Source: Campylobacteraceae bacterium
GTDB taxonomy: Bacteria; Campylobacterota; Campylobacteria; Campylobacterales; Sulfurovaceae
Direction: 5' to 3'
Length of the DNA stretch: 46,430 bases
Assembly (NCBI GenBank): GCA_027065045.1
Contig: JAMOOX010000058.1
Span: forward strand, 1-46,430
The notes under the pieces are model-generated. The model made no database searches. It saw only the letters and a program-made list of their open reading frames with translations, and was not told the DNA's origin. The position numbers and the translations under genes were made by a program. Below, piece by piece: positions 1 through 46,430 of the stretch; position 1 is the stretch's first letter, and the number at the start of each line of letters is the position of its first letter.

Positions 1-24
1 AGTTTTACCTTTTTTTCTGCTCAT
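1..24 (-). CDS. 5' end of an unidentified leftward gene (partial)
   Basis: Only the first eight codons (MSRKKGKT) are present; the gene runs off the left edge. A strong ribosome site, AGGAG, lies at 31-35 on the minus strand, six bases before the ATG at 24-22, so this is very probably a real start. It is transcribed away from the CRISPR array and begins about 98 bases from the first repeat. A cas gene would be a natural guess at this place, but eight residues cannot identify a family. Confidence 0.55.
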
Positions 25-121
25 ACTCTTCTCCTGAATAGTTATTGATATTTTACCCAATTTGGGAAACTTTGGAAATAAAATATATGGTTTTATTGTC
101 TAGTTTATTCAGTCCATTATA
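25..121 (+). promoter_or_regulatory. Probable CRISPR leader, shared with a divergent start region
   Basis: This AT-rich segment lies between the divergent gene start at 24 and the first repeat. The repeat orientation (I-F style 3' end GCTTGGAAG) and the altered last repeat at 712-739 both put the leader on this side. No single promoter box can be assigned with confidence. Confidence 0.5.
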
Positions 122-739
122 GTGTACTACCGTGTAGGTAGCTTGGAAGGCTACTAATAGAAACAGTTTTTCCCGCTCCAAGTGTACTACCGTGTAGGTA
201 GCTTGGAAGTTGGTTGGTTTTTTTTGGAATCACATCAACTTGTGTACTACCGTGTAGGTAGCTTGGAAGTTTAGAGGATAATTTAAACTTTCTATATGTC
301 AGTGTACTACCGTGTAGGTAGCTTGGAAGCTAACTCTACTACTTCAAACCAAATATTGGATGTGTACTACCGTGTAGGTAGCTTGGAAGACTATTAAAGC
401 TGTGTCCTACTGTTATTGCTAGTGTACTACCGTGTAGGTAGCTTGGAAGTACTATTACAGACTTACTAAATACTGTAATAGGTGTACTACCGTGTAGGTA
501 GCTTGGAAGTTAGCTATATATCCGACACCTCTTTTGAACTCGTGTACTACCGTGTAGGTAGCTTGGAAGAATAGCACTAATCAAAACCATTCTCACTTCT
601 TGTGTACTACCGTGTAGGTAGCTTGGAAGTGATTTATCTTTTTTAATATGTCCCTCATCACGTGTACTACCGTGTAGGTAGCTTGGAAGACGGTGAGAAA
701 CATAACAACGACTGTACTACCGTGTAGGTAGCTTGGAAG
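122..739 (+). CRISPR. CRISPR array, 11 repeats of 28 bp, type I-F-like
   Basis: Eleven 28-bp repeats start at 122, 182, 242, 302, 362, 422, 482, 542, 602, 662 and 712. Ten are identical; the last begins with C instead of G. The repeat starts GTGTACTACC and ends GCTTGGAAG, with a perfect 5-bp stem CTACC/GGTAG around GTGTA. This layout closely resembles the type I-F repeat, which is processed by Cas6f (Csy4) just 3' of the hairpin to leave an 8-nt 5' handle, here CTTGGAAG. Nine spacers are 32 bp, the I-F length. The tenth (690-711) is only 22 bp. I saw no spacer matching the rest of the window by eye. No recognisable cas gene lies inside the window. Confidence 0.97.
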
Positions 740-768
740 TAATATATAGTAATCATATATTTGCTTAA

Positions 769-897
769 AAACCAAACTGACCAAAATATGTAATTATTTT
801 TTAATATATTGAAGTTGAGATAATTTTATGATATAATAAATAAAAAGGATTTTATAATGCAAATATTGACTATAAATATTTAAAATGAGTCTATTGC
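769..897 (+). repeat. Relic toxin-antitoxin promoter and 5' end (repeat copy A)
   Basis: Bases 820-894 match the reverse complement of 21726-21800 with 5 mismatches in 75 nt. That stretch is the promoter, ribosome site and first codons of the intact antitoxin at 21575-21763. Bases 776-830 match the reverse complement of 21252-21306, just downstream of the intact toxin, with 5 mismatches in 55 nt. The relic antitoxin frame starts at 857 (MQILTINI) and stops at a TAA at 881-883, where the intact gene has GAA. Confidence 0.85.
829..837 (+). promoter_or_regulatory. Extended -10 promoter TGATATAAT
   Basis: TG at 829-830, one base, then TATAAT at 832-837 forms an extended -10 box. The same box stands before the intact antitoxin on the minus strand (21791-21783). 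Here it probably drives the membrane protein starting at 885. Confidence 0.6.
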
Positions 898-1469
898 TAA
901 AAATTTTTAAAAAATATATAGGATATATTATAGTATCTATATCAATTTTTTTACTTAGTTGGAATATAAGTATATCTATTAATAATCCTTCTACACTATT
1001 AAAATATGAAAATAAACAGTTAATAAAAAAAAATAAAATATTAAAAGCAAAAAATAGAAAATTAATCACCAAACAAAAAATCATAACAAAAAAAATACAA
1101 CAACATAGAAAAAAAACAGTATCCAAACTTATAAATCGCTCCAAAAATAAACTTGCCACAGCCCCTGCTAAAATGGTACCTCTTCTTGGAGTAGCTACTA
1201 TTATAGCTATGACAACTTATGATATAAAAGCATATTGTCAAGATATTAATGATATTAAATCTCTTGAAACTACTCTATTTGGTGATATTAAATCTGATGA
1301 TATGATAGTAGAGATAGATGAGATATGTAATTTAGATATAGAAAAAAAACTAAAGCCTATATTGGGAGATAAATATAAAAGCATCAAAGATGATTTCAAA
1401 GGCTCTATCAAATGGATTAAAGATAATACAAAATCTAGTTTTGAAGCTTTAGAGAGATTATTTGAATAG
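885..1469 (+). CDS. Unknown membrane protein with basic coiled coil, 194 aa
   Basis: I do not recognise a named family. One membrane segment is visible at residues about 11-31. A very lysine-rich, probably helical stretch follows (38-90), then a second hydrophobic segment (about 94-113, MVPLLGVATIIAM), then an acidic C-terminal domain. The likely topology is two membrane passes with a charged linker. The ATG at 885 lies inside a decayed antitoxin sequence, in a different frame from that relic, so the protein appears to have taken over an old toxin-antitoxin promoter. It converges on the DUF58 gene with an 11-base gap. Sitting next to a CRISPR array does not by itself imply a defence role. Confidence 0.7.
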   Translation: MSLLLKIFKKYIGYIIVSISIFLLSWNISISINNPSTLLKYENKQLIKKNKILKAKNRKLITKQKIITKKIQQHRKKTVSKLINRSKNKLATAPAKMVPLLGVATIIAMTTYDIKAYCQDINDIKSLETTLFGDIKSDDMIVEIDEICNLDIEKKLKPILGDKYKSIKDDFKGSIKWIKDNTKSSFEALERLFE

Positions 1470-1480
1470 TGCTTTTAATC

Positions 1481-2302
1481 TCACAACAACATCAATTTAG
1501 CCAATACATCTTCATCTGTATAAATTTTAACCCAACGAACACCATAAGCTAGAAAATGTTGTTGAAGTTTATCATCATGTTTTTTTAATTTAGTAATATA
1601 TTTATCAATGCTTTTTTTACCAAAATATGTATCAAGATTTATATTAGATTTAGAAGATGTTAATGTAACCTCTCCTAATATATGAGGCCTATCTTCTACT
1701 CTATCTCTAATAATAATAGCAATAACTTCATGCTTTTGAGCCAAAATAGATAAATTAACATCTTCTAAAAAATCCCCAACTACAAATATAAGAGATGGCT
1801 TATGGACTCTTTGAAATAGATTTTGAATTGATATATTATAATCTAAATTTGTACCTAAAGTTGGATAATCATATATATATTTAGAAAACTCCTCTATATG
1901 ATATATCTGTTTTGTAGGAGATGTACTATATATTGAATTTTGAGTATAAGCAACACCCATAAATAAATCAGAATTGATAGTAGTAGCATAAGATAACATT
2001 GTAGCTACCTCTGTAACTCTTTTTTGCTTATCATTACCCTCTCCAAAATATAAACCACCATCTATCATAGCACAAACCACCACAGATAGCTCTCTATTAG
2101 AGTGAAACTCTTTGATATAAGGTTTGCCAAGTTTAGCTGTGGTTATCCAATTGATTTTGCGAATATCATCACCTATCTGATACTCTCTAAGTTGAGCAAA
2201 ATCATACCCCTCTCCAAAAAGTTTAGATAGATGATTACCTGATAGATGAGTATATACATCTTTTTTGGCTTTGAGTTGTAGGGATTTGAGGGCTATATTC
2301 AT
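1481..2302 (-). CDS. DUF58 domain protein of the MoxR/Bat cluster
   Basis: This 273-aa protein has the DUF58 hallmark near residues 34-52 (EGYDFAQLREYQIGDDIRKINW, read as EGYDF then LREYQIGDDIRKINW), followed by a VWA-like region. DUF58 proteins are typically encoded next to MoxR ATPases and Bat proteins. They are thought to take part in chaperone-like assembly or stress tolerance; the biochemistry is poorly known. It overlaps the MoxR gene by four bases (ATG inside the end of moxR), so the two are translationally coupled. It is the last gene of a minus-strand operon with BatC, BatD, an antitoxin-like protein and MoxR. The family assignment is firm; the exact role is inference. Confidence 0.92.
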   Translation of the reverse strand: MNIALKSLQLKAKKDVYTHLSGNHLSKLFGEGYDFAQLREYQIGDDIRKINWITTAKLGKPYIKEFHSNRELSVVVCAMIDGGLYFGEGNDKQKRVTEVATMLSYATTINSDLFMGVAYTQNSIYSTSPTKQIYHIEEFSKYIYDYPTLGTNLDYNISIQNLFQRVHKPSLIFVVGDFLEDVNLSILAQKHEVIAIIIRDRVEDRPHILGEVTLTSSKSNINLDTYFGKKSIDKYITKLKKHDDKLQQHFLAYGVRWVKIYTDEDVLAKLMLL

Positions 2303-3225
2303 GGTATTGGCACCATTGCTATAATATCAGAGATAATCTTATCCGTTGTAATCCCTTTTGCCCTTGCTTCATAAGATAAAACTACTCTATGACGCAATAC
2401 AGAGTGTATCACAAATCCAATATCAGCAGGTGTTACAAAATCCTTACCTCTTATAAATGCCATAGCTTTTGAGGCTTTGTATAGGTCAATAGATGCCCTT
2501 GGACTTACTCCAAACATTATATCTTGATGCTCTTCTCTTGTGGCTAAGATAAGTTTGATTATATACTTTTCTACATCACTATCTATATGTACTTTTTCTA
2601 CATCTTCTTGAAGTTGAAATAGTTCATCTATATTAAATACTGGATTAATCTCTTCAAAGCTTTTATTTGAAACATTTCTCATAATTTCCAACTCCTCATC
2701 TTCACTATTATACCCCACTACTACTTTCATCATAAATCTATCAAGTTGAGCCTCAGGAAGAGCATATACTCCCTCTTGTTCTATTGGATTTTGAGTTGCC
2801 ATTACTAGAAATGGAGGCTCAAGGCTAAAGCTCTCTTCTCCAATAGTGATTTGTCTCTCTTGCATCACCTCTAATAGTGCTGATTGTACCTTGGCAGGGG
2901 CTCTGTTTATCTCATCTGCTAACAGTAAATTGGTAAATAAAGCCCCCTTTTTGATACTAAAAGTATGATTTTGTGGATTATAAATTTGAGCCCCAATAAT
3001 ATCTGATGGGAGTAAATCAGGAGTAAATTGTATCCGTTTAGACTCCAAATTTATAGCTTTTGATAGAGCATTGATAGTACTTGTCTTAGCCAAACCAGGT
3101 ACACCCTCTATCAATATATGCCCATCACAAAGAAGCCCTATAATGATAGAGTCTATCATCTCTTCTTGTCCTATTATAGCTTTGTGTAGTTCATCTTTGA
3201 GTTTTTTTATTTTAGATACTATCAT
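2299..3225 (-). CDS. MoxR family AAA+ ATPase
   Basis: This 308-aa AAA+ ATPase has Walker A GVPGLAKT at residues 41-48, Walker B LLLADEINRAP at about 100-110 and sensor 1 around ATQNPIEQEG. MoxR proteins act as chaperone-like ATPases, usually together with VWA-domain proteins, in maturing or activating partners. Its start overlaps the stop of the upstream 74-aa antitoxin-like gene by four bases, and its end overlaps DUF58 by four bases. The VWA partners expected beside it (BatA, BatB) are instead at 17.4-19.2 kb, so the complex is probably made from two separate transcripts. Confidence 0.96.
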   Translation of the reverse strand: MIVSKIKKLKDELHKAIIGQEEMIDSIIIGLLCDGHILIEGVPGLAKTSTINALSKAINLESKRIQFTPDLLPSDIIGAQIYNPQNHTFSIKKGALFTNLLLADEINRAPAKVQSALLEVMQERQITIGEESFSLEPPFLVMATQNPIEQEGVYALPEAQLDRFMMKVVVGYNSEDEELEIMRNVSNKSFEEINPVFNIDELFQLQEDVEKVHIDSDVEKYIIKLILATREEHQDIMFGVSPRASIDLYKASKAMAFIRGKDFVTPADIGFVIHSVLRHRVVLSYEARAKGITTDKIISDIIAMVPIP

Positions 3226-3446
3226 ATACCTAACTCATCTATACTTTTATATATAAGCTTTGCACTCTCCACTTCTCTAATAGCCTCTTCTAAATATTTA
3301 CGATTAGTTTTGGAACTATTAAGATAATCAGTTTCATCATTTTGGCGAATTACAATATCTACTTTTGCATTAGTAAATTGTTTTTTAAGCATTTCTATAA
3401 AATCTATTGATATTTCATTGATATTCGTATGATAAATGGCTTCCAT
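3222..3446 (-). CDS. Orphan antitoxin-like small protein, 74 aa
   Basis: This 74-aa protein has a pattern typical of antitoxins that pair with RelE/YoeB-type toxins: a short beta-rich N-terminus, a central DETDYL motif and a C-terminal helix beginning NRKYLEEAIREVESAK. A toxin gene would normally follow directly, but here moxR follows with a four-base overlap. It therefore looks like an antitoxin stranded, or recruited, inside the Bat operon. An intact ribosome site (AAAAAGGAG before ATATGG) precedes the ATG, so the gene is probably translated. Its function here is unknown. Confidence 0.75.
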   Translation of the reverse strand: MEAIYHTNINEISIDFIEMLKKQFTNAKVDIVIRQNDETDYLNSSKTNRKYLEEAIREVESAKLIYKSIDELGI

Positions 3447-3460
3447 ATAATTACTCCTTT

Positions 3461-4591
3461 TTAGTTTATATTATAGCATAACTTAATCTTATTTTTTAAC
3501 CTCTTTAAATCAACCCTCTTACCTCTATATAAATTCCCCTCTAACTCTTCAATAAAAGGTAAATACTTTTTACTATTTATAGAGATAAGAAGCTGAAGTA
3601 ACTCTTTTTCATCTTTACAACTCTCTATTTTGGATTTAAGTGGATTATTATCAACTTTTATAATCTTCTTCTCCCATTTAATGGTATATGCTGTGATATA
3701 TCCTGCTATAAATATGATAATATAACTCAAAAGAGTATATAGCCATAAGAAATCTTGTTTTAATACTTTTGGTGAGTTAGTTTTATCTATAAGGTTTTTT
3801 ATATCAATTTGTTCTATCTCAAAATGCTGTTTTGGAATTTTAAGTTGATATATCTTTTGTGTTTTTGGGTTAAAGGCTTGGATATTTATCTCTTTTAAAT
3901 CAAAATCTTTTGAGTGAGATAGAGCCATAGAGTATTTAATATTATGTTTTGTTATATGAGAATTTATTATTGGTTTCTCTTGAAATTTTGTGAAGTTTGC
4001 ATCTTTTGGTAGGATATGATTTAGTATAGGTGGGTATCCATTACCTTTGATATTGACTTGAAATGCTAAAGGTTCGTAAGCTTTGGCTTTGTGATATTTT
4101 ATAGAATAAGTTAGTTTGAAATCTCCTACTAATAGTGTATTTTGTGGTAGAGGTTTGATATTTAATTTAAGTGGAGGTAGTATCACTTTGGTATCTTTGG
4201 TTACTAATCCTTTGACATTATCTCTATCTCCTGAAAAGCTATAAGCTACACTACTATCATTTGTAACTCTTTTAAGTAGGTTAAATCTTATATCTATATC
4301 ACCACTCTCTAATGGATAGATAAGATATTTATATTTAACCCTAGCATTATGATGAGTATCCTCTTCTATGGTATTTAATCTTTGAAAGCTATATTTATGG
4401 CTCTTTTGAAGCTCAAAATTAAATAATAAAACAATATTTGGGTTAGTTTGATTTAACTCTAGTGTTAATATTATAGGCTCTTTTAGATATGGAGTGGGGT
4501 TATCTACTTTTATATTATAGATAAAGTCTTCTGCGTATATATTAGATATTATTAATAGTAGAATTATTATCTTACCAAGGCTGTTTTTCAT
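3461..4591 (-). CDS. BatD-like membrane protein
   Basis: This protein of about 376 aa starts with a signal peptide (MKNSLGKIIILLLIISNIYA), followed by beta-rich BatD/oxygen-tolerance-type domains. A single membrane helix lies near residue 290 (LLSYIIIFIAGYITAYTI), before a cytoplasmic tail. I chose the ATG at 4591 over an in-frame ATG at 4606 because GAGGGA lies seven bases before it and because the signal peptide then begins properly. It overlaps the end of the BatC-like gene by 20 bases. BatD proteins are exported partners of the BatA/BatB VWA proteins. Sequence conservation is low, so the assignment rests partly on context. Confidence 0.8.
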   Translation of the reverse strand: MKNSLGKIIILLLIISNIYAEDFIYNIKVDNPTPYLKEPIILTLELNQTNPNIVLLFNFELQKSHKYSFQRLNTIEEDTHHNARVKYKYLIYPLESGDIDIRFNLLKRVTNDSSVAYSFSGDRDNVKGLVTKDTKVILPPLKLNIKPLPQNTLLVGDFKLTYSIKYHKAKAYEPLAFQVNIKGNGYPPILNHILPKDANFTKFQEKPIINSHITKHNIKYSMALSHSKDFDLKEINIQAFNPKTQKIYQLKIPKQHFEIEQIDIKNLIDKTNSPKVLKQDFLWLYTLLSYIIIFIAGYITAYTIKWEKKIIKVDNNPLKSKIESCKDEKELLQLLISINSKKYLPFIEELEGNLYRGKRVDLKRLKNKIKLCYNIN

Positions 4592-5243
4592 ATATATATC
4601 CCTCATTGATTAGCTCATAAACCTTAGAACTTAGAGGGTGTTTTTCCTCTTTGTTGTTGCTTATAAGCTTTGTTTTTTTATTATTACTTTTTTTGCTACT
4701 TTTACCATCTCCACTACCTCCAGAGCTTGATTTATCATTATCTCTCTTTTTTTCATCTTTTTTACTGCTATTATCACTTTTATTTGAGCTTGAATTTTGA
4801 GATTGTGGTTTAGAAATCCCTAAATTATCCTCTTTTTTATCATTTAATAGTGCAACTATTTTGAGATTATGGATACTATCTTTATCTTCTCCTAGTTGTA
4901 AGGCTTTGATATAGTATTTCTTGGCATTACTGTATTTTGATATTTTAGCATAAGAGTTGGCAATATTATAGTAGAGTAGCTGTTTTATTTTGATAGATGT
5001 AGATTTTATAGATTTATAAATCCCTATTGCCTGTTTATATTTTTTTTGCTTATAATATATATTTGCTAATGCTATTTTACTCTGTAGTGATGGCTCTTTT
5101 ATTTTGTTTATATACTCTTTTGAAGAGTTGTACTCTTGTGATTTATAGCTTTTATATGCACTATTTAGATTATAATTATCTAGTGATGATGCGTTGAGTA
5201 TATTGCTAAAGAGTATAATTAATATTAATAGTTTTAAATTCAT
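4572..5243 (-). CDS. BatC-like TPR protein
   Basis: The 223-aa protein has a signal peptide (residues 1-18), then tetratricopeptide-like helices over about 25-120 (for example ALANIYYKQKKYKQAIGIYK and NIANSYAKISKYSNAKKYY). A low-complexity Ser/Lys/Asn/Gly tail follows at about 140-205, before a conserved end. TPR proteins of this shape are the BatC/BatE members of the aerotolerance operon and are thought to act as periplasmic scaffolds. It is the first gene of the minus-strand operon and is divergent from the pseudouridine synthase, with about 60 bases between their starts. Confidence 0.8.
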   Translation of the reverse strand: MNLKLLILIILFSNILNASSLDNYNLNSAYKSYKSQEYNSSKEYINKIKEPSLQSKIALANIYYKQKKYKQAIGIYKSIKSTSIKIKQLLYYNIANSYAKISKYSNAKKYYIKALQLGEDKDSIHNLKIVALLNDKKEDNLGISKPQSQNSSSNKSDNSSKKDEKKRDNDKSSSGGSGDGKSSKKSNNKKTKLISNNKEEKHPLSSKVYELINEGYIYEKQPW

Positions 5244-5302
5244 AACTGTATTTTATCATTTATTAGATAAAATCTTTCATCTAAACCTTAAGGTATTAAT
5301 AT

Positions 5303-6148
5303 ATGGCAGAAAAATTTATAGTCAAGAAAAATGATAAACTTTTAAACTTTTTATTCTCTTCTCTTGTGGGCTGGTCAAAAAAGAGAATAAAAGATAGACT
5401 AAAAGGCTCTATGGTTGGAGTAAATGGAGAGATTATTACTCAATATGATTTTATATTAAATATAGATGATATTGTTGAAGTGGGTATAATTAAAAAAAGA
5501 GATAATATTATCAAATCGCTAGATATAATATATCAAGATAAAGATTTAATAGCTATTAATAAACCAGCAGGATTATTATCCGTAGGTAGTGCTAATGAAA
5601 ATAAAAAACATGCTTTATATTTACTAAGAGAACAACTATCTCGTGGCAAAAAAAGAGTTAATCTTATCCCCGTCCATAGATTAGATAGAGATACATCAGG
5701 TATCCTACTTTTTGCTACCTCCAAAGATATAAGAGAGAGAGTTATGGGAAATTGGAACAAGGCAACCAAGATTTATCTAGCTATTGTAGATGGAAGTTTA
5801 AAAGAGCCAAAAGGGAGAATAAACCAACCTCTAAGATTAGATGAAAAAGAGTATAAAGTACATGTAGGAGAGCATAAATTAGCCAAAAAAGCTATAACTC
5901 ACTATAAGAGTATTAAAAAATCCAAAAATAGAACCCTCTTAGAAATAGAGATAGAGACAGGTAGGCAACATCAAATAAGAGCTCATCTATCTTGGCTAGG
6001 TAATTCTATTATTGGAGATGAAAGATATGGTAAAAAAGGTGAACGGTTGGGACTTCATTCTCATAAGCTTAAAATCTATCACCCTATAAAAGAGGAGTTT
6101 TTAAGCTTAGAGGTAGATGCACCTAGAGAATTTTATAATTTAATTTAG
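5303..6148 (+). CDS. RluA-family 23S rRNA pseudouridine synthase
   Basis: The protein has an N-terminal S4 RNA-binding domain (residues 1-70) and the catalytic motif HRLDRDTSG at 125-133; Asp128 is the expected nucleophile. RLU-type RNA-binding signatures follow, including GRQHQIRAHLSWLG. At 281 aa it has the normal length for RluC/RluD-type enzymes, which isomerise specific uridines of 23S rRNA. The position modified cannot be told from the sequence. The ribosome site TTAAGG lies just before the ATG. Confidence 0.93.
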   Translation: MAEKFIVKKNDKLLNFLFSSLVGWSKKRIKDRLKGSMVGVNGEIITQYDFILNIDDIVEVGIIKKRDNIIKSLDIIYQDKDLIAINKPAGLLSVGSANENKKHALYLLREQLSRGKKRVNLIPVHRLDRDTSGILLFATSKDIRERVMGNWNKATKIYLAIVDGSLKEPKGRINQPLRLDEKEYKVHVGEHKLAKKAITHYKSIKKSKNRTLLEIEIETGRQHQIRAHLSWLGNSIIGDERYGKKGERLGLHSHKLKIYHPIKEEFLSLEVDAPREFYNLI

Positions 6149-6190
6149 TTTTATTACAAGAGTACTTTAAAGGTATATCAGATAGACTTC

Positions 6191-6211
6191 CAATAAAAAA
6201 GGCTTTTATTG
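6191..6211 (+). promoter_or_regulatory. Hairpin holding the transporter ribosome site and start codon
   Basis: CAATAAAA (6191-6198) pairs perfectly with TTTTATTG (6204-6211). The AAGG ribosome site lies mainly in the 5-base loop and the TTG start codon forms the end of the 3' arm. The stem is mostly A-U, so it would melt easily. Confidence 0.45.
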
Positions 6212-7102
6212 AGAGATAAATTATTATTATTAGATAGAGGAATACTATTTATGCTTTTAGCATCTTTAGCATTTGCTTTTATGGGTGGATTTGTCAAGCT
6301 TTTGGCACAATCTATTCCACCATTAGAGATTACATTTTTTAGAAACTTTGTAGGTGTATTAATAGTTGGTTTTACACTCTTTAAATCCCCACTCAATCAA
6401 ATTGGTGGTAAATTTTGGTTACTATTTTTTAGAGGTTTTATAGGATTTATTTCTCTTTTGGCATACTTTTATATTATCGCCTTTATTCCACTTGGAGAGG
6501 CTGTAACATATAATAAATTATCACCTATATTTGTAGCTATCTTTGCCTATCTATTTATAGGAGAGAAGCTATCTAAATATGCTATATTTGCTGTAATTTT
6601 AGGATTTATCGGTATTACTCTAATAGCTAAACCTGATGGATTAATGCTAGATAAATACTCTCTATTAGGTATATTTTCAGGCATTGGAGCAGCATTAGCA
6701 TATACATCAATTAGAGAACTTAGAAAATATTACGATACAAGGGCTATTGTTTTATCATTTATGATAACAGGTAGTATATTCCCATTTTTGATGATGATAA
6801 TAGCAGAGTTTATCACTATTGATGGATATGATATGGTACTCTCTACTTTTAAAATGCCTAGTAAGATAGAGTGGTTATATATTCTAGGAATGGGACTATT
6901 TGCTACATCTTCTCAACTACTAATGACAAAGGCTTATGAGCTTTCAAAAGCAGGTATTGTAGGTACTATTAGTTATTCTAATATTATATTTGCTACAATT
7001 ATTGGAGTAGTTTTGGGAGATAAGTTTCCTGATATTTGGACACTTTTGGGAATATTTCTTGTGATTGGTTCTGGTATTTTGGTGGCTATGCCTAAAAGGT
7101 AG
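6209..7102 (+). CDS. EamA/DMT family transporter
   Basis: This 297-aa protein has ten hydrophobic helices in two EamA repeats. The first repeat includes GEAVTYNKLSPIFVAIFAYLFIGEKL and the second ends in IVGTISYSNIIFATIIGVVLGDKFP (both quoted as loose landmarks). It belongs to the drug/metabolite transporter superfamily; the substrate is unknown. The start is TTG at 6209, because the next ATG (6251) would remove part of the first membrane helix. AAGG lies a few bases upstream within a small hairpin. Confidence 0.9.
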   Translation: MRDKLLLLDRGILFMLLASLAFAFMGGFVKLLAQSIPPLEITFFRNFVGVLIVGFTLFKSPLNQIGGKFWLLFFRGFIGFISLLAYFYIIAFIPLGEAVTYNKLSPIFVAIFAYLFIGEKLSKYAIFAVILGFIGITLIAKPDGLMLDKYSLLGIFSGIGAALAYTSIRELRKYYDTRAIVLSFMITGSIFPFLMMIIAEFITIDGYDMVLSTFKMPSKIEWLYILGMGLFATSSQLLMTKAYELSKAGIVGTISYSNIIFATIIGVVLGDKFPDIWTLLGIFLVIGSGILVAMPKR

Positions 7103-7132
7103 GAATTATTTGATATACTACTATTTATAATA

Positions 7133-7185
7133 ATTGGTGTTGTCAGGGGACAACACCCTACAATATTATATTTTGTAGCACCAAT
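7133..7185. repeat. Composite inverted-repeat element before mazEF
   Basis: The element has a perfect 9-bp hairpin GGTGTTGTC-AGGG-GACAACACC (7136-7157) and a second hairpin CTACAA/TTGTAG (7158-7163 with 7173-7178). Outer arms ATTGGTG (7133-7139) and CACCAAT (7179-7185) could instead pair with each other. It ends about 21 bases before the antitoxin ATG. It could be a miniature mobile element, a terminator for the transporter gene or an RNA switch. Confidence 0.7.
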
Positions 7186-7206
7186 TTAGAAATAAAGGAT
7201 TATTTT

Positions 7207-7440
7207 ATGCATACAATTACATTAAAATCAGATGATATATTTTTTGATACATTAAATGATATGGTTAAAACTCTTAATATCACCAAAAGTGAATTAATAA
7301 AAAATGCTGTTATCTATTATAAGGATGTTATAGAACAAGAAAAATTAAAATCTCAAATAGAACAAGCTTCACAAAAAGTTAGAGATAACTCTCTAAAAAT
7401 ATCTCAAGAGTTTGAAGATAGTATAAATGATGGGTTATAA
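7207..7440 (+). CDS. MazE-like antitoxin of a MazEF pair
   Basis: This 77-aa protein starts MHTITLKSDDIFFDTLNDMV and has a ribbon-helix-helix-like N-terminus with a helix around ITKSELIKNAVIYY. A charged C-terminal helix follows, which would wrap the toxin. It sits directly before a PemK/MazF toxin gene, its stop overlapping the toxin start by one base. The ribosome site AAAGGA is good. Antitoxins of this type usually repress their own promoter. The partner defines the family more surely than the sequence does. Confidence 0.85.
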   Translation: MHTITLKSDDIFFDTLNDMVKTLNITKSELIKNAVIYYKDVIEQEKLKSQIEQASQKVRDNSLKISQEFEDSINDGL

Positions 7441-7787
7441 TGTTTAAAAAAGGAGAAATTTATTTAGCAAAATTAAATCCCAAAAAGGGTAATGAAGTTG
7501 GAAAGATAAGACCTATTTTAATATATCAAACAAATTTATTAAATGATTGCCAACATCCTACAACTATCATATTACCATTATCAACAATTCTAATTGATAA
7601 TACATATCCACTAAGATATAGAGTTAATAAAAGAGATAAATTAGAAAAAGATAGTGATATATTATGCGACCAAATAAGAGCTTTGGATAATCAGAGAATT
7701 ATACCAAATCTTATAGCTACATTAAGCTATAAAGAGATATTAGAGATTGATAAACATATTAAAATTGTGTTAGATATTAGAGGATAA
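7440..7787 (+). CDS. MazF/PemK family mRNA endoribonuclease toxin
   Basis: The 115-aa protein has the PemK fold markers GEIYLAKLNPKKGNEVGKIRP at the N-terminus (residues 5-25), including the RP dipeptide. The central ILPLSTI strand and CDQIRALDNQRI are the expected catalytic and substrate loop regions. Toxins of this family cleave single-stranded mRNA at short motifs. The gene is intact and the antitoxin lies immediately upstream. The module is inserted between a transporter gene and a GTPase gene. Confidence 0.93.
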   Translation: MFKKGEIYLAKLNPKKGNEVGKIRPILIYQTNLLNDCQHPTTIILPLSTILIDNTYPLRYRVNKRDKLEKDSDILCDQIRALDNQRIIPNLIATLSYKEILEIDKHIKIVLDIRG

Positions 7788-7798
7788 AAGGATATTTT

Positions 7799-7831
7799 AT
7801 GATAGAGCTTAAAATATATATAATAAAATAA
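7799..7831 (+). other. Ten-codon open frame with a ribosome site
   Basis: ATG at 7799, preceded by AAAAGGA, opens a ten-residue frame (MIELKIYIIK) that stops three bases before the GTPase ATG. The GTPase itself lacks an obvious ribosome site. The frame could be a leader peptide that couples translation, or a leftover 5' end of a lost gene. Confidence 0.35.
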
Positions 7832-7833
7832 AA

Positions 7834-9207
7834 ATGACTTCACACCCAAAATTTGCCGTAGTAGGACACCCAAACAAAGGTAAAAGTACAATTGTTTCAT
7901 CATTAGCATTAGATGATACTATTAATATATCTGATATTTCAGGGACTACCAAAGAGAGTCGTAGTTTTCCTCTTAAAGTTGATGGCAAGATAATATATGA
8001 ACTATTTGATACCCCTGGGTTTCAACGAGCTAAATCTCTTTTGGCTTGGCTAAATTCTCATACCGTATCTGCTCATCAAAAAGATATGATTGTAAATGAT
8101 TTTATAGAAGCTAATAAAACTAATCCTAAATATAGAGATGAGATAGAACTACTTACTCCTATTATGAATGGGGCTTCTATAATATATGTAGTAGATGGTT
8201 CTAAACCATATAGTAGTGAGTATGAGGCTCAAATGGAGATATTACGATGGACAACTCAACCATCTATGGCTTTGATAAATCTAATTGGTGATGATAACTT
8301 TGTAGATGAGTGGCAAAAGGCCTTGGGGCAGTATTTTAGAATGGTTAGAGTATATAATCCTCTTAATGCCAACTTTCAAACTCATCTTAATATCCTCAAA
8401 AGTATGTCTCATCTCAAAGAGGAGTGGATAGAACCTATGGAACACTCCATAGAGATTTTTACAAACTATCATCAACAAAAGATTGACTCTACTATTAATT
8501 TAATCACAGATACAATGGTAGATATATTAAGATTTAAAACAAGATATAAAATTGCCTCTAAAAAACCATCAAAAAATGAGATGGAGAGATTTTTAGAGGA
8601 TTATAAATCTCAAATTATATCAAAAGAGAGAGAATTTCAAAATAATATTAATAGAATATGGCATCATAATAATATTAATAAAGATAACTTTTTGATAGAA
8701 CTTAGCAATATAAATCTATTTTCACAAAAGAGTAAATCTATATTTGGATTAAATCAAAAAGAGATTATTAGTTCAGGAGTGATGGGTGGAGTATTAGCAG
8801 GTGGTGGGGTTGATATGCTACTTGGTGGTTCTACTCTATTAGTTGGTTCAATGGTTGGGGCTTTGGTTGGTGGAGTATCTGCTGTAATTGGGTTTAGTAA
8901 ATTAATAGATGTAGAGATATTAGGACAAAAAGTTGGTAAAATAGAGATTGTATTAGGAAATATCAAAGATATAAATTTCTCATTTATTCTACTATCAAGA
9001 GTTTTATATTATAGTAATATAATCTCATCACACTCACATGGAGTAAGAGATAAAATAGAACTTAAAGAGAACCTAAATATCTTTGATAAAGATAATAAAA
9101 AAGAGATAGAAAAATTACATAAAAAGATACAAAATAGAAGATTTCTAAGAGACGCTACAATAGAGAGATATAGAGAGATTATAAATATAGTTTTTAATAA
9201 TAGATAA
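7834..9207 (+). CDS. GTPase with DUF3482 domain
   Basis: This 457-aa protein has an Era/EngA-like G domain: P-loop GHPNKGKS (11-18), a switch region around SGTTKESRS, and G3 motif DTPG (59-62). The helical DUF3482 part follows, with a glycine-rich double membrane segment near residues 310-350 (GVMGGVLAGGGVDMLLGG). Such proteins normally sit next to a DUF2868 membrane protein; no such gene is next to it here. The role is unknown and membrane association is likely. No strong ribosome site precedes the ATG. Confidence 0.88.
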   Translation: MTSHPKFAVVGHPNKGKSTIVSSLALDDTINISDISGTTKESRSFPLKVDGKIIYELFDTPGFQRAKSLLAWLNSHTVSAHQKDMIVNDFIEANKTNPKYRDEIELLTPIMNGASIIYVVDGSKPYSSEYEAQMEILRWTTQPSMALINLIGDDNFVDEWQKALGQYFRMVRVYNPLNANFQTHLNILKSMSHLKEEWIEPMEHSIEIFTNYHQQKIDSTINLITDTMVDILRFKTRYKIASKKPSKNEMERFLEDYKSQIISKEREFQNNINRIWHHNNINKDNFLIELSNINLFSQKSKSIFGLNQKEIISSGVMGGVLAGGGVDMLLGGSTLLVGSMVGALVGGVSAVIGFSKLIDVEILGQKVGKIEIVLGNIKDINFSFILLSRVLYYSNIISSHSHGVRDKIELKENLNIFDKDNKKEIEKLHKKIQNRRFLRDATIERYREIINIVFNNR

Positions 9208-9211
9208 AGAT

Positions 9212-9763
9212 TTAACTTATATTTAGTTTATCAATCTTCTCTTGAGTAGTAGTAATAGTCCAATCTACTCTATCTACTCCAAAATCTCTTGTAAATTTGG
9301 TAATATCTAACTGTTTGAGATTATATAGAGTTTTTTCTATTTGATTGTATGGTGTGCTAAAGCTATAATCTATCTCTTTGATATACTCTATTAAATTAGC
9401 CTCTTCTACCACCTTTTTGGTGGCATTTCCATAAGCCCTTGCTAATCCACCAATTCCTAGCTTTATACCACCAAAATATCGTACTATTAATAGAGATACA
9501 TTTATTAACTCTTTGCCTCTTAGGACATTAAGAGCAGGAACTCCTGAAGAGCCTTTGGGTTCGCCATCATCTGAACTATTCTCTACTATTTGAGCAAACT
9601 CATTTAACTCTCTTAAAGCATATACAATATGATTGGCTTTTGGGTGCTTGACTTTTAGCTCTTCTCTTAGTTTTTTGAAGTTATCAGGTGTGGTAAGATG
9701 GGCTATAAATTTGGAGCGATTAATCTCATAGGTTGTTGTGGTTGTTTGGGTGATGGTTTTCAT
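9212..9763 (-). CDS. IMPACT/YigZ family protein (UPF0029)
   Basis: This 183-aa protein carries the UPF0029 core: RSKFIAHL, HPKANHIVYALR, a DDGEPKGSSGVPALNVLRG loop and VRYFGGIKLGIGGLARAYG. A C-terminal domain resembling an RNA-binding fold follows. The family is conserved from bacteria to human IMPACT; the bacterial members have no settled function. It is the last gene of a leftward run, one base after the VapC-like toxin. Confidence 0.93.
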   Translation of the reverse strand: MKTITQTTTTTYEINRSKFIAHLTTPDNFKKLREELKVKHPKANHIVYALRELNEFAQIVENSSDDGEPKGSSGVPALNVLRGKELINVSLLIVRYFGGIKLGIGGLARAYGNATKKVVEEANLIEYIKEIDYSFSTPYNQIEKTLYNLKQLDITKFTRDFGVDRVDWTITTTQEKIDKLNIS

Positions 9764-9764
9764 A

Positions 9765-10139
9765 TTAAAATTCTATCATATTAACTTGTTTTAAATATTT
9801 AAAATCTTTTTTATTTAAAGTATATAAGTCAATATTATACATAATGACTGTTGAGGCAATCATGGAATCCATAATTTTTGTATTATGAGAAAGGGTATAT
9901 TGTTCTAATATATCTTTTGCTAATATAACAATCTCACTATTTATTTTTAATACTTCAAATTGTAAAATACTTTTTTTAATAAAATTTAACTCTCTTTTAT
10001 TCTTTGCACCTTGATATAGTTCCATAATTACAATATCATTAATATAAATTGTATCATACTTCTCTAAAATTTTTATGACTTTTTTATTGGCTTTTAAATA
10101 TTCAATAATAATATTTGTATCAATAAATACTATCGCCAT
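9765..10139 (-). CDS. PIN-domain (VapC-like) ribonuclease toxin
   Basis: The 124-aa PIN domain has the expected acidic residues: FIDTN near the N-terminus (Asp7), Glu in VIMELYQGA, and Asp in TKIMDSMIASTV (about residue 92), then the usual LNKKDF near the end. PIN toxins cleave RNA, often tRNA, in a metal-dependent way. Its start overlaps the upstream antitoxin gene by ten bases. It is intact, so the pair is probably active. Confidence 0.9.
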   Translation of the reverse strand: MAIVFIDTNIIIEYLKANKKVIKILEKYDTIYINDIVIMELYQGAKNKRELNFIKKSILQFEVLKINSEIVILAKDILEQYTLSHNTKIMDSMIASTVIMYNIDLYTLNKKDFKYLKQVNMIEF

Positions 10140-10402
10140 GATTTTTCTCTTAATTCTCTTGAATAATTAGCAACATCGTTTATATCTTTAAATGGATTAT
10201 CTTCTTCTTTAACATCATCTAAATTATCAAACTCTAATTTATATGAGTTTTGTTTTGGGTCTAAATGAGTAATATTAAACTCTTTTTGTGTTTTATACTG
10301 TTCAAGATGTTTTAAAATAAATTCTGAAAAAAGTTTAATATCAGATTTAAATTCACTTATAAAAATATCTTCTATTTTTGTATTATTTAGTTGTATAGTC
10401 AT
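10130..10402 (-). CDS. Antitoxin partner of the PIN toxin, 90 aa
   Basis: A 90-aa acidic protein (MTIQLNNTKIEDIFISEFKS at the start) directly precedes and overlaps the PIN-domain gene. It has no clear DNA-binding motif that I can name, but the size, overlap and C-terminal charged tail (ANYSRELREKSWR) fit the antitoxin of a VapBC-type pair. The assignment is mainly from context. An AAAGGA ribosome site precedes the ATG. Confidence 0.8.
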   Translation of the reverse strand: MTIQLNNTKIEDIFISEFKSDIKLFSEFILKHLEQYKTQKEFNITHLDPKQNSYKLEFDNLDDVKEEDNPFKDINDVANYSRELREKSWR

Positions 10403-10404
10403 TT

Positions 10405-10800
10405 TTATCCTTTCTGTTTTGTAGTATCGTTATTATTTCTCTTATCATCTATTACATTATATTTAATAAACCTAAACAGATATATAACAATCAATCCAAT
10501 AGTAGTACCAATAATATCTGCAATCACATCATTAATCTCTCCAAATCTAGTGGTAGTAAGTAGAAGTTGAGAGAGTTCTATAAATACTCCATATCCTAAT
10601 AGATATATAAATATTTTAACACTTTTAATATTATAAGATAGTTTTATCAATATAGATAGTACAAAAAAGGCTATAAAATGGTTGGTTTTATCCCAAAGGG
10701 GAGTAGCTATTTGAGCTATTTCAAGAGGAATTATAGCTAATATATAGATTGATACTATCGCACTATATAAGCTAAATCTAAATATTTTTAATTTGTTCAA
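10405..10800 (-). CDS. VanZ-like membrane protein
   Basis: This 131-aa protein has about four membrane helices and VanZ-family marks: DKTNHFIAFFVLS, IELSQLLLTTTRFGEINDVIADIIGT, with the conserved E-Q, R and D residues. The function of this family is unclear outside teicoplanin resistance. The start is TTG at 10800, inside the end of hemH (23-base overlap), with GTGGA upstream, so it is probably coupled to hemH translation. Confidence 0.85.
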   Translation of the reverse strand: MNKLKIFRFSLYSAIVSIYILAIIPLEIAQIATPLWDKTNHFIAFFVLSILIKLSYNIKSVKIFIYLLGYGVFIELSQLLLTTTRFGEINDVIADIIGTTIGLIVIYLFRFIKYNVIDDKRNNNDTTKQKG

Positions 10801-11716
10801 TTATAAAATCCACAAAATTATCATCATCATTAAAGCAACTGGCTACTATAAAATCATCATATCCAATTTTTTCTACTATTTCACGACTCTCAATATCAAG
10901 TTCAAAGATAGTCTCGGCATTATCAACTGTAAAGGCTAAAGGGTATATTAGTACTTTTTGATTGGTTGGGTTTCTTAAAGTATGGTTTAGTGATGGTGTA
11001 AGCCAATCAGACTTGCCCACTTTTGATTGATATACCAATTTTATATCATTAAATTCTAATCCTTTAAAATATAAAAATGTTTTAAGGGCTGATACATTTG
11101 CTTCTACTTGCTTTTCATAAGGGTCGCCATTTTTGATAATACTTACTGGTAACCCATGGGCTGATAGGATTAAATCATACTCTTTGGAGTCTTTATCTCC
11201 AATAGCTTCTACTATTTTATGATAAATCATCTCAATATATTTGATATTATCATAATACTCATCAATTAAAGTGATTTTAGGGTGATAATCTAACTCCTCT
11301 AATATCTCTTCTATATCTTCAAATGATGATAAAGTGGTGGTTGTAGAGTATTGAGGATACATTGGAAATAGGATTATCTCATCAATATTATCATCTCTCA
11401 TTTTAATAATAGCATCTTTGGCAAATGGTGGTACATATCTCATTGCCATATCTACTTTCATATCTACTCTATCATTTAGTTTATCTATAAGTTTTTGAGT
11501 GAGATTTGTAAGTGGTGATTTGCCACCAAAAATTTGATAGTTTTTTTTGACATCATCTAATCTATTTTTGATAATAATATATGATATTAATTTTCTAAGA
11601 TATATATTCATAGGTAAAATATTTTTATCGCTAAACATATTTTTGAGAAATAGCTCCACCTCATCAATAGAGTTTATTCCTCCCATATTTAGTAGTAATA
11701 GTCCCTTTTTACTCAT
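10778..11716 (-). CDS. hemH: Ferrochelatase
   Basis: The 312-aa protein inserts iron into protoporphyrin IX, or into coproporphyrin in some lineages. Seen are LLLNMGG at the N-terminus, GGKSPLTNLT, MRYVPPF, the FPMYPQYSTTTT segment and the LSAHGLPVSIIKNGDPY motif holding the catalytic His. The usual C-terminal HLET-type motif reads DNAETIFEL, a variant of the common form. The start overlaps the dusB end by eight bases. The heme enzyme HemW is encoded elsewhere in the window. Confidence 0.96.
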   Translation of the reverse strand: MSKKGLLLLNMGGINSIDEVELFLKNMFSDKNILPMNIYLRKLISYIIIKNRLDDVKKNYQIFGGKSPLTNLTQKLIDKLNDRVDMKVDMAMRYVPPFAKDAIIKMRDDNIDEIILFPMYPQYSTTTTLSSFEDIEEILEELDYHPKITLIDEYYDNIKYIEMIYHKIVEAIGDKDSKEYDLILSAHGLPVSIIKNGDPYEKQVEANVSALKTFLYFKGLEFNDIKLVYQSKVGKSDWLTPSLNHTLRNPTNQKVLIYPLAFTVDNAETIFELDIESREIVEKIGYDDFIVASCFNDDDNFVDFIIEQIKNI

Positions 11717-12662
11717 AGATTATCACCTCTTGAGCAAAAAACTCCTCTATAACGGCTCTCATATCTTGTGGATTAACTATTCTATTAATATCATTTCTAA
11801 ATTTTGATGCACCATCATATCCACCTTTTGAGTAGGTATGAAGATGTTTTCTAAATAAGATTGCTCCATATTCGCCATAAAAATTTATCATTTGGTCGTA
11901 GTGTTCTATTATCACTGATTGTATAAGCTTACTGCTTGGTCTATCATCTCCACTCTTCATCTGTGCAAAAATCCACGGTTTACCTATCGCACCTCGTCCT
12001 ACCATTATCCCATCAGCACCAGTATAATCTAATACCCATTTAGATTTTGCAGGAGTATCTATATCACCATTTGCAATGACAGGGATAGATAGAGCCTCTT
12101 TTATCTCTTTGATAGCTTGATAATCTACGGGGGCTTTAAATTTGCCACTTCTAGTGCGTCCATGGACTGCTATAAAATCAGCTCCACAATCCTCTACAAG
12201 TTTGGCTATTTCAATATGATTTTTCTCTTCAAATCCCAATCTTATCTTGACACTTGTATATTCTTTGTTGGAGTATTTTTTGATAGTCTCAATAGCTTTT
12301 GCCATTTTGGGTAAATCATTTAAAAGAGAACTACCTGAAAGATTATTAACAACTTTTGGCACAGGACAACCACAATTTAAATCAATTATATCAATCCCAT
12401 CTCTCTCATTTAGTACTTCAATAGCTTCTCTTATAATATCAGGTTTTGAACCTGATATTTGTACAGAATAAGGGGTCTCTAATGGACTTTTTTCAACCAT
12501 TTTCATAGTTTTGGCATTTTTATAGACCAAAGCATTAGAACTTATCATCTCACTTACAGTTAAATCTGCTCCAAACTTTTTGACTACACTTCGTAGAGGC
12601 AAGTCGGTAAATCCTGCCAATGGAGCTAATACAAAAAGAGGTTTTGAAAAATCTAATGACAT
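11709..12662 (-). CDS. dusB: tRNA-dihydrouridine synthase B
   Basis: This 317-aa FMN enzyme reduces uridine to dihydrouridine in tRNA D-loops. Seen are LAPLAGFTDLPLR (10-24), the catalytic Cys99 in NCGCPVPKV, VHGRTRSG, IANGDIDT and GADGIMVGRGAIGKPWIF. The length is typical of DusB. It starts one base before the end of the upstream membrane protein gene, in a tight leftward operon with hemH and the VanZ-like gene. Confidence 0.95.
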   Translation of the reverse strand: MSLDFSKPLFVLAPLAGFTDLPLRSVVKKFGADLTVSEMISSNALVYKNAKTMKMVEKSPLETPYSVQISGSKPDIIREAIEVLNERDGIDIIDLNCGCPVPKVVNNLSGSSLLNDLPKMAKAIETIKKYSNKEYTSVKIRLGFEEKNHIEIAKLVEDCGADFIAVHGRTRSGKFKAPVDYQAIKEIKEALSIPVIANGDIDTPAKSKWVLDYTGADGIMVGRGAIGKPWIFAQMKSGDDRPSSKLIQSVIIEHYDQMINFYGEYGAILFRKHLHTYSKGGYDGASKFRNDINRIVNPQDMRAVIEEFFAQEVIIYE

Positions 12663-13693
12663 TAACTACAAACACTCTTTTTATCTATAAAATCTTCTAA
12701 TTTAAAGTGATGGTTATTATCTCTTAGTTCTAATAATGCACGATATTTCATAAACTCATTATCTCTTTGTTCTTCTAAGAACTCTTTGATATCTTCTACT
12801 CTCTCATAATCAAACAAGATACAGATATAAGCATTTTCTGCTTTTGTATTGTTTTGTCTATATTTATTAAATAGTGAAATATTAAGATGTGGCTTTAGTT
12901 TTTTCATTGTAGTAGCTGATAATCTCATATAATCTTCACACTCAAAATCAAGAGCAGTTACAAATTTATCAATTATATTCTCATCAAATCCTAACTTCTC
13001 TCCACTATCTACTCTATCTAATATTTTATAGAAATTATCCATATCTAATAGTGATATATACTTAAGAGCCTCTTGCATATTTACAGTAGCAAAGAATTTA
13101 TCTAAAGCACTATCTACAACACTTTTATCAAAACTCTCTTTTGAACGAAGAACCTCTTCAACAAAACTATCATCACTATTTACTCTATTAATATTATTTT
13201 GAATAATTAGAGGATTATTAGAAGATAATCGTTTTTTAATATTTTTATCTTTTATCTCTACAAACTTACCACTATTAATATCTTTTACAATCTCTAACGC
13301 TCTTACAAATCTATTATCTAATCCCTCTGCTGAACTATTAGTCTCAATTGTACACATATCTAATATAGATGCACCATCTTTCATCTCATCTTTGATATAT
13401 TTATGCTTTGATGGCTCTTTTAAGATAGACCAATAAAGAGCATCTTTTAGAGTCTCCATATCTTTTTTCCATCTTCTAGCTTTAAAGTGCAGTTTTGTAC
13501 CATAATACATCATATGTAATAGAGATGTAATAAATAAAATTCCCATAGGTATAGATACCCAAATATAGATTGGAAAATTAAGTGTAATACCAAAAATCTC
13601 TTTGGTAAAGCTCTCTGTAGTAATAGAGTAAGCAAATGCACCTAAAAGAGCCATTAAAGCCAAAGATGCCACAATATATAGAGTTATTCTCAT
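12662..13693 (-). CDS. Conserved membrane protein of unknown function, 343 aa
   Basis: Two membrane helices lie at the N-terminus (about residues 5-22 and 40-62). A long soluble, helix-rich domain follows with many acidic residues and no recognised motif. It sits between dksA-like and dusB genes and overlaps dusB by one base. I recognise it only as the kind of hypothetical protein found at this place in Campylobacterota. The ribosome site AAAAGGA is good. Confidence 0.85.
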   Translation of the reverse strand: MRITLYIVASLALMALLGAFAYSITTESFTKEIFGITLNFPIYIWVSIPMGILFITSLLHMMYYGTKLHFKARRWKKDMETLKDALYWSILKEPSKHKYIKDEMKDGASILDMCTIETNSSAEGLDNRFVRALEIVKDINSGKFVEIKDKNIKKRLSSNNPLIIQNNINRVNSDDSFVEEVLRSKESFDKSVVDSALDKFFATVNMQEALKYISLLDMDNFYKILDRVDSGEKLGFDENIIDKFVTALDFECEDYMRLSATTMKKLKPHLNISLFNKYRQNNTKAENAYICILFDYERVEDIKEFLEEQRDNEFMKYRALLELRDNNHHFKLEDFIDKKSVCS

Positions 13694-13705
13694 AATAAAA
13701 TCCTT

Positions 13706-14059
13706 TTATTTAGTTTTTTCGTTAATTTCACGACAAGTTATACAAAATCGTGCAAAGTTTTTGACTTCTAGTCTCTCAATTCCAATAGGTTCTTCACACA
13801 TTTCACAAATTCCATATAAGTCATTTCTTATTTTATCAAAAGCTAGTTCAATCTCTCCTAGTTCCCTATGAAGCTGTTCAATAATAGCATTATCTAAATT
13901 TGTTTCAGTAAAAATAGCTGCATCATCTCCCTCATCATGTATATCTTTATCTCTAATATTAATTATATCATTCTCTAACTCTCTAAGATTTAAAATAATC
14001 TTATCGTTTCTTTTGATAAGTTTCTTTTTAAAATCTTGTAACTGTTCTTTTGTAAGCAT
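13706..14059 (-). CDS. DksA/TraR-family zinc-finger protein
   Basis: This 117-aa protein has an N-terminal coiled-coil pair (residues 1-75) with an acidic GDDAA tip (44-48), and a C4 zinc finger with Cys85, Cys88, Cys106 and Cys109. DksA binds the RNA polymerase secondary channel and, with ppGpp, tunes transcription of rRNA and other promoters. The length and DDAA tip fit a DksA-type factor. A CAGGAGAG ribosome site precedes the ATG. Confidence 0.93.
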   Translation of the reverse strand: MLTKEQLQDFKKKLIKRNDKIILNLRELENDIINIRDKDIHDEGDDAAIFTETNLDNAIIEQLHRELGEIELAFDKIRNDLYGICEMCEEPIGIERLEVKNFARFCITCREINEKTK

Positions 14060-14074
14060 ACTCTCTCCTGTTTT

Positions 14075-14536
14075 TTATTTATGGTATGGATGGTTATTTA
14101 TAATACTTAGACCTCTAAAAATCTGTTCGCTTAAAACAACTTTGACTAATTTGTGAGACATAGTTATCTCTCCAAAAGATACTTTTCTATCACACATATC
14201 CAAAAAAGATTTTTCAAATCCATAAGCACCACCGATAAAGAAATTTACAACCCCTTTATCTCTCATAAGCTCTCCAAATTGATGTGAATCTACTATTTTA
14301 CTAGATGGGTCTAATGCAATATTATATCCATTTTTTAGATAGCTTGATAGTGCCTCTGTATAACTCTGTTGAGCTTTGATAGAAGATATATCTTGTGCTT
14401 TTGAAATATTTTTATTAAATACCTCAATAATCTCAAAATCACTAAATCTATTTATCATATTTTTATAATGTTCAATCAAAGGTGCATATAAGACATCTTT
14501 ACTTTTTTTATCAACTATAATTATATTTATTTTCAT
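14075..14536 (-). CDS. rlmH: 23S rRNA pseudouridine-1915 N3-methyltransferase
   Basis: The protein of about 153 aa is an SPOUT methyltransferase that methylates pseudouridine 1915 of 23S rRNA. Seen are FFIGGAYGF (AdoMet loop) and the C-terminal EQIFRGLSIINNHPYHK. I start it at the ATG at 14536 (MKINIIIVDKK) rather than at an in-frame ATG 33 bases upstream. The protein then has the family's usual length, and AGGA lies just before this codon. Confidence 0.95.
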   Translation of the reverse strand: MKINIIIVDKKSKDVLYAPLIEHYKNMINRFSDFEIIEVFNKNISKAQDISSIKAQQSYTEALSSYLKNGYNIALDPSSKIVDSHQFGELMRDKGVVNFFIGGAYGFEKSFLDMCDRKVSFGEITMSHKLVKVVLSEQIFRGLSIINNHPYHK

Positions 14537-14623
14537 AATTCCTGTTTCTATTATTAATATAAGAAGCATTATAAAAAAAGTTTATATAAAATCTGTTTAA
14601 ATTGAATAAAATTTTACATTTTT

Positions 14624-14632
14624 TGGTATAAT
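14624..14632 (+). promoter_or_regulatory. Extended -10 promoter for the DUF1566 gene
   Basis: TGG followed by TATAAT (14627-14632) makes an extended -10 element, 24 bases before the TTG start. AGGAG at 14642-14646 is the ribosome site, nine bases from the TTG. Confidence 0.6.
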
Positions 14633-14655
14633 AAGCTCAATAGGAGTATAAAAAG

Positions 14656-15549
14656 TTGAATAGAGCAATTTTTATAATATTAATTGTTTTGTTAATAGCA
14701 TCACAATCAATACTATTTTATAAACTGCATACCATAGAGAGTAAGCTTAAAAATTTAATTAATCAAAAAATCAAAAATCCAATACAAAATGGTTCACCCA
14801 TCAAAAATATATTAGAGATAAATGATATTATCAAAAAAGATAGAGCAATTATTGAAAATATGAGAAAAGATACATTTGAATCACATAGTCAGTTTGATGC
14901 AAGAGTCTATAATGCAAAAATGGCTCTAAAGAAAAAGATTAAAAGATTAGCAAATCAAAGCATATCTAGTCATATAGTAGGCTATCTATCTATGGAGAGT
15001 TATGATGCAGATATACAAAAGATGGAATTAACACTAAAGTGGAATGCACTTAATAATATGTTTAATACAAAAGATAAAGGTAGGCTATACTTAGATATAT
15101 CTAGAAAAGTTGCCAAAAAATTATTTGAAAAACAGAGAACATACCCATTTTATATTACAGTTAAATTTAGTAACTATAAAATATTAATTGATAAAATTTT
15201 TATCCAAGATAGAGATAAAAGGTTCTATTTAAATAAAAAGTTTGTAGTACTCAAAAATATAATGGTACAAGATACACCTTATGGCAAAGATACATCATGG
15301 CAAGAGGCAATAGAGTATTGTGAAAATTTGACTTTAGCATCTTATACAAACTGGAGATTACCAAACAAAGCAGAACTAAGAGATATTTACAACTCTATTG
15401 GGAGTTTTAAAAATATCACACTATATTGGTACTGGTCATCAAGTGCCAAAAATGAAGATGAAGCGTGGTATATGAGATTTAAAAATGGAAAAGAGTTTTG
15501 GACTAACAAGTCTAATTTGTATTATACTTTGTGTGTGAGAGATTTATAA
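14656..15549 (+). CDS. Membrane-anchored DUF1566 (Lcl) domain protein
   Basis: The 297-aa protein has one N-terminal membrane anchor (about residues 4-22), a charged helical middle part, and a C-terminal DUF1566/Lcl domain. The domain marks are SWQEAIEYCENL, TNWRLPNKAELRDIYNSIG, WYWSSS, EAWYMRFKNG and LCVRDL. Such domains occur in surface or periplasmic proteins, some linked to adhesion; the function here is unknown. The start is TTG, supported by AGGAG nine bases upstream. recQ starts directly after its stop. Confidence 0.85.
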   Translation: MNRAIFIILIVLLIASQSILFYKLHTIESKLKNLINQKIKNPIQNGSPIKNILEINDIIKKDRAIIENMRKDTFESHSQFDARVYNAKMALKKKIKRLANQSISSHIVGYLSMESYDADIQKMELTLKWNALNNMFNTKDKGRLYLDISRKVAKKLFEKQRTYPFYITVKFSNYKILIDKIFIQDRDKRFYLNKKFVVLKNIMVQDTPYGKDTSWQEAIEYCENLTLASYTNWRLPNKAELRDIYNSIGSFKNITLYWYWSSSAKNEDEAWYMRFKNGKEFWTNKSNLYYTLCVRDL

Positions 15550-17352
15550 ATGATAAGTAAACTTCAACTTCTCCAAGATTATTTTGGACATAGCACATTT
15601 AGAGAGCTTCAAGAGGAGATTATTGATACTATATTAAATAATCAAGATATTCTTACAATATTACCTACTGGTGGTGGTAAATCATTATGTTATCAATTGC
15701 CATCTCTTATGATGAGTGGTGTAACAGTTGTAATCTCTCCTCTACTTGCATTGATGTATGACCAAGTTGTATCGCTTAATGCTAATGGGATTAAGGCATC
15801 TATGATAAGTTCTGGGCAATCCCTTGAAGAGATTAGAGAGGTTGAACGCTCTGTGATAAGAAGTGAGATAAAATTATTATATGTAGCTCCTGAACGATTG
15901 GAAAATAGATATTTTATATCTCTTCTTCATAGGAGTAGAGTTAATTTCTTTGTGGTAGATGAGGCTCACTGTTTATCTCAATGGGGGCATGAATTTAGAG
16001 AGAGTTATCGCAAACTATCTATTCTCAAAGAGCAGTTTCCTCATACTACAATCACTACCTTTACAGCCACGGCTACAAATTTAGTCCAAGATGATATTAT
16101 CAAAACACTTAATATGAGAAATGCCAAAACTATAAAAAGCTCTATATATAGAAATAATATAGCCCTTAGAGTCAAGCATCGTATAGATAATGGCAAACTC
16201 CAACTATTAGAGTTTCTAAAGCTTCATAAAGGAGAATCAGGAATAGTATATACTCTATCTCGTAAATCTACAGAATCAATAGCATCATTTCTAAATTCCA
16301 AAAGAATCAAAGCCAAAGCATATCATGCAGGATTAGAGACAGATGAGAGAAATAGTATATATAATGAGTTTATAGAAGATAAGATTGATATAGTCGTAGC
16401 TACAATAGCCTTTGGAATGGGAATAGATAAAGCTGATATTAGGTTTGTAGCACATCTAAACCTACCCAAAAATTTAGAGAGCTATTATCAAGAGGTAGGC
16501 AGAGCAGGAAGAGATGGAGAACATAGTGAAACCTTGCTACTCTTTACAACAGCTGATTTAGTGCGTCAAAGATTATTTATTGATGAGCTTAAGAGTGGTT
16601 TATATAAACAAAATGCATATCATAAGTTACAAAGTATATCTAAGTTTGCCACAGCTAATGAGTGCAGACATCAAATAATAGCTTCATACTTTCAAGAGTC
16701 TATTAGTAGATGTCAAAATATGTGTGATAACTGTATAGAGATTGGTATTAATTTCAAAGATATTACAGAGGCATCTAAAAAAATATTATCCACTATATAT
16801 AGAACCAATCAAAACCATAGTGCATCATATATAGTTGAGGTATTAAAAGGTAGTCAAAGAAGAGAGATTATAGAAAATGCTCACGATAAATTATCAGTTT
16901 ATAATATAGGAGATGATTACTCCAAATCTCAATGGCTAACCATAATAGATAGATTATTAGAACTAAATGCCCTAGAGATAGACTCCAAAAGAGCATACAA
17001 AATCACACTAATAGCCCAAGATATACTAAGAGGTAAAATAGAGGTAGATATTAGAGAAGATAGATTATCTATTGAATTTAAAACAAAATATAGTCCCGTT
17101 GCAAAGTTAGGTAGTATAAATCAATCTATTTTAAAGCGTTTAATAGAGGTAGCTAGAGAGATAGCAATAGAAAACTCCATACCATCACCTAGAGTATTAT
17201 CACAAAAAAGCCTCAAAGAGATGAGCCAACAACTACCAACAGATAAAAAATCTATGTTGGCAATATCAGGGATAGGAGAGGTGAAATATCAAAGATATGC
17301 CAAAAGATTTATAGATGAGATAAAGAGGATAAAAGAGGAGATTAAAGCTTGA
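15550..17352 (+). CDS. recQ: ATP-dependent DNA helicase RecQ
   Basis: This 600-aa superfamily 2 helicase has Walker A TGGGKS at residues 40-45, a DEAH box in VVDEAHCLSQWGHEFR, motif III TATAT, and motif VI QEVGRAGRDG. The zinc-binding Cys set is ECRH followed by CQNMCDNC. A winged-helix region and a C-terminal HRDC domain (about 515-595) follow, so the gene is complete. RecQ unwinds DNA 3' to 5' in recombination and repair. Confidence 0.97.
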   Translation: MISKLQLLQDYFGHSTFRELQEEIIDTILNNQDILTILPTGGGKSLCYQLPSLMMSGVTVVISPLLALMYDQVVSLNANGIKASMISSGQSLEEIREVERSVIRSEIKLLYVAPERLENRYFISLLHRSRVNFFVVDEAHCLSQWGHEFRESYRKLSILKEQFPHTTITTFTATATNLVQDDIIKTLNMRNAKTIKSSIYRNNIALRVKHRIDNGKLQLLEFLKLHKGESGIVYTLSRKSTESIASFLNSKRIKAKAYHAGLETDERNSIYNEFIEDKIDIVVATIAFGMGIDKADIRFVAHLNLPKNLESYYQEVGRAGRDGEHSETLLLFTTADLVRQRLFIDELKSGLYKQNAYHKLQSISKFATANECRHQIIASYFQESISRCQNMCDNCIEIGINFKDITEASKKILSTIYRTNQNHSASYIVEVLKGSQRREIIENAHDKLSVYNIGDDYSKSQWLTIIDRLLELNALEIDSKRAYKITLIAQDILRGKIEVDIREDRLSIEFKTKYSPVAKLGSINQSILKRLIEVAREIAIENSIPSPRVLSQKSLKEMSQQLPTDKKSMLAISGIGEVKYQRYAKRFIDEIKRIKEEIKA

Positions 17353-17386
17353 TAGATATAAAGCGATTTTATGCTAAAATAACCTT

Positions 17387-18286
17387 ATGAATTTTATATT
17401 TGGCTCACCATACTTACTGGTTTTATTGCTACTGTTACCATGTTTTTTTTGGTGTAAGGCACATCTTAAAATATTTTATTTCCCTAAGTTATCGTGGATT
17501 TCTAAAGAACACTCTATATTTAAATGGGAGATATGGTTAAAGGTAATAATATTTTCTTTGATGGTATTTACTATATCTAAGCCTCTTATTTATGATAGTA
17601 CATCAACAAAACACAAAAAAGGTAGAGATTTAATATTAGCAATTGATGCTAGTGGTTCTATGGCAGAGAGTGGATTTGATGAAAAAGATAGATTTAAAAA
17701 TAAATTTGATACAACTATAGAGTTATCACAATCTTTTATTAAAAGTAGATTTGATGATAATATGGGTGTAGTTATATTTGGTACATTTGCTTATACTACT
17801 TCACCTCTTACTTATGATTTATCTTCACTCTCATATATATTATCTCTATCTACAATCTCTATAGCAGGAGAAAACACAGCTATAGGAGATGCTATTATCC
17901 AATCAATCCATACTCTATCTTATGGAGATGCTCAAAATAGAGTTATAGTATTAATTACAGATGGTTATCATAACGCAGGAAAAGTATCTCCTAAGGTTGC
18001 TATCAATAAAGCAAAAGAGTTGGGAATTAAAATTTATACAATAGGTATAGGTCAAAAATCAAATTATGATGTATCACTATTAAAACAGATTGCCAAAGAT
18101 AGTGGTGCTAAAAGTTATTTTGCTATTACTTCTAATGATTTATCTAAGATATATGAAGATATAAACTCTCTTGAACCAAGTCCAATCAGAAGTGAAAGCT
18201 ACCTCAACCAACAACTACAAATATTATACCCTCTAATAGCTATATTTATACTACTTATTTTATGGATAGTTAGGAGTGAGAGATGA
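17387..18286 (+). CDS. BatA-like VWA-domain membrane protein
   Basis: The 299-aa protein has N-terminal membrane helices (about 8-22 and 50-66), a von Willebrand A domain with an intact MIDAS motif (D87, S89, S91 in DASGSM) and LITDGYHNAG, and a C-terminal helix (about 275-295). This is the BatA layout, with the VWA domain facing the periplasm. It is followed by BatB with a four-base overlap. MoxR, DUF58, BatC and BatD lie 12-16 kb away on the other strand. Confidence 0.9.
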   Translation: MNFIFGSPYLLVLLLLLPCFFWCKAHLKIFYFPKLSWISKEHSIFKWEIWLKVIIFSLMVFTISKPLIYDSTSTKHKKGRDLILAIDASGSMAESGFDEKDRFKNKFDTTIELSQSFIKSRFDDNMGVVIFGTFAYTTSPLTYDLSSLSYILSLSTISIAGENTAIGDAIIQSIHTLSYGDAQNRVIVLITDGYHNAGKVSPKVAINKAKELGIKIYTIGIGQKSNYDVSLLKQIAKDSGAKSYFAITSNDLSKIYEDINSLEPSPIRSESYLNQQLQILYPLIAIFILLILWIVRSER

Positions 18287-19179
18287 GTATTATATATCCA
18301 GCATTTCTATGGTTGCTAATTCCATTAATTATAGTATTATGGCAAAATAGATACTCTTTTACCAATCAAATACATCTTATAATATTGATACTAATAACTC
18401 TTAGTCTATCAAGACCATCTATCAAAGGCTCTCCTCAAAAAATAGATATAGAGGGGCAAGATATTATAATAGCATTGGATATTTCATACTCTATGAATGC
18501 CACAGATATTAAACCAACCCGTTATGAGTTTGCCAAAGAGACTATTAATTATATATTAAAAACTCATGTCAATGATAATATAATGCTAATTGCCTTTACA
18601 TCAAATCCACTTATACTCTCACCCCCTACAACAGACCATCAATTGATAGAAATAGCACTAAAAAGCCTAAATAGAGAGTTTATCCTCACCAAAGGAACTT
18701 CACTTAAAAATCTATTTAATCAAATAGTATCTATGGATATTGGACATCAAAACCTTATACTTATCACAGATGGAGGAGAAGAGAGTGATATAAATTCTCT
18801 TAAAGATATTTTACAAAAAAGTGGTATATCATTAAGCATTTTAGCAATGGGTTCAAAAAAGGGTACAACTATCAAAGATAGATATAATAAGCTATTAAAA
18901 GATGAGAATGGAGACCTTGTAATATCTAGGATTAATCCAATTTTAAAACATCTTACTAGTAACTATTTCACAGTCTCCAACTCCCCACAAAGTACAGCAG
19001 ATGAAATATATAAAAGCCTTGATAATAAGAAGAAAAAATCACAAAAAATGCAATACTCATATTTAGAGTTATATCAAATTCCTCTACTATTAGCTATAAT
19101 TCTATTTTTTATGGTACATACTAAGTGGATTGAATATCTAAGAAATTATAAAAAGGATAATAATGAATATAACAATTAA
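18283..19179 (+). CDS. BatB-like VWA-domain membrane protein
   Basis: The 298-aa protein has N-terminal helices (about 5-20 and 31-43), a VWA domain with MIDAS residues D66, S68 and S70 (DISYSM), LITDGGEES, and a C-terminal helix. This is the BatB layout. The start lies within the end of BatA (four-base overlap). Its own end overlaps the iron-sulfur protein gene by 17 bases, so the three are co-transcribed. Confidence 0.9.
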   Translation: MSIIYPAFLWLLIPLIIVLWQNRYSFTNQIHLIILILITLSLSRPSIKGSPQKIDIEGQDIIIALDISYSMNATDIKPTRYEFAKETINYILKTHVNDNIMLIAFTSNPLILSPPTTDHQLIEIALKSLNREFILTKGTSLKNLFNQIVSMDIGHQNLILITDGGEESDINSLKDILQKSGISLSILAMGSKKGTTIKDRYNKLLKDENGDLVISRINPILKHLTSNYFTVSNSPQSTADEIYKSLDNKKKKSQKMQYSYLELYQIPLLLAIILFFMVHTKWIEYLRNYKKDNNEYNN

Positions 19180-19879
19180 AAGATTTGATAAAAATAAAAC
19201 ACCACAAAATAGCGATATGAGAGCTAAAATAGATAAAGCAATAACACTTCTAAATGCTCTATATGAGATAAAAGCAAATCAAGATGCCTCACTTACCTTT
19301 AAATCAGGTTGTAAGTCTGGAATATGTGGAAGTTGCAGTATGCGAGTAAATGGCAAAGAGGTTCTTGCTTGTAGCTATAAAGTCCAAGATGGAGATATAA
19401 TAGAACCACTAAATTATCATAATATCAAACGAGATTTAGTAGTAGATAGAGAGGCTTCATTAAATACTCTTATCAATGCCAAAGCGTGGCTAAAAGAGTA
19501 TAAGGAGAGTTCAATATCAATCCAAGAAGAGAAGCTTACAGAGGTTCAAAGTGATTGTATATTATGTAGTTCTTGCTACTCTGCTTGTCCTGTAATGGCT
19601 GTAAATAGCGATTTTTTAGGGCCTTTTGGACTAACAAGAGTATATAGATATGTAGCTGATAGGAGAGAAAATGGTATCAAAGAGAGTTTAGATACTATTC
19701 AAACAGATGGTATTTGGGATTGTACTCTATGTGGAGAGTGTACGATAGCCTGTCCACAAGGGATTGACCCAAAGATGGATATTATACAACTTCGCTCAAT
19801 TAGTATTCAAAATGGACATAGCGACCCAAGTTTTGCAAATATGAGTTTTGGTGGGTTTGAGCAAAATATAAGCTTTTAG
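19163..19879 (+). CDS. Succinate dehydrogenase/fumarate reductase-type iron-sulfur protein
   Basis: The 238-aa protein has a plant-type [2Fe-2S] motif with Cys50, 55, 58 and 70. Two motifs of the form CxxCxxCxxxCP follow: Cys132, 135, 138, 142 and Cys187, 190, 193, 197. In classical FrdB/SdhB the second motif lacks one of these Cys and binds [3Fe-4S]. Here it is complete, as in the non-classical thiol- or methylmenaquinol-fumarate reductase subunits (TfrB/MfrB type). No flavoprotein or membrane subunit lies beside it, so the partner must be encoded elsewhere. AAAAGGA precedes the ATG. Confidence 0.88.
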   Translation: MNITIKRFDKNKTPQNSDMRAKIDKAITLLNALYEIKANQDASLTFKSGCKSGICGSCSMRVNGKEVLACSYKVQDGDIIEPLNYHNIKRDLVVDREASLNTLINAKAWLKEYKESSISIQEEKLTEVQSDCILCSSCYSACPVMAVNSDFLGPFGLTRVYRYVADRRENGIKESLDTIQTDGIWDCTLCGECTIACPQGIDPKMDIIQLRSISIQNGHSDPSFANMSFGGFEQNISF

Positions 19880-19898
19880 AGAGTATATTATACTCTCT
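19878..19898. terminator. Convergent terminator-like inverted repeat over two stop codons
   Basis: AGAGAGTATA and TATACTCTCT are perfect 10-base arms around a single T. The structure overlaps the stop of the iron-sulfur gene (19877-19879) and the stop of xseA (19890-19888). A T-rich run follows on the plus side. It probably ends transcription in both directions. Confidence 0.55.
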
Positions 19899-21123
19899 CT
19901 ACCTCTATTTTAATTTTTTTATCTCGTATAATAAACCTATCACCTATCTCTATATTTTCTAATTTAATTTTTTTATCTGCTTTACTAATCTCTATCCACT
20001 CATCTGTAAGATTTGACTCTGGATTTAACATCTCTAATCTCTCCTTTTGATGATATATCTCTTTGGCATTTTTATCTATAACTATTTTAATAGATTGATT
20101 TAGAGAGGTTTGTAATATTGGTATCTGTTGTGATAGTTGGTGTAGTTTTCTATTTATTGCTATTTGATAATTATCTTTTAGAGAGTTAAACTCTTTCTCA
20201 AAATATAAAAGTTGATTTTTGATTGATGCTCTTTGAAACTCTTGAACTATATTATCTGCTGATTTTTGTTTTGATAATATTATCAAATTTAAAGCCCTCT
20301 TATATCTACTGCTTAATTCATTTAGAGTATATAATATCTCTTGGCTATCAGGTAAAATCATCTCTATTGAAGCACTAGGAGTAGGACTGCGTAAATCTGC
20401 CACAAAATCGCTTATAACAATATCTATCTCATGCCCAACAGCACTTACAACAGGGGTCTCTAAATTAAATAGAGCATCTGCTACAATCTCTTCATTAAAT
20501 GCCCATAAATCCTCACTACTCCCTCCCCCACGACCTGTAATTATCACATCTACTTCTAATTTATCTGCATATTTCAACGCTTGTGATATTTGATAAGGAG
20601 CTTTCTCTCCTTGGACTAAAGTATCTACAATATATACCTCCACCCCACGATAACGCTTATCAATAACTTTGAGCATATCATACAACCCTGCTGAATTTTT
20701 GGCCGTTACAAGAGCAATCTTAGATATATGTTTTGGTATAGGTTGTTTATTATCAAAATATCCTTTGGCTTTGAGCTTCTTTTTGAGCTGTTCATAAGCC
20801 AATGCCATAGCACCTTTACCATAAGGTTCTACCCTATAAGCATAGAGCTGATACTCTCCTCTAGGAGTATAAACACCTACATTACCCTCAACAACAATCT
20901 TCTCCCCTCTCTCTATCTTAAATTTCAAGTTTGAAGCAGATGAACGAAACATAACACATTTTATAGTAGAAGAGTTATCTTTGATAGTAAAATAGATATG
21001 CCCACTAGTATGATATGTAACAGATGAAACCTCACCCTCTACAAAAATATGAGAAAACGAACCTTCAAGAGTAGCTTTTATCTGTTCATTTAGAGATGAT
21101 ACACTAAGAGGATTAGAGTGCAT
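19888..21123 (-). CDS. xseA: Exodeoxyribonuclease VII large subunit
   Basis: This 411-aa protein has an N-terminal OB-fold (residues about 8-100, with VSSVTYHTSGHIYFTIKD), then the catalytic core with IALVTAKNSAGLYDML, TGRGGGSSEDLWAFNEE, AVGHEIDIVISDFVADLRSPTPSA. A coiled-coil tail follows. It degrades single-stranded DNA together with XseB, which is not in this window. It is complete and of usual length. Confidence 0.96.
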   Translation of the reverse strand: MHSNPLSVSSLNEQIKATLEGSFSHIFVEGEVSSVTYHTSGHIYFTIKDNSSTIKCVMFRSSASNLKFKIERGEKIVVEGNVGVYTPRGEYQLYAYRVEPYGKGAMALAYEQLKKKLKAKGYFDNKQPIPKHISKIALVTAKNSAGLYDMLKVIDKRYRGVEVYIVDTLVQGEKAPYQISQALKYADKLEVDVIITGRGGGSSEDLWAFNEEIVADALFNLETPVVSAVGHEIDIVISDFVADLRSPTPSASIEMILPDSQEILYTLNELSSRYKRALNLIILSKQKSADNIVQEFQRASIKNQLLYFEKEFNSLKDNYQIAINRKLHQLSQQIPILQTSLNQSIKIVIDKNAKEIYHQKERLEMLNPESNLTDEWIEISKADKKIKLENIEIGDRFIIRDKKIKIEVERV

Positions 21124-21342
21124 ATAAAACCTTTTTTATTATTTTTTTATTGTATCTTTATTTGTTTTATTGATAGCCTATAATAGACTTTTTGCAAAAC
21201 TCATCGGATTCATTTAATGATATTTGTTAATGATACATCTACAGCTAATCGCATAAAATTATTCCAACTTCAATATATCAAAAAATAATTATATATTTTG
21301 GTAAGTTCAGTTTTAAACCAAATCACCAATAATATTTACTTT
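21124..21342. other. Non-coding interval between xseA and the RelE toxin
   Basis: These 219 bases contain repeat copy C (21252-21306) and an imperfect palindrome around 21185-21202 (AGACTTTTTGCAAAACTC) that looks like a worn insertion-element end. A 14-codon minus-strand frame also starts at 21254. No gene can be supported. Confidence 0.5.
21252..21306 (-). repeat. Intergenic repeat copy C, downstream of the RelE toxin
   Basis: Its reverse complement matches 776-830 with 5 mismatches in 55 nt. The adjoining bases up to 21319 resemble the region before the antitoxin (copy B), sharing a GGTTT-AA-GAAC-TACCAAAATATA pattern. The toxin-antitoxin pair is thus bracketed by related sequence. Confidence 0.75.
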
Positions 21343-21585
21343 TTAATAACTACCTTGTCTATGTAAAACTCTACCTATAATTATCATATCATTAATAACA
21401 TCAAAAAGTATTCTATAATTACCTACCCGTAATCTATAAGCAGGTTCAAAATTCGTTAATCTTTTAATATTAGCTACATCAGGAAAATTTCTAAGTTCTG
21501 ATATTTTATTATGAATTTTATTTTTAAAAGGCTCATTAATAGATTTTAAATCTTTAATAGCACTTTTTCTGACTTTAATTTTCAT
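21343..21585 (-). CDS. RelE/ParE-family toxin
   Basis: This 80-aa protein has the RelE fold pattern: KIKVRKSAIKDLKSI at the start, a helix pair, then LTNFEPAYRLRVGNYRILFDV and IIGRVLHRQGSY at the C-terminus, with the conserved Arg and Tyr positions. Such toxins cleave mRNA on the ribosome (RelE) or, for ParE, act on gyrase; the RVGNYRILF form is closer to RelE. It overlaps the antitoxin gene by 11 bases and appears intact. Confidence 0.9.
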   Translation of the reverse strand: MKIKVRKSAIKDLKSINEPFKNKIHNKISELRNFPDVANIKRLTNFEPAYRLRVGNYRILFDVINDMIIIGRVLHRQGSY

Positions 21586-21763
21586 TTTTTAAATAATCTT
21601 CAAATGATATACTCTCTTCATCTCTTGTCAATCTCAAAAGTTTTAAATCATTACTATCTTCTAAAGAAACTATCTCTAACCCATCTTTTTTGAAACTCTC
21701 TAATGATTTAATAACCCTATCTAATATAGATTCATTTTCAATATTTATAGTTAATATCTGCAT
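21575..21763 (-). CDS. Antitoxin of the RelE-type pair, 62 aa
   Basis: The 62-aa acidic protein begins MQILTINIENESILDRVIKS and ends FEDYLKNEN. It lies directly upstream of the RelE-type toxin and overlaps it. The first ten or so codons and the whole promoter are duplicated, in broken form, at 820-894. The ribosome site AAAAAGGA precedes the ATG. Its own family is not clear, but the operon context is convincing. Confidence 0.87.
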   Translation of the reverse strand: MQILTINIENESILDRVIKSLESFKKDGLEIVSLEDSNDLKLLRLTRDEESISFEDYLKNEN

Positions 21764-21800
21764 TATAAAATCCTTTTTATTTATTATATCATAAAATGAT
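21726..21800 (-). repeat. Antitoxin promoter region (repeat copy B)
   Basis: On the minus strand it contains an extended -10 box TGATATAAT (21791-21783), the AAAAAGGA ribosome site and the antitoxin 5' end. It matches 820-894 with 5 mismatches in 75 nt. Confidence 0.85.
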
Positions 21801-21816
21801 TGTATATTTTGGTAGG

Positions 21817-21832
21817 TTCGGTTAAAACCGAA
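21817..21832. promoter_or_regulatory. Inverted repeat, possible antitoxin operator
   Basis: TTCGGTT and AACCGAA form perfect 7-base arms around AA, about 54 bases upstream of the antitoxin start codon and just behind the -10 box. A position like this suits an autoregulatory operator. Copy C carries a degraded version (GGTTTAAAACTGAAC). Confidence 0.4.
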
Positions 21833-21950
21833 TATTTAATATATTTATAATATTGTGAGTGCAAATTAAAGTATGAATTCCACCTCAGAGAGAATATAAC
21901 TAGATTAGCCTTTTTGATAGATATAATTTTAGACATAATCACTTTACCTT

Positions 21951-23297
21951 TTACATCCACTCCACAACCTTAGAGACCTCATTAGCCACAAAACATTTAA
22001 TAGAAGTATCTTCTATTGGTTTATTAGGGACTACTGCTGTTGTAAATCCTTGGGTTTCAAGCTCTTTGAGTCGTTGCATTAGTCCTGAAACTTCTATTAT
22101 CTCACCAGTTAAGCTCACTTCACCCATAAATACAGATTTACTGCTAATCTCTCTATCTCTATAGCTACTTAATATTGAGGCTATTATAGCTATATCTGCA
22201 GATGGTTCTGTGATTTTAATCCCACCTGATACATTTATAAATACATCTACGGTGCTAAATGGTAGTTCTAGCTTTTTTTCTAATAGAGCTAGAAGCATTA
22301 CTAATCTATTATTATCAAATCCTGTTGAGCTTCGTTTGGGGTAGCCTTGGGCATCTGTTACTAGGGCTTGGATTTCTATTACTATTGGGCGACTTCCCTC
22401 CATTATTACTGTTAGGGCTGAACCTGATAGTAGTTTATCTTTGTTGAAAAATCTACCTGCTATACTTTTAGCATCGTTTAATCCTCTTCTACTCATCTCA
22501 AAAATACCCACTTCATTGGTACTTCCAAATCTATTTTTAATCCCTCTTAGAAGTCTAAGTTCTGAATTGCTATCTCCCTCAAAATATAGTACCACATCAA
22601 CCATATGTTCTAAAACTCTAGGACCTGCTATTGAGCCATCTTTTGTAATATGTCCAATTATAAATATAGCTATTCCCATAGATTTGGCTACTCTCATAAG
22701 CTCAAAAGTGATACTTCGTACTTGTGTAACAGAGCCTGGGGCTGATGGAATATCATCATTATATAGAGTTTGAATAGAGTCTATTATAAGAAAATCATAA
22801 CGGGTATTATTTACTTCATTAATTACAGATGATAGATTAATTTCAGATAATAGATAAAGCTCTCTCTCATTAGCATTTAATCTATCTGCTCTTAGCTTTA
22901 TCTGTCCATTTGACTCTTCTCCTGAAACATATAAAACTCTTTTGTCATTAGATGCTAAGTTTCCTGCTATCTTGAGAAGTAGTGTAGATTTACCAATACC
23001 AGGGCTACCACCAATTAGAGTAAGTGAACCTGATACAATACCACCACCCAATACTAAATCAAGCTCACTACTATATGAACTAAACCTTGTAACATTATCC
23101 TCTTTTATATCCATAATAGATTGGGCTTTTGAACTAATATTTTTGGATATTTTTTTAGTCTCTTCCAAAAACTTAACCTGTTCACCACTAAGTTCTATCA
23201 TACTATCCCAACCACCACAACTTGTACATTTCCCAATCCACCTAGATGATTGAAATCCACAAGATTGACACTCAAATATACTCTTTTTCTTTGCCAT
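21951..23297 (-). CDS. radA: DNA repair protein RadA
   Basis: The protein of about 448 aa has an N-terminal C4 zinc finger (Cys10, 13, 24, 27), a RecA-like ATPase with Walker A GSPGIGKS (97-104), the RadA motif KNRFGSTNEVGIFEM, and a C-terminal Lon-like domain. It promotes branch migration in recombination. I start it at 23297 (MAKKKSIFECQSCG) rather than seven codons upstream, because this is the family's usual N-terminus. Confidence 0.96.
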   Translation of the reverse strand: MAKKKSIFECQSCGFQSSRWIGKCTSCGGWDSMIELSGEQVKFLEETKKISKNISSKAQSIMDIKEDNVTRFSSYSSELDLVLGGGIVSGSLTLIGGSPGIGKSTLLLKIAGNLASNDKRVLYVSGEESNGQIKLRADRLNANERELYLLSEINLSSVINEVNNTRYDFLIIDSIQTLYNDDIPSAPGSVTQVRSITFELMRVAKSMGIAIFIIGHITKDGSIAGPRVLEHMVDVVLYFEGDSNSELRLLRGIKNRFGSTNEVGIFEMSRRGLNDAKSIAGRFFNKDKLLSGSALTVIMEGSRPIVIEIQALVTDAQGYPKRSSTGFDNNRLVMLLALLEKKLELPFSTVDVFINVSGGIKITEPSADIAIIASILSSYRDREISSKSVFMGEVSLTGEIIEVSGLMQRLKELETQGFTTAVVPNKPIEDTSIKCFVANEVSKVVEWM

Positions 23298-23463
23298 TTT
23301 TATACTCTTTATATTCATCTTTTGAAATTAATATTGCTCAAAGTATATCCTAATATAACTTTATAACTTGTAACATAGTATAGAAGATTTAATTATATTT
23401 TAGATACAATTAAACCAAATAATTAATATGACTTTTTAGAGGTCTATAAAAGGAATTGGTAAG

Positions 23464-25653
23464 ATGCAAGAAGAGATATTTGAGATAAATGTCAATAATT
23501 TAGATGAGAAATATGAATTTGGTAAAATTGCGAAACAAGCTAGTGGTGCTGTTATGTATAGATGTGGTAAGGCAGTATTAATTGGTGCGATTGCGATAGA
23601 AGAGAAATTAATTGATGAAGACTTTTTACCTCTTACAGTTCAATATAGTGAAAAAGCTTATGCTAATGCCAAAATACCTGGTGGATTTATCAAAAGAGAG
23701 ACAAAACCAGGGGACTTTGAGACTCTTACTTCAAGAATTGTAGATAGGTCAATCCGTCCACTATTCCCAAAAGGGTTTCATTATGAGGTAGTCCTTACTA
23801 TAATGGTAGTAAGTAGTGATGAGAATGTAGATATGCAAATAGCAGCACTTCATACTGCAAATGCCACTCTATTTACCTCTGATATTCCAGTCCAAAGTGC
23901 GATTGCTGGTGTAAGAATAGGTAAAGTAGATGATACAATTATATTAAATCCTACAAACTCTCAACTTCAAAACTCTACTCTTGACCTGCTTGTAGTGGGT
24001 AAGGGAAAAGATGTAATGATGATAGAGATGCGTTCAATTGCATCAATGAAAGCCCAAGTTGAAAACTTTGGTGTATTAGACCCAACTTCTGGTGCAATTC
24101 CATTGACTATTGAACATCAAGAGGCAAATGAGGTATCACAAGAGGAGATGGTAGATATTATTGAGTATGCTTCTCGTGCCATTGATATAGCTACAAGTAG
24201 ATTTGAAGATGATTTCAAAAAGGTAACTAAAACTCCTCTTGAACTACCTTTAGCACAAGATACATTTGATGAAGAGTTATATCAAAAAGTAGGTAGTGAT
24301 TTCTCTAGTGATATTAAAAAAGCTGTATCATCTATGGCAAAAAGTGAAAGAAGTAGTGAACTTAAAAAAGTAGTAGCAAGAGTAATAGAGGATTACTCTA
24401 ACGATGATAATACAATAGATAAAAAAGTGGCTCAAAGTGTAGTAGAGAAGCATAAAAGAGAGATTGTAAGGGCTATGATATTAGATGATAATATTAGAGC
24501 AGATGGAAGGGCATTAGATGAGGTTAGACCTATCTCAATAGAGACCAATATTTTACCAAGTGTTCATGGTTCATGTCTATTTACAAGAGGACAAACTCAA
24601 ACTTTAGTAAGTGCTACTTTAGGTGATGTTAAAGGCGCTCAATCTTATGATTTGATAACTGATAAAAATACACAATATGAGAAACTTATGGTTCATTATA
24701 ACTTCCCAGGCTTTTCAGTAGGAGAGGCTAAATATCAAGGACCTCCAGGGAGAAGAGAACTAGGACATGGTAATTTAGCCAAAAGAGCATTAGAGTCATC
24801 TTTTGATATGAGATATGATGGTAGTGTAAGATTGGTATCAGAGGTTTTAGAGAGTAATGGTTCATCTTCTATGGCTACTGTTTGTGGTGGTTCTCTTGCT
24901 ATGGCTGGAGCAGAGGTAGAGTCTGTATCTTTGGTGGCTGGTGTGGCTATGGGTGTGATTGTAGAGGGTGATAGATATGCAGTTCTTACTGATATTATGG
25001 GATTAGAAGACCATGATGGAGATATGGATTTTAAAATTTGTGGTACTAATGAGGGGATAACTGCTCTTCAACTTGATATAAAACTTGGTGGAATTAAACT
25101 TGAAATTCTAAAAGAGGTATTATCTAAAACAACAGTAGCAAGACAACATATATTATCTATAATGAGAGAGGCTCAAAGCAATATCCAAAAAAGCCAAGCA
25201 CTACCATCAACAGAGTTTTTCCATATTGATCCAAGTAAAATTGTAGATATTATTGGTAAAGCAGGAGCTACAATTAGAGATATAATTGAGAAATTTGAAG
25301 TAAGTATTGATATTAAAAGAGATGTAGGTGGTGTAAAAGTGAGTGGTACTTGCCCAATTAAAGTAGCAGATGCCAAAGCACATATAGAAAAAATAGCCTC
25401 TGCCCCAACTAAAAAACAACAAACTTATGAGATAAACAAAGAGTACAATGGTAAAATCAAAAAAATAGTTGATTTTGGTATGTTTATAGAGATGCCAGAT
25501 GGTTTTGATGCTCTTTTACATATCTCAAAAGTAGCTAAAAGTAGAGTAAATAATTTAGATGAGAGATATAATGTAGGTGATGATATAACAGTAGTTGTAT
25601 TAGAACAAAAGGGTAAAAAAGTAGAATTGGCAACTTTGGAGTATTTAAAGTGA
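23464..25653 (+). CDS. pnp: Polyribonucleotide nucleotidyltransferase (PNPase)
   Basis: This 729-aa enzyme degrades RNA phosphorolytically from the 3' end. It has two RNase PH domains; the second includes LFTRGQTQTLVSATLGD, FPGFSVGEAKYQGPPGRRELGHG and the catalytic DIMGLEDHDGDMDFKI. A KH domain (about 555-615, IIGKAGATIRDIIEKF) and an S1 domain (about 640-728, VDFGMFIEMPDGFDALLHIS) follow. AAGGA lies nine bases before the ATG. serB overlaps its stop. Confidence 0.98.
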   Translation: MQEEIFEINVNNLDEKYEFGKIAKQASGAVMYRCGKAVLIGAIAIEEKLIDEDFLPLTVQYSEKAYANAKIPGGFIKRETKPGDFETLTSRIVDRSIRPLFPKGFHYEVVLTIMVVSSDENVDMQIAALHTANATLFTSDIPVQSAIAGVRIGKVDDTIILNPTNSQLQNSTLDLLVVGKGKDVMMIEMRSIASMKAQVENFGVLDPTSGAIPLTIEHQEANEVSQEEMVDIIEYASRAIDIATSRFEDDFKKVTKTPLELPLAQDTFDEELYQKVGSDFSSDIKKAVSSMAKSERSSELKKVVARVIEDYSNDDNTIDKKVAQSVVEKHKREIVRAMILDDNIRADGRALDEVRPISIETNILPSVHGSCLFTRGQTQTLVSATLGDVKGAQSYDLITDKNTQYEKLMVHYNFPGFSVGEAKYQGPPGRRELGHGNLAKRALESSFDMRYDGSVRLVSEVLESNGSSSMATVCGGSLAMAGAEVESVSLVAGVAMGVIVEGDRYAVLTDIMGLEDHDGDMDFKICGTNEGITALQLDIKLGGIKLEILKEVLSKTTVARQHILSIMREAQSNIQKSQALPSTEFFHIDPSKIVDIIGKAGATIRDIIEKFEVSIDIKRDVGGVKVSGTCPIKVADAKAHIEKIASAPTKKQQTYEINKEYNGKIKKIVDFGMFIEMPDGFDALLHISKVAKSRVNNLDERYNVGDDITVVVLEQKGKKVELATLEYLK

Positions 25654-26282
25654 GAGAATTTAGCAAATTAGCAGTTTTTGATTTTGACTCTACTCTAATG
25701 GACGGAGAAACTATAGACTTTTTAGCCAAACCATTAGGATTAGAAGAGAAAGTAGCATCTATTACAGAGAGAGCAATGGCAGGAAAGCTTGACTTTTTTG
25801 ACTCTCTCTCTACAAGAGTAGCACTTTTAAAAGGGTTGAAGAAATCAGTAGTAGATGATATTTGTAGAGATTTACCATTAATGAATGGAGCAAAAGAGGT
25901 AATAGAGGGACTTAAAGCCAAAGGATATACGGTAGTATGTTTCTCTGGTGGATTTAGAAATGCCACCTCTCCTGCTTCAAAAGAGCTAGGAATTGATGCT
26001 GATTTTGCTAATATCTTACATGATGAAAATGGAATACTCACTGGAAAAGTAGGTGGCGATATGATGTTTTCAAGCTCAAAAGGAGATATGATAGTAAGAC
26101 TTCAAAACCTATTATCTATTGGAAGAGAAGATACACTTGTAGTTGGAGATGGAGCAAATGACCTTAGTATGTTTGCCCATGCAGATACAAGAGTAGCATT
26201 TTGTGCTAAACCTATACTTAAAGAGGCATCTACTAATATAGTAGATACCAAAGATTTAAGAGAGATTTTGAAGATTGTATAG
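25650..26282 (+). CDS. serB: Phosphoserine phosphatase
   Basis: This 210-aa HAD enzyme makes serine from phosphoserine. It has DFDSTLMDGE (catalytic Asp11 and Asp13), FSGGFRNAT (motif II), a Lys in SSSKGDM and GDGANDLSMF (motif IV). It lacks the N-terminal ACT domains of longer SerB proteins. The start is GTG, overlapping the pnp stop by four bases (GTGA), so it is translationally coupled. Confidence 0.93.
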   Translation: MREFSKLAVFDFDSTLMDGETIDFLAKPLGLEEKVASITERAMAGKLDFFDSLSTRVALLKGLKKSVVDDICRDLPLMNGAKEVIEGLKAKGYTVVCFSGGFRNATSPASKELGIDADFANILHDENGILTGKVGGDMMFSSSKGDMIVRLQNLLSIGREDTLVVGDGANDLSMFAHADTRVAFCAKPILKEASTNIVDTKDLREILKIV

Positions 26283-26517
26283 ATACAATGTAATTGAACT
26301 ATTTGCAGGTGCAGGTGGTTTAGCTTTGGGACTAGAACAAGCAGGGTTTAATACTAAAATTGCTGTTGAGATTAATAAATGGGCAGTTAAAACATTAAAA
26401 AAGAATAGACCAAATTGGAATGTTATACAAGAAGATATAACAAAAATTTCAGAGAATGGAATAAAAGACTATTTAAAAGATAATGAAGAGATAGACCTTT
26501 TTTCATTTCTTATCTAA
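26275..26517 (+). pseudogene. Truncated DNA (cytosine-5) methyltransferase, N-terminus only
   Basis: The 80 codons match the start of a C5-cytosine methyltransferase: YRYNVIELFAGAGGLALGLEQAGF is motif I with its AdoMet loop (read as VIELFAGAGG), then AVEINKWAVKTLKKNRP (motif II) and EDITKI. The frame breaks just after EEIDLF, where GGPPCQ-type motif IV with the catalytic Cys should come, and ends at a TAA. Nothing of the remaining 200 or more residues is visible downstream. It starts from TTG inside the end of serB. It is a broken gene, probably from a lost restriction-modification system. Confidence 0.87.
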
Positions 26518-26711
26518 TTTTACTCTTTTTTAGATTAGAGTTATTTTTTAGTTGTTTGTTTTCCTTGGGGTATTATAACGCGAGAGCTTTAACTTTCCTT
26601 AGTGGGTGGGGATTTAGTCGTTGCTTAAGGAAGGTTTGGGGCGAAGTCGGGAGATAAACTATTAGGTAAATTATATCTATATCTTAGTCAAAATGGGTAT
26701 TTAAGAGCATA
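26518..26711. other. GC-richer structured non-coding segment
   Basis: This 194-base interval follows the methyltransferase break. Its middle (about 26565-26660) is clearly richer in G and C than its neighbours. It contains an 11-bp stem with one G-U pair: 26591-26601 with 26626-26636 (AACTTTCCTTA and TAAGGAAGGTT) around a 24-base loop. No frame gives a convincing protein. It may be a mobile-element end, a structured RNA or foreign DNA left by the event that cut the methyltransferase. Confidence 0.5.
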
Positions 26712-27257
26712 TTAATCTATCTTGTTATATATACTCTTTGATAACCTATTAAATGCTTGACTCATAGCTTTTACTACTGCTTCACTACTATTTTTATGTT
26801 TTACTATTGTATTAAATTGATATATGGTTCGTTTATCAAATTTTTTATTATATATTTTATAGGTAGATTTTAGTTCTACCACCTCTTCATTTGATATAAA
26901 CTTAGTGATTACTATTTTAATATTTATATTTGGTAGTTTTGATATATTCCATGGGTACTCTGTGATATTTGATTTTGGTAGTCTCTCTTGTATATATCTA
27001 ATTATCTCTTTTTGCAATCTTTTATCTATGTTGCCTATCCATTTAGCATCACTTTTATACTCTATTTTATTGCCTTTTAATATAGCTAACTTACCAGATA
27101 ATAGGTATTGTGGCATATCTATTTTGGCAATTCCAATGCTTGTTTTAATATTTCTAGTAGATATTTTATCTAAACTATCCATACCTATTAGATATATAGA
27201 TGAAGTACAGCTATTAAGTAGTAGTAATATCGTAATTAATATAGTTTTTTTTATCAT
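26712..27257 (-). CDS. pqiC: PqiC-like outer-membrane lipoprotein
   Basis: The protein of about 181 aa has a lipoprotein signal ending LLLLNSCTSS, so Cys18 or so is lipidated. A domain of the ABC-type transport auxiliary (DUF330/PqiC) kind follows. It is the outer-membrane part of the Pqi intermembrane lipid-transport system. I start at 27257 (MIKKTIL) because GGAG lies six bases upstream; this ATG overlaps the pqiB stop. It is the last gene of the psd-HAD-pqiA-pqiB-pqiC run. Confidence 0.82.
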   Translation of the reverse strand: MIKKTILITILLLLNSCTSSIYLIGMDSLDKISTRNIKTSIGIAKIDMPQYLLSGKLAILKGNKIEYKSDAKWIGNIDKRLQKEIIRYIQERLPKSNITEYPWNISKLPNINIKIVITKFISNEEVVELKSTYKIYNKKFDKRTIYQFNTIVKHKNSSEAVVKAMSQAFNRLSKSIYNKID

Positions 27258-27258
27258 T

Positions 27259-28878
27259 TTAATCTCCAAATATTAGTGAATTAGGTTTTTTATTTAGTTT
27301 TGTTGCAAATTTATTCATAGATATTGATGCCTCTGTAAGTTGTTTTAACATATCAGAGAATTGACTTGCTAATATTGATTTCTCTCCATCTCCATCACTT
27401 AGTTTTGTCATAGATGTTATTAGCTTATCTAGTTTTTTTATAGTTTTATTAAGAGAAGATGGGAGTCTTTTCATATCTTTTTGAGCTAATATTTTATTGA
27501 GAAGTGATGCACTGCTATTAAACTCTAAGAGTAGGTTTGTGATTGGTTTATTACTATCATCTATAAGTTTAGTTGTAGATACAAGTAGCTCTTTAAGAGG
27601 AAGATTTTTAAATTTATTGAATATAATATTAAGGTTTTTTATAATTTCACTCTCTGTTTGTTTATATGTAGGAAATATAAAATTACTATTTTTAGCCATT
27701 TTAATAGTCTGATTTTTATCATCTTCTACAAAGTCTAAATCTATAAATATGGTATTTGTAATAGGGTTTTCTGTATCTACTCTTGCTCTTAGTCCCATTC
27801 TAACGGCATCTTTTAGATTATCAAATCCATCTTTATATCTAATATTTTTATCATAAAAAGCAGATGTATCAATGGTTGTTTCTAGTTTTGTTTTGATTTT
27901 TTTATCTTTAATATCATAATTAAACTCTATTCTTGTAATCTCTCCAATAATATAATCATTAAATTTCACACTTGCATATTGATTGATATTAGACATCTTA
28001 TCATCAAATTCCATTATAAATCTTTTTATATAAGTCCCACCAACTCCTAGTTTTTTATTTAGAGATGCCGAACGGCTTTGATATAGTGCAAATCTATAAT
28101 CTTTGGGTATCTCTATCTCTTCTATATTAAAATTTGTAGAAAATTCCAATCCACCTTTTAATATATCCCCAATTGGTGCAAAATTTATATTAAGGTTACT
28201 ATTTTCAAAATTAATATCTAATGCACTTCTTATCCAAAATTTACTGCTAATATTAATATATTTTGTATATCTATTTTCTATTAATATAACAATATCCATT
28301 CTCATATTATCATCAAGTTCTACCTTATCTATTCTACCAACTTCTATATTTTTATAAAATACGGGACTATTTTTACTTACATTTATATGCGTTTTATTGG
28401 TTGTAAGGGTATAATATATTCCATCACCTCTACTTTTATGAGGTTTATTTAGACCTTGAAATATTTTTTTGAATGATTTATCTTTTTGGGTATATAATCC
28501 AATATAAGCACCTGATATAAGAGTCTCTAGTCCTGATATTCCACTACTATCAACTTCTGGTTTAACTATCCAAAATTCTGTTTTATTATTGAGATACTTT
28601 TTTGTGCCTTTATCCATTCTTACTACTACAACTACACCCTCACTATCATCATCTAATAATATCTTTGTTACTTCACCAATAGCAACATTTCTATATTGTA
28701 CTTTACTCTTGACTTTTAATCCACTACTTGAATCAAAATATATTCTAATCTCTTTTCCCATTTGCGAGAAGTGTTGGTATGCTAATGATATAGTAATTAA
28801 AAATGCTATAATGGGTACTATCCAAATTGAAGTAAATAGTTTAAATCCAAAATTTTTTTTGATTTTAGGCTCTTTCAT
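27259..28878 (-). CDS. pqiB: PqiB-like protein with several MCE domains
   Basis: The 539-aa protein has one N-terminal membrane helix (about 13-33, IVPIIAFLITISLAY) and three MCE/MlaD repeats. Landmarks are IRIYFDSSSGLKVKSKVQYRN, then SPVFYKNIEVGRIDKVEL, then a degenerate third. A helical C-terminus rich in Leu, Ser and Lys follows. PqiB-type proteins form periplasm-spanning tubes that move lipids between membranes. It lies between pqiA and pqiC, as in other genomes. Confidence 0.92.
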   Translation of the reverse strand: MKEPKIKKNFGFKLFTSIWIVPIIAFLITISLAYQHFSQMGKEIRIYFDSSSGLKVKSKVQYRNVAIGEVTKILLDDDSEGVVVVVRMDKGTKKYLNNKTEFWIVKPEVDSSGISGLETLISGAYIGLYTQKDKSFKKIFQGLNKPHKSRGDGIYYTLTTNKTHINVSKNSPVFYKNIEVGRIDKVELDDNMRMDIVILIENRYTKYINISSKFWIRSALDINFENSNLNINFAPIGDILKGGLEFSTNFNIEEIEIPKDYRFALYQSRSASLNKKLGVGGTYIKRFIMEFDDKMSNINQYASVKFNDYIIGEITRIEFNYDIKDKKIKTKLETTIDTSAFYDKNIRYKDGFDNLKDAVRMGLRARVDTENPITNTIFIDLDFVEDDKNQTIKMAKNSNFIFPTYKQTESEIIKNLNIIFNKFKNLPLKELLVSTTKLIDDSNKPITNLLLEFNSSASLLNKILAQKDMKRLPSSLNKTIKKLDKLITSMTKLSDGDGEKSILASQFSDMLKQLTEASISMNKFATKLNKKPNSLIFGD

Positions 28879-28898
28879 ATTAGTTTTATCCTTTAAAT

Positions 28899-29474
28899 TT
28901 AATCCATTGTTCGTGTATCAAATGATAGAGCAGAGAGTAGGGTAAAAAATACCATAATAGCAAATGCCGTTGATGCACTTCCTGCAATGATTTCTATATT
29001 ATCAATATGAACTAATGATGCTAAAATAGCTACTACAAATACATCAATCATAGACCATGGACCAATTATCTCTGTAATATAGAATATTCTATGTTTGCTA
29101 TGGTGGTCTTTATGACTATTTAACTTTGTAGATATTATTAAGTATATTAATAGAATAAACTTAATAATAGGTACAAATACAGATGCAAATAGAATAATTA
29201 ATGCAATACCATAAGAACCATTCTCATATATATGTATAATTCCCTCAATAATATTACTCTCTTGGCTTACTCCAAATTGAGTTACTATAAGCATAGGATA
29301 TATATTAGCAGGAATAAAAGCTATTATGGCCGTAGTTAAATATGCCGTTGTGAGGTTTAGACTATATTGTTTGTTTTTGTATATTTTTTTATGACATCTT
29401 CTACACTCTATCTCATCTCCTGTATCTATATTGACAGCTTCACACTTAGGGCATCGTATAAGCTTACTACTCAT
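28899..29474 (-). CDS. pqiA: PqiA-like protein, second half
   Basis: The protein of about 191 aa has a zinc ribbon (CPKCEAVNIDTGDEIECRRC at about 7-26) and then four membrane helices with the PqiA core (NIYPMLIV and GPWSMIDVFVVAILASLV). In many bacteria PqiA is one protein with two such modules; here the modules are separate genes. I start at MSSKLIRCP (29474), which has AGGG eight bases upstream and overlaps the first half by eight bases. Confidence 0.85.
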   Translation of the reverse strand: MSSKLIRCPKCEAVNIDTGDEIECRRCHKKIYKNKQYSLNLTTAYLTTAIIAFIPANIYPMLIVTQFGVSQESNIIEGIIHIYENGSYGIALIILFASVFVPIIKFILLIYLIISTKLNSHKDHHSKHRIFYITEIIGPWSMIDVFVVAILASLVHIDNIEIIAGSASTAFAIMVFFTLLSALSFDTRTMD

Positions 29475-30093
29475 TATAAGCCCTATCATACATCTGCCAT
29501 AAATTAAAAATCTTGATATGACTTGTAATATAAATCTCTAATAGTATAAAGATAAGTAGTGAATAAAATGATACATCAAATGATATATCAAATGAATTAG
29601 CTAATTTAACTAATGCCACAAGAATACTAATCAAAAATATATCCAACATATTCCAATGGCTAAGATTAGATATTAAGACTAATATCTCTCTAGCATACTC
29701 TGGATATATTTTCATTTTCAGTAATATAGCAATAGATATATATAAAGTTATAGATAAAAGAGGAATAATAAATATAAATAGTGCAATAAAGATACCCACA
29801 ATATAGTATTGCATATCAAAAAGACGAAAAAGCATAGATAAGATATTAAGCGATTCATAGCTATACATTATATCCATTTTGATAATAGTAAAAGAGTTTG
29901 CAAGAATAAAAAACATTATCGCAGATATACTAATAGCTAATAGTTTATCTAGCATTTTGCTATCAGTTTTTTTATATAGCATTGCATTACATCTATTACA
30001 GTGTGCTTGTGAGTGTGGTTTAAGTTCTATAATTGTATGAATTTCATTGCATTTATAACATATTACTAATTTATCTAAATCTTTATAATCTAT
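29467..30093 (-). CDS. pqiA: PqiA-like protein, first half, apparent ATA start
   Basis: From the first ATG (29982) this would be 171 aa and lack its zinc ribbon. The same frame stays open upstream and encodes the missing ribbon (CYKCNEIH at 30060 onward, then HCNRCNAM), which the family needs. No ATG, GTG or TTG lies between the upstream stop (30099-30097) and the ribbon. AGGAG (30105-30101) stands seven bases before an in-frame ATA (30093-30091), giving a 208-aa protein. Four membrane helices and SHWNMLDIFLISILVALV follow. The start lies inside the end of the HAD gene. Confidence 0.75.
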   Translation of the reverse strand: MDYKDLDKLVICYKCNEIHTIIELKPHSQAHCNRCNAMLYKKTDSKMLDKLLAISISAIMFFILANSFTIIKMDIMYSYESLNILSMLFRLFDMQYYIVGIFIALFIFIIPLLSITLYISIAILLKMKIYPEYAREILVLISNLSHWNMLDIFLISILVALVKLANSFDISFDVSFYSLLIFILLEIYITSHIKIFNLWQMYDRAYNE

Positions 30094-30700
30094 CTCTTAG
30101 CTCCTCTACACTCAAAATTGCACTCTTATCATCATCACTAAAGCCCCAATTTACCATCAAATAATCAATATTAGCACTCCTACTAGCCAATAAATCACGG
30201 CTACCATCTCCAATAAATATAGCATTCTCATTAGAGATATTAAGCTTATCTAAAATCTTAAATAGCATATCAGGGCTAGGTTTACTAGCCTCTACCTCAT
30301 CATGACATACAATAGCATCAAATAGATGAAAGATATTCAAAAATTTTAATGACTCAATAGTAGATATTTTATAAGCATTTGTAGCTAATGCCAACTTTTT
30401 ATTATGAGCTTTTATATCCTCTAGCATATCTTTGATACCATCATATACTATCAACTCTTTATGATGGTTTGCACTATAATAGCTATTAAACCACTCCTCA
30501 TGGATTGGTTCAAACTCTTCTATATTATAAAAGTGTTTAGCAGGGTTTAGAGTATGATTATTGACATCTTTTAATATATCTTCACTTCTCATAGGCTCTA
30601 AATGTAGCTTCCCCCTCACAAAATTAATAGCATTAGCTATGGTAATAGAACTATCTATCAAAGTCCCATCCATATCAAAAATATATAACTCCTTTTTTAT
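30083..30700 (-). CDS. HAD-family hydrolase, apparent ATA start
   Basis: This phosphoglycolate-phosphatase-like HAD protein has the nucleophile motif FDMDGTLID, LATNAYKIST (motif II), SKPSPDMLFK (motif III Lys) and FIGDGSRDLLAS (motif IV). The only ATG near the start (30673) lies within FDMDGT and would delete the catalytic Asp. The frame continues upstream as KKELYIFD without ATG, GTG or TTG. An AGGAG (30712-30708) lies seven bases before ATA at 30700-30698, which overlaps the psd stop. I therefore give ATA as the likely start (205 aa). Confidence 0.78.
   Translation of the reverse strand: MKKELYIFDMDGTLIDSSITIANAINFVRGKLHLEPMRSEDILKDVNNHTLNPAKHFYNIEEFEPIHEEWFNSYYSANHHKELIVYDGIKDMLEDIKAHNKKLALATNAYKISTIESLKFLNIFHLFDAIVCHDEVEASKPSPDMLFKILDKLNISNENAIFIGDGSRDLLASRSANIDYLMVNWGFSDDDKSAILSVEELRDRL
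30101..30105 (-). promoter_or_regulatory. Ribosome site for the first pqiA gene
   Basis: AGGAG on the minus strand, seven bases before the in-frame ATA at 30093. It also lies within HAD codons for VEEL, so chance cannot be excluded. Confidence 0.5.
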
Positions 30701-31512
30701 AATAATACTCCTATTCTTTCTCCAAATTTCACATTTTGTCCCTCTTTTACATCAGGAATAATAGCATCTTTTTGAGATAACATTACAATAGTTGAACCCA
30801 TCTTAAAATATCCAAAAAGCTCACTGATTTTGAGTTTCAAATCACTATACTCATAATATGACTCTTCGTGAAGTTTGATATTTATAGTGATATTCTCTTC
30901 AAATGATACCACCATCTGCCCCACATTCAAAGCCCCCACAAGAACCAAAAAGTGAATTTTATCTTTTCTATCTTTTACTTTAATTACCACTCTCTCATTT
31001 TCAATAAATAGATTTTTCTTTTTTGTGAGATAACGATTATTTACAGGATATAATTTCCCAGGTATATGAGTAATACTTAATACTTGTAAATCCATTGGAA
31101 TATGGTATCTATGATAATCTTTTGGAGATAGATAAAAGTTTATAAACTCTCCTCCCTCCAACATCTTATCATACCCCGTATATTGCTTACCCAAAAGTTC
31201 ATTAAGTCTATACTCCATACCCTTAATCTGATAAGCATAACCATCTTCTATCTTACCACAATCACTAATAAGTGCATCAACAGGTGATATTAGAGTATAT
31301 TTTGTATTTATTTTTCTAGGAGTTTTGAACTCTCTAATAAAAAGTTTGTTAAGTGTTTTATAACTATTTGGAGTATCAAATTCACTCATATTAAGCCCCA
31401 TTAACTTTACATAACCTGTATTAATAATACCTTGAATTGGTTTGGAGAACTCTCTATTGGCAAATTTACCAAAAACTTGTGATATATAAGAAGTGATGTG
31501 CTGTTTTGACAT
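30697..31512 (-). CDS. psd: Phosphatidylserine decarboxylase
   Basis: The 271-aa pro-enzyme makes phosphatidylethanolamine. Seen are FIREFK, SPVDALISDCG, the HRYHIP motif with the catalytic His, PVNNRYL, and near the C-terminus KMGSTIVML. The Gly-Ser bond in GST is where the chain self-cleaves to make the pyruvoyl group. It heads a run of membrane-lipid genes (HAD, pqiA, pqiB, pqiC). AAGG precedes the ATG. Confidence 0.96.
   Translation of the reverse strand: MSKQHITSYISQVFGKFANREFSKPIQGIINTGYVKLMGLNMSEFDTPNSYKTLNKLFIREFKTPRKINTKYTLISPVDALISDCGKIEDGYAYQIKGMEYRLNELLGKQYTGYDKMLEGGEFINFYLSPKDYHRYHIPMDLQVLSITHIPGKLYPVNNRYLTKKKNLFIENERVVIKVKDRKDKIHFLVLVGALNVGQMVVSFEENITINIKLHEESYYEYSDLKLKISELFGYFKMGSTIVMLSQKDAIIPDVKEGQNVKFGERIGVLL
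30708..30712 (-). promoter_or_regulatory. Ribosome site for the HAD hydrolase
   Basis: AGGAG on the minus strand, seven bases before the ATA start at 30700 that overlaps the psd stop codon. It lies inside the final psd codons. Confidence 0.55.
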
Positions 31513-31577
31513 CTTGAACCTTTTTTTAGGGTATTATATCATATCTATTTTACAACATACTTTAAGGAAGCAAAAGA

Positions 31578-31583
31578 TATAAT
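31578..31583 (+). promoter_or_regulatory. -10 box of the tRNA-Val gene
   Basis: A perfect TATAAT stands 14 bases before the tRNA 5' end. No clear -35 box is visible, as is common in Campylobacterota. Confidence 0.65.
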
Positions 31584-31597
31584 TTGGACTTCAAAAT

Positions 31598-31672
31598 GAT
31601 CGCGTAACTCAGTGGTAGAGTACTTCCTTGACATGGAAGAAGTCGTTGGTTCAAGTCCAATCGTGATCACCA
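31598..31672 (+). tRNA. tRNA-Val (GAC), CCA encoded
   Basis: The acceptor arms GATCGCG and CGTGATC pair with one G-U. The D-loop contains AGTGGTAGAGT. The anticodon arm CTTCC-TTGACAT-GGAAG carries GAC, which reads GUC (valine). The T arm has GGTTCAAGTCC. CCA is encoded at 31670-31672. It stands alone on the plus strand between psd and a cupin gene. Confidence 0.96.
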
Positions 31673-31690
31673 TAATTATAAAGTACTCAA

Positions 31691-31987
31691 ATGAATATAC
31701 TCAAAAACATAAACCCCCCAATAAATAGCGAAAAATTCACCACACTACTCGCTCATAAAAATATAAAAATAGTTAGAATTATAAGTTCTGATAATTTAGA
31801 TACCATAGAGTATATTCAAGATGAAGATGAGTGGGTATTGATTATAGAGGGTAGGGCAACTATTAAAATGAATAATAAACTACATAATCTAATTAAAGGT
31901 GATACCCTATTTATCCCATCTCAAACAAATCATACTATTGAAAATGTTGAAAATGGGACAATATGGTTAGCTATTCATATATTTTAA
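31691..31987 (+). CDS. Small cupin-domain protein
   Basis: This 98-aa single-domain cupin has DEWVLIIEGRATIKMNNK, then LIKGDTLFIPSQTNHTIEN, with a Glu and a His as possible metal ligands. Small cupins of this type are often metal-binding but have diverse roles; no specific one can be given. No clear ribosome site precedes the ATG, 19 bases after the tRNA. It converges on the DUF302 gene. Confidence 0.85.
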   Translation: MNILKNINPPINSEKFTTLLAHKNIKIVRIISSDNLDTIEYIQDEDEWVLIIEGRATIKMNNKLHNLIKGDTLFIPSQTNHTIENVENGTIWLAIHIF

Positions 31988-31990
31988 TCA

Positions 31991-32449
31991 CTATTTTTTC
32001 AACTCAAAAGCAATAGCATCAAGTGCAATATTAGCTTTTTTAATAATATTTAAACACTTTGCATCTTTGATATTATGCTTTGATGAGTAGTATTCAGGAT
32101 TTGTATAGCTCATTTTAGTCTCTCCATCAAAATTTTCATAAATCAACATCTTTAGAGGTAAATCTATCCCCATAGTTTGATTACATTTCATAAGCTTTGT
32201 ACCCATATATGGATTTCCAAAGACGACTACCGTTGTATCTCTTAGAGTCATATTTATATCTTTGGCATTCTTTTTATGGTCTAAATTATAGAAATGTATC
32301 AATCCACTTTTTTTGATAATACCCTCTAATTTTGATACATTTTGGGCTACACTACCATTTAAATCTATTGTATGTATAAAACTACCTTTACCACTATTAC
32401 AACCTAATAAAAATAGAAAAGCTACCAAAACTATATATACTTTTTTCAT
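31991..32449 (-). CDS. DUF302 domain lipoprotein
   Basis: The 152-aa protein has a lipoprotein signal with lipobox LFLLGC at residues 12-17, then a DUF302 domain (VSKLEGIIKKSGLIHFYNLDH, VVVFGNPYMGTKLM, DLPLKMLIYE). It is predicted to be anchored in a membrane facing the periplasm. The function of DUF302 is not established. Its ATG overlaps the ychF stop by one base. Confidence 0.9.
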   Translation of the reverse strand: MKKVYIVLVAFLFLLGCNSGKGSFIHTIDLNGSVAQNVSKLEGIIKKSGLIHFYNLDHKKNAKDINMTLRDTTVVVFGNPYMGTKLMKCNQTMGIDLPLKMLIYENFDGETKMSYTNPEYYSSKHNIKDAKCLNIIKKANIALDAIAFELKK

Positions 32450-33552
32450 TATACATTAAACCTAAAGTGCATCACATCACCATCAGCTACTATATACTCT
32501 TTACCCTCTAGTCTATTTTTACCAGCCTCTTTTGCTCCACTCTCTCCACCATAAGTGATAAAGTCTTCATAAGCTATAACCTCTGCTCGGATAAACCCTT
32601 TTTCAAAGTCATTATGAATTACTGCTGCTGCTTTTGGTGCTGTGGTATCTTTGCCAATTGTCCAAGCCCTAACCTCTATTACTCCTGCTGTAAAATAGCT
32701 CATAAGCCCAAGTTTATCAAATCCTTTATGAATAATCTGGTCTAATCCACTCTCTTCTACTCCAAGTTCGTTTAGCATCTCCATCTTCTCTTCATCATCA
32801 AAATCCACCATATCCTCTTCTACTTTGGCACATAATTTGATAACTTCACAATCTTTTTTTGAGGCATACTCTTTGACTACTTTTACATACTCATTATCTT
32901 CACCCAATCCATCTTCATCTACATTTAGAGCATAAATTATATCTTTTGAACTAAGTAGTCTTAAATCTTTATTAATAGCTTTAAACTCTTCACTATCAAG
33001 CTTATCATACATGCTTACAGGATTACCCTCTCCAATAAACTCTAATAACTCTTCTGCTATTACTAATTGAGCTTTAGCTAATTTATCATTCCCTTTTGCC
33101 TTTTTAGATAGCATAGATACTCTCTTTTCCATAGCATCAAGGTCGGCAAATAGTAACTCTTGTTCAATAATCTCTATATCACGAATTGGGTCTATTGAGT
33201 TCTCTACATGAGTAATATTATCATCATCAAAACATCTTACAATATGTAATATAACCTCTGTCTCTTTGATATTTGATAAAAATTTATTACCAAGCCCCTC
33301 TCCCTTACTAGCACCCTTTACAAGCCCTGCTATATCTACAAAATCAAGAGTAGAGTATTGAATCTTCTTTGGATTTACAATCTTAGCTAACTCATCTAAT
33401 CTCTTATCAGGTACTGGTACAACTGCTTTATTTGGTTCTATCGTACAAAATGGATAGTTTTGACTCTCTGCATTTTGAGCCTTTGTTAGTGCATTAAATG
33501 TAGTTGATTTACCAACATTTGGTAATCCTACTAATCCTATACTTAATCCCAT
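32449..33552 (-). CDS. ychF: YchF/OLA1 family ATPase
   Basis: This 367-aa P-loop protein has GLPNVGKSTTFNALTKA at residues 9-25, DIAGLVKGASKGEGLGNKFL, and the C-terminal TGS-like part ending GDVMHFRFNV. YchF binds the ribosome and prefers ATP over GTP. A good ribosome site (AAAGGA) precedes the ATG. Confidence 0.97.
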   Translation of the reverse strand: MGLSIGLVGLPNVGKSTTFNALTKAQNAESQNYPFCTIEPNKAVVPVPDKRLDELAKIVNPKKIQYSTLDFVDIAGLVKGASKGEGLGNKFLSNIKETEVILHIVRCFDDDNITHVENSIDPIRDIEIIEQELLFADLDAMEKRVSMLSKKAKGNDKLAKAQLVIAEELLEFIGEGNPVSMYDKLDSEEFKAINKDLRLLSSKDIIYALNVDEDGLGEDNEYVKVVKEYASKKDCEVIKLCAKVEEDMVDFDDEEKMEMLNELGVEESGLDQIIHKGFDKLGLMSYFTAGVIEVRAWTIGKDTTAPKAAAVIHNDFEKGFIRAEVIAYEDFITYGGESGAKEAGKNRLEGKEYIVADGDVMHFRFNV

Positions 33553-33639
33553 TATATATATTCCTTTGATTTTTTAAATTATCAAATTTTATCTAAAAAA
33601 TAGTGAAAAGTAGGTGATTTTTATAACTTTGTATAATTG

Positions 33640-33648
33640 TGATATAAT
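33640..33648 (+). promoter_or_regulatory. Extended -10 promoter upstream of glmU
   Basis: TGA followed by TATAAT (33643-33648) gives an extended -10 box about 78 bases before the glmU ATG. The ribosome site is AGAGG shortly before 33726. Confidence 0.55.
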
Positions 33649-33725
33649 TCTATCAATATTTTGTAGGGTTAGCTTAAGCAATCCAAAAGAACAAAACAAT
33701 CTAATATATTTTTAAGAGGTTATAT

Positions 33726-35018
33726 ATGTCTATAAGTATAGTTATTCTTTCAGCTGGACAGGGGACTAGAATGAAGTCCAATACTCCTAAAGTTTTACAT
33801 AAAATATCTGGTAAGGCTATGCTCTTTTATGCTATTGAGGCAGGATTAGAGGTGTCTGATGATATTACTGTTGTATTAAATCATAAAGCTAAGTTAATTC
33901 AAGATGAGATTGATGCTCACTACTCTAATATCTCTTATCATATTCAAGATGTAGCCAATTTTCCTGGGACTGGTGGGGCTATGATGGGTATTACTCCTAA
34001 GTATGATAGAGTTGTGATATTAAATGGTGATATGCCTTTGGTTACTAAAGGTGCTATTGATAAGCTTACTTCGTCATTATCTGATATTAATATGAGCGTT
34101 ATCTCTCTTGATAATCCATCTAGTTATGGTAGAGTAGATATTGTAGATAATCAAGTCAAAGAGATAATTGAAGAGAAAGATTGTAGCGATACCCAAAAAG
34201 AGATAAATAGTGTAAATGCAGGGGTTTATGCCTTGTCTCGTGATATATTAGATAGATATATCCCTAAGCTTAATAACAATAATGCTCAAAAAGAGTATTA
34301 TCTTACAGATATTATTAAACTAGCAGTTGATGATAATTGTAGTGTTAATCCAATATTTGTAGATGAAGATGAGTTTAAAGGTGTAAATTCTAAATTGGAT
34401 TTATCTAATGCAGAGATGATAATGCAAGATAAAATCAAAACTCAACTTATGAAAGATGGTATAACTATGAGAATGCCTGATACTATTTATATAGATAGTA
34501 GGGCATCATTTGAGGGTGAAGTGATATTGGAAAATGGAGTAACTATTGAGGGGCAAACTCATATTAAGTCATCTCATATCAAGGCACATAGTGTGATAGA
34601 AGATAGTATAATTGATAACTCTTCAATTGGCCCAATGGCTAGAATTCGCCCACAAAGTAGTATTATAGATACTCATATTGGTAATTTTGTTGAGGTCAAG
34701 AAATCTACTTTAAATGGTGTAAAAGCTGGACACTTATCATATTTAGGAGATAGTGAGATTGATAGTGGTACTAATATTGGGGCAGGGGTGATTACTTGTA
34801 ATTATGATGGCAAAAATAAGTATAAAACTATTATTGGTAAAAATGTATTTATAGGTTCTGATACACAATTAGTTGCACCTATAAATATATCAGATGATGT
34901 AATGATAGGGGCAGGTAGTACTATTAATATAGATATAGCACAAGGTGAATTGGCAATATCTCGTACTCCTATCAAAAGAGTAAAAAACTTTTTTTATAAA
35001 TTTTTTGGTAAGAAGTAA
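33726..35018 (+). CDS. glmU: Bifunctional UDP-GlcNAc pyrophosphorylase / GlcN-1-P acetyltransferase
   Basis: The 430-aa protein has a nucleotidyltransferase domain with LSAGQGTRMKSNTPKVLHK (8-26) and LNGDMPLV, then a left-handed beta-helix of hexapeptide repeats (about 250-420) with SYLGDSEID, GAGVITCNYDGKNK and IGSDTQLVAP. It makes UDP-GlcNAc for peptidoglycan and lipopolysaccharide. ribF starts two bases after its stop, or overlaps if an upstream TTG is used. Confidence 0.97.
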   Translation: MSISIVILSAGQGTRMKSNTPKVLHKISGKAMLFYAIEAGLEVSDDITVVLNHKAKLIQDEIDAHYSNISYHIQDVANFPGTGGAMMGITPKYDRVVILNGDMPLVTKGAIDKLTSSLSDINMSVISLDNPSSYGRVDIVDNQVKEIIEEKDCSDTQKEINSVNAGVYALSRDILDRYIPKLNNNNAQKEYYLTDIIKLAVDDNCSVNPIFVDEDEFKGVNSKLDLSNAEMIMQDKIKTQLMKDGITMRMPDTIYIDSRASFEGEVILENGVTIEGQTHIKSSHIKAHSVIEDSIIDNSSIGPMARIRPQSSIIDTHIGNFVEVKKSTLNGVKAGHLSYLGDSEIDSGTNIGAGVITCNYDGKNKYKTIIGKNVFIGSDTQLVAPINISDDVMIGAGSTINIDIAQGELAISRTPIKRVKNFFYKFFGKK

Positions 35019-35019
35019 G

Positions 35020-35823
35020 TTGAGAGTAGATAATAATATAACTTCTATTGCTATTGGTTCGTTTGATGGTATTCATAAAGCACATCAATCACTTATATCA
35101 AAAGCTGATGCTATTGTAGTAATAGAGAGAAATTGTGGAAGTATTACAGCAGGATATAGAAGAGGAGATTTTGTAGATATTCCAATATACTTTTATCACT
35201 TTAGAACCATTTCTAATTTAAACCCATCTCAATTTATAGATAAACTTATAGAAGATTTTCCAAATTTAAAAGATATTATAGTTGGATATGATTTTGAATT
35301 TGGATATAAAAAAAGTGGAAATATATCACATCTAAGAGATATATTCAAAGGTAAAGTTACTGTAATAGGGGAGATATTTTATAATAATATATCACTACAC
35401 TCAAGAGTAATTAGAAAATCTATTAAAGATGGCAAGATAGAATTAGCTAATGGTATGTTAGGTAGATACTATGAGTGTAAAGGTAAGATAATAAAAGGAC
35501 AAGGCATTGGTTCAAAAGAGTTGGTTTCAACCATAAATATAGAAACCGATAATTACACCTTACCAAAAGATGGAGTATATGCCACAGAAATTCTAATAAA
35601 TAATATATGGTACAAATCAATTAGTTTCATAGGCAATCGCACCTCTACGGATAATAACTTTGCTATTGAAACTCATATTATAGATACAAATATAATATTA
35701 AACTCATATTATGCTACTATCAAATGGCTAAAATTTATTAGAGATAATAAAAAATTTGATAATTTAATAGAGTTAAAAGTGCAGATAGAAGAGGATATAA
35801 GAGTTGTAAAAACTATCCATTAA
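35020..35823 (+). CDS. ribF: Bifunctional riboflavin kinase / FAD synthetase
   Basis: The protein of about 267 aa has an N-terminal adenylyltransferase with IAIGSFDGIHKAHQ and VGYDFEFGYKKSGN, then a riboflavin kinase domain (LGRYYECKGKIIKGQGIGSKEL and YTLPKDGVYATEI). It makes FMN and FAD. I place the start at TTG 35020, just after glmU; another in-frame TTG at 35005 would overlap glmU. It is a little shorter than the enteric enzyme but has both domains. Confidence 0.9.
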   Translation: MRVDNNITSIAIGSFDGIHKAHQSLISKADAIVVIERNCGSITAGYRRGDFVDIPIYFYHFRTISNLNPSQFIDKLIEDFPNLKDIIVGYDFEFGYKKSGNISHLRDIFKGKVTVIGEIFYNNISLHSRVIRKSIKDGKIELANGMLGRYYECKGKIIKGQGIGSKELVSTINIETDNYTLPKDGVYATEILINNIWYKSISFIGNRTSTDNNFAIETHIIDTNIILNSYYATIKWLKFIRDNKKFDNLIELKVQIEEDIRVVKTIH

Positions 35824-35850
35824 ATATAATTTGCTAGAATTTTCTTGTAG

Positions 35851-35868
35851 GGTGGGTGATAACCCACC
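35851..35868. terminator. Inverted repeat between ribF and hemW
   Basis: GGTGGGT and ACCCACC form a perfect 7-bp stem around GATA in the short gap between convergent genes. A related repeat lies at 37962-37980. No U-run follows, so a role in termination is only possible. Confidence 0.4.
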
Positions 35869-35875
35869 AGATATA

Positions 35876-36925
35876 TTATCCCAAAATATACAAAGCCACC
35901 TCATCACTCAATAAAAAATCTCTATTATAATACACCCCATCTTCTATATATATTTTATCTCTCTCTACCAAATAATTAGCTCTTTTTATCATATCTTTAT
36001 CTAATATTTTTCTATCTACTCCAACAATACTTCTAAATCCAAGTAGCAACTTTTCCATTAAAATATCACTACTACTTAACTCCTCTATATCTCTATAATT
36101 GGGATTGGATATATATCTATCTATATTAGTTTGGGTATATAATCTTTGGTTATCTCTAAATCCAACAGCACCAGCACCTACTCCGATATAATCATCTAAT
36201 TTCCAATATCCAATATTATGTATTGATTGATAAGTGCCATAGTTTGATACTTCATACTGCTTAAATCCTCTTTTGGTTATCTCATCTCTTATAAAGTATG
36301 ATATATCTAAGCTATCTACTTTGACTTGTGGGGTATTGGCAAATTTTGTGCCATCTTCAATGGTGAGTTCATAAGCTGATATATGATTAATTGGTAGGCT
36401 AAAGGCTATATCTATATCATCTTTTAGTAGTGCTTTAGTATCTCTCTCAAATGAGTATATAATATCAAGTGAGATATTTTCAAATCCTATAATATTAGCA
36501 TTTTTAATCGCTTCTATTGCTATTTGTGGAGAGTGAGAACGATTAAGTCTTTTTAGTTTATCTTCATTGAAGCTTTGAACCCCAAAACTTATACGATTTA
36601 TACCCAATTTTTTTATACCCTCTAACCACTCATAAGAGGCAGAGTTTGGATTGGCTTCGGTAGTAATCTCACAACTATTTATTAAATATGGTTTGATTAA
36701 ATTAAATATATCTCTATAAAGAGATGGTTTAATGGTAGATGGAGTCCCACCACCTATAAAAATAGTTTTGATACTTTTATATTTAATATCTTTTAATTGA
36801 TACTCTAAATCAATATATAAAGCTTTCATATAATCTTCTCTTGTATCAAATTTATCTGTATATGAGTTGAAACTACAATAATAACATTTAGAATCACAAT
36901 ATGGAATATGGATATATAATAACAT
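35876..36925 (-). CDS. hemW: HemW-like radical SAM heme chaperone
   Basis: This 349-aa protein has the radical SAM motif CxxxCxxC (Cys10, 14, 17: CDSKCYYC), then FIGGGTPS, NPNS, RISFGVQSFN and the HemW-type region GYWKLDDYIGVGAGAVGF. Such proteins were long annotated as oxygen-independent coproporphyrinogen oxidase but act as heme chaperones. It follows the AAA ATPase gene with a two-base gap on the minus strand. Confidence 0.94.
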   Translation of the reverse strand: MLLYIHIPYCDSKCYYCSFNSYTDKFDTREDYMKALYIDLEYQLKDIKYKSIKTIFIGGGTPSTIKPSLYRDIFNLIKPYLINSCEITTEANPNSASYEWLEGIKKLGINRISFGVQSFNEDKLKRLNRSHSPQIAIEAIKNANIIGFENISLDIIYSFERDTKALLKDDIDIAFSLPINHISAYELTIEDGTKFANTPQVKVDSLDISYFIRDEITKRGFKQYEVSNYGTYQSIHNIGYWKLDDYIGVGAGAVGFRDNQRLYTQTNIDRYISNPNYRDIEELSSSDILMEKLLLGFRSIVGVDRKILDKDMIKRANYLVERDKIYIEDGVYYNRDFLLSDEVALYILG

Positions 36926-36927
36926 CT

Positions 36928-37938
36928 CTATACCAATAGATAAGCAAACTTATCCACCCATCTACTCCATATTTTACTACCCTCTACATTAATTGAGTTT
37001 AGTTCCAAATCTTTGATTAGCATAATAGCAAACTCACTTGGGATATTTAGAGAAAATTCTAAAATATTATCAATATAATCAGAATTATTTGATAGTTTAA
37101 TAGCATTTACTATTCCAATAGATAGGGCAACCATTACTTTAATATCATCACTATTTTCTATCTCTTTGATTGTCCCATTTAATATTTTATTAATATTAGG
37201 TAGAGTATTCATTACCTTTTTAAAGCTTAAATACCCCACAGCTCCATCTTCTCCCACTGCTCCACTTAGAGTCTCAAGAAGCAGATTTTTATCTATATCT
37301 TGTTTGACAATAGTATTAGCAAATTCCCAACTCCGCGGTGTAGCAAAACTTTTTTGATTAGATGAGGCATCAAAATTAAACAGCATACTATTATCATATT
37401 GTAAAAATGAGATTATAGAACTATCAATACCATTTTGATATGCCCAAGTTTTCCAATCATCAAAATCAACCTCCATCTCAAAATGAACAAACCTATTAGC
37501 AAGGGGAGGGGGCATACGATAAACTACTCCTCTATCACTTTCTCTATTACCAGCAGAAACAATACTCCACCCATCAGGCAGAGTATATTCACCAACTTTT
37601 CTATCTAATACCAATTGATAAGCAGAGGCTTGGACAGCAGGTGGAGCAGAGTTTATCTCATCTAAAAATAGTATTCCTTTGCGTTTGCTACTGCTATCAG
37701 GTAAGAAGCTTGGTTTTGCCCAAACTCCTTGATTGGTCTTGCTATCAAAAAATGGAATACCTTTTAAATCTGTTGGGTCAAGTAGAGCAAGTCTTAAATC
37801 GATAAATTCTAAATTCATATCTTTGGCTATTGATTTGACAATAGATGATTTACCAATCCCTGGAGCTCCCCATATAAATACAGGTAACCTCTCTTTGATA
37901 AGTTTTGAAACTATATTTGTAATGTTGGATGCTTTCAT
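36928..37938 (-). CDS. MoxR-type (AAA_5) ATPase
   Basis: This 336-aa ATPase has Walker A WGAPGIGKSS (about 24-33), Walker B ILFLDEINSAPPAVQASAYQL, and SAGNRESDRGVVYRMPPPLANRF (sensor and arginine finger region). Proteins of this type usually work with a VWA or metallopeptidase-like partner encoded next door. No such gene is adjacent here. It overlaps nothing but lies close to hemW. Confidence 0.9.
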   Translation of the reverse strand: MKASNITNIVSKLIKERLPVFIWGAPGIGKSSIVKSIAKDMNLEFIDLRLALLDPTDLKGIPFFDSKTNQGVWAKPSFLPDSSSKRKGILFLDEINSAPPAVQASAYQLVLDRKVGEYTLPDGWSIVSAGNRESDRGVVYRMPPPLANRFVHFEMEVDFDDWKTWAYQNGIDSSIISFLQYDNSMLFNFDASSNQKSFATPRSWEFANTIVKQDIDKNLLLETLSGAVGEDGAVGYLSFKKVMNTLPNINKILNGTIKEIENSDDIKVMVALSIGIVNAIKLSNNSDYIDNILEFSLNIPSEFAIMLIKDLELNSINVEGSKIWSRWVDKFAYLLV

Positions 37939-37961
37939 ATTTTTTATCTCTTTTTAAATAT

Positions 37962-37980
37962 TGGTGGGTGAAATCCACCA
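37962..37980. repeat. Inverted repeat before the MoxR-type ATPase
   Basis: TGGTGG and CCACCA pair around GTGAAAT in the gap between the ATPase and the DUF2130 gene. It resembles the stem at 35851-35868. Confidence 0.35.
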
Positions 37981-37994
37981 TTATATTGCTTAAT

Positions 37995-39491
37995 TTACTC
38001 AGCTAATTCTAATGCTTCAATAGGTGCAATAGCACTATCACCTGCAATCCCTTGAAGAGAGCCATACATTTCAGTAGTATTTGCCAAAACTCCATCAATA
38101 GTTTTTTGTCTTCGTTTCCAAGATGCCATTAAAGACCTCTTCTCTTTCTCCAACTCCTCTTGCATTTTGATAAATCCATCAACTATTGAAGTAATCTGCA
38201 TAGAAAACTCATTTCCAGTCATATAGTTATAGAGCAGATTCATCTTATCTCCTCTATTTTCCTCTTTTTTTACTGTTTTATGTAGTTTAATTAGTGATTC
38301 TCTAAGTAGAGATGAACTCCCCTTAAACTCATCTAAACTACATACCCAAATCCCATCAACAAACCCCATTCTTCTCATATTTTTGGGATATACAGATGTT
38401 ATAAGCACACCCAAATTGGCATTAACATTTATCATATCTTGTTTAAGCTTATCTATCCACCCATCACTCCAAGCTTTGGTATTTTTGGACTCATAACATA
38501 TAATACCACAATTTGCAATATCACGAGTATTTACCTTTTGAATACAATCAGCTCCAAATGCCCCTTTTTTGACCTCTTCTATCACATCAAAAGGGAATTG
38601 AGATGAGAGCCAAGATTCAATTTCAAGCTCTAATGCTTCGCCTTGAATTTGCATAGAACCCTGTTCTGCTTTTCTTCTAGCGTTATCTAGTTCTCTTTTA
38701 ATCTGTTCTATGCTTTCATCTTTGGCTTTTAGTTTAAGCTCATTTTCTTGCTCTAAAGTTTTTTGAATTTTTAATCTCTCTTCATAAAGTTTCTCTTCTA
38801 ATGCTATTTGAGAATCTGCTTTTAGTTTTGCTTCTAGTTCTTCTCTCTCTCTTTTTAATTTGGCTATCTCTATTTTTGAAGTATTTAGCTCTTTTATCTG
38901 TTCTGACTTTTGAGATAGTTCTTGTTGAAGTGCTAGTATAGATTCATTTTTTTCTGACAAAAACTTTTGTTGAAGCTTCTCTTTTTCTTGATTAATTAGC
39001 TTTTTAACTTCTCTCTCATTCTCCTCTTCAAATCTTTTTTGTTCAAGTTGAGTCTCTTTTCTTATCTCTTGCTCTTTTTGTTTGGCTTGTCTCAACTCCT
39101 CTTTTATCACATTCATCATATCATCATTAGCTTTTATTTTTCGCTCACTCTCTTCTTTGAAAAGTTGCTCAATTTTTTGTTTCTCTTCTTGAAGTTTTTG
39201 ATTTAAAATTTTTTGAGAATCTGCTTTGATTTTATCTTCTATCTCTAATCGCTCTCTCTTTAGCTTCTCTACCTCTGCTTTACTTCTATTTAGCTCTATC
39301 ACTTGTAATGATTTCTCTTTTAGCTCTTTTTCTAAAAGTTTTAGAGAATCATTATGCTCTTCTTGTAACTCTTTTTTGAGTTCATCTATAGTTTGTTGTT
39401 TTAATTCCTCTTCTAATTGATGATAGATGACATCATTTACATCTATTTGAGTTTTACAGTTTGGACATTTTATTGTTGTTTTATTTTGCAT
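37995..39491 (-). CDS. DUF2130 protein: zinc finger, coiled coil, PD-(D/E)XK-like domain
   Basis: The protein of about 498 aa begins with a short zinc-binding pair (CPNCK). A long coiled coil follows (about residues 30-300, very rich in Glu, Lys and Gln), then a C-terminal domain with FGADCIQKV and ICYESKNTKAW. This spacing of Asp and ExK fits a PD-(D/E)XK nuclease fold. Helical C-terminal segments follow. I start at 39491 because AGGAG lies upstream and the zinc finger then begins the protein. The ATG lies inside the end of the AAA/PD-(D/E)XK gene (11-base overlap). Confidence 0.88.
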   Translation of the reverse strand: MQNKTTIKCPNCKTQIDVNDVIYHQLEEELKQQTIDELKKELQEEHNDSLKLLEKELKEKSLQVIELNRSKAEVEKLKRERLEIEDKIKADSQKILNQKLQEEKQKIEQLFKEESERKIKANDDMMNVIKEELRQAKQKEQEIRKETQLEQKRFEEENEREVKKLINQEKEKLQQKFLSEKNESILALQQELSQKSEQIKELNTSKIEIAKLKREREELEAKLKADSQIALEEKLYEERLKIQKTLEQENELKLKAKDESIEQIKRELDNARRKAEQGSMQIQGEALELEIESWLSSQFPFDVIEEVKKGAFGADCIQKVNTRDIANCGIICYESKNTKAWSDGWIDKLKQDMINVNANLGVLITSVYPKNMRRMGFVDGIWVCSLDEFKGSSSLLRESLIKLHKTVKKEENRGDKMNLLYNYMTGNEFSMQITSIVDGFIKMQEELEKEKRSLMASWKRRQKTIDGVLANTTEMYGSLQGIAGDSAIAPIEALELAE

Positions 39492-41187
39492 TGATTTCTC
39501 CTTTATTTTGGTTAATATACCTCTCACAATAAACCAACTCCCACCCCTTATAAACCAAAATAATCTTAACAAAAGGCTTATCTACCATATTTTTAATATC
39601 TTTTATATTATATCTATCAAGTTGGGTTTTTGCCTCTTCCACTTTTTCACTTAATAGCTTATCACTATATTTAGAATTAGATATATATTTAAGTTCTATT
39701 ATAGCCCCATAAACTATCTCATCTTTAATTGGATTAAGCAGTATATCCACAAATCCTTTAGTTACCTCAAATTCTGTTTTAACCTCATAGTATGGATTTA
39801 GAGATAGATAAGCAGTTAAAAAGCCTTTTATAAATCCCTCTCCATCTATATAATCTCTAATTACAGATTGGGTTTTTTCTACTTCGTTTAGATAATGAAA
39901 TATTTCTAAATCTTTATTGAGTGCAAAATTTGCTAATAGATTATTGAATTTTTGTAGGTGGATATTAAAATCAACATCTTTAAAAGCACTATATATAAAA
40001 TCTGCTACAATCTTTTTGATAGTTTGATTTGGAATTCTTACTTTTATTTGAAATAACTCTTTTTGAATAGTTACAAACCCCAAAGCAAATAAAAAGGATA
40101 TGAAATTCTCTTTTTCAAGCATCTCAAATGCTGAAAAGTTATCTTTGATTTCAGATATTATTATCTCTTCATCTCTAATTAATTGGTTTAATAGGTCAAA
40201 GTTTCCATTTAGTTTTTTTGATGTATATACTAAATATTTGAGTTTAGAGTAGTCGGTTCGGACATTTATATCTATTAGGTTCCTTGGTTCTTCATTTTTA
40301 TATATAAATGATTTTAGGTAATATAGTATCATATCAGTATTATAGATTGTATCTTTTATATTCTCATCAAATCTATAACCATTATACCATTCATTAGTCC
40401 TTGATATAATTTTATCTTTGATACTATCAAATTTATAGTAGCTTATCATTTCATCTAATTCATCTCTACTAACTCCTACCATATTATTAAATAAATCGTC
40501 CATGGATATATTAGCACCAATATTACTGCCACTTGTTACATCAAATAGAGCTAAAGGTGATACACCTGTAAAAAACATTCTTTTGATTGGGGCATCTGTC
40601 CCAGTTGTGCCTACTTTTAGCATGGTAAAGAATTGTTTGTAAAATGCCTCTTTGGTAGTTACTAAATCTTTATAGCTATTTATATTATCTATTAGAATTT
40701 TATTTATAAAATTATCATACTCATCTATTAAAATATAAATTGGTAGTTGATTTAATGTACAATATCCAAATAGTATCTCTAATCTACCTAATGGGCTTTG
40801 AAAATCAAACTCTATTGGTAGATTATATTTTTTGATAAATTGATTGATTACAAATATAATATGTTCTTGAAAACTATTAATATAATCAGTAACATCAACT
40901 CTACTAAAATCAAATCTTATTATATGAAAACTACTTTTTAGTTTAGTTTGATTTTTATAGATATAGGTATCTTTAAATATATCATTGAAATTATCTTTAT
41001 AATATATATCATAATAGCTCTCTAATGTAGAGATTAATAGAGATTTACCAAATCTTCTTGGACGAAGAAAAAATAAAAAATCACTATTATCTTCTATCTT
41101 TTCTATAAATTTAGTCTTATCTATATAGTAGTAATCTTTTTCTCTTATTTTTTTAAAATCACTTACTCCATATGGTATTTTTTTCAT
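39481..41187 (-). CDS. AAA-like ATPase with C-terminal PD-(D/E)XK nuclease domain
   Basis: The 568-aa protein begins MKKIPYGVSDFKKI and has a P-loop RPRRFGKS (42-49), a Walker B-like ILIDEYDNF near 150, and a C-terminal nuclease-like region with GFVDILLNP and GAIIELKY (Asp, then ExK). This is the AAA-ATPase-like/DUF1703 family, found in many copies in some bacteria and without a settled function. A paralogue at 43665-45191 is broken. The gene overlaps DUF2130, so the two products may act together. Confidence 0.9.
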   Translation of the reverse strand: MKKIPYGVSDFKKIREKDYYYIDKTKFIEKIEDNSDFLFFLRPRRFGKSLLISTLESYYDIYYKDNFNDIFKDTYIYKNQTKLKSSFHIIRFDFSRVDVTDYINSFQEHIIFVINQFIKKYNLPIEFDFQSPLGRLEILFGYCTLNQLPIYILIDEYDNFINKILIDNINSYKDLVTTKEAFYKQFFTMLKVGTTGTDAPIKRMFFTGVSPLALFDVTSGSNIGANISMDDLFNNMVGVSRDELDEMISYYKFDSIKDKIISRTNEWYNGYRFDENIKDTIYNTDMILYYLKSFIYKNEEPRNLIDINVRTDYSKLKYLVYTSKKLNGNFDLLNQLIRDEEIIISEIKDNFSAFEMLEKENFISFLFALGFVTIQKELFQIKVRIPNQTIKKIVADFIYSAFKDVDFNIHLQKFNNLLANFALNKDLEIFHYLNEVEKTQSVIRDYIDGEGFIKGFLTAYLSLNPYYEVKTEFEVTKGFVDILLNPIKDEIVYGAIIELKYISNSKYSDKLLSEKVEEAKTQLDRYNIKDIKNMVDKPFVKIILVYKGWELVYCERYINQNKGEINAK

Positions 41188-41230
41188 TTATCTATCACCT
41201 CTCTATTTAAATCTATAATATTTTCTTGTG

Positions 41231-41428
41231 TTACTTTTGAGCCAACTCATCAACCATTTTAATACTATCCAAAGCATTAGTCAAAATTTTCTTGGTACTT
41301 GCCAATGGTTTAAGTCTTAAATTAGTATTTTGCTTATCAATAGTCTCATCACTTACCACCTCCATAACCTCTTTTTCAAGTTCTACTATAATTTCACCTA
41401 TTTTACTCTTAATAAACTCTATATCCAT
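41231..41428 (-). CDS. Unknown small protein, 65 aa
   Basis: This 65-aa, probably all-helical acidic protein begins MDIEFIKSKIGEIIVELEKE. Its ATG overlaps the mogA stop by one base, so it is likely translated with mogA. I do not recognise its family. No membrane segment or metal motif is visible. Confidence 0.65.
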   Translation of the reverse strand: MDIEFIKSKIGEIIVELEKEVMEVVSDETIDKQNTNLRLKPLASTKKILTNALDSIKMVDELAQK

Positions 41429-41958
41429 TACTTAGCCTTTGGTCTAAAAATTTTAATTACATCTTCATTTGCTACCATAAATTTACCACCAATCAAATCA
41501 ATACAGTACGGTACAGCAGGGAATACTGCATCTAAACACTCTCTAATTGATTTGGGCTTACCTGGTAGATTTATGATTAATGAACCATCACAAATCCCAG
41601 CAGTCTGACGAGATAATATAGCAGTTGGGACATATTGGAGGCTTACTCTTCTCATCTCTTCTCCAAATCCTGGTAAAATCTTTTGGCATACATTAAGTGT
41701 AGCCTCTGTTGTAACATCTCTCATAGCAGGGCCTGTACCACCAGTAGTTACGATTAAATCACAATCCAAATCACTCAACTCTTTTAGAGTTTGTTCTATT
41801 AATTCTTGCTCATCTGCTATACATCTATACTCATATTCACACTCATTTTGTAGATACTCTTTCATTGTATCAATTATTGCTACACCTGAAATATCTTTAT
41901 ATATACCTTGACTTGCTCTATCACTTGTAGTTACTACACCAATTTTAATTTTATCCAT
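41428..41958 (-). CDS. mogA: Molybdopterin adenylyltransferase (MogA type)
   Basis: The protein of about 176 aa activates molybdopterin by adenylation for molybdate insertion. Seen are IGVVTTSDRASQGIYKD at the start, VTTGGTGPAMRDVTTEA, and INLPGKPKSIRECLDAVFPAVPYCIDLIGG. I start at 41958 (MDKIKIGVVT), with GAGGA upstream, rather than 13 codons earlier. Other molybdenum genes are not in the window. Confidence 0.93.
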   Translation of the reverse strand: MDKIKIGVVTTSDRASQGIYKDISGVAIIDTMKEYLQNECEYEYRCIADEQELIEQTLKELSDLDCDLIVTTGGTGPAMRDVTTEATLNVCQKILPGFGEEMRRVSLQYVPTAILSRQTAGICDGSLIINLPGKPKSIRECLDAVFPAVPYCIDLIGGKFMVANEDVIKIFRPKAK

Positions 41959-42082
41959 AAACTTAATATCCTCATTTTTTAATGTACTATATCGCAAAAT
42001 TGATAGAAAATAGCTTAATATTATAGATAGAAATAATGTTATGTTAAGATATTTTTAACCTCTACAAATCATCAATTAAGTC

Positions 42083-42088
42083 TATAAT
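42083..42088 (+). promoter_or_regulatory. -10 box before the rhodanese gene
   Basis: TATAAT stands about 40 bases before the ATG at 42128. The ribosome site is AAGGA, just ahead of the start. Confidence 0.5.
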
Positions 42089-42127
42089 GATAAAATACAG
42101 ATATTAAAAACTTAAGGAATAAACAAT

Positions 42128-42526
42128 ATGTTTAAAAAACTATTACTATCTCTACTATTAACCTCTTCTATAACTTTTGCATCGCTAAAGCATATAGAGG
42201 CATCTCCAACATCTATTAAAAATATTAAAATTATAGATATAAGAACTCCACCAGAGTGGAGAGAGACAGGTATTATAAAAAATTCTTATACAGTTATGTT
42301 TTTTGATGAAAAAGGTGCTTATGATGTCAAAAAGTTTGTATCAGAGCTAAATAAAATAGTAAAAAAAGGTGAAGAATTTGCGATTATATGTAGAACAGGA
42401 AGTAGAACTACTGTTATTGCTGATTTTTTGGCTTATAAACTAGGCTATAATCTAATTAATCTAAAAGGTGGTGTTGAGAACCTTATGAGAAAATATGGAT
42501 ATAAGCTAACACCATTTAAAGGTTAA
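42128..42526 (+). CDS. Secreted single-domain rhodanese
   Basis: The 132-aa protein has a signal peptide (residues 1-18, ending ITFAS) and one rhodanese domain with DIRTPPEW and the active-site loop CRTGSRT (Cys near residue 97). It would work in the periplasm on sulfane sulfur or act as a sulfur carrier. Four bases separate it from the GH3 gene. Confidence 0.9.
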   Translation: MFKKLLLSLLLTSSITFASLKHIEASPTSIKNIKIIDIRTPPEWRETGIIKNSYTVMFFDEKGAYDVKKFVSELNKIVKKGEEFAIICRTGSRTTVIADFLAYKLGYNLINLKGGVENLMRKYGYKLTPFKG

Positions 42527-42529
42527 ACG

Positions 42530-43612
42530 ATGAAAAAAATATTTTTAGGTACATTATTAATGCTCTCTTTTATTTATGGAGAGAGTAGGGCAGAGGTGGA
42601 GAGATTAATTGGGAATATGTTTATGGTTGGATTTTTTGGTACAAATATTAATGCCAATTCTCAAATCACAAAAGATATTAAAAAGTATAATCTAGGTGGA
42701 GTAATTTTATTTGATAGAAACCCAGTAAATAAATCAAAACCCAAAAATATAAGCTCTCCACATCAAGTCAAAACTCTATCTAATAATCTTCAAAAATTTG
42801 CTAATGGCAGACTATTAATAGCAGTGGACCAAGAGGGAGGAAGAGTCCAAAGATTATCACCCAAAAATGGATTTAGTAGAAAATACTCATCTCCCTCTCA
42901 AATAATCAAAACTAATAATTTTGGTGAATATAGTTATATGGCAAAAGAGCTAAATAGTGTAGGAGTAAATTTCAATCTAGCCCCAGTAGTAGATTTGGCA
43001 ATCAATCCCAAAAATAGAGTAATAGTAGGACTGGGTCGTTCGTATGGCAAAAATCCAAAAGTAGTAGTATCAAGTGCCACCAAATTTATCAAATCAATGA
43101 GCAATCAAGGAGTATTAACCTCACTAAAGCACTTCCCTGGTCATGGCTCATCTCTAGGAGATAGCCATAAAGGTTTTGTAGATATTACCAAAACTTGGCA
43201 AAAATCAGAGCTAATCCCATATCAAAAGCTTATAGATAATGGAATGGTAGATACTATAATGGTAGCCCATGTATTTAATAGAAAAATTGACACCAAATAC
43301 CCAGCTTCTCTATCCAAAAATACAGTTAATGGACTACTAAGAGGTGATTTGGGATATAGCGGTGTAGTAATTAGCGATGATTTACAGATGTATGCCATTA
43401 GCAAACACTACTCTCTAAGAGATATAATCAAACTTTCAATTAACGCAGGAGTAGATATTATGCTATTTGGTAATCAAATAAGCCCCAAAAAGATATTAAC
43501 CACCAAAAAGCTTGTAGATACTACATATTCACTATATAAAAGTGGAGAGATTAGCCTATCGCAACTAAAAATTGCTAATGATAGGATTAATAGATTAAAG
43601 GGTAGATTGTAA
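42530..43612 (+). CDS. Glycoside hydrolase family 3, NagZ-like, with signal peptide
   Basis: This 360-aa enzyme has the GH3 marks VDQEGGRVQRL, NFNLAPVVDL, KHFPGHGSSLGDSHKGF and SDDLQM, where the Asp is the expected nucleophile. NagZ proteins remove GlcNAc from muropeptides and are usually cytoplasmic. This one begins with a signal peptide (MKKIFLGTLLMLSFIYGES), so it is probably periplasmic. It follows the secreted rhodanese by three bases. Confidence 0.9.
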   Translation: MKKIFLGTLLMLSFIYGESRAEVERLIGNMFMVGFFGTNINANSQITKDIKKYNLGGVILFDRNPVNKSKPKNISSPHQVKTLSNNLQKFANGRLLIAVDQEGGRVQRLSPKNGFSRKYSSPSQIIKTNNFGEYSYMAKELNSVGVNFNLAPVVDLAINPKNRVIVGLGRSYGKNPKVVVSSATKFIKSMSNQGVLTSLKHFPGHGSSLGDSHKGFVDITKTWQKSELIPYQKLIDNGMVDTIMVAHVFNRKIDTKYPASLSKNTVNGLLRGDLGYSGVVISDDLQMYAISKHYSLRDIIKLSINAGVDIMLFGNQISPKKILTTKKLVDTTYSLYKSGEISLSQLKIANDRINRLKGRL

Positions 43613-43653
43613 TAATTTATAAATCTTCTCTTGAGCTTTTTAAATATGGGTGA

Positions 43654-43669
43654 TTGGTTAATATTTAAC
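43654..43669 (+). repeat. 16-bp direct repeat, left copy
   Basis: TTGGTTAATATTTAAC here is identical to 45237-45252. The copies flank the broken AAA/PD-(D/E)XK gene, and this copy overlaps its stop codon. Confidence 0.6.
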
Positions 43670-45191
43670 TTCTCTCCCACTCAAATTTAAATATATTTCT
43701 CTTCTCTTCATCAAAATTAATTCCAACTAAATATATCTCTTTACCACTATTTAGATATTTTTGATGATAATTTTTATCTTTGATTTGAGCTAAAGCATTA
43801 CTATCTCCTACTTTAAACTCTATTATATAGATATAGTTATTTAGCTTTATAGTCAAATCTATTCTGCCTTTATTTGTAACATCTTCACCGATAATATCAA
43901 GCCCTAAAGATTGTAAATATACATATATTACACTAGCATAAAAGCCCTCATAATACAATATATTATTACCTACAAAATTATTATATGGAATATTTGCAAA
44001 CATAGTTATTAAGGCACTTTTGAAATCTTCTAAATTACCACCTCTTAAGGCTTTGCTAATAAGCTTATTACTATTTGATTTATCTCTATATAAGTAGTGT
44101 ATAATAGATTGATTTAATGATTTTTTGACCTCAAAATTTGGTAATTTCAATCTATATATAATATCTTCATCCTCATCTATATACATCTCTTTGATTGTAA
44201 GATAACCTGCTTGATAAAGGATTACTTCTAAATCTAAATTATCTATATCAAAGCTATTTAATAGTTTTTTATTTACTGTTAAATTAGATAATTTTGGTAA
44301 AAAGTAGTTATTATCTTTAATTAGTTTAATCAAAAATATAGGTGTACCACTCTCAAACCAATAATTATCAAAAACTTTATCATTCTCAATAAATAGTAAA
44401 ATATCAAATGGATTATATAGATTATCTTTTAAAAAGTTATACCCATTATACCACTTCTTTAATCTATCTAAATCTACTCCATCTAAATATGGCAAAATGG
44501 TTGTCTCTATATCTTGTTGAGTATATCCACATATATTTCCATATTTTGGATTTAGAGATATATCTTGTATCATATTTAATCCACTAAATACAGAGGCTTT
44601 AGAAAACTTACTTACTCCTGTAAGAAGTGTAAATTTAATATATTTTTCCATTCCTTTTAATATAGTATATAGAGATTTAATTATCTCTCTATTTTCTATG
44701 GCTACTTCCATTTGGTCAAGATTATCTAATATTGCTTTATCATACTCATCTATTAATATTACTACCTTTTGGTTATATTTTTTAGAACTATTTTGAATTA
44801 ACTCTTTAAAACATACTCCAAAATTATCTATCTCATTACACTGGACATCTAATCTCTTTTGATTAAAATTGAGTATAGATAGGATTACTTTTTTTAGTTC
44901 ATTAGGGCTTCTTAAATCTCCAAAGAAGTCAATTTTAATGACAGGATATTTCTCTTCCCAATTCCACTTATCATAGATATATAATCCCTTAAATAGCTCT
45001 TTTTTACCATCAAATATATCTTGAAGAGTATCAAGAAATAGAGATTTCCCAAATCTTCGGGGGCGAGATAAAAAGTAAAATATAGACCCACTATTTATTA
45101 GTTCCTAAGCCTCTTTAGTTTTATCAATATATAGGTAATCCTCTTCTATTATTCTACTAAATGTCTGTATTCCTATTGGTAATTTTTTCAT
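43665..45191 (-). pseudogene. AAA-like ATPase/PD-(D/E)XK paralogue broken by an amber codon
   Basis: The frame opens at 45191 with GAGGA before MKKLPIGIQTFSRIIEED, then reaches an in-frame TAG at 45107-45105 (codon 29). The same frame runs on without a further stop through LSRPRRFGKS (P-loop), VVILIDEYDKAILDN (Walker B) and a C-terminal nuclease part with GRIDLTIKLNN and IIEFKVGDSNA, to 43665. In paralogues the residue at the stop is usually aromatic (Tyr), so a single base change explains it. It is about 508 codons long and otherwise intact. Recent inactivation or rare readthrough are both possible. Confidence 0.85.
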
Positions 45192-45236
45192 TATATCCTC
45201 TAAGTTTTGATATATTAATTCTATCTAAAATACTCT

Positions 45237-45252
45237 TTGGTTAATATTTAAC
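45237..45252 (+). repeat. 16-bp direct repeat, right copy
   Basis: TTGGTTAATATTTAAC, identical to 43654-43669; here the core extends to the palindrome-like GGTTAA-TAT-TTAACC. Confidence 0.6.
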
Positions 45253-45301
45253 CTTAAATAGACTCTAATAGATATTTTAGTAAGATGGATAAATTATATA
45301 A

Positions 45302-45306
45302 AAGGA
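45302..45306 (+). promoter_or_regulatory. Ribosome site for the PBP1C gene
   Basis: AAGGA lies six bases before an in-frame ATT (45313) that begins the membrane anchor. No ATG, GTG or TTG start lies at that spacing. Confidence 0.55.
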
Positions 45307-45312
45307 TAATCT

Positions 45313-46430
45313 ATTAAGCTATTATATTATATCTTATCTATACTATTTTTATTAATGGCTTTAAACTATCTATTCCCACTAGATATTAATAAACTTAATA
45401 AACCTCGTTCTACTACTCTTTATGATAGAGATGGGAAAATTTTAAGTATCAAATTAAGTAGTGATGGATTTGTGCGAATGCCAATAGATAGGCTAAATAG
45501 TGATGTCCAAAAGATACTTTTGGGGTATGAAGATAGATATTTTTTTTATCATTTTGGGGTTAATCCATTTGCTATAATTAGGGCTATTATATTTAATTTT
45601 ACCAATCATAGAGTAATTGGGGCTTCTACTATATCTATGCAATTAGCACGAATGATGTACCATAAACCTCGTACTATTAGTAATAAAATTTCAGAGATAT
45701 TTAGAGCATTTCAGATAGAACTAGCCTACTCAAAAGATGAGATACTTAAATTATATCTAAATAATACCCCTTTTGGTGGGAATATTGAGGGGATTGAGGG
45801 GGCTTCTTATCTATATTTTAATGCCCCTCTTAGTTCTCTATCTATTGCTCAAATAGCTTACCTTATATCAATTCCCAAAAATCCAAATAAAAACTCTCCT
45901 AAAAATATCACAAGGGTAAATACTCTTAAAAATATTGTATTAAATAGGGTATCAAATCTATATAATAGAGATATAATCAAAAGAGCATTAAAAGAGAAGA
46001 TACTACCTAAAAGAAGAGCATTACCCAAATTAACACCACATCTATCTAATAGAATTTTGGAAGTGATGGCTTTAGCCTCAAAAGCACCTATTCCAAGTTT
46101 TAAAAAATATCTAAGTATAGATTTATCAATTCAGCAACAGATAGAGCAGTATCTCAAAGATGATATTAAAAAGATGAAAAAATATAATATATCAAATTCA
46201 AGTGCAATTGTAATTGATAATAAAACAATGGAGATATTAGCTTATGTTGGTTCAAATGATTTTTATAGTAGTGATGGTGGGCAAAATGATGGGATAATGG
46301 CTACTATTAGTGCAGGTTCTACACTTAAACCATTTATCTATGCTTTAGCATTTGAGAGAGGATTGATTACCCCTTTATCAAATCTTTTTGATATATCTAT
46401 CCATCTTGGAGGTTACTCTCCTACAAATTA
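45313..46430 (+). CDS. pbpC: Penicillin-binding protein 1C, N-terminal part, apparent ATT start
   Basis: The gene runs off the right edge. It encodes a membrane anchor, then a GT51 transglycosylase with YEDRYFFYHFGVNP and GASTISMQLARMM. The start of the transpeptidase domain includes SAGSTLKPFIYALAFE, with the STLK active serine. The first ATG (45355) would leave out most of the membrane anchor. The anchor is encoded in frame upstream as IKLLYYILSILFLL, starting from ATT at 45313 with AAGGA six bases before it. PBP1C polymerises peptidoglycan glycan strands. An MG2-type alpha-macroglobulin gene often neighbours it, beyond this window. Confidence 0.85.
   Translation, partial: MKLLYYILSILFLLMALNYLFPLDINKLNKPRSTTLYDRDGKILSIKLSSDGFVRMPIDRLNSDVQKILLGYEDRYFFYHFGVNPFAIIRAIIFNFTNHRVIGASTISMQLARMMYHKPRTISNKISEIFRAFQIELAYSKDEILKLYLNNTPFGGNIEGIEGASYLYFNAPLSSLSIAQIAYLISIPKNPNKNSPKNITRVNTLKNIVLNRVSNLYNRDIIKRALKEKILPKRRALPKLTPHLSNRILEVMALASKAPIPSFKKYLSIDLSIQQQIEQYLKDDIKKMKKYNISNSSAIVIDNKTMEILAYVGSNDFYSSDGGQNDGIMATISAGSTLKPFIYALAFERGLITPLSNLFDISIHLGGYSPTN

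Follow-up and report, generated by a model that had tools for sequence, protein, structure and literature searches.

Putative AUA start codons in two adjacent genes of a Sulfurovaceae operon, with candidate AUA, AUU and AUC starts elsewhere in the genus

Two adjacent genes of a Sulfurovaceae bacterium, encoding a HAD-superfamily hydrolase and the first half of PqiA, lack a canonical start codon and are probably real genes in which an ancestral AUG has mutated to AUA. Comparison with homologous loci suggests that both AUA codons still function as weak starts, aided by a strong Shine-Dalgarno (SD) sequence and by translational coupling to the gene upstream. The stretch of DNA analysed (the window, 46,430 nucleotides) is contig C58 of a 2.06 Mb genome assembly in 164 contigs (G000), of which approximately 47% was examined; the part read has 28% G+C. 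The two genes lie on the minus strand between psd upstream and a second PqiA-domain gene downstream, the HAD gene first and pqiA next; beyond them is a larger gene that we take for pqiB/MCE. All four genes from psd to the second PqiA-domain gene have Pfam matches.

The gene psd (30697-31512, minus strand, from the open reading frame list) encodes phosphatidylserine decarboxylase (Pfam PS_Dcarbxylase, E=1.5e-56) and ends with TAA at 30699-30697. The HAD gene that follows (30083-30700, minus strand) encodes 205 residues if counted from ATA, and its product matches the HAD_2 profile (PF13419, E=6.2e-42) over all of its positions, 1-178 of 178. The match begins three residues before the nucleophile and includes the DxDGT nucleophile motif, so it needs the frame upstream of the first ATG (30673-30671). 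The first-pass annotation held that a start at this ATG would cut off the nucleophile, and indeed GAT (30674-30676, minus strand), the codon for the catalytic Asp of DMDGT, precedes it. The frame begins after a stop and reads TGA (30754-30752) TGT AAA AGA GGG ACA AAA TGT GAA ATT TGG AGA AAG AAT, then AGG AGT ATT ATT ATA AAA AAG GAG TTA TAT ATT TTT GAT ATG GAT GGG ACT. As had been claimed, it is open and free of ATG, GTG and TTG from TGA 30754 to ATG 30673. An AGGAG (30708-30712, minus strand) ends 7 nt before the proposed AUA start (30698-30700, minus strand), which shares 2 nt with the psd stop codon as ATAA (30700-30697); both features had been described in that annotation and both can be read in the sequence. 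Its span of 30083-30712 retains the end at 30083, while the useful start is 30700 and not 30712. The other in-frame non-AUG candidates are ATT 30706 and ATT 30703, which lie 1 and 4 nt from the SD, respectively. The HAD product shares 60% identity with its counterpart in the congeneric genome G001, equal to the 59.5% found for Psd, and so gives no sign of decay.

Homologues of the HAD gene were collected from 29 relatives within the order and 9 more in a named collection. The relatives found in that collection mostly bear the name Sulfurovum sp., which puts G000 in the Sulfurovum line of Campylobacterota. All 38 of the 38 have ATG, GTG or TTG 5-14 codons before the HAD motif. In one of them, G027 (L005), each codon of TAG-ATG-AAA-AAA-GAG from the ATG on has its counterpart in the window's ATA-AAA-AAG-GAG, placing an ATG exactly on the proposed AUA start; in relatives without this type of match, the start lies a few codons away from the ATA. 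The upstream frame, with its KKELYIFD lead-in, aligns with the homologues, and two of the checks proposed in the first-pass annotation, homologue alignment and inspection of sister loci, came out in favour of its reading.

The gene pqiA (29467-30093, minus strand, from the open reading frame list; Pfam PqiA, E=1.2e-29) encodes a zinc ribbon followed by a PqiA domain. Its first canonical start, ATG 29982, lies inside the zinc ribbon. The proposed AUA start (30091-30093, minus strand) falls in the 3'-terminal part of the HAD gene, beginning 8 nt ahead of the HAD stop codon (30085-30083), and an in-frame TAA (30099-30097) precedes it. Its AGGAG (30101-30105, minus strand) again ends 7 nt before the ATA, bearing out the earlier remark that the two genes share this spacing. 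ATA GAT of the window corresponds to ATG GAT in all four congeners (G001-G004), at the same distance to a conserved Leu-Asp. This correspondence, together with the HAD alignment, lends sequence-based support to the first-pass proposal of genuine AUA initiation. The two PqiA halves (28899-30093, minus strand) are separate genes in G000 and G002-G004, and form one 406-residue frame in G001 (L101).

SD strength was taken as the duplex energy with the anti-SD, assumed to be CACCUCCUU (the usual bacterial 3' end) rather than read from G000, and was ranked against 278 canonical starts validated by orthologues. The HAD and pqiA sites fall in the 84th and 94th percentiles, and other candidate ATA starts described below in the 97th (sensor kinase), 83rd (DUF374) and 92nd (flippase), with 76 for the cytochrome-like gene, 63 for tsaD and 33 for DUF234; these percentiles are biased upward, since the SD helped to find several of the cases. 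HAD and pqiA were themselves picked out by their missing start, though the AGGAG had also been seen at first reading. Pairing as strong as theirs occurs at 3.0% (HAD) and 1.6% (pqiA) of random window positions. The distance from AGGAG to ATG in G000 peaks at 5-6 nt, with 26, 32, 10 and 12 cases at 5, 6, 7 and 8 nt and 4 cases at 4 nt.

We propose that the strong SD 7 nt upstream would place AUA in the ribosomal P site, where initiator fMet-tRNA could pair with its A and U. Two things may make the third-position C-A mismatch tolerable: the SD anchors the mRNA, and ribosomes come in from the upstream stop. In both genes the start overlaps the upstream stop or lies within a few nucleotides of it, as in translationally coupled pairs. 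Coupling at the psd/HAD junction is suggested by the overlap of the ATA with the psd stop: ribosomes ending psd would stop on the overlapping UAA and could reinitiate at the AUA, and those ending the HAD gene would likewise traverse the pqiA start. At the psd/HAD junction, one G-to-A change in an ancestral ATGA may have produced TAA and ATA together while both genes were kept. For HAD and pqiA alike, the likely outcome would be a yield of HAD and PqiA below that of Psd. An SD is known to improve reinitiation, and loss of ribosome recycling factor leads to non-canonical initiation after a stop (PMC2268962). In vitro, weak pairing at the third position is disfavoured by IF3 (PMC10158994). It counts against the proposed change that, among 61,358 ancestral AUG starts, one was found to have switched to AUU and none to AUA (PMC5622118). 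Switches from AUG to AUA would be hidden in such published reconstructions, since annotations seldom admit these starts.

The true codons could instead both be ATG, with two G-to-A errors in the consensus. Both ATA codons are unique to this one assembly and every relative has a canonical start; moreover, the dnaE gene of the same assembly has an apparent one-base frameshift, so the assembly may carry errors. Error would nevertheless require two independent substitutions, precisely at starts 607 bp apart, with the surrounding frames intact, and the change at the HAD start also falls in a stop codon, which stays a stop. AUA or AUC starts kept in five congeneric assemblies further indicate that the phenomenon exists without need of error, and we consider this explanation unlikely. 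Loss of the start codons could also have silenced the two genes, leaving young pseudogenes: loss of AUG normally abolishes most translation, and the two affected genes are adjacent in one operon, as if the operon were dispensable. This appears highly improbable given that neither frame is interrupted and both give strong family matches, their SDs are stronger than those at most canonical starts, and the genes downstream keep normal starts.

Two further explanations concern the HAD gene. AUU is a documented rare start codon (infC, pcnB), and HAD translation might begin at the in-frame AUU 30703 (or 30706) and not at AUA; ATT does occupy the equivalent place in other genes, such as an endonuclease gene of G001. 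The SD spacing would then be 4 or 1 nt, against the peak of 5-6 nt for ATG starts in G000, and the pqiA start has no ATT, only ATA at a spacing of 7, which leaves the AUU start with a small chance, if a slightly better one than silencing. Relative to psd the HAD frame is -1, and it continues open through the psd stop, so HAD could also be made as a C-terminal extension of Psd by -1 frameshifting at that stop. We give this almost no credence: TTA TTA TAA is not a slippery heptamer, the HAD genes of relatives begin with a canonical codon of their own, and pqiA equally lacks a start yet stands in another frame relation. Weak initiation at AUA remains the preferred reading for both genes, and a likely one.

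AUA appears to be a rare start in G000 and not a general one, as judged from orthologue pairs and from SD-anchored codon counts. Between G000 and G001, of which 967 and 644 kb were read, 298 of 327 orthologue pairs agree in the aligned position of a canonical start, and HAD and pqiA are the clear cases (2 of the 327) with a start in G001 and none in G000. The reverse comparison (316 pairs) revealed a G001 gene of endonuclease/exonuclease type whose ATT falls on the very codon that is ATG in G000; it also showed that G001 has a PabC-like gene without a canonical start. In SD-anchored codon counts over 756 kb, ATG is strongly enriched and ATA is at background, and an altered, genome-wide AUA start code was rejected on these counts. 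With a looser SD (967 kb and 644 kb), AUA, AUU and AUC together are not enriched (p=0.22 in G000, p=0.73 in G001). A coding-potential scan for missing starts proved too insensitive for short N-termini and was dominated by gene fragments, and an unfiltered census of ATAA overlaps was too noisy, so a filtered version was used. The tRNA-Met gene in L047 has, by eye, the usual GGG:CCC anticodon stem; a motif search of the fetched part of the genome did not find IF3, and a search of the literature for AUA starts in Campylobacterota found nothing relevant.

Further candidates came from screening for frames that have no canonical start and stay open through an upstream stop, followed by homologue alignment. 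In none of the five congeners does a DUF374 acyltransferase gene (L034:11592, on C4 of G000; L241-L244) have a canonical start. After the end of a MiaB-like gene it has ATA in G000 and G001 and ATC in G002, G003 and G004, in every case seven bases past (A)GGAG; the first GTG or TTG in G002-G004 is eight codons further on, already within the conserved region. Cases such as this, common to several assemblies, are not sequencing errors. A sensor histidine kinase gene (L035:4005; L200-L202) that overlaps its response regulator gene has no canonical start in four genomes from three genera, where G000 and G001 carry ATA, and G010 and G022 carry ATC; in most relatives a TTG stands two codons further on. 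Because the overlapping regulator gene in part fixes the AT of this codon, its conservation alone is not proof. A DUF234 gene (L032:10389-11297; L225; L227), preceded by a promoter-like TATAAT, has no canonical start in any of G000, G001 and G038, where it probably begins with ATT or ATC. In G000 and G001 a cytochrome-like gene is also devoid of a canonical start. A polysaccharide flippase gene (L046:283) has an ATAA overlap with the gene upstream and AAGGAG before the ATA, and its Pfam match begins upstream of the first canonical start.

The tsaD gene of G001 (L104:5185-6195, on C1 of G001), a gene essential for t6A tRNA modification, has AAGGA-N6-ATA followed by the conserved ILSIESSCD. The next canonical start is 89 codons on, and no gene overlap was seen. 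A pattern search of 175 family genomes found AGGA-N4-9 followed by ATG, GTG or TTG ahead of that conserved motif in 38, and followed by ATA, ATT or ATC in G001 only. Two candidates were discarded: L078 +1486, where a nearby ATG is a reasonable start, and C7 -53701, which is not a start and represents dnaE after its frameshift. That dnaE gene (G000 C7, ~57906 to 53000, minus strand; L052) has an intein-like insertion, GRGC-LTKDTLVYT...TTNYIVHN-SAAGS, and the apparent one-base frameshift is near its 3' end. In G001, a kinase-receiver hybrid (L124, minus strand, near 8013) changes frame at an A9 run and is thereby split in two, through slippage or a sequencing indel.

AUA initiation gains plausibility in this lineage from the independent cases in the genus, and we propose that AUA, AUU and AUC starts occur here at a raised rate. 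A broader reading, in which initiation in this Sulfurovaceae genus tolerates any third base after AU and perhaps 0.5-1% of genes start with AUA, AUU or AUC, is more doubtful. On this reading some of these starts (DUF374, sensor kinase, DUF234) would be conserved across the genus, one would belong to the essential tsaD, and several would be coupled starts that overlap a stop. If it is true, the likely cause would be a relaxed initiation check at the level of IF3, the ribosome or recycling. Were such initiation common, the lineage would offer a natural system for studying the evolution of start-codon checking by IF3, and for asking whether coupled termination and reinitiation relaxes that checking. 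The usual gene finders take only ATG, GTG and TTG, so genes with AUA starts are either clipped, as the HAD gene would be with loss of a catalytic residue, or missed altogether, and start-codon statistics based on annotation are blind to them.

Two other genes in the window appear incomplete at one end. In an AAA-ATPase/PD-DExK gene (43665-45104, minus strand), the frame opens behind a stop at a point matching position 27 of the ATPase profile, and no canonical start occurs for 131 codons; the gene is probably a 5'-truncated pseudogene. An 80-residue N-terminal piece of a C5 cytosine methyltransferase (26275-26517, plus strand) is an apparent gene remnant.

The candidate starts of HAD and pqiA resemble the AUU starts of bacterial infC and pcnB in being AUG codons changed at the third position that would serve as weak starts. 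The AUU codons of infC and pcnB are conserved regulatory starts, whereas the AUA codons of HAD and pqiA represent changes specific to one species, in genes of an ordinary kind. Bacterial AUA starts have been described before, and what is new here is their recurrence within a genus and the stop-overlapping AUAA arrangement. In Staphylococcus aureus, infC, ccpN and citZ have AUA starts with long SDs, as part of a pattern in which both AUA and AUU starts carry extended SDs; the AUA starts were mapped by retapamulin ribosome profiling, and ccpN and citZ were tested in reporters (PMC13009471). Non-canonical starts in that organism give approximately 10% of AUG expression, and up to 30% for ccpN in rich medium (PMC13009471). 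HAD and pqiA share with infC, ccpN and citZ an AUA start (putative in HAD and pqiA), strong SD pairing at a suitable spacing, a tendency to be missed in annotation and, presumably, weak expression. Unlike the S. aureus starts, theirs are predicted from sequence, and the HAD start overlaps the upstream stop as AUAA while that of pqiA lies within the upstream gene. In this respect they resemble the coupled pairs joined by ATGA or TAATG (PMC2268962), in which the upstream stop overlaps the next start, the SD lies inside the upstream gene and reinitiation is expected; the difference is that the start in the overlap is AUA, by which ATGA becomes ATAA.
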